From contig MJGA01000006.1 of the NCBI GenBank assembly GCA_001910725.1, forward strand, positions 682,001 through 746,000: DNA of 64,000 nucleotides, read 5' to 3'. The position numbers and the translations under genes are program-made. This document shows, in pieces, positions 1 to 64,000 of this stretch (positions are counted from its first letter, which is position 1; each line of letters begins with the position of its first letter). The notes under the pieces were generated by a model. That model was not told where the DNA came from and searched no databases. It saw only the letters and a program-made list of their open reading frames with translations. This stretch comes from Phanerodontia chrysosporium. Taxonomy: Eukaryota; Basidiomycota; Agaricomycetes; Polyporales; Phanerochaetaceae.

Positions 1-667
1 GAGGCTGGACATATTCTCGACGAACAAGGCAAGAAATCACCTGCTGCCCGTGATTGAACAGGCTAACTGAACGTGACAGGATTGCAGAACAAGAGGAGGT
101 CATACAGCAATTGAGGCAGACGAGCGAGAAGCGCAATGCTCAGTACGCTTTGCTACTTGCAGGCTGTCCTCGCCCTTTCTGTGGTGCTGTGAGTCCACGA
201 CTCCTATGATAGATAGGGGCTACCGCTTCTGACAGCCTGCCTTCATTCAGGCATTGCATCTTCATTGCCTCACCTTCCAAGCACTCACCTCTTGCTGTAC
301 TCTATCCACCTTCCCCTACAACTCCTCTTCGCAAGTGCTGCCTCTCGCCTCCATTTTCGCCGTGCTGCACGTCTTCATTCACCTCAACCTGAGCGGGCAG
401 CTCCTACCACGAGGAAATCACATTCGTGCCGCGCTTACCTCAAATTCTTCAGGAATTCTTCCGCTTCCATATACGGTGCTGTTCGGACTGGCATCCATCG
501 CTCCAGTCATCGCACTTGTGCTGCGCCACACGTGGCTTGACATCTCGTGGTGGGCTGCGGCGCTGCTGATGACGTGGATAGTGTACAGCGGGCAGGACTG
601 GGTCCAACAGGAGCAAGAGGTCCTTGCCGAGCTTGAAAGGCTGCGATATGCAGCTAGGGGGGCTTGA
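1..667 (+). CDS. 3' end of a multi-pass membrane protein gene (partial)
   Basis: The last exon (about 251-667) follows a GT-AG intron at about 189-250 and reads in phase from the upstream exon, whose sequence is charged and coiled-coil-like (RIAEQEEVIQQLRQ). The last exon codes for three hydrophobic stretches, the clearest being PYTVLFGLASIAPVIALVL and a tryptophan-rich ISWWAAALLMTWIVYSG segment, and ends in an acidic helix with LAELERLRYAARGA. This suggests a membrane protein with a cytosolic coiled coil. I do not recognise the family. The start lies outside the window, and a second reading frame over 251-360 is also open, so the first membrane segment is less certain than the rest. Confidence 0.5.
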
Positions 668-1325
668 CAGTGCACTCGCAACTTACTTTGCGACGAGTAG
701 TAGGTCCCATCATCATTCTCTAGAAAACATCTCTCAATGCGGACGTAGTCTCGTAGACCTGCCGCTGATTGTACACTATACGTCTTATCACGCATTGCCG
801 AAACATGTATAACTCGCAATATCATCGCCCTTGAGCATGATCGTAAGTCAACCAGCACAAGGGTGTCATTTCTAAGGGAGAACACATCATCGTCGCTTAC
901 GTATAAGTCGCAGCGCGAAGAGCCCAGCTATCACACCTGCTAGCTGTATAGGCCTGCCGTGATCCCCAACAAGAAGAAGCGATGCAGGAGAGTGGGTGCA
1001 CGTAGCTGCTGAGCAGTCAGATCATAGTTGGACACCGTCGAGTCTACAAGTTTGGATGAATGTTTCGAGCAACTTTGCCTTCGTATCATGCGCGATCAGG
1101 CACTGGGCTTTTTCTCTTCCCAGGGCAAGTCAATCATTCCAAAAGAAAGAGACGGTCCTCAGTCCCGAGTACCAAACGCTCGGTTTATAAGCAAGGTGCG
1201 TTGCCATCCGGAGTCTGCGTCTCTTCTTTCGTTCATTCACTACACTCCTACAGAGCGTGGGCTTCGCAGGGCGTCCGATTTCGCATTGCCAGAAACTTTC
1301 TGTCTTTACCACTTGTGCTCACGGG
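668..1325. other. intergenic, no gene seen
   Basis: Only short overlapping frames without family resemblance. It holds the 3' end of the gene to the left and the presumed promoter of the GH16 gene, with a CT-rich stretch just before its ATG at 1326. Confidence 0.5.
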
Positions 1326-2654
1326 ATGAAATCCGCTCTTTTGACCCTATTTGCTGCTTCTGTTGCGCTTGCCGCCAATCTGAACCTGGTCAAGGAATAT
1401 GCTGGTAGCACCTTTCTCAACGACTGGGATTACTACGGTCATTGGGATGACCTCAACAATGGTCATGCGGTATGATAAAATCTTCTACTGACCGTCGTTT
1501 CAGGCAACGTGAGATTTGTCAGCAAGATGAACGCGACAAACCTTGCATACGTCGCGCCGTCAGGTCACGCCATCATCACCGTAGACAACACATCGTTCGT
1601 TCCTTCGAACTACCCGCGCAACTCGGTCAGCAGGGTCCTCCGTAGGCTTGCCGCAGAGAAGGCTGATGAGACTATCCGCAGGTTTGAATCAGCTCCCAGG
1701 ATTATTTTGATATCGGCACAGTCTTCGTCATCGACGCCGTTCACTTGCCCTACGGCTGCTCCGTAAGCACAGTCACGCCCACTCAGAAACGACATTGGCG
1801 CGACGGGATTGTCTCTAGGTGTGGCCAGCAATCTGGACCCAGGGCGACAACTGGCCGCACAACGGCGAAATCGACATTGTCGAAGGCGTCAACCTCATGA
1901 ACTACAACTAGATGGCACTGCACACCAACCCTAGCTGCAGTGCGGCGACCGGAACCGCCCAAACGGGTACGACTGGGAGCACTGATTGTTCGCCTGCGTC
2001 TGGATGCACTGTCGTACGCCTCTATCGCTCTTCATGTCTTGGATGCTATCCGAGACTGTCTGTAGAAGGAAAACACTCCGAATAGCTACGGCGCTGACTT
2101 CGCGAACAATGGCGGCGGCGTCTGGGCAGTGCAGTTTGACGCGTCTGGTATATTGTGAGTCGTCCGAAGTCCTCAGCACCACCAGTATACCTAGATCCCG
2201 TCCGCAGTATCTGGTTCTGGCAGGTACGCTTCAGTCCGTGATCATCGCTACGAACCGCTGACACTGATTCAACCGCAGCGCGCGGATGTCCCAGCGTCCA
2301 TCACCTCTGCGTCCTCCAGCACCGCACTCGACATCTCAAGCTTTGTTCCGCCGTCAGCAGCATACCCGTCAGGCTCTTCCTGCAACATCCCCCAGTTCTT
2401 CGGCACACAACAGCTGGTAATTGATATAACGCTTTGCGGAGACTGGTCAGTCAGCGTCCTGGCCCATTTCGGTCGAAGAAAAACTAATGCTGGGCGTGGC
2501 GTACAGGGCTGGCGCGACAGACACCTATGCAGCTACCTGTGGACATAGCACGTACAACGCATGCGTAAGTCTTTATTTTCAGCTGGCCCATTGCAGATGA
2601 GCTCATCTTTGTGTCTCCTTCTAGTACCTCACCAACGTCATCAACCACGCATAA
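1326..2654 (+). pseudogene. GH16 laminarinase-type glucanase, interrupted by an in-frame TAG
   Basis: Starts with a clear signal peptide (MKSALLTLFAASVALAANL). Exon 1 ends at 1461 and joins at 1504 to give the family sequence LNNGNVRFVSK. Downstream exons give [17 protein letters not shown], then the catalytic EIDIVE motif (ExDxxE, 1867-1884), then DFANNGGGVWAVQFD, IWFWQRADVPASI, LCGDW and a short C-terminal tail, as in secreted fungal endo-beta-1,3(4)-glucanases acting on cell-wall or plant beta-glucan. Two defects are seen. Codon 1909-1911 is TAG where the family has glutamine before MALHT, and no intron can remove it. The junction between about 1620 and 1700 cannot be joined in frame by a GT-AG intron that I could find. 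All other splice sites look sound, so decay is recent or part of the problem is sequence error. Confidence 0.7.
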
Positions 2655-2692
2655 AAACACATTGCATTAAAACCCAATCCCTGACATAAAGG

Positions 2693-5600
2693 TCAAGCGT
2701 ATAAACGCTCCAGGTAGCTCGTCAACGCGGAGAAGTCTAGTTTCCGCCGGTGTTTCAACACCATCTTCTGTCCATGATATCCTTTGATCTCTCGCCAATC
2801 GGTTGGTAGCCAGCATAACCTAGTCCGCTTGGAAGGTGTTATGGAGATGATCCAGCCGTCATCGATGCAGTACATAGGCCATGCACGACATGGTGGCCAG
2901 GGAGGAGAAGTGGCGGATCCCTGTGAACTCCGACGAAGAGGGGCCCAAAGGCGTATGACTCGTCCGTTCTCGTTGACTATAAGGCTTGAGCCGTCGGCAG
3001 ATAAGCGAATATGGTGGTACCAGTCATGCTCTTCTAGCACGAGGAGAGCTCCATGCGTCTCGACATCCCAGAAATATAATGCCCCGTCGTCACAGGATGT
3101 TACGACGATATCCGCCGTAGGAGTGAATGCAACAGATAACACTGGTTGACTATTCCTCGAAAGCTTCTGTAGCAAATTGCCTTCCAGGTTCGACACATGA
3201 ATTTGACCGTCCTCGTCGCCTGACACTACACGGGTTGTGTCGGATGAGAAGGCGACTGAGAAAACAGGCGCAGTGTGTCCTCTGTATCTAGTCTGAGACT
3301 GTCCGCTGGTCGCGTTGTGGATGATGACAGTGTTGTCCGCAGAGCCGGTCACGACGCGTTCGCGGTCGAGGGAGAAGGCCACGCAGAGCACGGGACCGTC
3401 ATGTCCTGGAAATTCGCGCACGGGTCTTCCCTCTACGACGTCCCACATCCATGCAGAATTCTTCGGCCATGCGGATTGTGTGTCCGACTGTTTCAGCACA
3501 GCAGGGACAGAGCCAGAGACGAGGTATCGACTGTCTTGCGAAAACATCATGGATGAGGAAAAGCCGCCAAAGCAGTGGGGCATATAACCCAGGACAGCAC
3601 TCCACATGAGCATGCTCGCTGGACGAGGATGCGCTCCTTCGCGGTACCAGCTACCCAACTCGCCAGGCTCCCGCATGTGGTGACAGATCCCCGCAAATTG
3701 GACGCGGCGGGCGCCGGATGCGGCGTCCCAAATCTCCATCTTCTCGCACTCTTGCCACGTAGAGGCCGTGAGGATGACAGTACCATCTGGAGAAAACGCC
3801 GCACAACGAGGGCCCATGGCAACGTGCAGGGGCTCGTATACGCGGTCCCAGTTATCGGTCTTCTCTACCTCGACCTCCAATTAACGCAAACCTCCAGGAC
3901 GCGGCTACCGTCGTGGGAGAAAACTGACGAAACGCAGTCGAAAGAGGGCCGATCGGAGGGGCTCAGCCTGTGTCCATTGTATCCCGTGTACTCTGGTTGC
4001 GCAACATTGGCCGCGTGCTGCTCCGCGCTCCATAGCCGAATGGTGCCGTCCCACGAGCCGGATACGATACGAGTGCTGTCCGGACTGAAGGCAACGCAGC
4101 GTACCGTGTCCCTATGACCAGCGAACATCTGCCGGAGCTCACCACGCTCCACGTCGAGCACGACGACAGTATTGTCATGCGAATCACAGGTGAACACGTC
4201 CCCATTCTCTGAGATATCCATGCAGTTGACACTGATATGCGGCCATCCTGACGGCTTCAACCTGCGTAGATATTTGAGAGCCTTGACGTCCCAGGCTGCC
4301 AATTGCCCGACAAATCCGTAGCTTGGGCCTGTCAGAAGCTCGGAGCTGTCCGGCGTGAAGGCAAGCGTATACTTGGTGATTCCCCTCGGCTTCAGATTAC
4401 GACGGGTGTAGGGAGGGCGTAGATTCCAAACGAAGATCTCCTTAGATGAGCTCGACGCCATCCATTGACCGTCCGGGGAGACTGTGACACAATGAACCCC
4501 ATCCTGATGCTCCATTAGCGTGGCCAAACACGTTCCTTTGCGAGCGTCCCATATCCTGACGGAGTGGTCGTCCGAGCCGGAGATAATACGATGGCCATCA
4601 GGCGTGAAGACTGCACAGTGTACAGCACGAGTATGGCCTTCGAAGGTGCGGATGAGCACGCCGGACACGGGATCCCAGATCTGGACTGTCCCGTTGATGT
4701 GCGCGGAAACGACACGAGTGCCATCCCGAGAATATCGAGCAGTGGTGAAGAAGGACCCAATCCCGCGTCCAGGTACCGCCAAGAGCAAGGTGCATGTTAG
4801 CGCGTCCCAGAAGCGCATCATGTTGTCCCGTCCGCATGAGACAATCGTTTTGCCGTCAGGTGAAAAGTCCACGTCTTCAAGCCACTTGCCCTCGTGCGCA
4901 GTTACCGTAGCCAGGGAGGCACTCCACAAGGCAGGTACTCCCCCAAGGACTCGGACAGAGGTCTCCGGCGAGCACTCGCTGGAATAGGGATCTCGCGCAA
5001 ATGAAGTCTCTTTTGGCACAAATGGGAGGATGGAATGGTAAAGTTGCAGCGCCGAACTGCTGATGGCAGGGAAGAAACCGATGATAAGGCGTTCACAGTC
5101 ATTCAGGAGAAGAGCTATCTTGCGAGCTCGTGAATTGCCGGACTGCTACGCATGAATGAACATGGCGACAACCTCTTTCAACCTGATCGTGCACTCACAA
5201 GTAGGATGCCCTGAGCCTCATTAAGACTCGGTATGACGTCCCGAAGCACGCCAAGCAGACTACAAGCCTCGATCCAATGAAGTAGCCTCTTCTGTGCGAA
5301 ACCCAACAGGGCCCCAAGAATATGGTCCGACAGGGCACCGTGTGATAAATGTGTAGTCCAATGTCGGCAAGCGTACCTGAGAGATGGGGGTATGGCCTGC
5401 TCGATGCGTTTTGGAAGATCGGGAATCTCACAGTTGAGAAGGGAAGGATCCCTGATGTCGCAGATATCTCTTCTCAGGTCGCGCAAAGCATGCAAACATC
5501 CGTAAAGAAGTAGCGTGTGCTGCTGCCGAGAGTCGACCACGAACGACCGGCTCGTGCAACGGCTGGGATCGAGGAGAAATTCCGCGAATGTGGGGTGAAT

Positions 5601-7703
5601 AATACTCACGTTCGAGGAAGAGTCCTCGAACGCCGGAACGACAATGACGGAATGCAGGCCGTTCAAGGAATTGTACACTGCCTCAGCGGATAGTCCGACG
5701 AGTCGAGCGAGGCCCGGACAGGAAGTTGATCCTTGATGACGACGATAGAGCCAGAACGGACTTGATCCTACCAGATAGACCCTTGGAGATGCTAGGAAAC
5801 GCTGTGTCAAGTAGCTGCTGGTAGAGATGATCCAACAATTGGTGCGCTCCGCGCGAGCCTGTGGCCGAGGTGAGAGCCTTGAGTTGTCCGATCGGATCGT
5901 TGTAGTTTTCGTCCTCAATAAATCTGACTGCGGTCGCAGCAAAGATGAATAAGCCATTGGCCATGTCGCTCAGCGTCTGCACATCGGCCTGGCTAGGCCA
6001 GGACTGGGGCAGCCTGAAGCGCCTGCGTGTCTCCGAGAGCGACGTCCTCAGGTAACGGCTGATATCCTCGGTGACCGACTGCAAGGCTACTTCATGCAGA
6101 AGCAGCCGCCCGTGTGCATTGCGATAGTCGGGAGTGTCGAAGCTTGTGACGATGTGTCTCTCCGGACGGCTGGTAAGAAAAAAGCGGAGTGGATACACGT
6201 TTTCCGCGTGCTTCAGCAAAGTAGACAGGACCGCAGATGTGACTTGGGCGTCGTGGCATTCGTCCAGGGCATCTATTACCACGATACATCCTGGGAAACG
6301 ACCACGTAGTTCTGTTATGGGCTGTAGGATGAGGTGCTCGAATTGCCGAGATACGCTGGAGTACACCAGGAGCGGATCCTTCTTCAGCTCGTCCGCCACT
6401 TTGTCTCTGAACGGCTGGAAGAATAGTCCCAGTTGGAAGGCGATGGTGGTAAAGATCATCGAAGGGCTGCTGCAGTCGCTGTCTGACCGTGAACAAAAGA
6501 AGCTCGCGCCAAGGACGCCTTGGACGTGGCATCGCTCAGCGACCGTGTAAGCGATAGTCGTCTTGCCAGTACCGGCCAGGCCATTGACCCAGAAAATCGC
6601 AGGTTGGTCGCTGGTAGTGGAGTCAAAGGTGGCGCGAGTCATACCGTGGCGCCCGGCAAGGCTGAGTTGCGCCCACGAGTAGATACTCTCCAGCGTCCTG
6701 GTCCGGGTGCCCTCAAGGCAAGCTATACGCTCGGGGCGACAATCAAAGCGTGCGGATACTGCGTAGGGCGGCACCGTTGGACCTAATGGCATACATCAGA
6801 TTGGCGATCATACTTCATCTGGCATATAGTACCTTCTGGACGAGATAGCATTCTCAGACGCTGACGACAACATTAGGTCAAGGCATGCTTGGACAATCAA
6901 CAAAATCTTACTTGAATGTCGTCTTGAATTACGTCTAGCTTTCTCGTGACACTCTGGTATCTCTCCTTGGAAGCGCGGGCTTGGTCCTACAAACGTTCGA
7001 ACAAAGTCAGCGCAAATGGGTTTAATTGGTAGCCATTCTCGACACACATCCAGTGCGTATTCGATTGCTAGAGTGCTCTCCACCTACCAATTCACGCTCA
7101 ACTCGTCAACAACCGCAAGCGGACAGATAATGAAGAGCCGCACCATAAAACTCTGTATAGACCATGATAGCTTCTGAACATAGCTGGAAATCTTTTCCGC
7201 TTCTTCGTCTGCTTTCAAGATCCGTACGAGCTTGTTTCGCGATTTGAGATCCGCCGCATCGTCGCTGATAGCTTTCCACGAGCTATGGAGGAATGAGCAC
7301 GACTAGGGTACCTGTAGGCAGCAGATAGAGCTCACGATAGCAGTCGGTCGATCCTGGCCTGCATGGGAGCCGTGATCCGGGAGCCATGCAGCTCCGAACA
7401 GTTCTTCACCATTGCAGTCAGATCCTCGATCTTCTTCGTTAAACACTCGACTTCTCCACTGTTTCCATGTGCTTTCTGGCGCAGCGGCGTAAGTGCACAA
7501 CTTCGTTCACGGGCTATGCACAAGCCTACCTGCATCATCGCGAGGAGCGTCGACAAGCAGGCAATCCCGTGCTGTAAGCCTGGGACCCCGAGGCTGCCTG
7601 CAACGCCGCGAAACGCGTCCAACGCGTGCTGCAGCCCGGCGACGGCGACGTAAGCGGCATCCTTGCCCTCGTTGCTTCGCAACTTCTGTTTGAGACTACG
7701 CAT
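2693..7703 (-). CDS. NACHT-WD40 STAND protein (fungal NLR-like)
   Basis: Start chosen at the ATG at 7701-7703. A helical N-terminal domain (about 200 residues over several small exons) precedes a NACHT NTPase with Walker A GLAGTGKTT and Walker B IVVIDALDEC, then a helical arm, then two blocks of about seven WD40 repeats each, running to TGA at 2693. Fungal members are tripartite sensors linked to non-self recognition and programmed cell death; the WD propellers bind the ligand. The WD blocks join through a 44-nt intron at 3865-3908. At 5732-5771 a conserved stretch (RIKSVL...IVVIKDQLPV) can be read only with two one-base gains, yet the same 40 bases can be removed as a GT-AG intron that restores frame. 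Whether the gene is functional depends on that point. Confidence 0.85.
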
Positions 7704-8231
7704 ACGTGTCAGTAGTGAAGTCGGTGGTGCGGTGGTGGTCAGCGAAAGGGTGTATCTCACAGGTGCACGGCCTAGTCAGGGCCAGGAACGTATACTGCTC
7801 CCTTGACTGGGCTCGTGCCAAGAGACATGGGCTTGGCAGGCGACAAGTCGCGGCGGTGCTGATTGAGTGGTCTTGGGGGCTGTGAGCGTCCAGAGAGGAC
7901 ATGAGAGCCCGAGAGCATGCGGTTGCCTATCGCCTCGACGATAATGGTGTTGCGTCTCGTATGACCAGTCTTGTGTGTGTCACTGGCAGAAGAGAAAAGG
8001 CAGAACATCTGCATCAGTAGTCTGGCGCGCGGCGCTAGGGCAGACGCCCAAAGCGCACAGACTGTTAACTTACACGCAGGCAAGGGAAGACGGTTTGGGA
8101 GCATGTCGCCACGGAAAGGACCGCCGTGGTCTAAAGTACGGAGACAGATGGATAATGTACAAAAATGTCCTATGTATACAAGGTGGAGGCGATACATGAT
8201 GATCGTAACAAGACATACATCAACATTCCGT
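7704..8231. other. intergenic between NLR start and 7TM gene end
   Basis: Both flanking genes are on the minus strand, so this holds the NLR promoter and the 3' UTR of the 7TM gene. Open frames here do not join either gene in phase. Confidence 0.5.
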
Positions 8232-9886
8232 TCAGAAGCCCCATGTCGAGATCGTATCCCGCTTGCGCTCCCTATGCTTGCGTTCCGGGATCCTGGTGAA
8301 CGCCTCCTCGGGACGCCTGATAATCTGCACCGTGCTCGTGCTCTGCTTGGAGTCGTGGCGCTCCTTCGCGCCGAGCGTCTGGCTGCTCTGGCCAAGCGTG
8401 TACGTCGACGACAGCGACGGCAGTGCGCCTTCCGTGTCGAACCGGCGGTGGTGCAGCGTCAGGCTGTCATGTGGCAGCCTGTGGTCTTCCTCTGTGCCGG
8501 CGCGCCGGCGCCAGAAGGCCCAAGCGCGGAGAACGCTCTGCGAGCTCGTCAGTGGAACACATGGCTGTGCAGCGGCAAGTGACTTTACCATCTGAGATGC
8601 AAATACGAGGAAGAGGAACATTCCCACTACAAGCGACGTCAGCATGCTGCGAGGGGGGAGAATTGGGAATGTCTACCTGAGGCGGCAAGCATGTCGGGTA
8701 CGGCACCGATGGGGGCCCAAATTGATACGAGGCTGACCCTACAAAGGAACCAATGAATGAGGGCAAACCTCCGGCTGAGCTCATATAACTTACACCGTTG
8801 ATGCAAACGCAAAGCATGTGAAAAGCGTTACGCGGATGGTGAACGCAAGATTGTCGTCTGTGAGGTGTCCACCATTTCGGAGAAGTCTCCACCATCTTGC
8901 CGCGGATACCGCGACATAGCCTTGTGGAAAAGTTAGGATGATCCTTCTTCGGCAGTCCTTGTAACTCACCCTCAATACCCATGGCGGTCGCGCAGAGCAA
9001 CATGGAGATGACGGCGACGGCGTCCGAACTGACAAAAGTGGTGAGGATGTGCTAGGATCTACGATAGGGGTGCTAAACTCACAATGCTGGCCAGTCGAGA
9101 GAACAGTAGAAGTATCGTTGGGATCGATCGACTTCATCTGGATGTTGAAGCGCAATCTGAATCGTTCGTCAGTATAGGAATTGGCCGTGACAGGCCAGAG
9201 ACTTGCGTTTACTCCAATGGCAACGAAAAGTCCGAATACAACGAATGGCAGGATACAGAACTGCACAAACGGAACGTCAGATTGGTGACGCTTCATAGCG
9301 AGCCGAGAGACGCGCCATTATTAACCTAATAAGCTCCTTGCGAGTTCGAGGCGCATTTTAACACCCATGTCAGGGTCATCGTAGGTTCGTGCAACAAAAT
9401 AAGCGAGTACAACGAGCGCTGTGGAAGTCCTATGATTGAATAAGCACGATGCTTCTGTGTTAGGACGTGAAGGGTGACGTACATGGGAGGGACCGCTTCG
9501 AGTAATGCAGCTTGCGCGGTACACAGTCCTTTTCCTGGCTCAGGGCCCTTGTGTTCGCCCACATAGAAACTAAAGCCATCAGACTTCACCTGATTGCCAG
9601 AAGTTGAACAACCTACAGAAGCGTAGAGCACACCCCGGATACAATCCATGTTAGGCAAAGGACTATGAGAGCTGGTATCCTCCGCACGGTCTTGGCAAAG
9701 AGAAGTGTTGCAGTGAGGATGGGAAGGGCGATGTGTCCCGCAGCAATTTGGAAGAAGAGCCAGGCAGCAAGGTCCGTCGATGCGCTTTGTCCTAGCTCAT
9801 CTTGGGTCACGCCTACGACGTGCAAGGTACGTAAAGAAAAGGGAAGCGGTAAGAGTGGCGGAACACGTACGCTTGAGATTGAGCAT
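8232..9886 (-). CDS. seven-TM membrane protein of an Agaricomycete family
   Basis: Start at the ATG 9884-9886 (MLNLK), which splices in phase 1 to RVTQDELGQSAS. Further exons give LAAWLFFQIAAGHIALPILTATLLF, FYVGEHKGPEPGKGLC, TSTALVVLAYFVARTY, LPFVVFGLFVAIG, VAVISMLLCATAMGIE, VSLVSIWAPIGAVPDMLAAS and VGMFLFLVFASQ, about seven hydrophobic segments. A long hydrophilic tail carries WRRR and many Ser/Thr, ending at TGA 8232. The pattern matches a family of mushroom membrane proteins of unknown role that are sometimes compared with receptors; no ligand can be inferred. One junction (about 9245-9300) does not join in phase with the visible GT-AG pair, perhaps from a missing base. Confidence 0.7.
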
Positions 9887-10461
9887 TGCTGAGTAATTTC
9901 AGCAGAGCGCGAGGAGCAAGTCCAACGGGTTGAACAGAGACAAGGGAGATGCTGCGCTTCTCGTCAGCGGAAAGCGGTTTTGAACACAATGGACCCAACA
10001 AACGTGTTCGGGCATGCGGATTTAATGAAAGCTCTCCAGTGACGTTCGGCACCGCCCGCAGGAGCTGAGCAAACATGGAGATGGCAAAGGGAGCTGTGTC
10101 ATGTCTTCCGGACATGCTGCTCGTTCAAGGCGGGCTGTTCTGACGCGCCGAGTTGGAGACTTGAGAGGGCCCCCTATGGCGCGTGGGCGACTACGCGAAG
10201 ACCACGCCGCCGCCATGAGTTGTGTCGCTTGAAGCTTTTGTCGTGATCCGCACGTCCTTGTCGCGGAGCTGCGATAACAAGGTACCCATCTACGTTCGTT
10301 TTTGGCAAGAAGTTGAACAGTGATTGCGGTCACAAGTTGGACATTCCCACGGCTTTGTGGCGTTTCTTGGTCCCAAAGTTGTCCCGAATGAGCAATGACT
10401 CAGTCGCCTTTCTAACACCCACCACACCGCTCCTGCTCCTGCTCCTAGACCTTCTCTGGCC
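9887..10461. other. divergent promoter region
   Basis: Lies between the start of the minus-strand 7TM gene and the plus-strand ATG at 10462. A CTCCTGCTCCTGCTCCT tract just before 10462 is the only notable sequence. Confidence 0.4.
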
Positions 10462-11530
10462 ATGGCGACGTACTATCGACCACCACCACTCAGGACCTCC
10501 GCAAACGTAGCACAGCAGCCTGAGGATAACCCGCTGTCGCACACGTACGGGCCGTCCCAAGAGGTTCCAGACCAATCCATCTACATCTTCCCGGTTCCGC
10601 CTACCATTCCCTCGAGCCCGGAGGCTCCTCGGTCTTCTCTGTGCCCTCCGACTTTACCGAGGAGTTAACCATAAGCTCTGTCGGGCGTTCGCGCCACAGC
10701 AGCATCAGCTCGCAGTTCACGGACAGGTCAAGGAGCCATGACGGGTCAAGGACGCAGCTGTCGTTCGTCGACGAAGATGCAGAGGCGGTGTTCAGTCCGA
10801 TGGTGGACATGGGATCGGATCCGGAGGTGGAGGTGTGGGAGTGGACTGAGACAGAAGCAGGCGACGATCTCTCGCCAACAGATGCGTCCTGGTGTTTCGA
10901 AGCAAGTGGATCGTCGGGCACGCTTCCTAGTCGGCAATACCACCTCGCGAGGCATACTGACACGTCAAGAACGATGTCGCGGCACGACTATAGGAGTATA
11001 CGCCCACAACTGCCATACATGCGGTCACGAACGCACTCCAGCCTTAGTGCACACTCCTCAGATAGATATACTCCTCACCCCCGCACCAAGGTCCCTCTAC
11101 TCTCGTTCTTCGCATCTATTCTCTCACTGGATCTCGATGACCCTGCGCTTCGTCTTCTTCAGCACTCTGCACCGGACTCTGTTCTTTTCCCGGGCCAGCC
11201 GGGCTCTTGCACGACGAGCACGTACCATCCTCGACCGCACATAGGTCGGACGCGTTTGAAGACGAAAGCGCCTCATCAGAGCTAGACGAGCCACACGGAG
11301 TGCTACGCCTCCTCTCTGAAGACTCTGCTACAGAGAGCTTGCGAGAGGGTCTCGCGACGATATACGACTCACCGTTGCCGAATCCCTTCATGCTTCCAGG
11401 CTGGAGTTCCTTGACAAGCCTGTATCGATTCGTCGGGACGTATGGACCAACGGAGGGCAAGCGTGGAGGGAGCTCGGAGGGTCAGACGTGTCTCGAGATG
11501 CGAAGTCATGAAGCTCGGCTGTCTCTCTGA
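10462..11530 (+). CDS. uncharacterised serine-rich protein
   Basis: ATG at 10462 (MATYYRPPPLRTS) opens a proline-rich N-terminus. From about 10600 a second frame carries a long acidic and serine-rich stretch (SVFSVPSDFTEEL, SFVDEDAEAVFSP, VEVWEWTETEAGDD). A hydrophobic SFFASILSLDLDDPALRLL follows near 11100, then a third frame reads EDESASSELDEPHGVLRLLSED to a stop at 11528. The frames must be joined by introns or by indels. The only GT-AG pair that keeps phase between the last two blocks is 23 nt (11221-11243), too short for normal splicing. No domain is recognised; the composition suggests a largely disordered regulatory protein. Confidence 0.45.
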
Positions 11531-11774
11531 TCCTGGACTCTGCTATCGCAATGCTCTGCTCGCCGCATTAGTGTCATCTCGTAACTTATTGCTGCATCCA
11601 CTTCGCTCTCCACTCACTACAATGTGAATAGAAGCTTGTAACAAGTTCCGTTAATCTGTACCATACTCACGTCGCATTGGCATCTGCAATACAACACATC
11701 ATGAACTTCGCTCACGCAGATCTGTGCTGTGTCGCTGGACGCCCACTGAGCGCTAGCCCGAGAACTCGACCGCC

Positions 11775-12789
11775 ATGTCGGATTTATCTTCAGCTCCGAC
11801 GACAACATGTTTAGAGCAGATCCAAGAAACATATAAGACTCTTCGAGATCTTCCAGCATGCAGGAAAATTGCGTCACGGAAACTGCAGACGCTGTCGCTC
11901 GACCTCGCTTTGGTGGCCCTCGGGGTTCGGTAGGTGCTCTGTCAATCACGGAAGGCAGATTGTCCCGCTCATGCGCCCAGTACGAGTTACCTATTCGACA
12001 TTTTTTCACTCGAAAACCGGCTCTCGCCTCTACAGGTCTTTGATCAAGTCGTTCAGGACCTGCGGGAGGTGCGCTTCCCGTCAAATACCGCCTGCGTTTG
12101 CTCTGACTTGCTCCCCTACTCCTGCCCAGACGCTTCCATCCTTCCGGGATGTAGTCATCCTGACGGATCCGACTCCTCGGATTACTTCTTTCTGAATGTT
12201 CCTCTGTTTCTACGGAGACTGGAACAAGAAGATTATCCGGTTTTCCTGTCCCTCGCAGGCCAGGCGGCGACGCTCGCAAGTCCATCCGTCCCTTGCACTG
12301 TTGTTCGCTGACACCCGTTCTTATACTCCAGTTACCAGCTATGCCGCAAAGTGTGAGAAACAGCCTAGATGCTCTACGGAGACGTTGCAAAGCAGCCGTT
12401 TTAGCGACGGAAGATGGCCGCCCTCAATAACCGTGGAGGCACTAGGACCTGGAGACTCGCCCACGGACGTGGTGCCTCTTGCAGGTGTATTGCTCGAGTA
12501 CCCCGTGGCGTACGTCCCAGCGGCGGCACACGCGGGGCCGTTCCTCAGCAACGTCGATTTAGAGGTGTTCACTTGCTCTCTGTGGCCTCCCGGTGTCACT
12601 ACAGACAAGAAGTCGGTAGAGTCCCATACGCTGTTGCAGTTCTCCTGCCCAAGCATTCTCGTCGACAAGGTCAACGACATCTCAGAAGGCTTACGTCGGA
12701 AGTTCAGCACTCGACTGGTAGCAGCTGGGTTACCGCACATACTGGATATCACCCATCGCACAGAGCGGCTCGATCGGGTTGCCCTGTGA
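11775..12789 (+). CDS. uncharacterised protein, possibly DUF4504/C1orf74-like
   Basis: ATG at 11775 (MSDLSSAPTTTCLEQIQ). Exon 1 splices across about 51 nt in phase to TSYLFDIFSLENRLSPLQ and VPLFLRRLEQEDYPVFLSL. A 32-nt intron near 12300 leads to SLDALRRRCKAAVLATEDG, and a last block carries VPLAGVLLEYPVAYVP and LLQFSCPSILVD before the stop at 12787. The last two blocks are in different frames, and one missing base near 12413-12430 would join them. The block order recalls the DUF4504/C1orf74 family, but this is from memory and weak. Function unknown. Confidence 0.5.
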
Positions 12790-12863
12790 ACCGCGCGGAA
12801 GCTCTAGCAATACCAAGGCCCGTTCAAGAAGCACACGTGTGAGTACATGACCGACGCTGCCCA

Positions 12864-15356
12864 CTACTCTACGTCGATGTTGATAATTTTGATGTCCTCG
12901 AAGGGCTTGTCGAGCTTGTTCGTCTTCACATTCTCGATCGCATGCACGACCTCAAGTCCGGACAAGACGCGACCAAAGATGGTGTGCTTCTTGTCAAGCC
13001 ACGGCGTCGCGTTCGTCGTGATGAAGAACTGGGAACCGTTCGTATTTGGGCCCGCGTTCGCCATGCTGACGGTGTACGGCCTGTGAATCCGTCAGCACAC
13101 GTATCCCGCATCGACGCAACACGCAACGCACCGATCGTGCTTCAAGTCGTCGGAGAATTCGTCCTCGAATTCGTGTCCCCAGATCGACTCGCCGCCGGTG
13201 CCGTCTCCCAAGGGATCGCCGGTCTGGATCATGAACTTCGGAATAACACGATGGAAGATCACACCCTCATAGTAGCCACTACGTGCATGGCCAACAAAGT
13301 TCTCCACCGCCTTTGGTGCTTGCTGCGGGAACAGGCGAAGGTGAATGTCACCGAAAGTCGTGTGTATCGTGGCCGCGTTCGCAACAGGGGAAGGACCTGC
13401 CCTTTGCGCAGGAGTGGAGGCAACCACGAGTTGTTCTTCGCGCGTCGGCCTTTCATTGAAGATATCACGGTCACCAGACTTGTCGTCCTGAGACAGAGTC
13501 AGTGAAGCTGCACGAGACAAGTGTGATAAAAGGCATACTCTGGCTCAGAGCGAGTGAACATATAGAATCTCTGGCGCTTGTATCCGGTCGCTACAAGAGT
13601 TGGGTCCCGAACGGCCTTCTCAGCTAGGAGAGGGTTTGCGGATGCCGCGGCAGCCTATTGACAAGTCAAGAAACGGATTAGGTGCCGACGCTGGAAGACG
13701 CTTGAGGGTACGTACCACCGTTGTGAGACCTTTCTTGGCCGGGGCGCCCTGGTACAGCGTTAAGTTCATCCACCGCACAGTTTCGTCCTTGCCGAGAAGG
13801 CGAACGACGCGGTTTGTGACGGTGTTAACAACTAGATCACACTGAGTATCGCCCGGCTCATGAACGAAGGTGTCTTTACCTTTAATTCCTAGCAGTGTGG
13901 GGTATATCACGAAGGAACCGCTCTCGTCCCACGTAGCATTGATCCACATGCCGGGTATGCGGCCATCGGGGCCAGGGAGCTCGAGTTCGCGCTCGACGGC
14001 AAGGCGTCGTCCGAACTCCATGTCTTCGACCTTGTATATCGCCGTTCCAGCTTGCTGCATCTCCTGAATGGCGTCCAAAGATTCGTCATATCGGCGAGTC
14101 AGCTTGCCCTTCAGGAATGAGAAGATGCGTATCTGCCGGTCGGGAAGAGAAAAGGTAACGAAAGACGAAGAATCCGGGGATAACGTTATGCATGTTGGTG
14201 TAGACTTTGCCTGGCTCGATGGTATGAGAACGCTGGCAAGTTGACTTGAGACGGGTGCTGCTGACCTTCTTGAACTCGTACAAGTCGGTCGTACTCTTGT
14301 ATGTCCACAAGCCAGAGACGTTCTTCGGGGGCTCGAATGGCTCGGAGGGTCTCCAATACTCGATCATTCCTGACTCGTCCGCAGAGATGACACAGTCGTA
14401 TCTATCACTGTACTGCGTTTTGCACAGTAAGTTGACTACTCAAAGAACTGAAGTGAAGTGACATACGGTCATGATATGGACGGGAGCCCTATGCAGTTTG
14501 TCAATGGTCTCCAATGGCTGGTCGTTGCCACGTCCGTCATACAAGCGAATTGTGCCAGTGTTCTGTTCTGACCTGCAGAATGATTAATACGCCTAGGAAG
14601 GAATGAGACAACGCAACATACACAGCAAGGAGTCCTTGCGCCTGCCCGCGTCTATGGACCCAGCAGCAGGCATGGGGCGTGTAGCCAAGCTTAATCATGT
14701 TGATCATGTCTGCAGCGATGTTGTAAGACAAGTGCAATCGCGCCTATAGTGAGGGTCACGTACCGAAGTTCCCGACATCGAACACCTTCGCAGTCCCGTC
14801 TTCAGCTACACTGGCGAAGAGCTGCCGTCCGCGCTCGCAGACACAGCGACTATAGGCGCAAGGTGGGCGCGGTAGACCTTGACGAACTCGATGCCTTGCT
14901 CCTGCTTCTTCCAGAACTTGAGGAATCCGTCAATGGAGGTGGTAATGAGGAATTCAGTATTCCTGAGCACATCTGGTGAGCAACATGACCTGATGCGCAC
15001 AACATTCATAAGAACATACTTGGTCATAACTACAAAGTTGATGACATCTCTGTGCATGAAACTTTTGTAGTACCGGTCTGCACTCGGCAGGTGGTCCAGG
15101 TAGAGCTTCTCATGCGGGAGCACTGTCGGCAATGGTAAGACACACACTATGCTCGACAGAGTCAGGACGTACCCTTGCGCTTCTTCTTCGCTACGCCATT
15201 CCCTGCTCCCTCCGGCATAGGCATAGGACCAACATCGTCGTCTGAATCATCGTCCTCGACCTTGACGTTCGCGTCTGGCGCAGGAGCTTCCTCGGCCTCC
15301 TGGACATCGCGTTCGCGCTTTCCGAGGACAGTATTCTCCGTGTCAGGCTCCGACAT
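12864..15356 (-). CDS. PPWD1: PPWD1-type cyclophilin (WD40 plus peptidyl-prolyl isomerase)
   Basis: Start at ATG 15354-15356 ([17 protein letters not shown]), followed by an acidic, lysine-rich N-terminus. WD-like blocks follow ([68 protein letters not shown]). The C-terminal cyclophilin domain has [50 protein letters not shown] and [13 protein letters not shown], so the FxxxxPxFMxQxGD and NxGSQFFI active-site motifs are intact. PPWD1 is a spliceosome-associated nuclear isomerase. A one-base loss at about 14824 (DG then QLF) breaks the WD frame in an otherwise well-conserved gene, which I read as sequence error. It is divergent from the bL35m gene, with 145 bp between the starts. Confidence 0.9.
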
Positions 15357-15501
15357 ACTTTGACACCTGGGAGCACGCTTGAGAGGACGAGGGAGGGGAG
15401 GTGGACGTCGCGGGAGATGATGGGCGCGTCGAACGAACTCGGCGCCAAATACATTCCTGCACTTGCTCTCCGACCCGCACGAGCAGGAGGACAAGTCGGC
15501 C

Positions 15502-15830
15502 ATGTTCTCCCTCGCGGCACGCCTAGTGTCGTCCATCCGCTCTTTCTCGACGTCGGCGGCACCCCAGTACCCAAAGCTTAAGTCCCACTCCGGCGCGAAG
15601 AAGCGGTGGAGGTCGCTCCCGAACGGCAAGTTCAAGCGGGTGAGCGGCGGTCGGTGTCTGCCTGCTTGTCTGCCTGTTGACGGTCTGCTCGCTCTCAGGC
15701 ACACCCGTACCACTCGCATTTGAACGTCAACAAGACGCCTGCGCAGAAAAACAGGCTGGCTCAGACCGCGTACTCCCATGGCAAGCAGACGAACACTCTG
15801 AAGAAGCTGCTACCGTACGGCTCGCCCTGA
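15502..15830 (+). CDS. mitochondrial ribosomal protein bL35m
   Basis: Two exons, 15502-15639 and 15699-15830, join in phase 0 to give 89 residues. The N-terminus (MFSLAARLVSSIRSFSTSAA) is a typical mitochondrial presequence. The mature part carries the L35 signature KLKSHSGAKKRWRSLPNGKF and a C-terminal HSHLNVNKTPAQKNRLAQ segment. The protein belongs to the large mitoribosomal subunit. Both exon lengths are multiples of three and the intron is GTGAGC...CTCAG (59 nt). The gene is clean and likely shares a short bidirectional promoter with PPWD1. Confidence 0.92.
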
Positions 15831-16017
15831 GCTGAGGCCCTTCAGCTCTACCCTTCACTACTACGAGCGGTACTACATGTATTCGTGCGTTTTGCAATGC
15901 GAGACCAAGTGTTATCAGGCTAACGTTGCATAGCAGACATCTAGATGTATTACTCTATCTCTAATGACCATGACCATTGCGATGCATGTCGGATGCTCTG
16001 CGCGCGGAAACCAAAAC

Positions 16018-17095
16018 CTAGTTGGCTCTTAGTTCCGTCTTTGGCACGGTTGCGCTCTGCTTGTTGTCTCCGGCAAAGGTTTGCACTTTGTCTCTCTCCT
16101 CGGAACCCGTGTCCAGTGGAACCTGCGTATTGACTTCAGTCAAGCTGCACTGCACAGCAAGTCAGTTACTCACTAGAGAGTTGAGGTGCTCGTGGCTGTT
16201 GAAGTGGGTCACATGGACGCGTATCTCAGGCCATCCTTCATGGTGCTCTCGCTTCAATGCCCCGTGGTAAGTACTCGGTTAGAGACATCCTTACACCACT
16301 TACGACGACCTCGATTGCCACGCGCGTCCACCCGGTGTTCTTCATGCCCTTCCAGGTTGTGCGGGTCTCATTACTGGTCGGGTCCAGCTTCAAGAGCACA
16401 GGCACCATCTCAGCGATGAACAAACCATGACTTGCGACCGCGATGTGCGGGTTCGCTTTCCCGGTCTTCGACAACTCGACCACGTGCGGCAGAACGACCT
16501 CCTTTACCGCCTGCTCCGCCCGCACGGCAAGATCGTCGAGCGACTCGCCTCCCGGGAACTTCTGCCAGCGCTCGTGGTGGATGGGATACAGGCCCTGCGC
16601 ATAGTGCTCCTCGAGAGAGAGCCCCGGCTTCGGTTCCGTGAGCCAGGGGTGGCCCTCGGCGACGCCCCGTGTCTGCTCCCTGAGCACGGGAAACGTGAGT
16701 ATCTCTGGCTTGGGCTCTGGTTGCGCTTCCTGAACCGCTTGGGCAGTCATGAATGCGCGCTTCAAGGTCGAAGAAAGGATGATGTCGAATTTAGTGGAGG
16801 CGAGCGAGGACCCGAGAGCTCTGGCTTGCTAGTGCGGACACTTCAGTCGAGACCCCTTACTTCTCGCAGTTATTGCGAACCTTCATCCCTGTTCTCATCG
16901 CTCAGATATAGTCCGATGCATTTATGCAGCGGACGTACCTAACTCAGAAAGCGGGGTGTCTCTCCAACCTGCCCATATTGGACGCTGTCTGCGTATGGTC
17001 AACGGTACCGCCGAACATGCTCAGGGGCTTACCAAGTTGTCTTCGGATTCGCCATGGCGAATGAACGTAACAGTGACAGTGCTAGAGGCGGACAT
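16018..17095 (-). CDS. histidine phosphatase (PGM-like), paralogue 1
   Basis: Start at ATG 17093-17095. Exon 1 gives FIRHGESEDNL with the catalytic RHGE, exon 2 RPIWAGWRDTPLSEL. An 8-nt exon at 16881-16888 gives GMK, then QARALGSSLASTKFD, LREQTRGVAEGHPW, FPGGESLDD and the second catalytic His in ASHGLFIAEM. Two short C-terminal exons (REHHEGWPEIRVHV..., VPLDTGSEE...) end at TAG 16018. The family is the phosphoglycerate mutase-like phosphatases of fungi, whose substrate is unknown. It sits 227 bp downstream of a paralogue in the same orientation, so this is a tandem duplication. All introns inspected keep phase. Confidence 0.88.
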
Positions 17096-17321
17096 GGCAA
17101 TACTGGGCGGTTCGCGCGCAACTACTTGAGCCCGAGCTTATATGCAAAGCTTCCCCGGACCCCCGTCGTACCTCCGCTCGCCCGAGTCACGACCCTCGGC
17201 GCGTATACTCTAATCCAAGAGACAAATCACAAACCCTCTGGCCTTGCACGTGCAAGTTATGGCACTATCTATAGTGTACTGCTGCACAGAAGAAGTTTCC
17301 TTATTAACGTCGTTCACTCGT

Positions 17322-18563
17322 CTAGAGTCGCGCGTCGGGGTCGTCTATCTCCACATCCGCTTCGTCTCTCGCGTTACTCTCGCTCCTGCCTTCTTCAGGC
17401 TGCTCCGCAACCGCCCCGCCTCCAAAGAATGCGCGGATGTCTTGCTGCTTGGGATCGTAGGCCATGCTGCCGATACCGCCCTTCTGCCGCTTCTAACTCA
17501 TAGTCAGTCGCGTTTCTTATTTGAGGCACACTGAGACTTACGACTTTGTCCAGATGTTCATGGCGGTTGAAGTCGGTTACCTTGACCTCCAGAGCCGGTG
17601 GGTTATCGTCAGAGAAAGACATTGGCTCGCCCTCCTTGGAACCCTGAAGAAATGTGTTACAATCGCCGTTGCATAGGTTCTTCAGGAGTATAAGCTGACC
17701 TTGACATCAACTGTAATCCTTGTCCAGGCGGTATTCAGTAGACCCCTCCAGCGGTGTCCAGGGTGCTGGTGACTCTCGTCTTTGAGCACGAGCACGGGGA
17801 TCAGCTCGCTGATGCAGATGCCGTGGCTGACAATAGCGATGTGGACGTTCTTTTTGCCCTGGCGCGCCGCGTCCCACACGTGGGGCATGACAAGCTCGTC
17901 GATAGCCTGTTCGGCGCGCTTCACGACGTCGTCGAGGCTCTCGCCGCCGGGGAACTTCTGCCAGCGCTCGTGCAGCACGGGGAAGATGCCCTGCTCGAAC
18001 TGCTCCTCCAGGCTCAATCCCGGCTGCGGCGCTATCGTCCAGGGGTGGCCCTCCGCAACGCCCCAGTGCTGCTCGCGGAGCAAGAGCGAGGTCGTCAGGG
18101 GCGGCTTCGGCTCTGGCTGCGCATCATGGATGGCCTGCGCCGTAGTGAACGCTCGTAGCAGCGGAGACGCGTATATCGCGGTAAAATGCACGCTGGAGAG
18201 TGACTCTCCCGCTGCGCGGGCTTGCTACGCGCACCGTTAGGTTAGCTATACAAGCTGGGCAATAACGCTTACATTCATGCCTGTGCCATTGATGCATCAG
18301 TTGAAACTGTTTGGTCTGAGAGCAAGGTGGAGACAGACCGTGGTTGGACAGGGGAGCATCTTTCCAGCCCGCCCACACGCTTTTCTGTCAGGCGGATGCA
18401 TCAGACCCGTATCTGACTTGTCAAGTCCAGCAGCTGCTACCCACCAAGTTGTCAAGTGATTCGCCATGACGGACCTGGATGTAGTGCTTCAGTTAGCAAC
18501 ATTTAGACAATGTAGCAAGCAGATAATACTCCCGAATGTAACTGTGACTGTTGGGGCGGACAT
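17322..18563 (-). CDS. histidine phosphatase (PGM-like), paralogue 2
   Basis: ATG 18561-18563 (MSAPTVTVTF), then VRHGESLDNL, SVWAGWKDAPLSNH, an 8-nt exon at 18273-18280 giving GMN, QARAAGESLSSVHFT, LREQHWGVAEGHPW, FPGGESLDD and IVSHGICISEL. The C-terminal tail includes KRQKGGIGSMAYDPKQQDI and AFFGGG, ending at TAG 17322. The domain is complete. The first intron lies between F and V of the catalytic strand, where paralogue 1 has none, and its donor reads TTC|GGGAGTATT instead of a GT. Unless a distant donor is used, this would impair splicing of the exon with the catalytic RHGE. Confidence 0.82.
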
Positions 18564-19580
18564 GACTGTTGAAGACAAGTAGCTCATGCATGGTTTTGCG
18601 GTTTTGATGCATGCGGGGTCCGGCGTCCCGGACCCGGTGACTCGCTCAGACTTAGATGCATCAGCGTCCTGATCAGCGTCTTCTCAGGTTTCAGCAGATC
18701 TGGGTCGCTCCTCGCTTTCGCTTCTGCTTGCTAGAACACAGCACACATACACGCTGCATCCATGCCACCACATCACTGGCAGCGAGGCTATGAGGAAGTA
18801 CAAGATCCGGATTGTATGAGACTCTGTCCCGGAAGCCTGCTTGAAATTCTCGACACTAGGCATAATTTGTTTCGGGGAATGACGAGGGGTTTACCCCTCC
18901 GTCTACTCAGCAGGTATAGGGTAGGTGCACGATCTGGTCGTCGTCGACATAGCCCGCAGCCCAAGACCCCGGAGACTGCCGCATCAGCGCATCAGCGCCA
19001 CGAGGAAGGGCGTCTGACGGGATTTGCCGGGGTACATGACGCGGGAACGCCGAGGGCGGAACATGGACTTTTGACCAGAAACCACGAGCTCAGCGGGCGC
19101 CTCCTCCGCAATGCGACCACAGTAATGGCGGCCGAGTACCACCAGGTCCTCGCCTGCGTCCTCACCGCGCGGGATGGTTCGACTCTCAGAAACACCTGGG
19201 ACAACCGGTCCTGCTCCGGACACTCTGGGCTGACCTCGCACAGCCCGCGCGGGCCACCGACGCGTCGAGAAGCGCGAATGCTGGCCGAGTTCGCGTGTTG
19301 AACTACTCCGACGAGTTGAACAGTACGAATTACGCGAAACCTAGCGTGCCCTTTCCATGGATGGCAGACCGGAGCTGTCGTGTCCCTCCTTGCAACCTGA
19401 GACTCAAGGAGGTCAGTTCGACTGCTCGGTCTCTCATCTTGCACTTGCAGGGACTCCATGTGCAGGTCAGAACTTCACAAGCTTATTATTTGAACTTTGT
19501 TCAAATTTTTTTGACACGTCGCCGTGCAAGTAGGTTATACTAGAGCGCCATATCATGTGCCAGCCGTTCAGCAAGGAGCA
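18564..19580. other. intergenic, no convincing gene
   Basis: About 1 kb between the PGM-like paralogue 2 and the next plus-strand gene. A 179-codon plus frame at 18762-19301 and minus frames over it have no hydrophobic pattern, no splice partners and no family resemblance. GCATCAGC-type short repeats occur near 18980. Confidence 0.4.
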
Positions 19581-21115
19581 ATGGAATCTGGAAGTGAAGG
19601 ATACGCCTATGGAGGTAGTTCATGTTTGTCTGTCTCTATATCTAGCACTGTATCTTTACGTCACACTAGATTCGTGGCTTCGCCGTGTGCATTGCCTTTG
19701 ACTTTGGCGAAGCAGGCTTGCTCTGCTTCGTGGCAGCGCCCGACTGCATCTCGGTGAAGGTCCGTCTCTTGCCATTTGCCTGAAAAACATTCAGCATGAC
19801 TGTATTTAGGTTCACTGGGAGTCCTTGCCTCAGAACTTGCCTTGCCAGGCGCCTGACGTCTACACAGAGTACAAGCGTTTCCTGGACGGCGTTGGCGACT
19901 GGCTTCTTAGTCAAGAGGTTTCTACAGGTGCTCATAGCACAACCCTGGCCGTGGCTGCCATACTGGACGCAGAATCCGTATTCGCTGGCATGGGGCCCTA
20001 CACGACCACGGAGGTGTTCTTCCTTGCCGGTACGCCATCCGCTCCCTAAAATGTGGCTCGGCTGGCGGTGACGCTTGCGAATACAGGTCTATCCCCGTTC
20101 CTCACCGTTCGCGAGGTATTTGGGTGCCCGTCACGCACCGCGCGTTTGTGCGAGGCGTTTTGGACTCTGGCTCACGAGGCGCACATGTCCTTACCGTGAG
20201 TCCGCCGTTTCGTACCATGAGGTGCAAAACTGAGCAGCCCACTTAGTGCTTTCCTGGCTCCGCTATACCAGGGACATGCGCTAGCCGCCACCAAGCGGCA
20301 GCGCGCCTCTTTCGCAGACTACCTGCACGTCTACGCAAAATCGGAGACGCGCATGTCGCCACGCATGAAAAAGCTCCGGAATCTGTACATTGTGAGTTGC
20401 ACACCACTGCAACGGTCGCTGTGGCTCAACGAGAATCCAGCGTACGGCGCAGGAGCGCGTCAGGCACCCAGAGCACCCGTTTCTACGGAATGGCCTCGGC
20501 GGGCTCTTCGACGTCTTCGAGCCGACGTTCATCCACGCTGCATTGGAGAAGCCTCGCCCGCCCCGCGCCTCTCGCACCTCGTCTTCGGGCCCATCGAGTG
20601 GAAGGTGAACGGAGGGAAGATCCCGAAGCCGCCGGACCCGCTGTCGGCGGCATTCAAAAGGCTCGGTCAGTGCCGTCTGCGCGCCTCCACGGCCGCATAC
20701 ATGCTCACGAATTGTTCCAGGGGTGCCACCCGACGCGCCGACGAACCTCGAGCTCTCGCGCTACCGCTCGCAGCCCTTCCTTCCTCGGGAGGACCTGGAA
20801 AAGGCGTCGGCACCCGTCGAGGTCTACGAGGGCCGCGAGTGCGCGTTCCCGCTGTGGACGATCACGCCGCGCATACCGTTCGACATGCTCACTACGTTCC
20901 ATACCGGCAGGAGGTACGTGCAGCGATTTTGCATGTTTACCAGTCTTCATGACAGTTGACGCGTCGCTAGTCTGCAGGAGCTCCACCCTGTCGAGGACTG
21001 CGCCCGGCTCACGCTGCGCCACATCGTCGAGCACACCGACGGGTTCGCGGTCGGGCCGCTCGAGCACTGCGCGGTGGCGCGGCTCGCGAGCAGAATTGCA
21101 CCTGTTGAAGCATAA
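19581..21115 (+). CDS. uncharacterised multi-exon protein
   Basis: ATG 19581 (MESGSEGYAYGG) splices to IRGFAVCIAFDFGEAGLLCFV. Later exons include VYTEYKRFLDGVGDWLLSQ, LTVREVFGCPSRTARLC, FLAPLYQGHALAATKRQRAS, HPEHPFLRNGLGGLFDVFE, HLVFGPIEWKVNGGKIPKPP, APVEVYEGRECAFPLWTITP and a last exon ending in VARLASRIAPVEA at TAA 21113. Exon joins are GT-AG and in phase except near 20550, where one missing C in a CGCCC context is needed. The blocks look like one conserved soluble protein, but I do not recognise the family. Local GC is high, as in neighbouring genes. Confidence 0.5.
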
Positions 21116-21461
21116 AGTGTGAGCCTCACGTACCCTCTTGCGTTGTTTTTACTGACTCGTTGACTCACTTAGGTATCGTGTCTGATGCAGCCTTCCCGTG
21201 ACGAACGCGCCTGCCTGAGCGCAAAGCGGGAGACGAGTACAACATCTGCGGAAGCTCGCTCAGGCAATTTTCTTGGTCAAATTTTCTGTCAATCTTTCTT
21301 GGACGCGCCTGGTACTTACCATAAGAACCCCTACTAATTTGTTCTAAGGTGTATATAATTCATATATAATTCAATTACCCGTAACTCGATGATAGATCCA
21401 TAGGTACCTCTATTAACCAAAATGTACTCTAGTGGGTATGTGTCAGTGAACCGGACATAGA
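21116..21461. other. convergent 3' region, AT-rich
   Basis: Lies between two converging genes. The AT-rich stretch 21330-21440 (GTATATAATTCATATATAATTC) is typical of 3' UTR and termination DNA. Confidence 0.5.
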
Positions 21462-22604
21462 TTATGCTACGATACAATCGTCCTTCGCCTTAGCAGCCTG
21501 AGCCTCCTCCGCCGCCAAGATTGCCTTCTCTTCCTCACTCAGCAAGCCCTTCTTCGCGCGCTCTCGCATGGCCTTCAGTCTACTCTCGCGCTCGGCCTTG
21601 GCGCGCCTTGGTACAGCGGGTGATATATGGATACAGCGGGTGTGGTCAGGATACAGCATTATGCAGATGCGAACAGTGGTGGTGGGGCGAACGAGCGGGG
21701 TTGATGATGGATTTCGGTACACAGGATTTTGGTGGGTCATTAGGGTGTTCGTGAGTGTTCGTGGCGTCATGAGTGATTTGCGCAAGCGAAAGAGCGGCGG
21801 AGGGACTGTTGATATGTTCAGTGGCCACTGAGGAGGAAACGCAGAGATAGAACTCACCTGTCAGTCTTGGAGAAGGGGTTCGACCGTGAAGAGGAAGCTG
21901 CCGGTGTAGGCTTGGCAGGTGCAGGTGCTGTGGAAGCAGCCGTGCGAACCGCAGGCGTGCTTGACTGGGTTGTAGCGCGTTTGATAGCAGCGAGGCCGGC
22001 TGTCTTTGCCGCAGATACGGTCGTCGAGGACTTCGTGCTGGCGGGAGTCGTGGCCGAGGAGCAGCTGTGGTCCTTCGGGAAGCGGTGCTGAGGACAGTAT
22101 TGCTGCTTGCAGGACTGGACCCATATGAGTATTTACAGGGCTAGAAGCGGTGGAGAATATACTCACATCGCATTTGATAGGCTGGAATAGCACCTTGCCA
22201 CACTTGGCCCTCGCACAATGCGGCGTCGAGCTCTTCGCAGATTTGCCCGTCGTGACGGAGCATTCGGTGTTGATATGACGTTCCATTCGGATATTAGGGT
22301 CCTGCCCAGGGGGTATCGCGACTGGGGTGTTGCAAAGAGGGCCTGTATCCATGGTCAGCACTGCATCACACTCGGAACGGAGGGGGCCGCGTACACGAAG
22401 GTGCTATGCGGTTGTGCTTGGTCTCATCGTACTTGTCGCACTTGTGCTGGTTCGGGAGGTAGTGTTCCGCGCAGAACGGCTGGCTGCAGTGCTGGCACTT
22501 GAAGGGCAGGAAGTCTACGAGGTGGCACAGGTCGGCGGAGCACTGTTGTCCGACGGCGAGGAGGTGCGACTCGCGTTCGGGGTGGGGGTCGACGAGCTAG
22601 ACAT
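21462..22604 (-). CDS. AN1-type zinc-finger protein (ZFAND2/Cuz1-like)
   Basis: The first AN1 finger reads CSADLCHLVDFLPFKCQHC then FCAEHYLPNQHKC. A phase-1 intron joins it to CPLCNTPVAIPPG and the second finger around HCARAKCGKVLFQPIKCD. A Ser/Thr/Ala-rich linker and a basic coiled tail (RAKAERESRLKAMRERAKKG) end at TAA 21462. Proteins of this type bind ubiquitin, Cdc48 or proteasome and help clear arsenite- or misfolding-damaged proteins. The last intron (about 21612-21857) is unusually long for this window and holds three ATACAGC repeats. The ATG at 22602-22604 is one base out of frame with PHPERESHLLAVG of the finger exon, which suggests a missing base near 22590. Confidence 0.82.
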
Positions 22605-22955
22605 GGTGGTGGTTCGGACTAGAGATGTGTGGTGATGAGGGCGGTGCAGAACAGATGGATAATATACGAGGGACGCGCGGCCAGCACACGCAAGCCTCTG
22701 TGCAGTCTGCTCAGATGCTGCGCTCAGCAAAGCCCACAAGCGCCCAGAACGTTCGCCCGCTGCTGACTCAGCGGCGGCAGCGCCTTCCGCCGGAATTGGC
22801 AACGACGCTCGGACCCCAGGGACCTCGTAGTACGCCGCAATCTTGCCGAAGTTGAAGCAAAGTCACAGAGGTACAGTACACAGTCCAGGCCACAACTAAC
22901 TAGATGTCCATCACATCTGCATTGGCTTGTCCGATCAATTGTATGCAGAAAGCTG

Positions 22956-25308
22956 TTAATTCGTGAATGTCGACCAAGAACGAATCTTGCGCCCGTAACG
23001 GTAACTGTCAATCCCGGCAAGGTTAGTCATACGGACTACACTGCGAAGCCTACTCACAGTGCAAAGGGTACAGGCAGCATGGCCAACGCAATGCCACCAA
23101 TAATACTCAGCGCAGGACCCACGCCAAGGTTGTGGAAGTATGCTGCAGAATAAGGGATCAGGCGAAGGCCGCTCACTGAACAGCAACACGTGACAATTAC
23201 CTGTGCTGAATATAGGAAATGTCGCTCCAAGCAGAGATCGAAAGAGATCGTTGCTCGCGAGCACAGACGCGACGTAGCGCGGGTAACAATCCGCGAGATA
23301 GCTAAATTGCTATGAAGAGAATCACAAACGACCACGGGACGTCCACTCACTTCATACCAGCTTGAAAGAGGTAGAATGCACCAATAGCCCACAACCGGAC
23401 GCGAGAATAGGGACAATCCAGTGCACCCCTCCCGCACTCGTCCAGCCAAACCAAAACAGAGAAATCTGAGCAAAGTTCAGTACTCCGGAATACATACGTG
23501 CTTGCACGATACCTACAGGGAAGAAGAACGAGCCGAAGAATGCGGGCGGCAGCCTGTCTTCTGGCACAAACTCTGTTAAAGCCACCGTGAGCGTGACGTC
23601 GTGTAGATGCAGATCGTTCGTTAGCACCTCCTCTAGCAAACTTTGGTTTAAGCATGTACAGTGCCCATGGCAAGAAGCCAAAGAAAGCGATGACGACACC
23701 CGTTATAATTCCCTAAGCGGTAAGATGCCCCGATGGTCAGCTCAGGATCCACATCAGCCACGACAACTGACCAGAAAGGCGAGGCCGTTCTGACCAAGAT
23801 TGAAATGGTGGTGTTCGATGAAGACAACGTCAAAGACGCGATGAAGCAGTATAAGATGCCTTAAAACGAATCAGGAAAGACCAGCACTGTGACGCTGCAG
23901 ACTCACCGTACACCATTCCAAGGTACAAATTCCAGAAAGTCACAATAGGCTCGCGGAACCCAAGGTAGAAGGGGCGCACAAGGGTCATCATCGCGACCTC
24001 ATGCACGGTCATGTGCTCAGACTCTCGTTCGGCCTGAGACTTCAGGTTAGGGTTCCCTGTCAGCCGGCGCAGACGCACTGCGCGGCGATACAGTATACTT
24101 GCAAAAGGCTTTCAGCCATGGCTAGAGCAGAGAGATAGCCAACGGTACTCACGCTTGTGATGACGTTTCGGGCATGGTGAACACCATGACCACCCACGTC
24201 ACAGCGCCCAGCCAGAGCAGCATCCAAATTGTCCACGTCCACCCCTCCGCCTGGGCAGCGAAACCACCCACCAGGGGACCTAGCGTCGGGCCGCACATCG
24301 CAGCAATACTCCATGCGCCGATGGCGACGACCTGGTACTGCGGCGCCCACATGTCTGCGAGGCTGGCACAGCCGGTAGCAAGCGGCGGCGAACCGATGAA
24401 TCCTGCGAGGAACCGCAAAGGAGGAGGGCCCCTAGATTCTTCGCCAGCGCGGTCGGGATTTGGACAAGCGTAAATATGAGGAAGGTTATCATGTACACTG
24501 GGGCTCTGCCGAGCTGAGGAATTTCGCTCATGGGAGAGAGGAACATCTACAAAGCCTCCGTAAGACGTTGCGCGTCAGAAGCGAGAAAGTCGACTTACGG
24601 GGCCGACGGCGTAACCCAGCACGAACATAGTGATGCCCAAGTTGCCTGCCACCAATGAAATGCCGAACTTTTGCGCTAAGTCTGGGATGCCGGGCGCGAA
24701 AATTGCGGACCCGATATAGACGGCAAATGTAATGAACGATATCTGGAAGCTGACGAACCACTTCTTCGCAGACGACCACTGACAAGAACTTGTTAGCTTG
24801 AACGCAGCCGAGCGTATGGCGTACACTTACGTTCTCTGGACAGGCTGGGTCGTCAGGGCCGTACCAATCCACGACATCCTGATATTCTTCAATCCGTTCC
24901 CCTTCCCGTTCCACGACAGCCACATCCGCCTTCTCCTGATCGGCGGGATGGACGTGGAGCACCTCACATGCAACAGAACTCTTCCTGCGCGGCTTATGGA
25001 CTTCGCTGGCTCCGCGGTTTTGACCATGACATCTTCCAGTAGGGTCCCCTTCGGTGCTCGCTTCTCTTCCTCCGAAAGAACGGTCTGGGAGCGGCGGCTC
25101 GAGGATTCTCGGCTGGTGGTACGCCCCACGTCCGCGGGGCCAGTTGTCGGAGAGCGAAGATTGGCATAACGGGGAGGCAAAACAAACCCGGGCTGCTCTT
25201 CGGGTATTTGAAGAGACGCCTCCCGGACACATAGTAGACGGTGCGTCCGAAGAAAGAATCACGAAGGAGGTCTGGCGTGCGCATGGCGGACGTCGCGAAG
25301 AGAGCCAT
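22956..25308 (-). CDS. MFS transporter (DHA1-type), many frame breaks
   Basis: ATG 25306-25308 ([17 protein letters not shown]). A cytosolic N-terminus ends in [14 protein letters not shown], followed by membrane segments [20 protein letters not shown], the TM2 block [153 protein letters not shown] and [16 protein letters not shown], ending FTN at TAA 22956. The family exports drugs or polyamines. Single-base losses at about 25203, 24415, 23833, 23394 and 23350 are needed to keep frame. Either this gene is decaying or the consensus is poor here; splice sites are otherwise canonical. Confidence 0.85.
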
Positions 25309-26185
25309 CAAAGTGAAGCAGTCAAAGGGACATGCCAGTGATAAAGCAACGTCGAGATCGCCCGTACGTTTTACGACAACTGAGCCTGAGACCTGTGCAA
25401 TGTCCGGAGTGAGCGTGGGTCATGAAACGAGACCGACATGTATCTCACCGACATTGCCGTCTAAGCTTAGACTGACGTTGGCGATCGTCGGCGGACCCGG
25501 TTTGACTCTAGTGGCAATTGGCAAGGTTTCTCTTGGCATCTGTTTTGCAAGGAGCTGCTTGAAACGCCTGCCCCTTGCGCACATCCAACAGTGCATAATT
25601 TCTTTCTGGCCATGAATATACAAGCTTGGATGCTTCTTCAGCTTCAACGTGAAGCAACGGAGATTAGTCCTGGAGAGCGCTGGCATGAGTTGTCACAATC
25701 GTCTATGACGATCTTCCAACCCTTCGGGTGTCTATCGTGGCATGTAGCAGGAGTAGAAGGCACCGAGGCCGCGTCGGCCTCGTTCACAAGATTCCAAAGC
25801 AGGATGCTGCAGCGTTTGGCGTTCTCGGCTCCCGCTGGTGTCCGACTTGAGCACTGGTGTTCGGCGAGACTGTCGATGTAAGAATGTTCGGGAGTGGAAA
25901 TGCGTGCCCGAATATACTTACAAATGGCATAACTAGGCTTGGCGGCGGACTACCCTCGCCTGTGCGATGTGCGTGTTCGAGTTCAGTTGCTTGCAGCTGC
26001 AGACGCTTGACTTCCGGGCCAATCAACTTCGCTTACTACATAATAGCCTGCAGGCGTCGCGCCGTCGCGGCGGAAGCCAACTATCAACTACCGCCATAGA
26101 TCACACACAGCGACAATAGGTAATGTGCACTCGAGCTCATGCGTTGCAGAGGCTCATGAATTATAATATTATCAGAGCCTTTGCG
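25309..26185. other. intergenic, no gene seen
   Basis: Divergent promoter space between the MFS gene and the F-box gene. Short frames on both strands show no family resemblance or splice partners. Confidence 0.4.
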
Positions 26186-27493
26186 ATGGCGTCGACATTG
26201 CCCGGCGAGCTCATCGACGAGATCATGAGCAATCTGCACCCCGACCCTGGTGAGACGAAGAGCGCACTCCGGGCGTGCACTGTCGTCTCTCGGGCGTGGA
26301 GACCACTTGCGCAGGCACACCTATTTCGCCACATTTATTTGACCCTGAGAGCACTGCCCCTTGGAGAGCAGTTGAACAACACGTTGTGCCTGCATTCGAG
26401 CGAGGAGTACGCACAAGATAAGCCACGAACTTTGAACGCATTCGTCGAGTTTTTACGACAACATGCCCACCATGGAGCTTCTATTCGTCAGCTTCAACTT
26501 TATCAAGGCCTCTACAGGGGGCTTCTCTCGAAGATTGCCGGTTTTCTGCAGTTCTCTTCACGTCTTTGCTGCAGCTCATTCCGAACGTCCGCCAGCTCTA
26601 TTTATGTGCGATTACACTGCACCCTCCTGGCAGACCTGCGCTCCCAATACATCGACCCTCACTTACACGGCTGGAGTTATCTTACCCCGGCACGACACCG
26701 ACAATCCCGGACTTAGACGTGCTCTTGCGCTGCTTTGAGCGGGTCGCAGAACTTACCTTGCGTGTCCTGGACGATATCCACCGTCCCGCAGGATCCCGCA
26801 TCCCCCACCTTCTTCCTCCCGCTCCAATCGTCGAGAGAGTCACTCTGGAGTCCGTGGAGCTTGAACGCGGGGTCTCCGATGCCATTTGGGAATCGATGGA
26901 TCTCTCAAGCATTCAGTCTCTGAGGATTGTGCCTTCGTATGCTTCTATTGCAGCATACGCAGAGTTTCTAGAGAAGGCAGGGCCTCGCCTTCGACGCCTT
27001 GAGTTATACATATACACAGATGGTACGTACCAGATGCTTGCCCGAGTGCTAGAAATCTGATGGCAGTCGTAGACGAGCGTTTGGACGAGCTTTGCCAGTA
27101 TATTCCGCTGTGTAAGGCTCTGGAGCAGCTCCTCATCGAAATCGACTTCGATTATTCGGATGGGGTTCCCAGCTGGACGAGCTTTGCAATTTTCTCTCGA
27201 GCATCTGGATCACGGCAGATCGCTACCCGAAGCTTTGCAACATTGTCTTTGTGTTCCACGCACTCTTCGAGGACACCAACGACGACGAGTATTCAGCTGG
27301 ACAGCTCGGTCAGCGCATGGACGAAACATTGATCAACATCATCATCCAATCTCACGTCGTAAAAGTGGACTTTCTATGGCGTGAAGGTCGTAATCCGCAT
27401 GGCGCAAGCGTGGAGGCATTCTTGAGAAAAATGTTTCCACGCCTTCTTGAGAGAAATTTCCTGCAGCTGAGGTACATTGGCCCAAGCAGTTGA
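26186..27493 (+). CDS. F-box protein
   Basis: ATG 26186 (MASTLPGELIDEIM) opens an F-box-like helix pair (LPGELIDEIMSNL...ALRACTVVSRAWRPLAQAHLF). Then come leucine-rich blocks (LLQLIPNVRQLYL, DLDVLLRCFERVAELTL, SLRIVPSYASIAAYAEFLEK). An intron near 27025-27072 leads to DERLDELCQYIPLCKALEQ and a C-terminal MFPRLLERNFLQL, stop at 27491. Such proteins recruit substrates to SCF ubiquitin ligases and are greatly expanded in mushrooms. Two one-base losses are needed, at about 26553 and in the CCC at 27168-27170. Confidence 0.8.
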
Positions 27494-27839
27494 GCAGTAT
27501 TACCTATCGCCTGTTCAGTGACCTGTCCAATTCCACCCAACACTTGAGGATGTACGATACTGAGGGACACTGTTCGCGCGGAATTCCCAACCGCAGGAAG
27601 TGCTGGCGTGGGTCGATCACGGAATGACAGGGATGAGTGTAACCTGAGTACCTTCTGACAATCATGAAGATTGTGAGGTGACGGGTACTGATTACATGTG
27701 GGTAGATTTGCAGCGACAGAATACACGATGCCACGATATACGTGCTAGCAGACGTCCAGTAAAAACTATGATGTGCGGTAAGGTGACAGTTTGAACGATG
27801 TACAGTAAGACAGAACGAATATTGGGAAAGCAGAATACT
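27494..27839. other. convergent 3' region
   Basis: Between the stop codons of the F-box gene and Rif1. No coding pattern seen. Confidence 0.5.
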
Positions 27840-30800
27840 CTACGACCTTGATGAGCCTACCAGGGCTAACGGACTGCGGCTCGGAGTACCCGGGAGAGAC
27901 ATCATGCCCCGCTTTACTTTCTCGACCGACATTCGGGCGACGCGGTCAGTGGTGGGGCTCGTGCTCATGTTCGAGTCATCGCTGCCCGGCTCATCGTCGA
28001 AGTCGTCAAAGTCCTTCAGCCGGCGAACGGCTGGCGAAACCAGGCGATGAGGCGTGACCACACCGAGGAAGCGATTCGGATCATCATCGGATGAGGGCAG
28101 GTCTGTGTCCATGTCGGCCGTATTGTCCAGCATGATGGAGTCGTCTGTGAGGATGAGTACGTCAGCTAGATTCTACCGCAGCGTTCGATAGAACGCACCA
28201 CTACCGATTGCCTCCATGTGGCGAAGCTTTCTCAGAGGTGAACTGAGCGACGACGAAGGTGTCCACTCGTCATCGTCGTCATCGTCTTTCCGTCGTCGCG
28301 ACTTCTCTGGGAGAGATGCGGTTTTACGCCTCTTCGATGTCAAAGAAGTGCGTGCCGCGTGCTCGTTGAGCTTGGTGGTAGACTGGGTACGACGCAAGTC
28401 CTTCTCTTTCAACGACTTCCCGGACTTAGACGAGACGTCGAAGCTGACCGACTTCCGCATGACCTCACGCAAGGTCGGCAATTCGACTGCGTCCATGACC
28501 ATGCTCTTGCGTTTGCGAGGATTCGAAGGAGTCTTGAATTCCTCGACAGGCTTCTTCATTGAGGAAGCACGAGAGGGACTGACTTGCGAGGCTGCAACGT
28601 AAGACTGAAGAACTGGAGCGCGCGCATCGAATCTGGCAGGTTGATTGGATGCACCCATCGGGACGTCCCTCTTGGAACGCTTGTTGCCCTCAGGCAAGAG
28701 GTCATCCTCATCCTCAGAGTCGAACCCTCGCTTGCCGAGGACAGACGCAGTACCAGACACGGGTGACCGCTGCGCAATGCGTTCCACGAGGGAGGGGATG
28801 AGGTACAGTGGTGAAGCGTTCTCCTTGTCGGAGCCGCGCGCACCCGGACCGGGAGTGCGCTTTTTCGGAGTGACAGGGGACCTTGTCGGCGATCGTGACG
28901 GTGATCCAAAGATGAGAAGTGGTCCCATGGGTTTGGCAGGGGAGGACGACTTGTGTGGTCGTGGCGGAGGAGTAACAGGGCGGCCCTTGGCAGTTGTGGG
29001 GGTACTTGGGTAGGGAAGTTCGCGGACCTTGCGCACCGGCGAGAAGAGGACGAACGGTGCAGCGAGGCTCGTCGGCGATGGCACTTCGGGCGAGAAGAGT
29101 ACATCGTCCGATGAAGGCGGAAGCTCCAAGAGGTGCTCTTCGACTTCTTCGGCGTCACTGGACTCGACGTCGGGGTCGTCTGCTACGATAAGCCCCGTAG
29201 CAAGTAGGCAGGCAGTGATCTTGGTCGACCAGCCGTCCTCCGGCGGTTGAATGGTCTTGAAGGTAGTGTCCCAGAGATCAATGAATGCCTGTGCCAATGT
29301 TTCAGGCTTGTCGTCTCGACCAACGAAGGCCGAGTGCAACAAGCCAGAGAACCGTTCCACGACGTCGGCCTTCGCTGGTACGCTCATGAGGACGACCGTG
29401 GCTGTTTGGTAGACTGGAACGATGTCCAAGCTATACTCGTCATCGGATAACGCGTGGGACTCGTCCGAGATCCAGCGAGACATGCCATCTTGGACGCACT
29501 CAAGCAAGTGCTCGACGAGTTCGACAGGGCATGCATCCAGAGTACGGGTGAGCGTGCGCAACAGCCAGATGCTCGGCAGCTTGTTCTGTTCTTGGGGCGG
29601 ATACGCATTGTCAAGCGTGTCGTTGACAAGCTCGCAAAGAGCCGCGGGGAGGATGCGTATCTCCGAGATGTCGAGGTGTGAGAGAAGCAGGTCGGAGATG
29701 CGTGTGGAGGACATGAGGCTGAGGGAGCCATGTGGAGCAACGATGCGCGCAATGGCGTCGACGACGTCGACGGAGTCGTGGCCATCGTCCAGAGCACGGT
29801 CAATCGTCTTGCGAAGGAACCGATCCCATGTGTCCAGATCCTCATTCGACATATCCCAAGCATTGGCATCCCTGAAGACTTCGTCAGAAACTCATGAGAG
29901 GGTCGACAAAACGAAGTGCACCTACAGGAAAGGTGCGGCAAGAAGAATCGCCGAGCTTCCCCAACTGGCCTCTTCCGCCAACCACTTCTGCACCCACTGT
30001 GTCCAGACCACGGACCGTACACTGCCTGACCATGTACTTGTCCGTCGCTTGGGCTTGTCCTTGATGTTCCAGTACGTGAGCATCTCCTTGTCCTCGCAGC
30101 AACCCACGACCTCTGCACACATGAGCGCCCACTCGCCACGAACAGCGTCGGGCAGTTCGGGTTTGACGACGAGCTCGGTTTCTTTGCGCTCCAGCACGAT
30201 CAGCAGTCGCTCGGCCTGCTGAGACAACACCTCACAGGGCTGGAATATGTCGCGCAGCCTGCGCCAGAGTTCGCGTGCGAGGCGTAGCTTCAGGGCAGGT
30301 TTCCATCGCCACTTGGGCAAGCCTTGCTGCGGACCAGCAGTTGGCAAGAAGTCGACGTCGTCGCTGGCTCGTCCACTGAGATCGAGCTTGTCGCTGCGAA
30401 GGAGAATGATGATGAGGTTGGTTGCGCGGTGTGCAATGGACGATAAAAGCTGCTCAGACTCGATGTCGTCTGTACATATATGGTTAGTAAACCGCTGCAT
30501 GAACGATGTTTTTAACACACCCTTGACAGTGGAGACTGCTGCTGCCCACAATCCTGACCAAATCTCGAGCATCTCGACCTGCGCTTTATAAGCCGGAAGT
30601 CACCAAAACGTATGACAGAACACTCACCGGCAGCGATCCATTCCATGAACATGAAACCTGACCCCAACCTTCTTTCCAGATGTCGATGATTTTATCGAAC
30701 ACCCAGTCGGTTGTGAGCTGATCCCTCGTAAGAGCAGGAAGGTCTTCAATGTGCGGACAGTCACCGAGGAGCGGGCGCACAGCGGTCGGGAGAGCGTTAT

Positions 30801-32702
30801 ACTCTGTGGTGAGCAGGCCCGGACTTGCGGAGAAGAGACCACAGGGGAGAAGCTTCATCGGGTTCCATTCGGCGTCGTCGTCCAGTGGCTCCGCAGCATC
30901 GGACGTGGATGGCTCCTGCATCCCACTGTTCGGGCAGACGAGCGCTACCAACGCATCAAGGGCCTCCTTGCACGCTGCGCCACCCTTCGCAACCATCTCT
31001 TCGATTAGGGCGAGCCCTTTCTTGATATACCACTCCGTACGGCTTTCGCTAGTCGCCGCTGTGCCCAGAAGCGCGCACAGCGTCGACATACCGGCACCCA
31101 TGTCAGTCACACTGTTGGCGACCATCCAGGTGTGCTCCAATCGCGCTGCGTGATGCTTCAGCTCCGCCTCCGTGTACTCGACGACGTATTGCTGTTGCAC
31201 CTCGTCGAGTTCTTCGTCGATCTCCGAAAGTTTAGGGCAAACAGGCTGCAGGTATGCCCAGATCATAACGCGCCAGACGAGACAGACGAGAGCGCGCACC
31301 GAGCTCTTCGGATGGCGCATAGCAAAGCTCAGGAGAGGTGTTATCGTTTTGGTCATCCGTTCATCGATGTATACCTGCGAGCCGAGCATGACGACGAGGC
31401 TCGAGATCACGCTCAGGCCCCATACAGGGCCCTGTGCGACGTGCTTCGGGTCAGTAGCGCCAAGGGTGGTACGTAGCGTGCGGATGATTAGGGGATCCTT
31501 CGTCGGACTGGATGGTTTCTTGGTCGGTGTACCCAAAGGCGCCTTCGTAAGCCAGTATGCCACATCCGCCGCAACACGAGAATGGAGGGCTTGAACGGGA
31601 AGTGACGCAAGCCCGAACGAGAATCCAGCAAGAGCGTGGCAGGCTTGCAAGCGGAGGACAAGAGTTGGGGCCAAGAGCTGGGAAAAGATGGCGGGAAGTA
31701 TTGTAGCGAAGGCCGGGACGAAGACGGCAGGGTAATAAATAGATAAGTCGTGGATTGCCCTAAGACCGTCGTTGGCAGAGCCTTTCTTGCCTTCTTTCCC
31801 AAGCTCACCGTCGATACCCCGACGGAGCGCATACGCAATCCGATCCCTGGCGGGCTCTAGAACTTCTACTGGCAGTCGCTGCATCTGAAGCAAGGAGATT
31901 GCGAGCGCACATGTCTTCCTTGCGTTTGGCGTCGGAAGCTTTGGAGTTAGAGGGATAGACAACACACCAGTCAAGAGGTCGCTGAGGTGAGATTCTGTGC
32001 GCATATATGAGCCAAAATAACATAAAATCATAAAGACTAGCTCACGTTCGAAGATACTGTATAAGCAAGGCATCGTGAAGACCATCGAGAGGAACTTCAT
32101 GACTGAATGCGCGGTGGTGCAAAGATCTCTAGCATGTTTCGCTTGCTCCGCGGTCATACCACGCCTTTTTGGGCTCTTCTCGGGAGATGGCAGTGCTTTG
32201 ACATCTTCCTCTTCCTCTTCTCCTACAGGGTCCTCCAAGGCGCGTCCGAGATCTCGGCACATCGCTCGCACAAGCGCGTTCCGATTCTTGCGCAGTGGTT
32301 GGAAAAGCGGCCATGACGCGTCGGTATTCGCTTCATCCGTTACACAGATGCGCAGACGCGCCATAAGAATGTTGTAAGACTCGATGATGTCCCGCATAGC
32401 AGCATCTGCAGCGAGTAGACGCGAGACTGGGTTGGCAAGGTAGTGGAGATTCACGAGAGGGTCTGAGGGTTCGGGTGTGGTGTCCCTATCTGGCTCAAGA
32501 CATGGGAGAGCATCGTACTTGGACTTCTTCAATATTGACTTGAAGGTGTCGCTATCGATGGAGTAAAGACCGTGAGACGTCGTGGAGAGTCTGAGAGCGA
32601 GTGATATTCTGGTTCTGCGGCCCATGCTACCCGCGACGACCCCGGACGCTTGTTCTCCTTCTCGGTGCGATGAGACGTGCCGGGAGGAGTGGGGAGGCTC
32701 AT
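27840..32702 (-). CDS. RIF1: Rif1-like telomere and replication-timing protein
   Basis: ATG 32700-32702 (MSLPTPPGTSHRTEKENKRP). The N-terminus carries RVAW, an RVxF-type PP1-docking motif, and about 35 residues later KSILKK, a SILK-type motif. The long alpha-helical Rif1_N-like repeat region follows (LLTGVLSIPLTPKLPTPNARK, LQACHALAGFSFGLASLP, GPVWGLSVISSLVVMLGS), then a second helical block, then a disordered Ser/Pro/Lys-rich tail with another RVxF-like KSVSF. A short last exon ends at 27840. Fungal Rif1 recruits PP1 to delay origin firing and limits telomere length. A one-base loss near 32543 separates RVAW from SILK, and the intron at 31995-32045 is 51 nt and free of stops. About 1,450 residues. 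Confidence 0.85.
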
Positions 32703-33489
32703 GATGGCCGAGCGAGAGCAGGACGGATGCAGCGTGACGACAGGGACGACGAACAGCAAGCGAGGTGGCCGTAGCGTCTCGCTGAGCGCCTACGCAAATA
32801 ACGCGTGAACAGACGTAAACAGTGCCACACTAATCAACGCGTCGTGGACGTGTCGCTTACTAGAGCTTGTAACCACTTTGTTACAATGTAAGAAGAACCT
32901 TTGTTGGAAAGTAATACCTTTGCGGCTTATAGCTCATAAGCGGAGTTTCAAGTAAGACTAGCCCCTTGACGCCCAGGTCGCAAATTCTAGCGTTCCGCTC
33001 CTTGGCCATGCTCGTCAGCCTAACGCAAACCCTCACCGCAATTCGAAAAGATCATGGCTCAAGGCGTTAGGAGGCGTGATAACAGCCGCCTTAGAATCCT
33101 TGTGCCTCGTTGAGTACAAGACTACCTGTTCAGAGTAGGCTGGAACGAGTCCACTGAGGACAGGCGATGATTGATTCACGCGCAGTTGACTTACTTAGTC
33201 TCGGTATGTATCGTTACACCGTTTACACATCTATCATCTCATTGCACCGCAAGTTGTGCTCTCATTGCCGTCGAATTGTACTAGCTTCAGCGGGTGAGTA
33301 GGTTATGCTGTGTTCAGGTGCCGTGCGGGCTGACGACCTACGCAGCTACGTGCAAACCTTGATTTCTCCTCGGCTTACCTCCCCCGCCCTCTGTAATTCC
33401 ACGTGCGCTGGCACAGACAGAACCCATTGACAACCCGCCAGACTTTGTGCCAGGATTCTCCCAGAAAAGCTGGGGCGCCTCCGATCCGC
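32703..33489. other. intergenic, Rif1 promoter
   Basis: Rif1 upstream region. No open frame with coding character; the right end may hold lost 5' exons of the MFS remnant. Confidence 0.4.
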
Positions 33490-34318
33490 CGCTACACTGC
33501 TTCTGGGGCTTGTGTTGTCGATCGGTCTCGTGCTGATCGCGTCCGACTCGAGCATCTTGCTCACGAAGACTTACCGCATGCAGCTCTGGACTGCGTGGGC
33601 TGCGTACACCGCGGGCTTCAATATGCTCTCGACCCACCGCATGGACACGGACATCGCGTGCTCTACAGGCGCGCTCGTGGTTCTCGGTGTTGGCAGCGGC
33701 GTTGCGTACAGCGCGAGCCACTTCCCCGTGCTCGCCCCACTTCCTGACAACGCTAACGAACAGGCGCTCACATTCTTCCAATTCTGCAGGTTGTCCGCGG
33801 CGGTGTGTCTGCCTTTTCCGTCACCGTAATGGTGCATGAACTGACGAAGTGAACAGGTTCGGGGCGTCAGTATCGGGACGGCGCTGTTACAGACACAGCT
33901 CACACGGCGCCTTCCGTCCGCGTTCAACGCGGCTGCGTCCATTGCGTACAGCCGCGATCCCTGCAATCCCCGCGCTGCCCGAGCTCGCGCATACACAAGC
34001 GCGCGTTTCACTCATGGAGAGCATACGCGTACTCTGGCCCGTCATTTCGTGTGCGGGCGGCCTCACGGGGCTGCTCATGAAAGGGCTGCTGCCGCATACG
34101 CAGGTCGACAAGTGGTTAGACTTGGAGGACAAATATCCAAGCGACGAGAGCGAGGACAGGAAGAGAGTAAAGGGAACCAAGGGGTCGACCTTTTTTGAAG
34201 CCAATGCGATCCGAAGTGGATGTGTACCTCTTCTGAGTTCTGCCGCTATAATGTGTTACTCTACGCTGTTACCTTGGGGTGAGATGTACCTGTCGGACAC
34301 AGGTTCCATGCAAGACTA
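33490..34318 (+). pseudogene. 5'-truncated MFS transporter remnant
   Basis: Carries only the C-terminal third of a major facilitator: LLSIGLVLIASDSS, YRMQLWTAWAAYTAGFNML, STGALVVLGVGSGVAYSASH, DNANEQALTFFQFCR, then after an intron VRGVSIGTALLQTQLTRRLP, SLMESIRVLWPVISCAGGL, TGLLMKGLLPHTQVDKW and a charged tail. No matching N-terminal membrane segments are seen in the 700 bp upstream, and a frame change lies near 33950. It is most likely a truncated relic, though a long intron or an error-laden 5' part cannot be excluded. Confidence 0.6.
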
Positions 34319-35111
34319 GTAGATGCTCACTGTCGCAGTTGCCACGATCGCCGACAGACCGTCCCCGACGAGGGCTTCGTGGCGGCCACGTGGAGGGTGC
34401 CAGCACATCTCGGCGTCCCCGATCGGTGTCTGGGGTCCATGGGTGTGAAACACCTCGAGCTGAGCAAAGCATGACCCATCGATGTTCCGTTCATTCTGTT
34501 GAATTGGAGGCCATCCTCAGCGCACGGTACCGTGCGGCGTGCGTGGGGGCTCTCGAGCGTGCGTAGCGGCACCGCACTCGTCGCTCAACCTAGTTTGGTA
34601 CTTACCCAGATTTTCTTGTAGGCATCCAAGGTGATACCTTTCCAAACTGTCTACATGCACGAGTACTGTGCTTTCACTTCTGATGGCCTTTCTAGGAGGC
34701 CCTGTGTACAATGTTAAATGGCAGAACGAGGCACCACTCACACTCTGCCAAGCGTGTCCAACGTCGGTTGATCCCCGAGGGGATGCCGCCCAAGCGTGTC
34801 GCGCCCTGTTACAGACCGCAAATACGGTTCTCGTGCTGATCGCGGCCGCCGATTTGGATTGAGAAAGACAATGCATGCCGGCAATGACGACGCGTCATCT
34901 CACGGCACCTGCTTGGGCTTACTCATAGCATGGCTTGCGGCCTCTTGCGGCTCTTGCGGCTCCTGGTGTGCGCTCTCGTTTGCATCCGCACCACTGGATC
35001 GACCGCAGCCGTAACCGGCGATAGCACTCCGCCTTCTTTTCGTCACCTATAAGAGCGGTAGCTCAGTGCAGCTCTCATATCGCTCACTCTCGACCTGTGT
35101 ACCATTCCAAC
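34319..35111. other. intergenic, no gene seen
   Basis: About 790 bp with only short frames. A TATA-like TATAAGAG at 35048 precedes the aldo-keto reductase ATG by about 64 bp and could be its promoter. Confidence 0.35.
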
Positions 35112-36814
35112 ATGTCTGCCACGCCCCAGAAGAGAATGCAATATGGTGAGCACCGCGATTCTCCCTGCGTCATGTACGGCTGCTGAGCGATTGCTTCCAC
35201 AGTGCGCTTGGGTAACTCAGGTCTCAAAGTTTCCCGCATCATCATGGGGACGATGCAGTACGGCAACAGGAGCTGGGGTTTGCCCTGGGTGCTTGACGAG
35301 GAGGAAGCTGTGAAGCACATCAAATATGCGTGCGTTGAACGTTTCTAGTGCTTCCTCCGCCGTCCTCACAGTCATGGTCATCATCTAGCTACGATCACGG
35401 AATCACAACCTTTGACACTGCGGATGTGAGCGTTATATTGAATAATTGAGCAAGCACAACATCTCTGAACTTATGTCATGCGCCTAGATCTACTGCAATG
35501 GCTACTCTGAGATTATTCTCGGGAACGTCATCAAAAGACTGAACCTTCCGCGAGAGGAGCTTGTGATAATGACCAAGGCACGCTGCTCTGAGCCTTCTAG
35601 ATTTGCCACCAACTCATCACTTTGTCCAGATATGGTCTCCAATCAACCCCAAGCACGACGTCGATATCACTTATACGGGACAGCCGCCAGAAAACTTCGG
35701 GGTTATCAATCAGTATGGCCTCAGCCGGAAGGTACGTACGGGCGTAAGCATTGCGACTTTAGGAGCTCACACCGTAACTTAGCATATTTTCGATGCTGTC
35801 AAAGACTGCTTGAAACGATTGCAGCTTGACTACATCGATGTTTTACAATGTGAGCCTACTTGAGATACCCAGCGAGATCATGCTTACACCTATGCAGGCC
35901 ATAGATTCGACGCTAATACACCTATCGCCGAGACCATGCAGGCTTTGCACGACGTCGTCCAGGCTGGCTATGTCCGCTACATCGGCATGAGCTCTTGCTA
36001 TGCATACCAATGTAAGCCAGCGCTTCTTCTTTGCTTGGGATGTACGTTGATCTTTGTCCGCCAGTCCACGCCATGCAGAGTACGTCACCTCAGAGACCTT
36101 CTGCGTACACACCATGAGCTCAATATGACATAGACTACGCCATCACGAACAAGCTTACCCCCTTCATCTCCATGCAGAACCACTACAACCTTGTCTACCG
36201 CGAAGAGGAGCGGGAGATGTACCCGACGCTGAAAGTCAGTCCTTGCGATTCCGTGTGAATACACCTGCTCAGACGCCTTTCCCTCAGATGTTTGGCGTCG
36301 GATCCATCCCCTGGTCTCCGCTTGCCCGCGGGGTTCTCACTCGTCCGTGGAAGGAGTCATCGGAGAGCAAGACCACCAGATCTCAGTTTGACCCGTATGT
36401 TGCCGCCTAGTGTCTTGCCGATCATGGACCTGAACGACAATGCAGATGGTCTCATGGCTACGTCGGAGAGGGCACGCAAGAGATCGTCTCAAGGTGTGCA
36501 TCCACTCCTTTAGGCTTGCCGTTCGTCGCTCACGTATTGCCCAGAGTCGAGCAGATCGCGAAGAAGAAAGGTCTCTCGATGGCGCAGGTGTCGCTCGCGT
36601 GGGTACTCTCGAAGGATCACGTCACCGCGCCTATCGTCGGTAGCACCAAACTTGAAAACCTGCAGGAGGCACTCGGTTCGTCCACTCCCTCCATCTGGCA
36701 GCCTTAATTGCTGAGCGTGCCGTTACAGACGCGATGGAGGTGCAGCTGACGGAGGATGAGATCACGTACCTTGAGGCGGCCTACAAACCGACTGCTATCT
36801 TCGGCCACTGGTGA
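35112..36814 (+). CDS. aldo-keto reductase (aryl-alcohol dehydrogenase-like)
   Basis: ATG 35112 ([11 protein letters not shown]) splices to [20 protein letters not shown]. The catalytic tetrad is visible: Asp in GITTFDTAD, Tyr in CNGYSE, Lys in VIMTK and His in DVLQCHRFD. Further blocks are [90 protein letters not shown] and [15 protein letters not shown], ending FGHW at TGA 36812. The enzyme uses NADPH to reduce aldehydes, in wood-rot fungi often aryl aldehydes. The intron at 35578-35629 begins GC, the only non-GT donor that fits. One exon near 36440 is uncertain. Confidence 0.87.
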
Positions 36815-37025
36815 AACACCAGAAAGTAGTCGCGTCCTCCACATGCAGACACCGTCAAGATGTCAGAAACTTGGTGATTCCTTGCCGATAGACATAACTC
36901 TGATCTGATGTACACGAGGATGAACAACAATTTCACATGTCATGCTCAACGTTCTGTATGGGATTCGAGTTACACAGCACGGCCCCGCCAAATGCCCGTC
37001 GTCTGCCACGACATGCAGCGAGTCC

Positions 37026-39387
37026 TCAGTAGACGGTGACGTGAAGCGGTAGCTTTGCTCCTTCTTCCATTCTGCCCTTGATCATTGGGGCCATGACGGC
37101 TGCCGGGACACGGAGAACCTCGGGACGGTCTTTCGGGAGACCGAAGCGGAAATTCTCGACCAGATCCGAGATGATGGCTTGCATCTCGATGAGGCTGCCG
37201 AAACGGAGTGAGGAGCGAGAGAGCACGAGCCGGCGAAGGACTTACGAGAACCGCCAACTGCGTCGAGTATATTAGACTGATGTTTGTGAGTAAGGATACA
37301 TTATGTGGCACTCACCCGATGCAACCTCTGACACCAGCAGCTGGTGGGATTTATCAGTAATTAACGCAACGGCTTTTGGCAGTACTCACAGAAGGTCATC
37401 CTGATGAGCCAGAGTCAGTTCCGATGGTAGCCCAAGAAAAAATTGCAACGCACAGGTTCGCATACATTCCTACACGGACCTGTGCGTCGGTCCGATTCTC
37501 TATGTAACGCATAGGGTTCCACTCGTGGGCGTCCGCGCCCCAAATCTCGGGAATCCTACACCATACAGAGTGAAAACGCGTCGCGACAGATAATGCGGCA
37601 GGACGTCCTACCGGTTGTAGGCCGCAAGGTTCGGCATGATGGCTTGGCCCTTTCTGACGGGAATCTCGGTCACCTTCTCACCGGCGGTGGTCATGACCGG
37701 ATAGGCAAGGGGGAGCACATCGTCCTGCGATGCCATGCGGTTGAGGTGGAATGCGATCGGGTGGTAGCGGAGTGTTCCTGTGGCAAGCGTGAGCTCTTCG
37801 AGAATCATCGTCAATATTATAGACAGACCTTTATGGCGGCCTGCAGATACTCGAGAGACTCCAGATCCTCCATAGTGAAGTCTTCGTCTCCGCGTGCAAC
37901 GATTTCGGCACGCTTAGCCACGATCTCGGCGTGCATCTTCTCCTGAAATCCGGATGCTTCGCGAGCTCGTAGAGCAGCCAGGAGATAGTGTTTGCGGTCG
38001 TCTCGTGGCCGGCAAGGGTGAGCGCAGACATCTGCGAGACCATCTCTTCGTCGTTGAGCTTGCGACCGGCATCCTCTGCGCATTCGCGCGCACTAGGAGC
38101 AATGTCAGCACATACCGCGCGCAAGGGACAGCCCGCGTACCCAGAACACTCATGACATCCTTGCTGTGTGTGTCACTCACGAGGTCGGCGCTCTTTGCGC
38201 GATGAGGCGTTTCGAGTACTTTGCGAAGACTCCCAAGGTCTGCTTGAAGCGCGCGTACTCGCGTGTCGGGATGTGCTGCACTTGCTTGAGGATGCCGTCA
38301 GGGATGTAGTCCCAGAGGGCTTCGAAGATGGCATTCCAGGGCGATGTATGCAAGGTTGCGTCCGTGCTTAACAAATATTAGACGTCCATCGTTCGCCCGA
38401 ATGAATGAGGTTACGTACAACATATTGTCGTATGCCACACTAAGCTCGTTCTGGTTATCCTGCATGGCACCAAAGTCGAAGTCGAAAGCAGCTAAAAGCT
38501 TGTAAGAGATACCTGCTGACCGTCAAGGTAACGTTACCTTACCTTCTCCGATGACGTCCAGCGTCGTTCTTGCGAGCCATTTGTTGACGAGGACAGTGGA
38601 CCCTTCGGGCGAGATCTCGTCCCTCCAGAGTTGACACAACTGCAGCTCGAGCTGTTAGCTCTGCCGATCGCACCATGGTCTCAACCTACCTTAGAAGAAC
38701 TCTTGCGGAAGAGCGTTAAGAAGGAGCGCAGTTGAGGAGCGCTAAACGCAGGATTCATTATTTTGCGATGCCTTGAATGCGTGTTGCCATCTTCAAATCA
38801 TGAGTAAGGTCTTTCGAGCAAGCTGGCATGACGTACCAGGTGCCCACAGAATACTCTTGCCGGTGACAAGGAAGCTACGAACGGTCGACGGCGTGGTCTT
38901 CGGGTAGAGGTATCCGGATTTGTGAAAGATGTGTTGTAGGCCTACATAAAACGCGTCAAGGATATTGAACCATGGTCCGTTCTATGCAACAGTACCTTGG
39001 GATCTGCAACCATGAGGACAGATTTCTGAGGTAAGGTAAGACCGCAGATCAACACAGTAATTTGACCAGCAGCTTACGCCAAGAGAGCTCTTGAGTCTCC
39101 ATGCCGTTCCATACTCTTTCATGTATGCGAAGTCCAGGTCTCCTACATTCTCTTGGTACGAGAAGTCACGTATGTTTCCTGGGGGTGGAAAGTCAATAGC
39201 ATTGTCATATCTGTTCAACTATGGTCATACCTAAGATCGGATTCTTGACGGGTGGACCGCGAATGTGTGCGATGGATCCGTGTGTTGACGAGCTGTACCA
39301 GCGAAACGCTAATACTGCTACGCAAACCGTACATGCCAGCAGGACGAGCGGGGAGGACGCGTGGAGCGTATAGTCGATCACAGCCAT
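37026..39387 (-). CDS. cytochrome P450, paralogue A
   Basis: ATG 39385-39387 starts a membrane anchor (SSPLVLLACTVCVAVLAFRW) followed by the hinge RGPPVKNPILG. The I-helix is ALTLAGHETTANTISWLLYE. The K-helix reads ETLRYHP once a missing base at about 37775 is allowed, and meander residues are WGADAHEWNPMRYIE. The haem loop FSAGVRGCIGWRF is split over exons of 11, 25 and 12 nt (37390-37400, 37316-37340, 37246-37257). The C-terminus LPLHVTVY ends at TGA 37026. These are endoplasmic-reticulum monooxygenases; the substrate is unknown. A second base is missing near 37945 (HPDF then QEKMHAEI). A paralogue lies 5 kb away in the same orientation. Confidence 0.9.
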
Positions 39388-41119
39388 GTCTGAGTAGCGA
39401 CTGCTTTCATGCTGTTGCGGGTGTGCTTTTATACGTTCTCAGCTTGCAGTGAAGGAACGAAGCTCATGGCAGAGGTGTCATAGCTACTGTCGTGAAGTTT
39501 CTTCTTGTACGTGAGCGCTGCTTAGCGCAATTGCTTCTTTTCTGCAAGAGGATAATCGGGACACTTGGACGCCGGCGAGAAAGCCCGGTTGACCAAGCTG
39601 ATATTGCGTCGTGAGAACAATGATCTGGAGGTGTCCTCATTGACAATGTTGGCGAAGATAAGCCTTGAAGCTGTGGCTCAAGAAATAAATACTCACTGGA
39701 AGAACATCACATAGCCTGCTTTTATCTGTATGTGGGTTGCAACTGGACAGCCATAGCTGCGGTTGGGTGCAACTTCAGTAGGCACGCCAAGCCGCATGTT
39801 GAGCAGTGCTGTGCGAGGCCCCGTGTGAGAGGCTCTGTCCAAAAGAGGACCAGATTTTCGACCATAGAACACTTCAACATAGAGTACATAAGACTTCATG
39901 ACGCAAGGCTGCTTCGGATTGCTCGTACGTTAGCAAGGTTGACATGCGCAAATGGCAGTGGTTTGATATGGGATATGGGTACTCACTGAATGGGGTGTGG
40001 TAGGAGAGCCCGAGGTCCACTTCGCAGCTCCAAGTGACATCGTACCGACCGTGCATTTCGGTGCAGTATTGCACCCTTTGCAGTGGTAGTCGCGTAGGGC
40101 TTGTTGACGAAAAGTCGAACGGCGGAGTTCGCGGACCTACTCGCGGGTGTCGGCCGCGCTGCCGCGGGAGAAGCCGATCAGCAATGATGCCGTCAATCTC
40201 CAACTCTTCTCAGGCTCGCTCAGGCTCGCGGGCTCCCAGACACTCGACAGAAGCCTGTATCTTGTCCAAAATCCACCATCAGCTCAAGTTGTTCTGTACG
40301 CACCAAAATCTTTCTTGATGAGGAGTGCGGAAGGCCAACAGCTCCGGGTGAGTTTCTGCCACGTCGTGAGAACACGCTCCCTCAACTTGAAAGTTATGCC
40401 AAGCTTTGTTTGCACCGTTCTCGCGCGGAGGAACTTAGAGTTTGGCTGCGCCAGCGGGTCTGCGAGTCATTCATCTTGCTCGGGTGCCTCTGTCGCGATA
40501 CCGGGCGTATCGCGCTACAACAAGGCCTGTTCCTCGCTCCGACGTCCTCTTATTCATTCTAGCCTCCATCCGATGTCGCAGATTCCTTTCTTGCTGTAAA
40601 CTCAACTGCTATCTAACGCAGCCGGTGGTTCCACAAGCATTCCAGGAGCGTCGGAGGACCGACCTCCGGTCAGGTACCAGCCTGTGGATGTCAGCGCTAC
40701 CCAAGTTCCTAGTCCACACTCTTGGGGCAACATCCTGAGCGGCAGTCTTAATGTATTGCTACTCACACGAATTCAACTCTTTTCGTCTCCGAACCAGGCA
40801 ATATTCTTCCAGCTGGACGGTCCGAAACTCACTGGCAGGCACGTAGGCCTTGCGCACGCAACTCCTACTAGCACCAAGAAGTCCAACTCTGTAACAGTGA
40901 TGTTACGATCCCAGCCAAAGCATGACGGCATTTGAAAGCTGCTACCGGTGAGTAAAAACGTCGGACTGGGAGCTTGCTATACCCGGCCGCCTTGGCGAGC
41001 TCCACCATAGCGGCAATCGGAAGGATGGCTGCGAGTATATAATCCCAAAGTCTGTTCTCATACAGCTCAATACGTTCATTGCGAATCACCTCTCAACCTC
41101 TAGCAGAACTCCCGCAACA
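39388..41119. other. intergenic 1.7 kb, no gene recognised
   Basis: Several overlapping frames up to 150 codons, none with a recognisable motif or intron partner. Holds the presumed promoter of the inhibitor gene and a TGCCGCGGGAGAAGCCG element at about 40158 that recurs, with one change, near 43830. Confidence 0.35.
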
Positions 41120-42899
41120 ATGGCGACTCCTCATACTCTTGCGAACGGCGAATTTCTTATCCAGATGCACGCTGGCCCGCGCCTCTACCTTGGTGTTGAC
41201 CAGCGCGAGCCCATTACCGTGAAGAATGTTGTTGCACTTCCCGGTGGGGTACAGGCCCCGAAGGTACGTCGTGTGCCACTCGAGCGGGTATAGCAGACCT
41301 TAATAATTGTTCCCGACGCAGTGGAAGATCCAGCGATACAACGAGTCGCAGTACGTTATCAAGGAGGCGAACCACGGAACGATTGCCGAGGGCACGAGCG
41401 TCGTTGCGCTCGAGACGCATACTCCCGTGCAATGGTTCCTGACGCATTACCCGCAGCAGGGTCCCAACTGCTACATGTAAGTCTGTACTCACGACGCGCG
41501 ATGATGTGCTGCATGCTGATTGCGATGGACGCCTCACAGGATCTCGGACACGTACCCTGGTCCTACTCAAGGCCATGCGTGGGTCGTCGAGAATGGCAGC
41601 GCATGGGGCACCGTCGCACTGAAGGACATTGGCTTCTTCGCGCCAGAGCTCCCGCCCAAGGAGGCGCTCTTCGACCTCGTGCCCGCATCCGAGGCCGCTG
41701 CGCCCCGCGATGGTTCAGCAACCACGGACGCCCCTCACACCATCGCGGACGGCGAGTACCTCATCCAGATGCACGCCGGTCCTAGGCTCTACATCGGCGT
41801 TGATGAGCGCAAGCCTATCTCCATCAAGGACGTCGCTGCGCTGCCCGGCGGAGTACAGGCGCCGGTGGTAGGCCGCCTGCTATACGAGCGCATACAGCGG
41901 AGCTAAATTATTGTTTCTGGTGCAGTGGACGATTCGCAAGCATGGCGAGTCAAGATACGTGATCAAGGAGTCTCTCCTTGGCACGATTGCCAAGGGTAGC
42001 AGCGTCCTTGCGCTCCAGACGGATACGCCCGTGCATTGGCTCCTGACGTGGTATCCGCAGCAGGGCCCGCATTGCTACATGTACGTCCGTGCTTGCGCCG
42101 TGCTACCGTGCGCGTGCGCATCATGCTGACCACGCTTGCGCCACAGGATCACGGACGTAAACCCTGGCCCCACGCACGGCCACGCATGGGTTGTCGAGAA
42201 CGGCAGCCCGTGGGGCGCCGTCGGGCTGAAGGACATCGGCTTCTTCGCACCCGAACTCCCGCCGCCGCAGGCGCTCTTCAACCTCATACCGATGCGCAAG
42301 CCCACCGCACCCGCGCACGCTGCGCCCGCGACGGCGCCGGCCAAGATCGCGCCAGGCAAGTACCTGATCCGCAAGCACAAGGAGGGCCCGTACGTCGCGG
42401 TCGACAACGGCGGGGCGGACCCGCATCGCGTGTACGTGCTCCCCGGCGGGACTCAAGCGCCGGTCTGGTCTGTCGACGAGCATGTCGGCCGCTGGAGCAT
42501 CGCGGAGGGCACGCGCACGACGTTCCCCGACGGCCGTGACGTCCGCGCAGGTACCGTCTTCAACCCGTGGCAGTGGCTCATCCAACCCGTGCTCGGACGC
42601 CCGAATTGTTATGTGTACGTCCAGATCCCGTGTCTTCCTTGCTGAATGAGGCTGATGCGCTGTCGCAGGGTGTTCACTGCGGGTCTCATCCAGGGCAAGA
42701 CGCTTGCTTGGGAGCTCTCCAAGAACGTTGCTTATACGCCTGTGAGTGGTTATTGATGAACCTGTGTATCGGCTCAGATGGCTGATGATTGGAATGTGTC
42801 TAGATCGAGCTAAGGGACCTTGGCATGAAGATCCCTGAGCTTGACCCACCCGAGGAGGTCATGTTCGACTTCATTCCCGTCCCGAATGACTCTGAGTGA
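41120..42899 (+). CDS. three-domain beta-trefoil protein, peptidase inhibitor I66-like
   Basis: Seven exons (41120-41263, 41322-41476, 41540-41867, 41926-42080, 42147-42614, 42669-42741, 42804-42899) sum to exactly 473 codons. The protein is three tandem repeats. Domain 1 starts GEFLIQMHAGPRLYLGVD, domain 2 GEYLIQMHAGPRLYIGVD, domain 3 GKYLIRKHKEGPYVAVD; each continues with VxxLPGGxQAPxW, a W[FL]LT or WLIQP strand and CY[MV]. Domains 1 and 2 share AWVVENGS and FFAPELPP, and domain 3 ends ELDPPEEVMFDFIPVP. The pattern matches the mushroom serine-protease inhibitors of family I66 (cospin type), cytosolic proteins thought to defend against grazers. Those are normally one domain. There is no signal peptide. 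The assignment rests on motif order, not on a search. Confidence 0.78.
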
Positions 42900-44021
42900 G
42901 AGTAGTGGTCTCCCTCCCTCTGAACGAAAGTGTACTTTCCACGGACCCAATTCTCGTTTGGGTTGTGTACCTTGTCTCGACAATTATAGTACCCAGATTG
43001 TATAGGAGGATTGTATGAATGGATTGATTATGTGAACTGTTGACACCAGGGTGACTTGCAGTCTGCGTACGCCACATTCGACACTCCTTGTACGTGAGCA
43101 TTGCTGAGCGGATTCACATTCCTCGTCGCATTCTCCCGCACTGAAGGGTAAACGGCACGCTCATACGATTTTGCCGAGAGGGTCCTATTTCTAAAGGGTG
43201 GTTCCCTCGTGATAACGCTAATTGATTGTGCCTCGCTGGAACGCTTGGCAGAGATAAGCTGACAGCCAGTGGTTCGAGGCAGAAGTGCGTACCGTGATAA
43301 AAGTGCCGCTGCAACTGCGACCATCCGTGCAGGCCTGCCATTAGCCGCTGGGGAGTTTTGCAGCTGCAGGCTCGCGGTCTGAGGAATCTGTAGCGTAGCA
43401 TTTTGCATGCTGCTATTTTAATACGTCGATGCCAGGTTTTCGTGAGCGTGTCTCTCGGGAGGGAGGCCCAAGCTACAATAGATCGCGCGCTCGGGACGTA
43501 TGCACGATATGACGAACGCTGTCATGTCATCGATGTTAGTAGCGAGGCATGGTGCATTGCTCTGTTACTTACCTCGTCAGTGCGGCATATGAGCATACCA
43601 GCTTCCCTCTAGATGACAGGACATTGCGGTCATGCTAGCGAGTGTAAGCAGGAATGCGATGTTCTCGGAGAAACTCCACTGCAATCCTCATGTTGCATAG
43701 GAGTAATCACCAGACCAGACATGTTGCAAAGTTCTGGAGTCGAGTACACGACCAGCTAGTCATTCTTACCAACTTGATAAACATAAGACTAGCGCGACGC
43801 CGTCCTCAAACAAAGTTCGTGGTCGGCTGTTGCCGCGGGAAAAGCCGGCGACGACTGATGGTCAATCAGCGACGTTCACGGGCGCTATGCATCTCCCTCT
43901 GACCGCGACGGTACTCGCTGCTCGAAGTGCCCGACGAACGCTCAGGAGCAGCTGTGTTCCAACCCTCCCAAGGCAGCAACTCGCTTCTCAACACCTCAAC
44001 CGCCTCGCGTTCGCAGCCGCC
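42900..44021. other. intergenic 1.1 kb, no gene recognised
   Basis: A 126-codon minus frame starting at 43408 has no family resemblance. The right end is the rhodanese promoter and holds the second copy of the TGCCGCGGGA-type element. Confidence 0.35.
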
Positions 44022-44526
44022 ATGTCGTCTGCCACGCCCAACTGGTCCGAGAACGTCCCTGAGTGGGCCCAGTCGCTGCCGCTGCCGAAGAGCAGCCCGG
44101 CGTACATCGAGCCTGCCGAGCTCGCGGAGCTCATTCGCACCAAGACCGCCGGCGTCGATTTCCTCGTCGTGGACCTGCGCAGGACGGACTGGGACGTGCG
44201 TGGTGTTTTCCCCTGAGTTCCCCTGTGGTGGACTGCACTGACGGGGCGTGCAGACCGCGTACATCAAGACCGCCGTGAACCTGCCTGCGCAGTCCATCTA
44301 CCAGTCGCTCCCTGCGCTGCTCCCGCTCCTCAGCAAGGTCCCGCTCGTGGTGTTCCACTGCCAGTCCTGCAAAACTGTCTCGCGCGGCTCCCGCGGCGCG
44401 GCGTGGTACCAGGACGCGTTGGACGCCGCTGGCATCACGAGCAGCCAGGCAAGGATCCTGACCGGAGGCATAAAGGGTTGGATCGAAAAATACGGGGAGG
44501 AGAAGGATTTGACAGTCAAGCTCTGA
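44022..44526 (+). CDS. single-domain rhodanese/Cdc25-like protein
   Basis: Two exons, 44022-44195 and 44254-44526, join in phase 0 to 148 residues. The fold motifs are YIEPAELAELI, FLVVDLRRTDWD, AYIKTAVNLPAQS, the active-site loop VVFHCQSCKTVSRG, AAWYQDALDAAGI and ILTGGIKGWIEKYG. Small fungal proteins of this type act as sulfurtransferases, arsenate reductases or tyrosine phosphatases. The loop here does not fit CX5R exactly: the first Cys has Arg at +8 and the second Cys has Arg at +5, so the activity is open. The gene lies tail to tail with P450 B, 70 bp apart. Confidence 0.85.
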
Positions 44527-44596
44527 TGCTGAAAGCGATCTGTGTACTCAAGTTCGAGACAAATAGGATCCTGAGTGTATGGCAGTGTTGGCCCCT

Positions 44597-47008
44597 TCAA
44601 ATTATCTCCACGTGGAGTGGCATCTGCGAGCCTTCATGCTCCTTGCCTTTGATCATCGGCGCCATCAACATGGAGGGCGCACGCACAATCTCGGGCTTGT
44701 CGTCCGGGATGCTAAAACGAAAGTGTTCAATGAGATCCGCCACGATGGCCTGCATCTCGATCATCCTGTGCCGACGATTCAGTGTTTGTGGACAGTGCCA
44801 ATGGCAAAATCGACTCACGCGAAGCGCCAGCTGAGCAGGGTACACGCGGTAAGTCAGCTACTTCTCCTCTCAGAGCAGAAACGCTCACCCTATACAGCCT
44901 CTCACGCCACCGGCTGACAACTCCCTTCAGTGGATGCCGAAGACGCGGAATAACGAAAATGTACCCACAGAATGTCAATCTGACGGAAAGAACGTCCTTA
45001 GCTGAGGGATACGCCGGGGTAACAGGGGCACCTACACGTTCCCATACACACCCAGACGGACCTCCGGGTTGTCAACGCGCCCGTCGAGGAAGCGCGTCGG
45101 GTCCCACTCGTGCGGGTCTGCGCCCCACACCTCCGGTAAACTACGACATCCAGAATGACTTATTCGTCAACAGACAGCATACGCGGCACATACCGATTGT
45201 ACACCGCGATGTTAGGCATGACGACCTGGCCTGCCGCGACCGGGATCTCCGTGACCGTTTCTCCCGTGGCCGTCGTGAAGGGCGCGAGAGCGGGATGACG
45301 TCGTCCTGGGACGCGACGCGGTTCAGGTGGAACACGATGCAATGGCACCGGAGCGTCTCCTGCGTGCCCTATCAGCAGCAGCCCCCGTCTTCCAGCACGG
45401 CGAAAATAAAACGCAACACACCCGGATCGCGGCCTCGAGGCACGGCAGCGCGTCGAGGTCCTCGACGCCAAGTCCGCGTCGCCGCGCGCAGCAACGTGCG
45501 CCCGCCGCCGCACGATCTCCGCGCGGACGGCGTCCTGGTGCGCGGGGTGCCGCGCGAGCTCCCAGAGCAGCCACGTCGTCGTGTTCGCCGTCGTCTCGTG
45601 GCCCGCGAACGTCAGCGCGCACATCTGCGCGCGCACCTCCTCCGCGCTGAGGCGCGTGCGCGGGTCTGCGGACGCGTTCGCGTGTGCTGTCGCGGACCGC
45701 GCGTCGTCAGCGTGCCTTTCGCCTTGGAGACGGCGTGGAGGGGTGGTGCTCACCGAGGACGCTCATGATGTCCCTGCCGTGCGCCGCACCCGCGGCGCCC
45801 CGCGCCATGAGCCGCGCCGCGTACGTGTTGAAGACGCGCATCGCGTGCTGGAAGCGCGCGATGTCGCGCAGCGGGAGGTGCCGCACGCGCTCGAGCACGC
45901 GCAGTGGGGCGTGCGTCCACAGGCCCTGGAAGACCGCCTGCGCCGCGGACGGGCGCAGCGTCGAGTCCGCGCTGCTCCGCGGCTCGTCACCTTCATGCAC
46001 CAGCGAGAGGAGGGGGGGCAGGACGACGCACAACATGTTGTGGTACGCCGCGCTCAGCTCGTTCGCCGAGTCGTCGAGCGCGCCGAAGTCGAAGTCGAAC
46101 GCGGCTGCGTGGGGCACGCGTGAGCGCGCGAAACGTTCACGGCGGCGAGTGTAGCCACGCACTCTCGCCGATGATGTCCAGCGCGGCACGCGCCATCCAC
46201 CGGTCGACGCGTATCGTCGCGCCGTTCGGGCCCTGGCTGCGGATCTGGTCCTTCCAGAGCTGGCACACCTGCACGGACGCGTCAGCCATCTGGCGTAGCG
46301 GGGATGGCGGGAGCACCGACCTTGCTAGAGGTCCTGCGGAAGCAGGGGTAGTACGAACGCAGCTGCGCAGTGTTAAATGCGGGATTCATGGCCTTCCGGT
46401 GGCGCGCATGGATGTCACCGGCTGGGAGAAAGCACCGGGATCAGCCTCATGTACGAGGATTAGAGAGACGCAGGGAATGCACTTGATGCCCAGACAACGT
46501 TCTTCCCCGCGACGATGTACGCGTTCATGATCGCCTGGTGCGTCTTCGGGTAGAGGTACCCCATCTTGTGGAAGATGTGGTATAGCGCCTGCAGCACCGG
46601 CAACACGTTGAGCGCAAGCGCGTGCATGTAGTCAGGCAGAAGCATGGACAACCTTGGGGTCCGCGACCATGAGCACTTGAGCCTACACGCCATCAGCAGC
46701 CGCACGAAAAGTGGAGGGATCGCTACCCACGCCAAGCGGTTGCTGCATTCTCCATACCAGACCATACTCCTGCACGTACTTGAAGTCGAGGTCGCCGACG
46801 TTTTCCTGGAACGCAAAGTCGCGCACGTTTCCTTGCGGGTCGTCAGAGGCAGCAGATACGGCGGAGAACTCGCCGACGCACCTAGTATCCACGACTTTAC
46901 CGGCGGCCCGCGGATGTAGGAGATGTTCAGGCGCGTCGTCCAGCGGTACCAGCGGTAAGCGAGCCACGCCAGACAGAGCACGCAGGCACCATAAAGTAGA
47001 GAAAGCAT
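44597..47008 (-). CDS. cytochrome P450, paralogue B
   Basis: ATG 47006-47008 (MLSLLYGACVLCLAWLAYRW) gives the anchor, then YIRGPPVKSWILG. The I-helix is ALTFAGHETTANTTTWLLWE, the K-helix ETLRCHC and the meander VWGADPHEWDPTRFLD. The haem loop FSGGVRGCIGWRF is again split over exons of 11, 25 and 12 nt (44969-44979, 44889-44913, 44819-44830). It ends PLHVEII at TGA 44597. The intron positions match paralogue A, so the pair arose by duplication. It is much more GC-rich (45400-46200 is dominated by CGC/GCG) than paralogue A. A base is missing at about 45468 (ADL then GVEDLDAL). Confidence 0.9.
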
Positions 47009-47684
47009 AGTCGACACGCAAGCGGAGTGCAGGATGCAGTCTTGGGAGGGGCGAGGGCTGTCGAGGCCTTATAGCCTCGGGGAACGCTCAAACAGCACAA
47101 CAGCGGCCATGCGACGGGGATCTTGCCGCATTCGACTTCACAGACCGGGCGACGCACCAGCGATGTTCTCAGGAGTCGATAGTGCCGGTCGTACCGATGC
47201 CGATATAGGCGGTGATCAGCCTGCGAAGCCTCTGGACCGTGTCTGGTACCACGATCGACAAATCGAAGCGTGGCCTGCTATCGCACAAGTCAGGGGATCA
47301 GCTGCATGCCGGCTGCAGTGTTGGACAGACTCACAAGGGGAGGCATCCGTTTGGGGGGATGCCATGAACCCTCGACCTGCTGGAGATTCCGGCGACTGGC
47401 CGTCTCGAAATTGCTGCAGGTCGTTCGCTGAGTTGGAAATTGCAACCATGGGTAGATGGCAGCCGAAAACGCCGGTTTGCATCGTGCAGCGTGAGGCGCA
47501 TGCTGAGCTCCGAGTCGGTCTGCGCTGGGTCACAGCAAGAGCCAGCACGATCCACTGCCGCAGTGCGGCTTGAACATTGATGGCATCACCGCCATCAGCA
47601 TCGTGGCGCAAGCACAGCCCTGAGCTCGACTCGCGAGGTCATATCTTAGCAGTACTCTACATACGAAAAGTCCTCTATAGATCG
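47009..47684. other. intergenic, no gene recognised
   Basis: P450 B promoter plus carrier 3' UTR. A 179-codon plus frame at 47034 starts with ATG but has no recognisable motif and probably is chance. Confidence 0.35.
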
Positions 47685-49042
47685 TCACTTTGCCGCCACC
47701 TTGTCTTCCTTGTGGATCTCCAAGCCTGGTGGCGCAGAAAGCGCTATGGCGGTAGAAATGTCAGAACAGCACTTGCATATGACGCAGCACATCCCTCACC
47801 ATCCTTGATAGCACCATACATCAGGAACTGCCCCGCGACGAGACCCGCAGTCATGACCATACGCGGACCGAGGCCTGCAAAGAGCCCGCGGAAGCCCGCC
47901 TCCTGCGCGAGGACCTTGAGCCGATGTGGCATCGAGCCCGTGGGGCCGTGTCCCTTGTTAATCTGCGAGAGGAGCGTGTCCGCGGGCTGGCTCAGGATGG
48001 CGGCCGCGAAAGCCTGCGACGATGCCGCTGCCGAGGCTGATCGCAAACTTGGTGCTCCCGCTCAGCCGCCGCCGCGTCTCCTCGGACATGCTTCGGAACG
48101 CCAGCTCGTGGCAGAACTCGTTCACCGTGAACTGCCCGATCGCGTACGGGATCTGTCTGCGTGCGTGCGAGTCAGCAATGGGAACGTGGGGTGTGCGTGT
48201 TGCGCGTACTTGCAGAGAATCGGCAGGAAGCCCGCGTACAGCCCGCGCAGGCCCTCTTCGCGCGCAAGCCGCGTGAAGCCGGAGACGAGCCCCGAGGCGT
48301 ACCCGTGCTGCGAGACAAGCCGGATGCGTGTCGCTTCGAGGGGTGTCAAGAGGATGTCGGCAAAGAACCTGGAAAACATTCAGCGACTGGCTTAGGCTTA
48401 GGTCTGTGGATGCACGCACTCTGCTACGCTGGAGGCACCGAGGTATATCGCGGTGCGGTAGCGGACGGCGGTGTCCTGGTCACCGGCGATCTGTGTGAAC
48501 TGCTTCTTCCAGAACTCGTATCCAGCAAACTTTGCGCCACCCTGGACAGAAAGCACGTTGAGGATGGAAGCGAGGTGCAGTAAGAGTGTAGCGCACCTGA
48601 ACAAGGTATCCCACTGCTGTTGGACCGAATCCTGTGAGGAGCCCCGCGGCGCCCTCTGTAGCGATGACATGTCGTGCACCAGACACGAGATGGAACTTTT
48701 TGTATGCAGGGTCGATCTGGATGCGCGTCTTGACGACGTCTATGGCTGGGTAATGGGGATGGCGTCAGCGGGGCGTCGGGCGAGATACCGCATGGTACGC
48801 ACGCGTCATCATGCCATGTGTGATACTACGCGAGAGTCAGAAGGTCTGTAGCCTGCAAGGCGTGTCTCCACGTACGTGCAACATAGCGCTCCTGAGTCGG
48901 AGGGGTGAGTGCAGAGTCTGGACGAGACAGGATACGACGCACCTGCCGCGAAGAACTTGCTGTAATCCGTGACGGTAAACTGTGGGACGACAAAGGGGCC
49001 ATCTTTGCCGAGGGTCACTGGCATCTGATCGCTCTTGGCCAT
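47685..49042 (-). CDS. MIR1: mitochondrial phosphate carrier
   Basis: ATG 49040-49042 ([15 protein letters not shown]). The three carrier signatures PX[DE]XX[KR] appear in order: [32 protein letters not shown] and [12 protein letters not shown]. Matching matrix loops include [39 protein letters not shown] and [18 protein letters not shown], and [14 protein letters not shown] opens TM1. The fold imports phosphate across the inner mitochondrial membrane. The last exon gives [16 protein letters not shown], ending at TGA 47685. In the third repeat one extra T in the run at 48009-48011 shifts the frame between GSGIVAGF and AAAILSQ. In a normally essential gene this points to sequence error. Confidence 0.9.
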
Positions 49043-49544
49043 GCTGCTGGTCTAGGGTATGGACAGAACGGGGACGGAGGTTGTGAAGGGGAGGGTATCA
49101 GGCGTGTTCCATGGGTCGTGTGCATGGGCGAGGCTTATAGGCCGCACGACGGGCTGCGGCGAGGGCTATTTGCGTGTACGGCAGGATGACATCAGAGCAG
49201 CCGCTCCCACGCGGGGCGTCGCCGATGCAGGCAGCGTGCAAGCCCGTGTCGCCGTTCGGAGGACACGGGCGCGCGCGACAGACGCGAGACGTCATCGGTC
49301 ACGTGACATACCGGCTGCGCGTCTCTTTCTCCACACTGCAAGGTTGCGAAGCCGCGAATTTCGCCCTGAACCGGGAAGGTCACACATTCCCAGGGTGATC
49401 GGGACCCAAGCCCGGGACCCAACGAGACGCCCACAAAAGGTCCAAGCGCTCGCGACCCTTTTGGACCCAAGAGGCACGTGACCTGACCCGACCTTTCGCC
49501 CATGCCTGCGAGCGCACGCCCCAGCCGTCGTCCGTCGGTCCATG

Positions 49545-50840
49545 TCCCTCGACAACGCCGACATTTACAGCCGCTCGCAAGCTGCCACCTCTGGATAGCT
49601 GGGACCACCCGTAACATCGCGCACACAACGGGCGCATACAGGTCTTTGCGCACCCGCACCGAGACCTTTGCGCACTGAGACCTTTGCGCACCGAGACCTT
49701 TGTGCACTGAGACCTTTGCGCACCGAAGCCTTTGCGCACCGACCGACGACTTTGCGCACTGGCTGGAACAGCAAGAGAATTGATCTCACCCTGAAGCCTT
49801 TGTGTGCAAAGCAAGACGCAGCCTGGAGAAGCAGCGACTGTCGCAATGCTCGCGCCCCATTCCCGCACACCCCGTTCCCACATCCCTCGACGACCCCAGC
49901 ATCCCGAGTCATTGCGGCGCTCTGCGCCCTGCTGCTTGCCCCGGCTAGCTGTCCCCCTGATCAGAATGTCCGGGGAATCCTTCAACAGGAATGGCTCGAA
50001 CGCCTTCGCGGAGGGCGGGGGCTAGTCGTGGTCGGGGTGGGTTCTTGTGCTGTGTTGCTGCAGGTGCGTGGTATCCTTAACCATTGTTCGCGTTGTCTTT
50101 CTAACCTCTGTAGCCTCAGAAGCGTGCAGTGTATACTGCCTCATGCCGCTGTAGCCCCGAGCCCTCAACGATACCAGCGTCCAGAGCCATACCTACCCTA
50201 TGCATGGCTCCTGTTCACCGTAGGGGAAGCCAGCCCGGGGCTTGGCGATGCTGCTCGACGCCACTCACAACAACACGAGCAGAAGGTGGCCTGGCCTCTG
50301 CACCTTCTGCTATGTGACCACCCGCACATCCGCATATACCTTGTGGAACTCGCAGGTCAACAACACCGACATGTTCAGCCGCTCGCAAGCCGACTCATCC
50401 ACTGCACACGCTGCGTAAGACAGCTCGCGCTGTAGGAGAAGCTGAGCTCGAACCCTGCCCGCACTACTCGATTGCACTCTGGGCAGGGACTCTGACCACA
50501 GCCCTGCGATCATTCCTCGTGCGCACTCCTGCATTGTTGTACCACCCGTAGGGACATCACTAATATGACACATGCCCAGTGGTCTTTGTGCGCCAGGCCT
50601 TTTTGCATCGAAGCCTTTGCGCACTGGCCGAAACAGCTCGAGGACTCATCCTACCCAAAGCCTTAGAGCGCGCACCACTCGAAGCGACTATCATGAGGCT
50701 TATGCCCCGTTCCCGCATCCCGCATCTCTCAATGACTGCAGCATCGTGAGCCATTGCACTCTGCGCACTGCTGCTGCCATGCGAGCGGGATATTCAGAGG
50801 GCACTAGGCTCACATTCTCGCTGATTGACAAGCTGTCATA
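49545..50840. repeat. diverged duplication in non-coding DNA
   Basis: Segments around 49545-50000 and 50350-50800 share diverged blocks in the same order: ACAGCCGCTCGCAAGC versus TCAGCCGCTCGCAAGC, TTTGCGCACTGGC plus GAACAGC, AGCCTT, CCCCGTTCCC and GCGCTCTGCGCCCTGCTGC versus CACTCTGCGCACTGCTGC. A partial third copy lies near 50150. No coding pattern is visible. It may be a relic of an old tandemly duplicated element. Confidence 0.6.
49661..49740. repeat. 16-bp minisatellite, five units
   Basis: Five 16-bp units of GAGACCTTTGCGCACY fill exactly 80 bases, with two to three variant positions, flanked by degenerate copies on both sides. Units are direct, contiguous and without spacers, so this is a simple minisatellite. 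Confidence 0.9.
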
Positions 50841-51111
50841 GATATCTTGCTATGTTGAGGCGCAGTGAATGTATTACTTATATCTCAATATATGTTGGCT
50901 TGCACGCATTCACATGATATGAAGGAAATATTGGGCTCGGACGAAGAAGTTCTCGGGGTGAATGTTTGATGGCACCTTCCTAATAAAGACAGGCGCTGGC
51001 GCCACAAAGCCTTTGCAGATGAGAAACCTCAAGCCAACCCGCGACGAAAGAAAGCATAATGCATTCACAGAGTATGTAGCAGATAACGGAAAGATGCTTT
51101 ATAAAACGTGA

Positions 51112-52330
51112 TCAGCCTGACAGACAGTCGATACGGAGGTATTCCTTGGTGATGATAGACGGCTTGCCATCAGCGGTGCCATTCAAGTTGCCGCCAGCTT
51201 GATCATCACTGCCCTTCGCCACCCGCCTCTCTATATATGCTTCGTAAGACTGACGATCAGAAACTTGCACCTTGGGCCAGAGCTCAAAGAGAATCTTGCC
51301 GTCGTCTGTCACCTGCATGCGCTCCTTCAGGAGATCGCAAAAATTCTGCATTTCGAGATCGAGGTCGTCACGGCAGCGCCGCTCCAGGATCACTTCACGG
51401 TAGGCAACTTGAACATGCTGGAGGAAGGGAATGACGTGGAAATGAGCCTTGGAGTTGGGATTGGTGAAGATGCCCTGCGGTTGCAGCCACGGAACCTTCC
51501 GACAGGCTGTAGCGGAAGCGCCATCCGAGCATGTCGCCTTCTTGTGGTTCCCGGGCATGCCCTCGTCGTAAGGGTACATGATGGTCTTGCACCGCTGGCA
51601 TACCATAGGTTTGCGCTTTGACGGTTATTAACCCAGGGAATCATTACTGCGGGATGCATCACAACTCACCGAACTCGCAGCCTTTTTCTTTCCGTTCTTC
51701 TTGCCGGACATGGTCTCGCCATCGCCTACGTCACCCATCGCAGTGGGCATGTTTGTTGCCTTTCCGAGAGACACTTGGTGGCAGTGATACCGCCAGAACT
51801 GATCCTTTCCTGACGTCTTTGCTGTAGAAACCATGACACTGAGCATTTAATGCGACCAAAAACCTGCTAGAGGAACTTACAAATGTAGTCGTCATTGGCA
51901 ACGCGGTTGATCACGATAACCTCGATTTCAGACAGCTTCTCGATGAGGGCACGTGGGTGCTTTCGGGTTGTCGGTTGTTTGGGCGTAGCAGTGTCATTAA
52001 TGGCTGTGAGCTTCCTGTTGTACAACTCTGTCTCCGAAATCCAGGATGTTGGTGACATCTTGAAGGATGCCCACTTCCGGTCCGCCCTCAGAGACATGAA
52101 GAGGAAGAACTCGTGACTCTCGCTGATGCGCAGAGAGGACACGTTCAGCCCTGTGAATGAGTGGAGGAATGCTGCTGAGCGCGAGAGGCCCGCCGTGGGC
52201 GGCAAGGCGACAGGCCGGCACAGCTCTAAGATTGTGCTCAGCAGAACCGGTTCCTTGCGAACACTGGCAGGCGTTGACGAGGTAGATGTGTTCTTCATGA
52301 ACGGTGTCGCGGAGCAGAGGCTCAACGCTG
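51112..52330 (-). CDS. uncharacterised gene with C-x2-C/H motif, mobile-element associated type
   Basis: The last exon (from about 51606) reads MVCQRCKTIMYPYDEGMPGN then HKKATCSDG, a C-x2-C plus H/C pattern, followed by VPWLQPQGIFTNPNSKAHFH and ILFELWPKVQ, ending at TGA 51112. Upstream exons include MSGKKNGKKKAAS and a helical block with KWASFKMSPTSWISETELYN and RALIEKLSEIEVIVINR. Similar proteins with a GMPGNHRK-type motif are, from memory, common in mushroom genomes near transposase-like genes. It sits just downstream of such a gene here. Start and exon joins are uncertain and the role is unknown. Confidence 0.45.
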
Positions 52331-52408
52331 CACGAGGGAGGGCGAATGGGGAGGTCGACGACGAGGCGCAGCGGAGCGGGTCACGCGGCGACGAACAAAC
52401 TTCTACAG

Positions 52409-52486
52409 CTGTCCGTATTGACCAAGTTCTATTAGTGTTGTATGCTACAATACAAGTGACGAGCTTACCTGTCCGTATTGACCAAG
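52409..52486. repeat. 18-bp direct repeat, 60-bp period
   Basis: CTGTCCGTATTGACCAAG occurs identically at 52409-52426 and 52469-52486, just upstream of the preceding minus-strand gene. It could be a paired binding site or a small local duplication. Confidence 0.85.
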
Positions 52487-52569
52487 AGGTCGAGATGACG
52501 GACAGGAGCGAGGGGAGCTACCCTTATATACTACAGTACTCTAGGGCAGGCTGTACGATTACCTAAGCT

Positions 52570-52854
52570 GATGGGCAGTGCTTGGTATAGCCAGCGAGGC
52601 TGCGACGCGGGCTGCGCGGTGAGGCTGTGCGGGGGCTATGTCACGAGGCTGTGTCAGCTGGCAGTGTCTCGAGGCTGCGTCGGGCCGAGGCTGTGTCATC
52701 AGGCTGATCAGCTCGGCGTGTCTCGGCGAGGGGAGTCATCAGGGATGACAGTGCCTCCTCGGCGATCCGGGGAACCGGTTGCAAGGCAGACCGGTGATCC
52801 AGGCAGTGTCTGAGTGCGCAGTGGGATGCGCTGGCGTCTAGGGGTGATGCGCCA
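52570..52854. repeat. GC-rich degenerate repeat
   Basis: Imperfect repeats of GAGGCTGTGTCA and GCAGTGTCTC units over about 280 bases. No coding pattern. The 3' flank of the transposase-like gene. Confidence 0.55.
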
Positions 52855-54374
52855 TCAGGGCGCTGGCGCTGAGTGGCCAGGCGCTGAGTGTGGGCGGCTA
52901 GGACTCCAGACGGCGCGAGGGCTGCTCGCCCGTTGGATTAATCGAGGAAAATAGCCAAAAATCGGCGAAAAATAGGGCAGCACCGTCACATCCGTGACAA
53001 ACGGTGCAAAGAAGTCATGGATTGCCCGGGACGGCTTCAAACCATTCCGTGAAGCCATTGCTGGTACTGTTGAAGCGCTCTCTGCGACGTTCGAGCGCAT
53101 ATCAAATGGCACCTGCATTGAGTGCATCAGCAACACAGTCGCAGCATAGTGCCAGGCTGCATATACCTTCACTGTCACCGCTTCGTCTAACCTCCGTCTC
53201 TTCAGATTGCCAGACGCAATTGAGTTGCTCAGGTCCGAATGAGCAGAGTGCGACGGTCTGAGGGAGGTGGCGCCAAGCTGTGCTTCGCCCAGTGGCATGT
53301 CGGTGGCTTTTCGCTTGACCGATGGTACCGCGGAGTCGCCCGAACGAAGTGGCGAGGATGATGCAGGAAGAGGTGGTGGTGATGCTGACCCAGCTATAGT
53401 CAGATCCTGTATGCGCATGAGATAACAGTGAGAAGTTAGCCAGGAGATGCAACAACTGAACGCACCACGAAGCATATCTTCGTAACTTGTGCTGGCCTTG
53501 CGCCTGCCAGCGCGGCTTGCGTTGACGCTTCCAGAGCAGGCTCTGACGGTGACTCTGCCCGCACTTGTTCAACTGGTGCCTGCGAAGCCCCAGTCCTGCC
53601 AGTCACCTCAAGCACATCGAGCGGCACTTGTGCTTGTGTGGGTTCAGTCGGCTGTGCTGGTGCAGGTCGCTCATTATCGCTGCGAGATGCTAAACCGGAG
53701 ATGGATGGTTGGCGTGCGCAGCTGGGTGGAGGTGATGCTGGGACGGTGATCTGGGTACTTGGCGGTGCAGCTGGTGCATGCGATAACGCTGGGGCAGCGA
53801 TCTGGACATTTAATGATGCAGTCAGTGCGCATGTATGCGGGAATGCAATGGATGCTACCATGTAATTGGATATGCACACCGGTGCGCTCGCTTCTTGTGT
53901 CTGCTCAATCACAGGTGGGTCTGGCGGGGTGGGCAAGCTGTGGGCGGATTCCAGGGAGGGATTGGTAACCGCACGTGCTGGTGCAGGTGCACCCTCTCGT
54001 GCAGCTTGAATAGACCCTTCAGGCACCAAGGTTAGTTCGGGGTCGATATTCATCTGAAGCAAGGCCTTCTTCAGCTCGAGCTCCTCAAGAGCAATGGCAT
54101 CTTGGCAGGACTCGTCTCCACCAGAATCTTCCTCGTCGAGGGACTCCTCCTTGATTGCAATCGCATCGTTGAATGCCGACAAAGCGCTTGGCGAGAAGAC
54201 GAGCCCGAATGACTCATCACTAGGGATCTGAGCAAGGGTATCTGCCTCACGCAAGCCATCGCCGGGCTTGCGCGCCTTGCTATTTGCGATGATGCTGTTC
54301 CACAAGGTGTTGGTGCCGTTAACAAGGCCGACGTGATGCGAACCGAACGCGGAGGCCGCAAATGGGCGCTGCGG
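52855..54374 (-). pseudogene. C-terminal part of a transposase-like gene, cut off by the retrotransposon
   Basis: Directly left of the left LTR the frame reads QRPFAASAFGSHHVGLVNGT and SDESFGLVFSPSALSAFND, then an acidic and Pro/Ala-rich tail. Introns near 53385-53450 and 53104-53160 lead to nuclear-signal-like KRKATD and LKRRRLDE and a last exon ending at 52855. The first codons continue exactly the frame left open at 62475 on the other side of the element. Related mushroom proteins have a similar FGSHHI.LV block after their catalytic domain. Without its front part this segment has no start codon of its own. Confidence 0.75.
54370..54374. repeat. left target-site duplication TGCGG
   Basis: TGCGG directly before the left LTR (TATCAC...) is repeated at 62475-62479 directly after the right LTR (...GTGACA). 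A 5-bp duplication is normal for Ty3/gypsy integrases. Confidence 0.92.
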
Positions 54375-54974
54375 TATCACAAAAATGCGCTGCCCTAGCG
54401 CCTATACACCAAACCAACCAGCAATACTCACTGGCAAAGGTTTACTTGGACTACAAAGGGTGTAGCCAGGCTTGAAGACGAGGTATAGAGGCTAGAGAGG
54501 TGAGATGCGATGAGATTGAAGCTGGGGAGGCACCCCCAGCCCTCAGGGTTTATATACATGTGCACCAGGTCCCCAGGGACCGGTGTTCAGGGTCCTAGCT
54601 ATCTAATACCTACTACGCTATTGGCTAGTGCCCTACAGGCATTCCTACATTCTCCTACACGTTCCTAAATGTTCCTACGATGTCCCAGAAACCTCCAGAA
54701 CGTTCCAGCACTGTCCGGACCTGTCCAGAGACCTCTAGGGCTTTCTAGTCCATTCCGGAGTGTCTCGGCGCTTCCAGACCCTTGCCTGCTTCTAGACCTT
54801 CGACCATGTGACCCTGGGATACCGCACGTGTGCGCATCACGTGACCGCCGTATCACGTGACCAGCCCCGAGCCTAGGGCTGTCACTCCAGCGCTTCTGCA
54901 TGTCACAGTTCGGAGTAATCGCTTCTGTCACCTGCTGCCCCTAACCCTAAGGGTTAAGACGAAAAACTGTGACA
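54375..54974 (-). repeat. 3' LTR (left copy)
   Basis: 600 bp; on the element strand it begins TGTCAC and ends GTGATA. Carries the same TATA box, CACGTG motifs and telomere-like palindrome as the other LTR. I compared it line by line with 61875-62474 and saw no difference. Confidence 0.96.
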
Positions 54975-54986
54975 TTACCCCCAATT
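54975..54986 (-). other. polypurine tract
   Basis: On the element strand AATTGGGGGTAA abuts the 3' LTR, the position of the plus-strand primer. It is short and interrupted by TAA next to the LTR. Confidence 0.6.
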
Positions 54987-55009
54987 CTAGCTGAACCTCC
55001 TGGTGAAGC

Positions 55010-58000
55010 CTAAATACCAGTGGAGCCAAAACCATCGCTGCTGCGAATGGTTGAGTCGAGGCGAGAAACCGGAGTTGGTTCGGCGTAGGAGATTCTTTCG
55101 AGCACGAGTTGAGCGACACGATCACCCTTGTGGAATGTAAAGGTGTCGGGCGAGTTGTTGATGAGTAGAATTTTGAGCTCTCCTCGATAATCTCGGTCAA
55201 TAACGCCTGCTCCTATGTCGATGCCTCTGAGGCTGAGGCCACTCCGTGGTGCGACTCGAGCGTAGGTACCTGGTGGAGTACACATTCGAAGGCCCGTTGA
55301 CGCTAGCTTGCGATCATGGGGCTTGAGCGTAAGGTCTTCCGTGATGAAAAGATCCAACCCTGCACTTTCTGGCGAGCCACGTGAGGGGAGTTTTGCGTCC
55401 TTGTTCATGAGCTCGACCTCGAACTGGTCGTCTGCTCCCCAAGATTGGAGTAGCGCGAGTTCGCGCACGAAAAACTCATCCTCCTCGTCGTGGTGGCGTT
55501 GCAGAAGGGAAATTGCCTTCGGCGCATCTGGGTATTTCCTGTGGAATTGTTTGACCTTCGCCATAGCGTGCTTGAGATTGGGCAAGTATTCCCATGTGTC
55601 GCTATGCTCATCGTAGCCTCTCCACCGTACTCGGTACATAACACGGCCTTTAGAGTCTGGCTGTGCATCTACGATCTGCTCGACCTCGTACTCCTCGTCA
55701 TCACCCACACGAATGGGTGGTAGGGGTTTGCGCGTGCGATTGGCAACCTCATCCTCGACGTGCTTCGTGAGCTTGCTTGCGTGGAAGACCGGGTGAATCT
55801 TCACATGGGCTGGTAACTTCAGCTTGAAGGTGACCGGTCCCAGCTGCTCTACGATCTCGTAAGGGCCTACTCGCTTTGGTGCCAGTTTCTTGGAGGGAAC
55901 CCGAAGGTTCAGATCCTTTGCGTCAAGCCAAACACGGTCTCCGACCTTGAACAAGGGTTCTGATTTACCCTGGTCGTAGTACCACTTCATTCGCTCTGCA
56001 GCCAGCACGAGCGCGGCTTTCGCCTGATCTTGGGCCTCCTGTCTAAGCTTCGTCCAGTCGTCCAGTTCTGACAACCTTGTAACACGGTCCTGCTCTGGGA
56101 ACATGCGTGGATGACGGCCATATTCGACGAAGAATGGCGAGTTCTTGGTGCTTTCATGCGCCTGGTTGTTGTACGCAAACTCGGCAGAGGGCAAAAGGTA
56201 CGCCCAGTCGTCCTGCCTGAAGCTTGTGTAGCAGCGCAGATATTGCTCCAATGACTGATTAACTCGCTCAGTCTGACCGTCTGCCTGAGGGTGAAACGCT
56301 GTAGTCATTGCTGACTTGATCCCCAGGAGTCTGCACCATTCCTGGAAGAGTTTCGCGGCGAACTGCGTTCCTCTATCCGAAATGATCTGTCTGGGTAGGC
56401 CGTGCAAAGGCCAAACACGCTCATAGAGCAAATTTCCCAGATCCTTGGCTGAAAACTCCTTGGTGATGGGGAGGAAATGTGCTCGCTTGGTTAAGCGGCA
56501 AACGACTACGAAGATAGCGTTGTAACCGTCCGACTCAGGCAAGTCCGTGATCATATCGCATGAGATTATCTCCCAGGGTTCCGACGGAACCTCGTTCGGT
56601 TGTAGCAGGCCAGCAGGCTTCTGGTTGACGTTTTTATGCGACTGGCAGACTTCGCAGCCTGCGACGTACTTCTTGACGTAAACTGACATTCCTGGCCACC
56701 AGTAGTTGCGCGACAGCAACTCCAACGTCTTCCATCGTCCAGGGTGTCCAGCCCCAGGGAAGTCGTGGTGTAACTTGAGTAGATCCGCCCTAATCTTGTC
56801 GTCCTTGGGCACATACACCTTGCCTCGGTGCAGTAGTAGCCCGTCCTCGAGGTGCCATTCCGCTAAGTCCTTCCCGAACTCTCTTGGTCCTTTCAACATC
56901 AGGTCTTTGTACGACTTGGTGACTTCGTCGTCCAGCAGGGCTTTTCTGATCCTTTCTAGCAGTTTGCTATCGTCCACTATCGATGAATGGGTTGGTTGCA
57001 TGGCTCGAATCGCGAAATATTCTGGCTTCAAAAGGACTTTTTCACGATTGTCGCAATCCACCCCCAATTCATGATCTGGCCTCCTGGACATTGGATCAGC
57101 CCGCTTCATCGTCTTTCCAGGCTTGTGCTCCAACTTGAAGTGGAAACGTGTGAGGAAAAGACTCCAACGTGCTTGGCGTCGCGTCAAGTCTTGCGCCTTG
57201 CGGAAATAGGTCAAATTCTGGTGATCTGACCATATGTCGAATGGTAGAGGGTGTCCCTCCAAGTGGTGGCGCCATTCCTTCAATGCGCGGATGATGGCTA
57301 GCATCTCCTTGTCGTATATCTCGTAGTTGCGCTCATGTACGCCTAGCGCCTTGGAGTAAAACGCGACAGGGTGCCAAAGGCCATCCTCGCCCAGTTGCTC
57401 AAGTACAGCCCCCGTAGCAAAGTCTGACGAATCGCATTCGAGCCTAAAAGGGTGCTCGTCGTCTGGAATCTTGAGAATAGGCGCAGTAGTGAACGCTCTT
57501 TTGAGTGTATCGAAGGCATCCTGCTGCTCAGGCCCCCATTCCCACTCTTTGCCTTTGCGGGTAAGCTCTGACAATGGGCGAACAATCTTGCCAAAGTCTC
57601 GAATAAACCGTCGGTAGAAGTTAGCAAAACCCAGGAAAGCCTGGACATCTTTGACCCTTTTGGGTATGGGCCAAGATAAAACGCCATCTACCTTCGATGG
57701 ATCCATCTGAACCGACCCCTTGCTGATGATCATTCCGAGGTATTCAATGCTATCCGTCTCGAAGAAGCATTTTTCTGGCTTAGCGAACAGGTCATTGTCG
57801 CGTAGCCGCTGCAATACCTCGCGAACTAATCGCCGATGGTGGTCCAAGTCATTCGTGAAGATGAGAATGTCGTCTAGGTAGACCATGACATGCCCTTCTC
57901 GAATCAGATCGTCGAGAATATGGTTCATCATGCGCTGAAAGGTTGCTGGTGCATTGCTGAGGCCGAAGAACATCACTGTAGGTTCGTATAAACCGAAAGG

Positions 58001-59167
58001 TGTGATGAAGGCCAGCTTCCACTCGTCTCCTTCCTTGATTCTGACGTTGTTATACCCCCATCTAAGGTCAATCTTGGTGTATATACTAGCCTTAGATAGT
58101 CGATCTATAAGGTCTGAGATCTTGGGTATAGGGAAGCGGTCTTTCTTAACGACTTCGTTCAGCTTTCTGTAGTCCTGCACCAAGCGCAATGAACCGTCCT
58201 TCTTCTTCACGAAAAAGACTGGTGCTGCCAGCGGGGATTTACTTGGTCTGATGTATCCCTTGGCGAGATTCTCCTGAGTCCACTCGTCCAGAGAATTCCT
58301 CTCTTCTGGCGACAGCGAGTAATTACGAGCTGGTCGAGGTAGGGTAGCTCCGTCGATAAACTCGACAGCGTGGTCGTAAGGCTTTCGTACGGGTAACCGT
58401 TCGCTTGCACGCTTCGAAAACACGTCCCCATAGTCTTGATACTGTGCAGGGACAAGCTGCTCCCAGCCCTCGATTCCCTCCAGCGAACGAATACTGCACA
58501 TCGCTGCGATCTTCCGGCAAGTTAATGCCAAAACGCGGCCATCTGGGGTGGAAGGGTCGACCCACTGGAGCCAAGGCTCCTCTTCTTCCTCCTCGAAGTC
58601 CTCATCCATAGGTTCTTCGAGCTCTGCTTGCGCTACTTGAGCCTTGTGGCTGGTAAAGCGACAAGAATCTGGGCATCTGGAGTACTTCCACTCGCCCTTA
58701 TCCCAATCTATCTCGGGATTATGCTTCTTCAAGTAGCTAAAGCCGAGGAACATGTCCTTTCCACCCAGATCTGTAATGAGGCATGCTTGTCTGGAGACAT
58801 GGTCCCCTACGGCTACGTCGAGCCAAGCGTACTCCTCAATACTGCCACACTTGTTCCTGGAGCCATCTGCGTTGTAAACGCGTATCTCCCTGGCCAGCTG
58901 GTTCGTCTTCAGCTTATGCTTCCTGACGAAGCGATGGCTAATGAACACAGCATAGGCCCCTGAATCAACCAGCGCGGTAGTCTGCACTCTGATTTCCTTA
59001 CCCTGACTCAAAGTTACTGGAACGATAAAGCTCGATTTAGAGGGTAAACTAGAGACTTTTCTCGATTCCAAAACTGATCTAATACATTCTACTGAGTCGG
59101 GAGGGTAAAGGAAATCTAAAAACGGACCAGATGTCGCAGACTCTACATCGGTCCCTGCAGAAAATCC
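55010..59167 (-). CDS. pol: retrotransposon Pol: PR-RT-RNase H-IN-chromodomain-dUTPase
   Basis: Residues are counted from the codon at 59071; the frame is open upstream to 59167 in the -1 frame of gag, and no ATG opens it. Protease ALVDSGA (about 34-39). RT has YTKIDL (Asp 335), FGLSNAPATFQ and VYLDD (398-401). RNase H has LECDSSDFATG. Integrase has the zinc pair H-H (769-776) and C806-x2-C809, then Asp in SCDMI (839), ISDRGTQF (899) and Glu in GQTERV (935). A GPYEIVEQLGPVTFKLKLP module precedes the chromodomain (1128-1180, YEVEQIVDAQ...YRVRWRGY...WEYL). The dUTPase fills 1219-1353. The polyprotein is unbroken over 1,353 codons. Confidence 0.96.
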   Translation of the reverse strand, partial: GFSAGTDVESATSGPFLDFLYPPDSVECIRSVLESRKVSSLPSKSSFIVPVTLSQGKEIRVQTTALVDSGAYAVFISHRFVRKHKLKTNQLAREIRVYNADGSRNKCGSIEEYAWLDVAVGDHVSRQACLITDLGGKDMFLGFSYLKKHNPEIDWDKGEWKYSRCPDSCRFTSHKAQVAQAELEEPMDEDFEEEEEEPWLQWVDPSTPDGRVLALTCRKIAAMCSIRSLEGIEGWEQLVPAQYQDYGDVFSKRASERLPVRKPYDHAVEFIDGATLPRPARNYSLSPEERNSLDEWTQENLAKGYIRPSKSPLAAPVFFVKKKDGSLRLVQDYRKLNEVVKKDRFPIPKISDLIDRLSKASIYTKIDLRWGYNNVRIKEGDEWKLAFITPFGLYEPTVMFFGLSNAPATFQRMMNHILDDLIREGHVMVYLDDILIFTNDLDHHRRLVREVLQRLRDNDLFAKPEKCFFETDSIEYLGMIISKGSVQMDPSKVDGVLSWPIPKRVKDVQAFLGFANFYRRFIRDFGKIVRPLSELTRKGKEWEWGPEQQDAFDTLKRAFTTAPILKIPDDEHPFRLECDSSDFATGAVLEQLGEDGLWHPVAFYSKALGVHERNYEIYDKEMLAIIRALKEWRHHLEGHPLPFDIWSDHQNLTYFRKAQDLTRRQARWSLFLTRFHFKLEHKPGKTMKRADPMSRRPDHELGVDCDNREKVLLKPEYFAIRAMQPTHSSIVDDSKLLERIRKALLDDEVTKSYKDLMLKGPREFGKDLAEWHLEDGLLLHRGKVYVPKDDKIRADLLKLHHDFPGAGHPGRWKTLELLSRNYWWPGMSVYVKKYVAGCEVCQSHKNVNQKPAGLLQPNEVPSEPWEIISCDMITDLPESDGYNAIFVVVCRLTKRAHFLPITKEFSAKDLGNLLYERVWPLHGLPRQIISDRGTQFAAKLFQEWCRLLGIKSAMTTAFHPQADGQTERVNQSLEQYLRCYTSFRQDDWAYLLPSAEFAYNNQAHESTKNSPFFVEYGRHPRMFPEQDRVTRLSELDDWTKLRQEAQDQAKAALVLAAERMKWYYDQGKSEPLFKVGDRVWLDAKDLNLRVPSKKLAPKRVGPYEIVEQLGPVTFKLKLPAHVKIHPVFHASKLTKHVEDEVANRTRKPLPPIRVGDDEEYEVEQIVDAQPDSKGRVMYRVRWRGYDEHSDTWEYLPNLKHAMAKVKQFHRKYPDAPKAISLLQRHHDEEDEFFVRELALLQSWGADDQFEVELMNKDAKLPSRGSPESAGLDLFITEDLTLKPHDRKLASTGLRMCTPPGTYARVAPRSGLSLRGIDIGAGVIDRDYRGELKILLINNSPDTFTFHKGDRVAQLVLERISYAEPTPVSRLDSTIRSSDGFGSTGI
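55013..55417 (-). other. dUTPase domain fused to the Pol C-terminus
   Basis: All five motifs of homotrimeric dUTPases occur in order and spacing: AGLDLF (about 1238-1242), APRSGLSLRGI (1274-1284), GVIDRDYRGELKILLIN with the catalytic Asp (1289-1305), GDRVAQLVLERI (1316-1327) and RSSDGFGSTG with the uracil-capping Phe (1343-1352). It should hydrolyse dUTP to dUMP and lower uracil incorporation during reverse transcription. About 38 residues, partly acidic, link it to the chromodomain. It is the last domain before the stop at 55010. Confidence 0.95.
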
Positions 59168-60723
59168 TCATCGTCTGAGAATACCACGCGGTTAATCTTC
59201 TGCGCCTTCTCCTTCGAAGACGACTTCTTCTTGTGCTTGGTCTTGGGGGTATCTTCTTCTTCTGAGCTATCTGAGCTCGATTCCTCGTCAGAGGCTACCT
59301 CCTGGAATCTCTCCGAGTCACTGGCGTACACCTCGCGCACGCTGTTCTTCGTGTGGCGAGAGCCCTTATCCTTCTCCTTTCCCTTTGAAGGCGAAGCCTT
59401 TGACGAACTGGCCACCGGTGCATTGGTGGTTTTACTCGACGACGTCGAAGAACCTGAGTTGTTCTTCTTCGATGGACACTCCTTGGCGATGTGGCCTTTG
59501 CCTCCACACTGAGCGCAGCAGCCTTTCTTCTTCGCCTCCTCGAACGACATGGCAACCTTCTGAACTTTGGCTGTCTTGCCTTTACCCTGGGCTGAGCCCT
59601 TCTTCAAGGCGTCGACATCCATAGCGTCAGGGTCTTTCGACGACTGAGGCTGTCCAGAGAGTACGGTGCCCGTCAAGAGACGTTGATCCTGCAGAATCTC
59701 CTGAACATCCTTCAACCAACCATCCCAGGTCGTAGCCCACTGAGCACGACCACGGGCTGCCAGTACATCGGCGGCGGCACGAGGGGTATGGGCATAGGCT
59801 TTGACCAACAGTTCCTCGTTGGAGAAGCCAGTTTGGCGAGCCAGCGAACGGAAACGAGCAGCAAATTCATTGAAAGTCTTCTCGTTCGTTCCTTTCTTGC
59901 TGACAAGCTGCTCAAACTCTGCCCTTGCCCTGTCCTTCTTGTCGGTCTGTTGGAATCCTTTCTGGAGTTCGTTCACAAAGTTGGTCCAAGTACCAAGGGG
60001 CTTTGAGTCTGCCACCTTGTCGAAGTACTCTTGCATGACCTTCTTTGCTGAACCTCGCAGGTAAGTCATCGCCGTCTCTATCTTCTTTTCGTCGTCCATT
60101 ACGCCACGGTGGCGCAACCAGAGTGCCATCGACTCGAGCCAGTCATCCAGCTTACTAGCCTTATCACCATTAAAGGTGTCAGGCTCCTTCATGGTAGGGA
60201 ACAAAGACTGAGACAACCCAACGTTGCCTCCACTAGTGCCTTGCTGAACCAACACTTTCAAGCTCTCGTTCTCCTGCTTCAGCACCTGCATAGCGTTCTG
60301 CAAAACGCGATTTTGGTTCTGAGCCTCTGCTATCTGCGCAGACAAGTGCTGTCTAGTCTGCTCAAGAGTGTCTATCTGCTCCTGAAGTGTCTTGGCCTCG
60401 GTTTTGCGTTTGCGAAGGGCTTCCTTCAAGCGAAGGACTTCTGAACCCATTTCCGACCTTACTTGAGCTATCTCAGCCTTTACCCAATTACCCAGGCTGT
60501 CAACGAGGGCCTTGAAGTCGCCAGGAGTCAGTCCTTCCTGAGCGGCTTGTACCCATGACTGGCTGTACTCTTCGTAAGAGGTCGAAAGCGGCGCAGCGGC
60601 CAAAACTGGGGTAGGGCCTCCCTCAGCCATAGAGCCGAGTTCTAACGCTCCCCAAGGGTCCATACCACTTGAACTCGCAGCAGAACGCAAACCAAAGTCA
60701 ACAGGATTTGAATTGAGCGACAT
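59143..60723 (-). CDS. gag: retrotransposon Gag
   Basis: ATG 60721-60723 (MSLNSNPVDFG), 526 residues. A long coiled coil (about 90-170, LRLKEALRKRKTEAKTLQEQ) precedes the capsid-like Retrotrans_gag core (FNGDKASKLDDWLESMALWL, WTNFVNELQKGFQQTDKKDR, FNEFAARFRSLARQTGF). One zinc knuckle, CAQCGGKGHIAKEC (C-x2-C-x4-H-x4-C), is followed by a lysine/serine-rich acidic tail. It builds the particle and binds the genomic RNA. It overlaps pol at its 3' end and ends at TAG 59143. Confidence 0.94.
   Translation of the reverse strand: MSLNSNPVDFGLRSAASSSGMDPWGALELGSMAEGGPTPVLAAAPLSTSYEEYSQSWVQAAQEGLTPGDFKALVDSLGNWVKAEIAQVRSEMGSEVLRLKEALRKRKTEAKTLQEQIDTLEQTRQHLSAQIAEAQNQNRVLQNAMQVLKQENESLKVLVQQGTSGGNVGLSQSLFPTMKEPDTFNGDKASKLDDWLESMALWLRHRGVMDDEKKIETAMTYLRGSAKKVMQEYFDKVADSKPLGTWTNFVNELQKGFQQTDKKDRARAEFEQLVSKKGTNEKTFNEFAARFRSLARQTGFSNEELLVKAYAHTPRAAADVLAARGRAQWATTWDGWLKDVQEILQDQRLLTGTVLSGQPQSSKDPDAMDVDALKKGSAQGKGKTAKVQKVAMSFEEAKKKGCCAQCGGKGHIAKECPSKKNNSGSSTSSSKTTNAPVASSSKASPSKGKEKDKGSRHTKNSVREVYASDSERFQEVASDEESSSDSSEEEDTPKTKHKKKSSSKEKAQKINRVVFSDDEDFLQGPM
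59161..59167 (-). promoter_or_regulatory. gag-pol -1 frameshift heptamer GGATTTT
   Basis: In the gag frame the site reads G GAT TTT, and the -1 frame (GGA TTT TCT) leads straight into pol. The pol frame has a stop just upstream (TGA at 59170-59168) and gag stops at 59143, so the shift must occur within about 25 bases and this is the only slippery-type heptamer there. GGAUUUU is the known site of dianthoviruses. Confidence 0.7.
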
Positions 60724-60752
60724 CTTGATTCAAAAACGCGCAGATACAAAAA

Positions 60753-61565
60753 CTAATCGAGGTTCTTCTCCAAAAACAACCAATCTTCACCCAACTCCTG
60801 AATCAGCTCCCTGCAATGCTCAGCGAAGCGTGGCTTAAGCTCAGCGAAGCTATGTGCGCCTGCCTTCTTCAAATCCCTCGAAATCTTCTTCCACTCCCTC
60901 GTGGTGTACTCCTTCGTCTCGACGATGGTCTGAAGGTGTTTGCGAATGTTGTCGAACCTCTCCTTGAACAAGCCCAAGGTGTAGAGTTCGTGTTCAGTCA
61001 ACCCAACTCGAAAACGCTGCTCGTCTAGCTTCTGAAAGAACGGACCCAAGTGGTTAAGGGCGCCGTTGAACTTTCGTCCGTAGTCGCGCAGCTGATGGAC
61101 CTGAGTGTTGGTGTGAAAGCGAAGGTCTTTGGGAATGGGTTTGACTTCGATAGGGGGAGTAGGGGGAGGTTCAATACGTTCGATGAGGGGTAGAGGGGGA
61201 GGGGCGTTCGCGATGCGATCGAGTAGGCGGCGCTTGCGCTGTTCGTTGCGATAGTCTTCGAGCTGAAGCTGGTGCTTGAAGTCGTTCAAGTCTGCTTCAC
61301 GAGCAAGCCTTTCACGACGACCAGGGACAGGGGTGTAGGGTGTAGTGCGAGGTTTGTACGCAGGGCGCGGCTTCCCAACGTCTTTGAAGCGGTGAAGGTT
61401 CGAGATCTTGATGCGCTCAAGCAAGGGTTTGCCAGAGCTCTCGTCCTTAGCAAGGACAAAACGGTTCCTAGCAGCTTTAGGCACTAGTAAACACGGGTCA
61501 GCCTGTGTACACAAGCCAGAAAACTTCTCCACACAGGCAAAGCGCAAGGCTTTCCTGCCAGCCAA
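60753..61565 (-). CDS. extra frame upstream of gag, unknown function, no ATG
   Basis: 270 codons without a stop, ending 30 nt before gag. The content looks coding: basic N-terminal half (RPAYKPRTTPYTPVPGRRER), a charged helix (DFKHQLQLEDYRNEQRKRR), a proline-rich spacer and a helical C-terminal half (QLRDYGRKFNGALNHLGPFF, FKERFDNIRKHLQTIVE, ELIQELGEDWLFLE). There is no methionine codon in the frame. It must be entered by splicing from the leader or by non-AUG initiation. A splice acceptor TGTGTACACAG|GCTGAC ends at 61504. I do not recognise the family. Confidence 0.6.
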   Translation of the reverse strand: MAGRKALRFACVEKFSGLCTQADPCLLVPKAARNRFVLAKDESSGKPLLERIKISNLHRFKDVGKPRPAYKPRTTPYTPVPGRRERLAREADLNDFKHQLQLEDYRNEQRKRRLLDRIANAPPPLPLIERIEPPPTPPIEVKPIPKDLRFHTNTQVHQLRDYGRKFNGALNHLGPFFQKLDEQRFRVGLTEHELYTLGLFKERFDNIRKHLQTIVETKEYTTREWKKISRDLKKAGAHSFAELKPRFAEHCRELIQELGEDWLFLEKNLD

Positions 61566-61861
61566 CCCTCAACGAAGAGAAAGGGGTATTACTGCGGGTT
61601 TCCACGCCACGCAGCTAAAACTGGTTGGACAGGGTATTACACCCTTAGTCCAGCACTACAACAGGGGTTACTCGTCCGCAGGCAAAGCCCTCTGAGGTGG
61701 GTTACACCACGTTCCCCTGTCTGTACCTAAAAAGGTACTATAGTGCCCACTTGCGCCTGTGGATCGGCAGAAAACTGAACAAAGCGCAAAAGCACTTGTT
61801 CAAACAAGCCCCCAGAACCCAAAGCAATAACCTAGGCCACCAAAGGTGGAGTAGGTTGGCT

Positions 61862-61872
61862 AGCTTCAATCT
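61862..61872 (-). promoter_or_regulatory. putative self-priming primer-binding site
   Basis: On the element strand AGATTGAAGCT lies 2 nt inside the 5' LTR end. It is an 11-nt perfect complement of AGCTTCAATCT at 62013-62023, the predicted first bases of the transcript. No tRNA-type TGG start is seen at this position. Confidence 0.75.
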
Positions 61873-61874
61873 TC

Positions 61875-62474
61875 TATCACAAAAATGCGCTGCCCTAGCG
61901 CCTATACACCAAACCAACCAGCAATACTCACTGGCAAAGGTTTACTTGGACTACAAAGGGTGTAGCCAGGCTTGAAGACGAGGTATAGAGGCTAGAGAGG
62001 TGAGATGCGATGAGATTGAAGCTGGGGAGGCACCCCCAGCCCTCAGGGTTTATATACATGTGCACCAGGTCCCCAGGGACCGGTGTTCAGGGTCCTAGCT
62101 ATCTAATACCTACTACGCTATTGGCTAGTGCCCTACAGGCATTCCTACATTCTCCTACACGTTCCTAAATGTTCCTACGATGTCCCAGAAACCTCCAGAA
62201 CGTTCCAGCACTGTCCGGACCTGTCCAGAGACCTCTAGGGCTTTCTAGTCCATTCCGGAGTGTCTCGGCGCTTCCAGACCCTTGCCTGCTTCTAGACCTT
62301 CGACCATGTGACCCTGGGATACCGCACGTGTGCGCATCACGTGACCGCCGTATCACGTGACCAGCCCCGAGCCTAGGGCTGTCACTCCAGCGCTTCTGCA
62401 TGTCACAGTTCGGAGTAATCGCTTCTGTCACCTGCTGCCCCTAACCCTAAGGGTTAAGACGAAAAACTGTGACA
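61875..62474 (-). repeat. 5' LTR (right copy)
   Basis: Promoter LTR of the minus-strand element. U3 holds three CACGTG boxes (62325, 62338, 62354) and CCCTAACCCTAAGGGTTAA at 62438-62456. A splice-donor-like CCA|GTGAGTATTG lies at 61931, about 92 nt after the predicted start of transcription. Confidence 0.95.
62023..62056 (-). promoter_or_regulatory. TATA box and predicted transcription start of the element
   Basis: TATATAAA on the minus strand at 62056-62049. The A at 62023 lies 33 nt downstream, the usual spacing, and begins the 11-nt self-primer sequence. Confidence 0.7.
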
Positions 62475-62479
62475 TGCGG
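62475..62479. repeat. right target-site duplication TGCGG
   Basis: Matches 54370-54374. One copy restores an open reading frame across the empty site. Confidence 0.92.
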
Positions 62480-64000
62480 TCGAAGGCTATCGGAGCGGTG
62501 AACAAGGCGAAGGTTGCGCCGCAAAACATGATCATGGCAAAGGTAAGTCATGTTTTCGATGCCGGACGCAAACGACCACTGAAGAGCGTTCCATTCACGA
62601 TGTGTTCCCTCGACTCGACTGCCATCACATGCGATATCTTGACGAGTTCGCTCCAGGCAGCCTTTCGTGACATGTTTGAGCTGCTCCGCATGCGCCTGGG
62701 GTCAAGAACACATGAATAGATGTATAACAGCGTCAATGAGTAGCATCACCTTTGGTGCAGCTGCCGACCATACACCTCCTCGAGCTGACCATTTGTCGTA
62801 GGCGGTTTGAAGCATTTCGGCCTGGGTCGTGCAGTTGCGATACTTTGCAGGTGCGTCCTTCGACGCGCGCTGTTCTAGGATGCAATCAACGATCTCTCGT
62901 CCAACGTCCTTGTAGTGGGGATTTCGGACGCCGTTGAGTACAGCAGCAAGGTATCTGTGGGCCAAGATTTGTCGCTGTACAGCAGATTGATATATGGTTG
63001 ACGAACCTTTTCTTGAAGTGATACACATCTAGTTTTACCTCCATGGATGGTGCTGCACGTTGTACAGCCGATCGCACGCTACAGCACATGTCGCTGATGG
63101 ATGTTTCGGGGTCCGGGACACCAAGCTGCCGGCATCGACGAACTAGTCCTTCGAGCATCTCTGAGACCTCGGCACCAGCTTGCGACTGGCAAAAGCGCTG
63201 TATAACGAAGTAGAAGTGTGAGTTTGCATACACTTTCTGAGGCAAGTCAAGTGTACACACCCAGGTAATGATCTCGTTCTCTTCATTGATCGCGCTGAGC
63301 AGCCCTCCTTTCATTGGGGCTATGCGGCTGCCCCTCTTGTCGACCACGACAGTAGCTTTCTTGGTGAGCTTGAAGGTGGCGTCCATAGAAAGGCAGATGA
63401 CAGGCAGGGTGCGAAGGTACTGTTCAGACTCGGCTTGACGAGTGCGAGTGGTGAACTCGGCATACAAGTCCGTGATGAGGTCATCTGAGATGACGTCGAG
63501 GCCATATCCGTCCGGAGCGTATGGGTCAGAGAATGGTCGGGGAAATACGCTGTGTAGGACCTGAGCATTTGAGTTGATGCGCACGTCGAGATGGCGGTAG
63601 TACTCGAGCTTCGTCCTATGGTACTCTAAGAGATGTAGCTCTGCCAAAACGATGTCAGCTCGGAATAGAAAACTGGACATGAGGACACATACGCCTGATA
63701 TGTTCAGCTAGTCCGGCAGCGGTGGAGGATGGTCGAAGTTGAACGACCAGGTTGTAAAGATTCCGCGTCACCGCGCTCCGCTTAAAGAAGTGAGGTACCT
63801 CGCCTATTTTTTGATCAGTCAGTCACTGATACTCCTAGCCTAAATGCTTGCTACATACGAGGGATTCCCCAGTAGTGAGTGTTCTCCCAGAACTCGGGGC
63901 TCGTTGTCGCAAAGCAGTACTGAACACGGCCTCGGCGCTCGCCCTTCGACTGCTCTTCGCACGCCTTGCACCTCATTTGGTAACCAAGCGCGGTCTCTTC
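62475..64000 (-). pseudogene. N-terminal and core part of a transposase-like gene, interrupted and partial
   Basis: From the right edge: MRCKACEEQSKGERRGR with YCFATTSPEFWENTHYWGIP (zinc-ribbon-like), HFFKRSAVTRNLYNLVVQLR, then ELHLLEYHRTKLEYYRHLDV, a first acidic site LSMDATFK, RGSRIAPMKGGLLSAINEEN, FCQSQAGAEVSEMLEGLVRR, a second SISDMCCSVR and LDVYHFKK. After introns come RYLAAVLNGVRNPHYKD, AYDKWSARGGVWSAAA, HVTKGCLERTRQDIACDGSR with a third acidic VEGTHREWN, then HDHVLRRNLRLVHRSDS up to the insertion. This is the layout of a D-D-E-like nuclease in a family common in mushrooms, not assigned by me to a named superfamily. The gene start lies outside the window. Confidence 0.7.

Follow-up and report, generated by a model that had tools for sequence, protein, structure and literature searches.

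A chromovirus family of Phanerodontia chrysosporium with a dUTPase domain at the carboxyl terminus of Pol

Fungal LTR retrotransposons that carry a dUTPase within Pol have been described before, and the domain does not always lie at the same place. In Postia placenta, the element PosPlaTy3-4, published in 2010, has its dUTPase at the C-terminal end of Pol, PosPlaTy3-3 has it at the amino terminus, and PosPlaTy3-5 has it between protease and reverse transcriptase (RT) (PMC2864245). The same paper cites dUTPase elements of Phanerochaete chrysosporium and Tuber melanosporum as earlier finds and states that elements seem to have acquired the domain independently. The betaretroviral dUTPase has been called similar to that of fungal chromoviruses (PMC2774666), a dUTPase lies between protease and RT in elements of rotifers (PMC5408684) and planarians (PMC6431247), and dUTPase and retroviral protease domains are enriched in Entomophthora muscae (PMC11105155). 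An earlier note on the DNA analysed here had left open how often a fusion of Pol and dUTPase has been described. This question can be answered in part: fungal fusions are in print, one of them C-terminal (PMC2864245). Because PosPlaTy3-4 has been in print since 2010, the fusion itself is not new. Our search, with subscription journals mostly outside it, found no later paper on a C-terminal dUTPase in fungal chromoviruses. What is added here is that, in an RT-RNase H tree of dUTPase-bearing elements, those with a C-terminal dUTPase form two clades, that a recent host origin of the domain is unlikely, and that the same genome holds a many-copy relative free of dUTPase.

The window, by which we mean the whole stretch of 64,000 nt that was analysed, contains on its minus strand a complete 8.1-kb Ty3/gypsy chromovirus, the representative of what we call family A. 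Its features are as follows.

54370-54374, no strand: target-site duplication TGCGG, 5 bp, pairing with 62475-62479
54375-54974, minus strand: 3′ LTR, 600 nt, without any difference from the 5′ LTR
54975-54988, minus strand: purine-rich AGAATTGGGGGTAA ahead of the 3′ LTR, a candidate polypurine tract by its position
55010-59071, minus strand: pol frame, 1353 residues as listed, open from 59167
55013-55417, minus strand: dUTPase domain, residues 1219-1353 (PF00692, E 7.4e-38), ending one residue past GFGSTG
55418-55534, minus strand: chromodomain-dUTPase linker, residues 1180-1218, modelled as partly helical with low confidence
55535-55690, minus strand: chromodomain, residues 1128-1179 (PF00385, E 1.5e-11)
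55760-55942, minus strand: Tf2-1-like SH3 domain of integrase, residues 1044-1104 (PF24626, E 2.8e-18)
56288-56800, minus strand: integrase, residues 758-928, by Pfam zinc finger at 758-814 (PF17921, E 4e-20) and core at 831-928 (PF00665, E 5.8e-10)
57143-57538, minus strand: RNase H, residues 512-643 (PF17919/PF17917)
57725-58210, minus strand: RT, residues 288-449 (PF00078, E 1.7e-34)
58724-58984, minus strand: aspartic protease, residues 30-116 (PF13975, E 3e-07)
59143-60723, minus strand: gag frame, 526 residues (Retrotrans_gag PF03732, E 4.3e-08; CCHC knuckle PF00098, E 0.0068, sub-threshold)
59161-59167, minus strand: GGATTTT, where the pol frame opens inside gag, a candidate -1 frameshift site
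60753-61565, minus strand: extra open frame upstream of gag, 270 residues, without a match in a Pfam search
61862-61872, minus strand: candidate primer-binding site for self-priming, 11 nt, lying 2 nt internal to the 5′ LTR
61875-62474, minus strand: 5′ LTR, 600 nt
62013-62023, minus strand: LTR complement of the candidate primer-binding site, at the predicted RNA 5′ end
62049-62056, minus strand: TATATAAA, a TATA box, with the predicted RNA start 33 nt downstream
62475-62479, no strand: target-site duplication TGCGG, pairing with 54370-54374

The Pfam domains follow the order protease, RT, RNase H and integrase, with a chromodomain behind integrase, and the paired LTRs are bounded by a 5-bp target-site duplication, as in 18 of 20 other copies of the element (exceptions, L027 and L028). 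Domain order and LTRs thus support the description, given in the earlier note, of a Ty3/gypsy chromovirus with a C-terminal dUTPase. The note had also claimed a single frame from protease through chromodomain into dUTPase; this was borne out by the frame at 55010-59071 and the Pfam order, and its placing of the dUTPase at 55013-55417, as residues 1219-1353, was correct in coordinates and frame. The TTG "start" of the pol frame reflects the convention used in listing open reading frames, and the frame truly opens at 59167, in the -1 frame relative to gag. The exact string around GGATTTT was found in 19 of the 20 other copies, L026 being the exception. This heptamer resembles the betaretroviral G GAU UUA and is a candidate frameshift site. 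Both gag (piN/piS 0.092) and the extra frame upstream of it (piN/piS 0.17) are intact in 16 of the 20 other copies.

Elsewhere in the window, a frame for an NPHP3_N/NACHT-type ATPase followed by WD40 frames (2693-6792, minus strand) belongs to a gene that is probably split by introns and that we take to be fungal NLR-like. A 264-residue frame adjoining the insertion (62886-63680, minus strand) gave a sub-threshold match to a MULE transposase (E 0.034), and two short diverged direct-repeat families, of 43-48 nt and 77-81% identity, have copies about 0.8 kb apart at 49549-50656.

An 11-nt stretch, bases 3-13 beyond the 5′ LTR, is complementary to LTR positions 452-462, which lie 33 nt after TATATAAA. 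The predicted RNA 5′ end is therefore complementary to a site adjoining the 5′ LTR, as in Tf1/sushi-type elements, and we take this layout to be that of Tf1-type self-priming. In the predicted fold of the leader RNA, the 5′ end pairs with the candidate primer-binding site. A complement of at least 11 nt arose in 4 of 3000 dinucleotide shuffles of the LTR, and none of 1340 20-mers from the rest of the element gave a complement longer than 10. The identical complement is present in the window element and in all 20 other copies, an agreement that counts as one observation because the copies are near-identical.

The profile check that the earlier note had proposed for residues 1219-1353 gave a clear answer. 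PF00692 matched residues 1225-1352 over profile positions 2-129 of 129, scoring 129.7 bits where the cut-off is 22 (E 7.4e-38). A phmmer search of solved structures returned 79 distinct sequences at E ≤0.001 (best E 1.5e-39), and most of the best 60 of these 79 are named dUTPase. The match is far beyond chance. An AlphaFold model of residues 1110-1353, made from a 47-row alignment (mean pLDDT 76.3, pTM 0.54), had a dUTPase core with pLDDT above 90; chromodomain and linker were weaker. When this model was compared with the PDB by Foldseek, the best 50 of 261 rows at E ≤0.001 were dUTPases without exception (50 of 50), and the predicted monomer has the dUTPase fold. On an alignment with cellular dUTPases we read AGLDL, PRSGLSLR, GVIDRDYRG, GDRVAQLV and R-SSDGFGSTG, which we take to be dUTPase motifs 1 to 5; all five, including the Asp in GVIDRDYRG and the Phe in SSDGFGSTG, are where the earlier note had seen them. 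Motif 5 reads R-S-S in the window, versus R-G in most of the aligned rows, and the catalytic Asp and the motif-5 Arg and Phe are all kept. In sequence and in predicted fold, the domain thus matches an active dUTPase.

The genome searched comprises 39.0 Mb in 145 contigs. In a dUTPase search in which the best 150 of 189 candidates were scored, 78 of these 150 had the profile span of the window family, 2-129, which served as a proxy for membership, and 33 of the 78, the window included, had the full 1385-codon open frame. The 20 copies referred to above were fetched from the 32 other full-frame copies. All 20 have a gap-free pol without stops; since the copies were picked for an open frame, the absence of stops reflects the selection of the sample, which did not select against amino-acid changes. 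The LTR pairs of the 20 copies are 0-5 substitutions apart, with at most one gap. Silent diversity between copies is about 4%, and their own LTR pairs are nearly identical. This pattern suggests that several source lineages have been active and that constraint has acted through many rounds of transposition.

Across the 21 pol frames, piN/piS was 0.063 for protease, 0.030 for RT, 0.051 for RNase H, 0.070 for integrase, 0.175 for the SH3 domain, 0.160 for the chromodomain and 0.113 for the dUTPase, with 0.074 for the whole of pol. The variation in the dUTPase is purifying. Together with the open pol of the copies, this argues for a recently active family rather than a single odd copy, and the window element is a recently inserted member of this many-copy family. 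That the dUTPase might be a neutral passenger or an artefact of assembly has nothing in its favour beyond the fact that the element lies in one assembly, and we give the idea almost no credence: it is opposed by the 78 matches with the family's span, by the 21 aligned copies with their dUTPase ratio of 0.113, and by protein P0001 from a separate dataset, whose C-terminal domain is 90% identical.

A second alternative is that the domain is enzymatically inactive and is kept for another reason, for example trimerisation or folding of Pol. A role of that kind has been proposed for the inactive but needed relative in bovine immunodeficiency virus, a case that is in print (PMC4261571). The constraint on the dUTPase is weaker than that on RT, RNase H and integrase, and 4 of the 21 copies (L011, L012, L019 and L026) have changes in or beside the motifs, both of which fit such a role. 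Against it, the five motifs with their Asp, Arg and Phe are kept, and the string GVIDRDYRG is identical in 21 of 21 copies. We regard an inactive tail as unlikely and favour an active dUTPase.

Derivative elements also occur. In L041 (G000:C53:77500-82700) and L042 (G000:C72:2000-7210), 621 nt with no long frame stand in place of element positions 3741-5367, from the end of protease through RNase H, and gag and an integrase-chromodomain-dUTPase frame are kept. Frame lengths of such derivatives occur in 15 of the best 150 of 189 dUTPase matches (647 in ten, 604 in five), with the breakpoints observed in 2 of the 15. Selection on the derivatives' own integrase-dUTPase frame was first read from a low piN/piS. 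Because derivatives differ from full copies no more than copies differ within each group, shared descent or template switching explains the low ratio equally well, and we draw no conclusion from it.

An RT search of the genome yielded, among the best 150 of 385 candidates, 66 rows at 84-100% identity to the window element (40 of them at 100%), 31 rows at 68-71% and 53 rows at 64%. Two copy ends of the 64% family, namely the flanks of L022 and L017 as assigned to the family by position, stop about 45-50 residues past the chromodomain and have no dUTPase. A many-copy family without the domain means that not all chromoviruses of this host need it. Elements with and without dUTPase coexist in many copies in one nucleus.

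Database searches listed 50 matches to the window dUTPase region, the best 120 of 3576 to the domain alone, and the best 120 of 239 to the chromodomain-dUTPase part of a second family, family B. Named element matches came from basidiomycetes such as Phanerochaete, Phlebia and Rhodonia. Among the matches listed, 101 proteins or frames had RT or integrase, and in these the dUTPase was C-terminal in 13, between RT/RNase H and integrase in 9, before protease in 5, between protease and RT (or before RT with no protease seen) in 73, and ambiguous in 1; the labels were drawn from BLAST hits with two or three queries, and incomplete proteins may carry a wrong label. Another 173 of the dUTPase matches listed had no RT or integrase match, 124 being short and 49 longer, copia-like ones included. 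Family B (L029) has a C-terminal dUTPase and is 71% identical to family A in RT and 57% in dUTPase. L030 and L031 have the domain between protease and RT, as does L033, which is broken. P0002, P0003, P0179 and P0186 bear a chromodomain, and in them the dUTPase sits behind RNase H and ahead of integrase, where nonprimate lentiviruses have it; this place is absent from the fungal positions described in the available text of PMC2864245.

Two trees of the elements were built, an RT tree of 93 rows, which gave long-branch warnings, and an RT-RNase H tree of 34 rows chosen from it. One clade, with support of 99/95 (RT) and 100/99 (RT-RNase H), unites the window element with P0001, P0172, P0171 and family B. 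The C-terminal elements P0199, P0241, P0185, P0174 and P0182 fall in another clade, together with P0175 and P0180, in which the dUTPase lies before RT. A single clade of all 10 C-terminal rows was rejected on the RT-RNase H tree, at a cost of 106 log units (p-AU 2.7e-58). The loop before motif 3 has 7 residues in all five members of the first clade and 8 in 6 of the 8 other C-terminal rows, that is, in every row readable. This agrees with two C-terminal clades, although a loop of 7 is no unique mark, being found also in L030, L031, P0219, P0190, P0002 and 25 of the 124 short proteins (fragments of the window family among them). One origin of all C-terminal fusions was thus rejected, although one gain with later moves in between might formally account for them.

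The dUTPase tree of 98 rows has a weak backbone, with 35 of 95 inner branches open. The window domain groups with P0001, P0051 and P0053 (100/100), family B groups with P0171 (100/99), and these two clades are not joined. In an AU test on 69 of these rows, the set having been reduced by 10 copia, 5 long-branched and 14 protease-RT rows, families A and B as one dUTPase clade were not rejected (p-AU 0.394; with P0172, 0.128). The trees hold only elements found through their dUTPase, and the timing of gains versus losses is therefore beyond them. It is likely, though the trees do not prove it, that the ancestor shared by families A and B already carried the domain.

The host has a dUTPase gene of its own, from which the window element could have captured the domain recently and privately. 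An earlier genome search for this gene returned only element copies among the 150 matches listed, and the pattern TTYGGNWSNACNGGNTGGCNGC for host motif 5 had no match in the genome. A search with a host-type motif-3 pattern gave one match, at about 787 kb of contig C1, where a gene with at least three introns by eye was found. Two other elements look like candidate recent captures: the dUTPase of P0195 stands beside the host gene (98/83) and that of P0186 beside ascomycete genes (97/89). The host dUTPase itself groups with Wallemia (99/93), with the window domain outside this group; holding window, host and Wallemia together was rejected marginally (p-AU 0.033 on the 69 rows, for groups named after the tree had been seen). 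Ahead of motif 3, the host enzyme has a loop of 8 residues versus 7 in the window domain, and the C-terminal arrangement is common to family B and three database elements. A recent private capture is therefore very improbable, and from the sequences compared it is unlikely that the window domain was copied recently from the intron-bearing gene of the host. The earlier note had proposed that this fungal element captured a dUTPase, to be dated by a tree with host fungal dUTPases. The outline of that proposal is right, but the capture is neither this element's alone nor recent, since family B, P0001, P0171 and P0172 share both the arrangement and one RT-RNase H clade with it, and the window domain does not group with the host gene.

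In related lineages the dUTPase lies ahead of protease, between protease and RT, behind RNase H but ahead of integrase as in lentiviruses, or after the chromodomain. Whether it is a movable cassette in chromoviruses like that of the window, with a C-terminal place that arose at least twice and with occasional replacement or addition of a host-type domain, seems to us an even question.

Taken together, the anatomy, the copies and the purifying variation show a complete, recently inserted chromovirus with a bona fide PF00692-type dUTPase closing its Pol, and we think the account that follows quite probable. Its RNA would start in the LTR 33 nt after the TATA box, and the first 11 nt would fold back onto the site just behind the 5′ LTR and prime cDNA synthesis. 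A -1 shift where gag ends would yield Pol, which would be packed as Gag-Pol, and the anatomy makes transport of the dUTPase within Gag-Pol plausible. In or near the particle the enzyme would convert dUTP to dUMP, leaving less uracil in the cDNA and a smaller loss to uracil-excision repair before insertion, which integrase and chromodomain would carry out; the C-terminal position would leave the motif-5 arm free. Lowering dUTP during cDNA synthesis is the most likely role of the domain, which the shared ancestor of families A and B would already have had and which would not have come recently from the host gene. For retroviruses, the rationale given is that dUTPase is needed in non-dividing cells (PMC2427051).

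The known picture of retroelement biology is unchanged by these results, but they show that the C-terminal fusion known from Postia is no isolated curiosity. What the family offers is a many-copy, apparently recently active fungal system for asking why retroelements keep a dUTPase, in which relatives with and without the domain share a nucleus alongside the host's cellular dUTPase gene. With the self-priming chromoviruses of the Tf1/sushi group, the window element shares a predicted RNA 5′ end that can pair with a site close behind the 5′ LTR, and an SH3 domain and chromodomain on integrase. Unlike the window element, Tf1 itself is not known to have a dUTPase, and retroviruses with a dUTPase are not known to have a chromodomain.

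The closest described element is PosPlaTy3-4, a basidiomycete LTR element treated with the chromodomain-containing Gypsy elements; compared by description, it has the same C-terminal dUTPase of Pol as the window element (PMC2864245), and its sequence was not identified among the database matches to the window dUTPase region or family B. PosPlaTy3-3 and PosPlaTy3-5 are likewise fungal LTR elements with a dUTPase and differ in its place (PMC2864245). The bdelloid elements Juno, Vesta and TelKA are retrovirus-like and carry a dUTPase, but have it between protease and RT and have no chromodomain (PMC5408684). Retroviral dUTPases are made from Gag-Pro or Gag-Pol, and some endogenous retroviruses have the domain C-terminal to integrase; betaretroviruses differ from the window element in having it at the gag-pro junction, fused to nucleocapsid, and nonprimate lentiviruses in having it between RNase H and integrase (PMC4531489).
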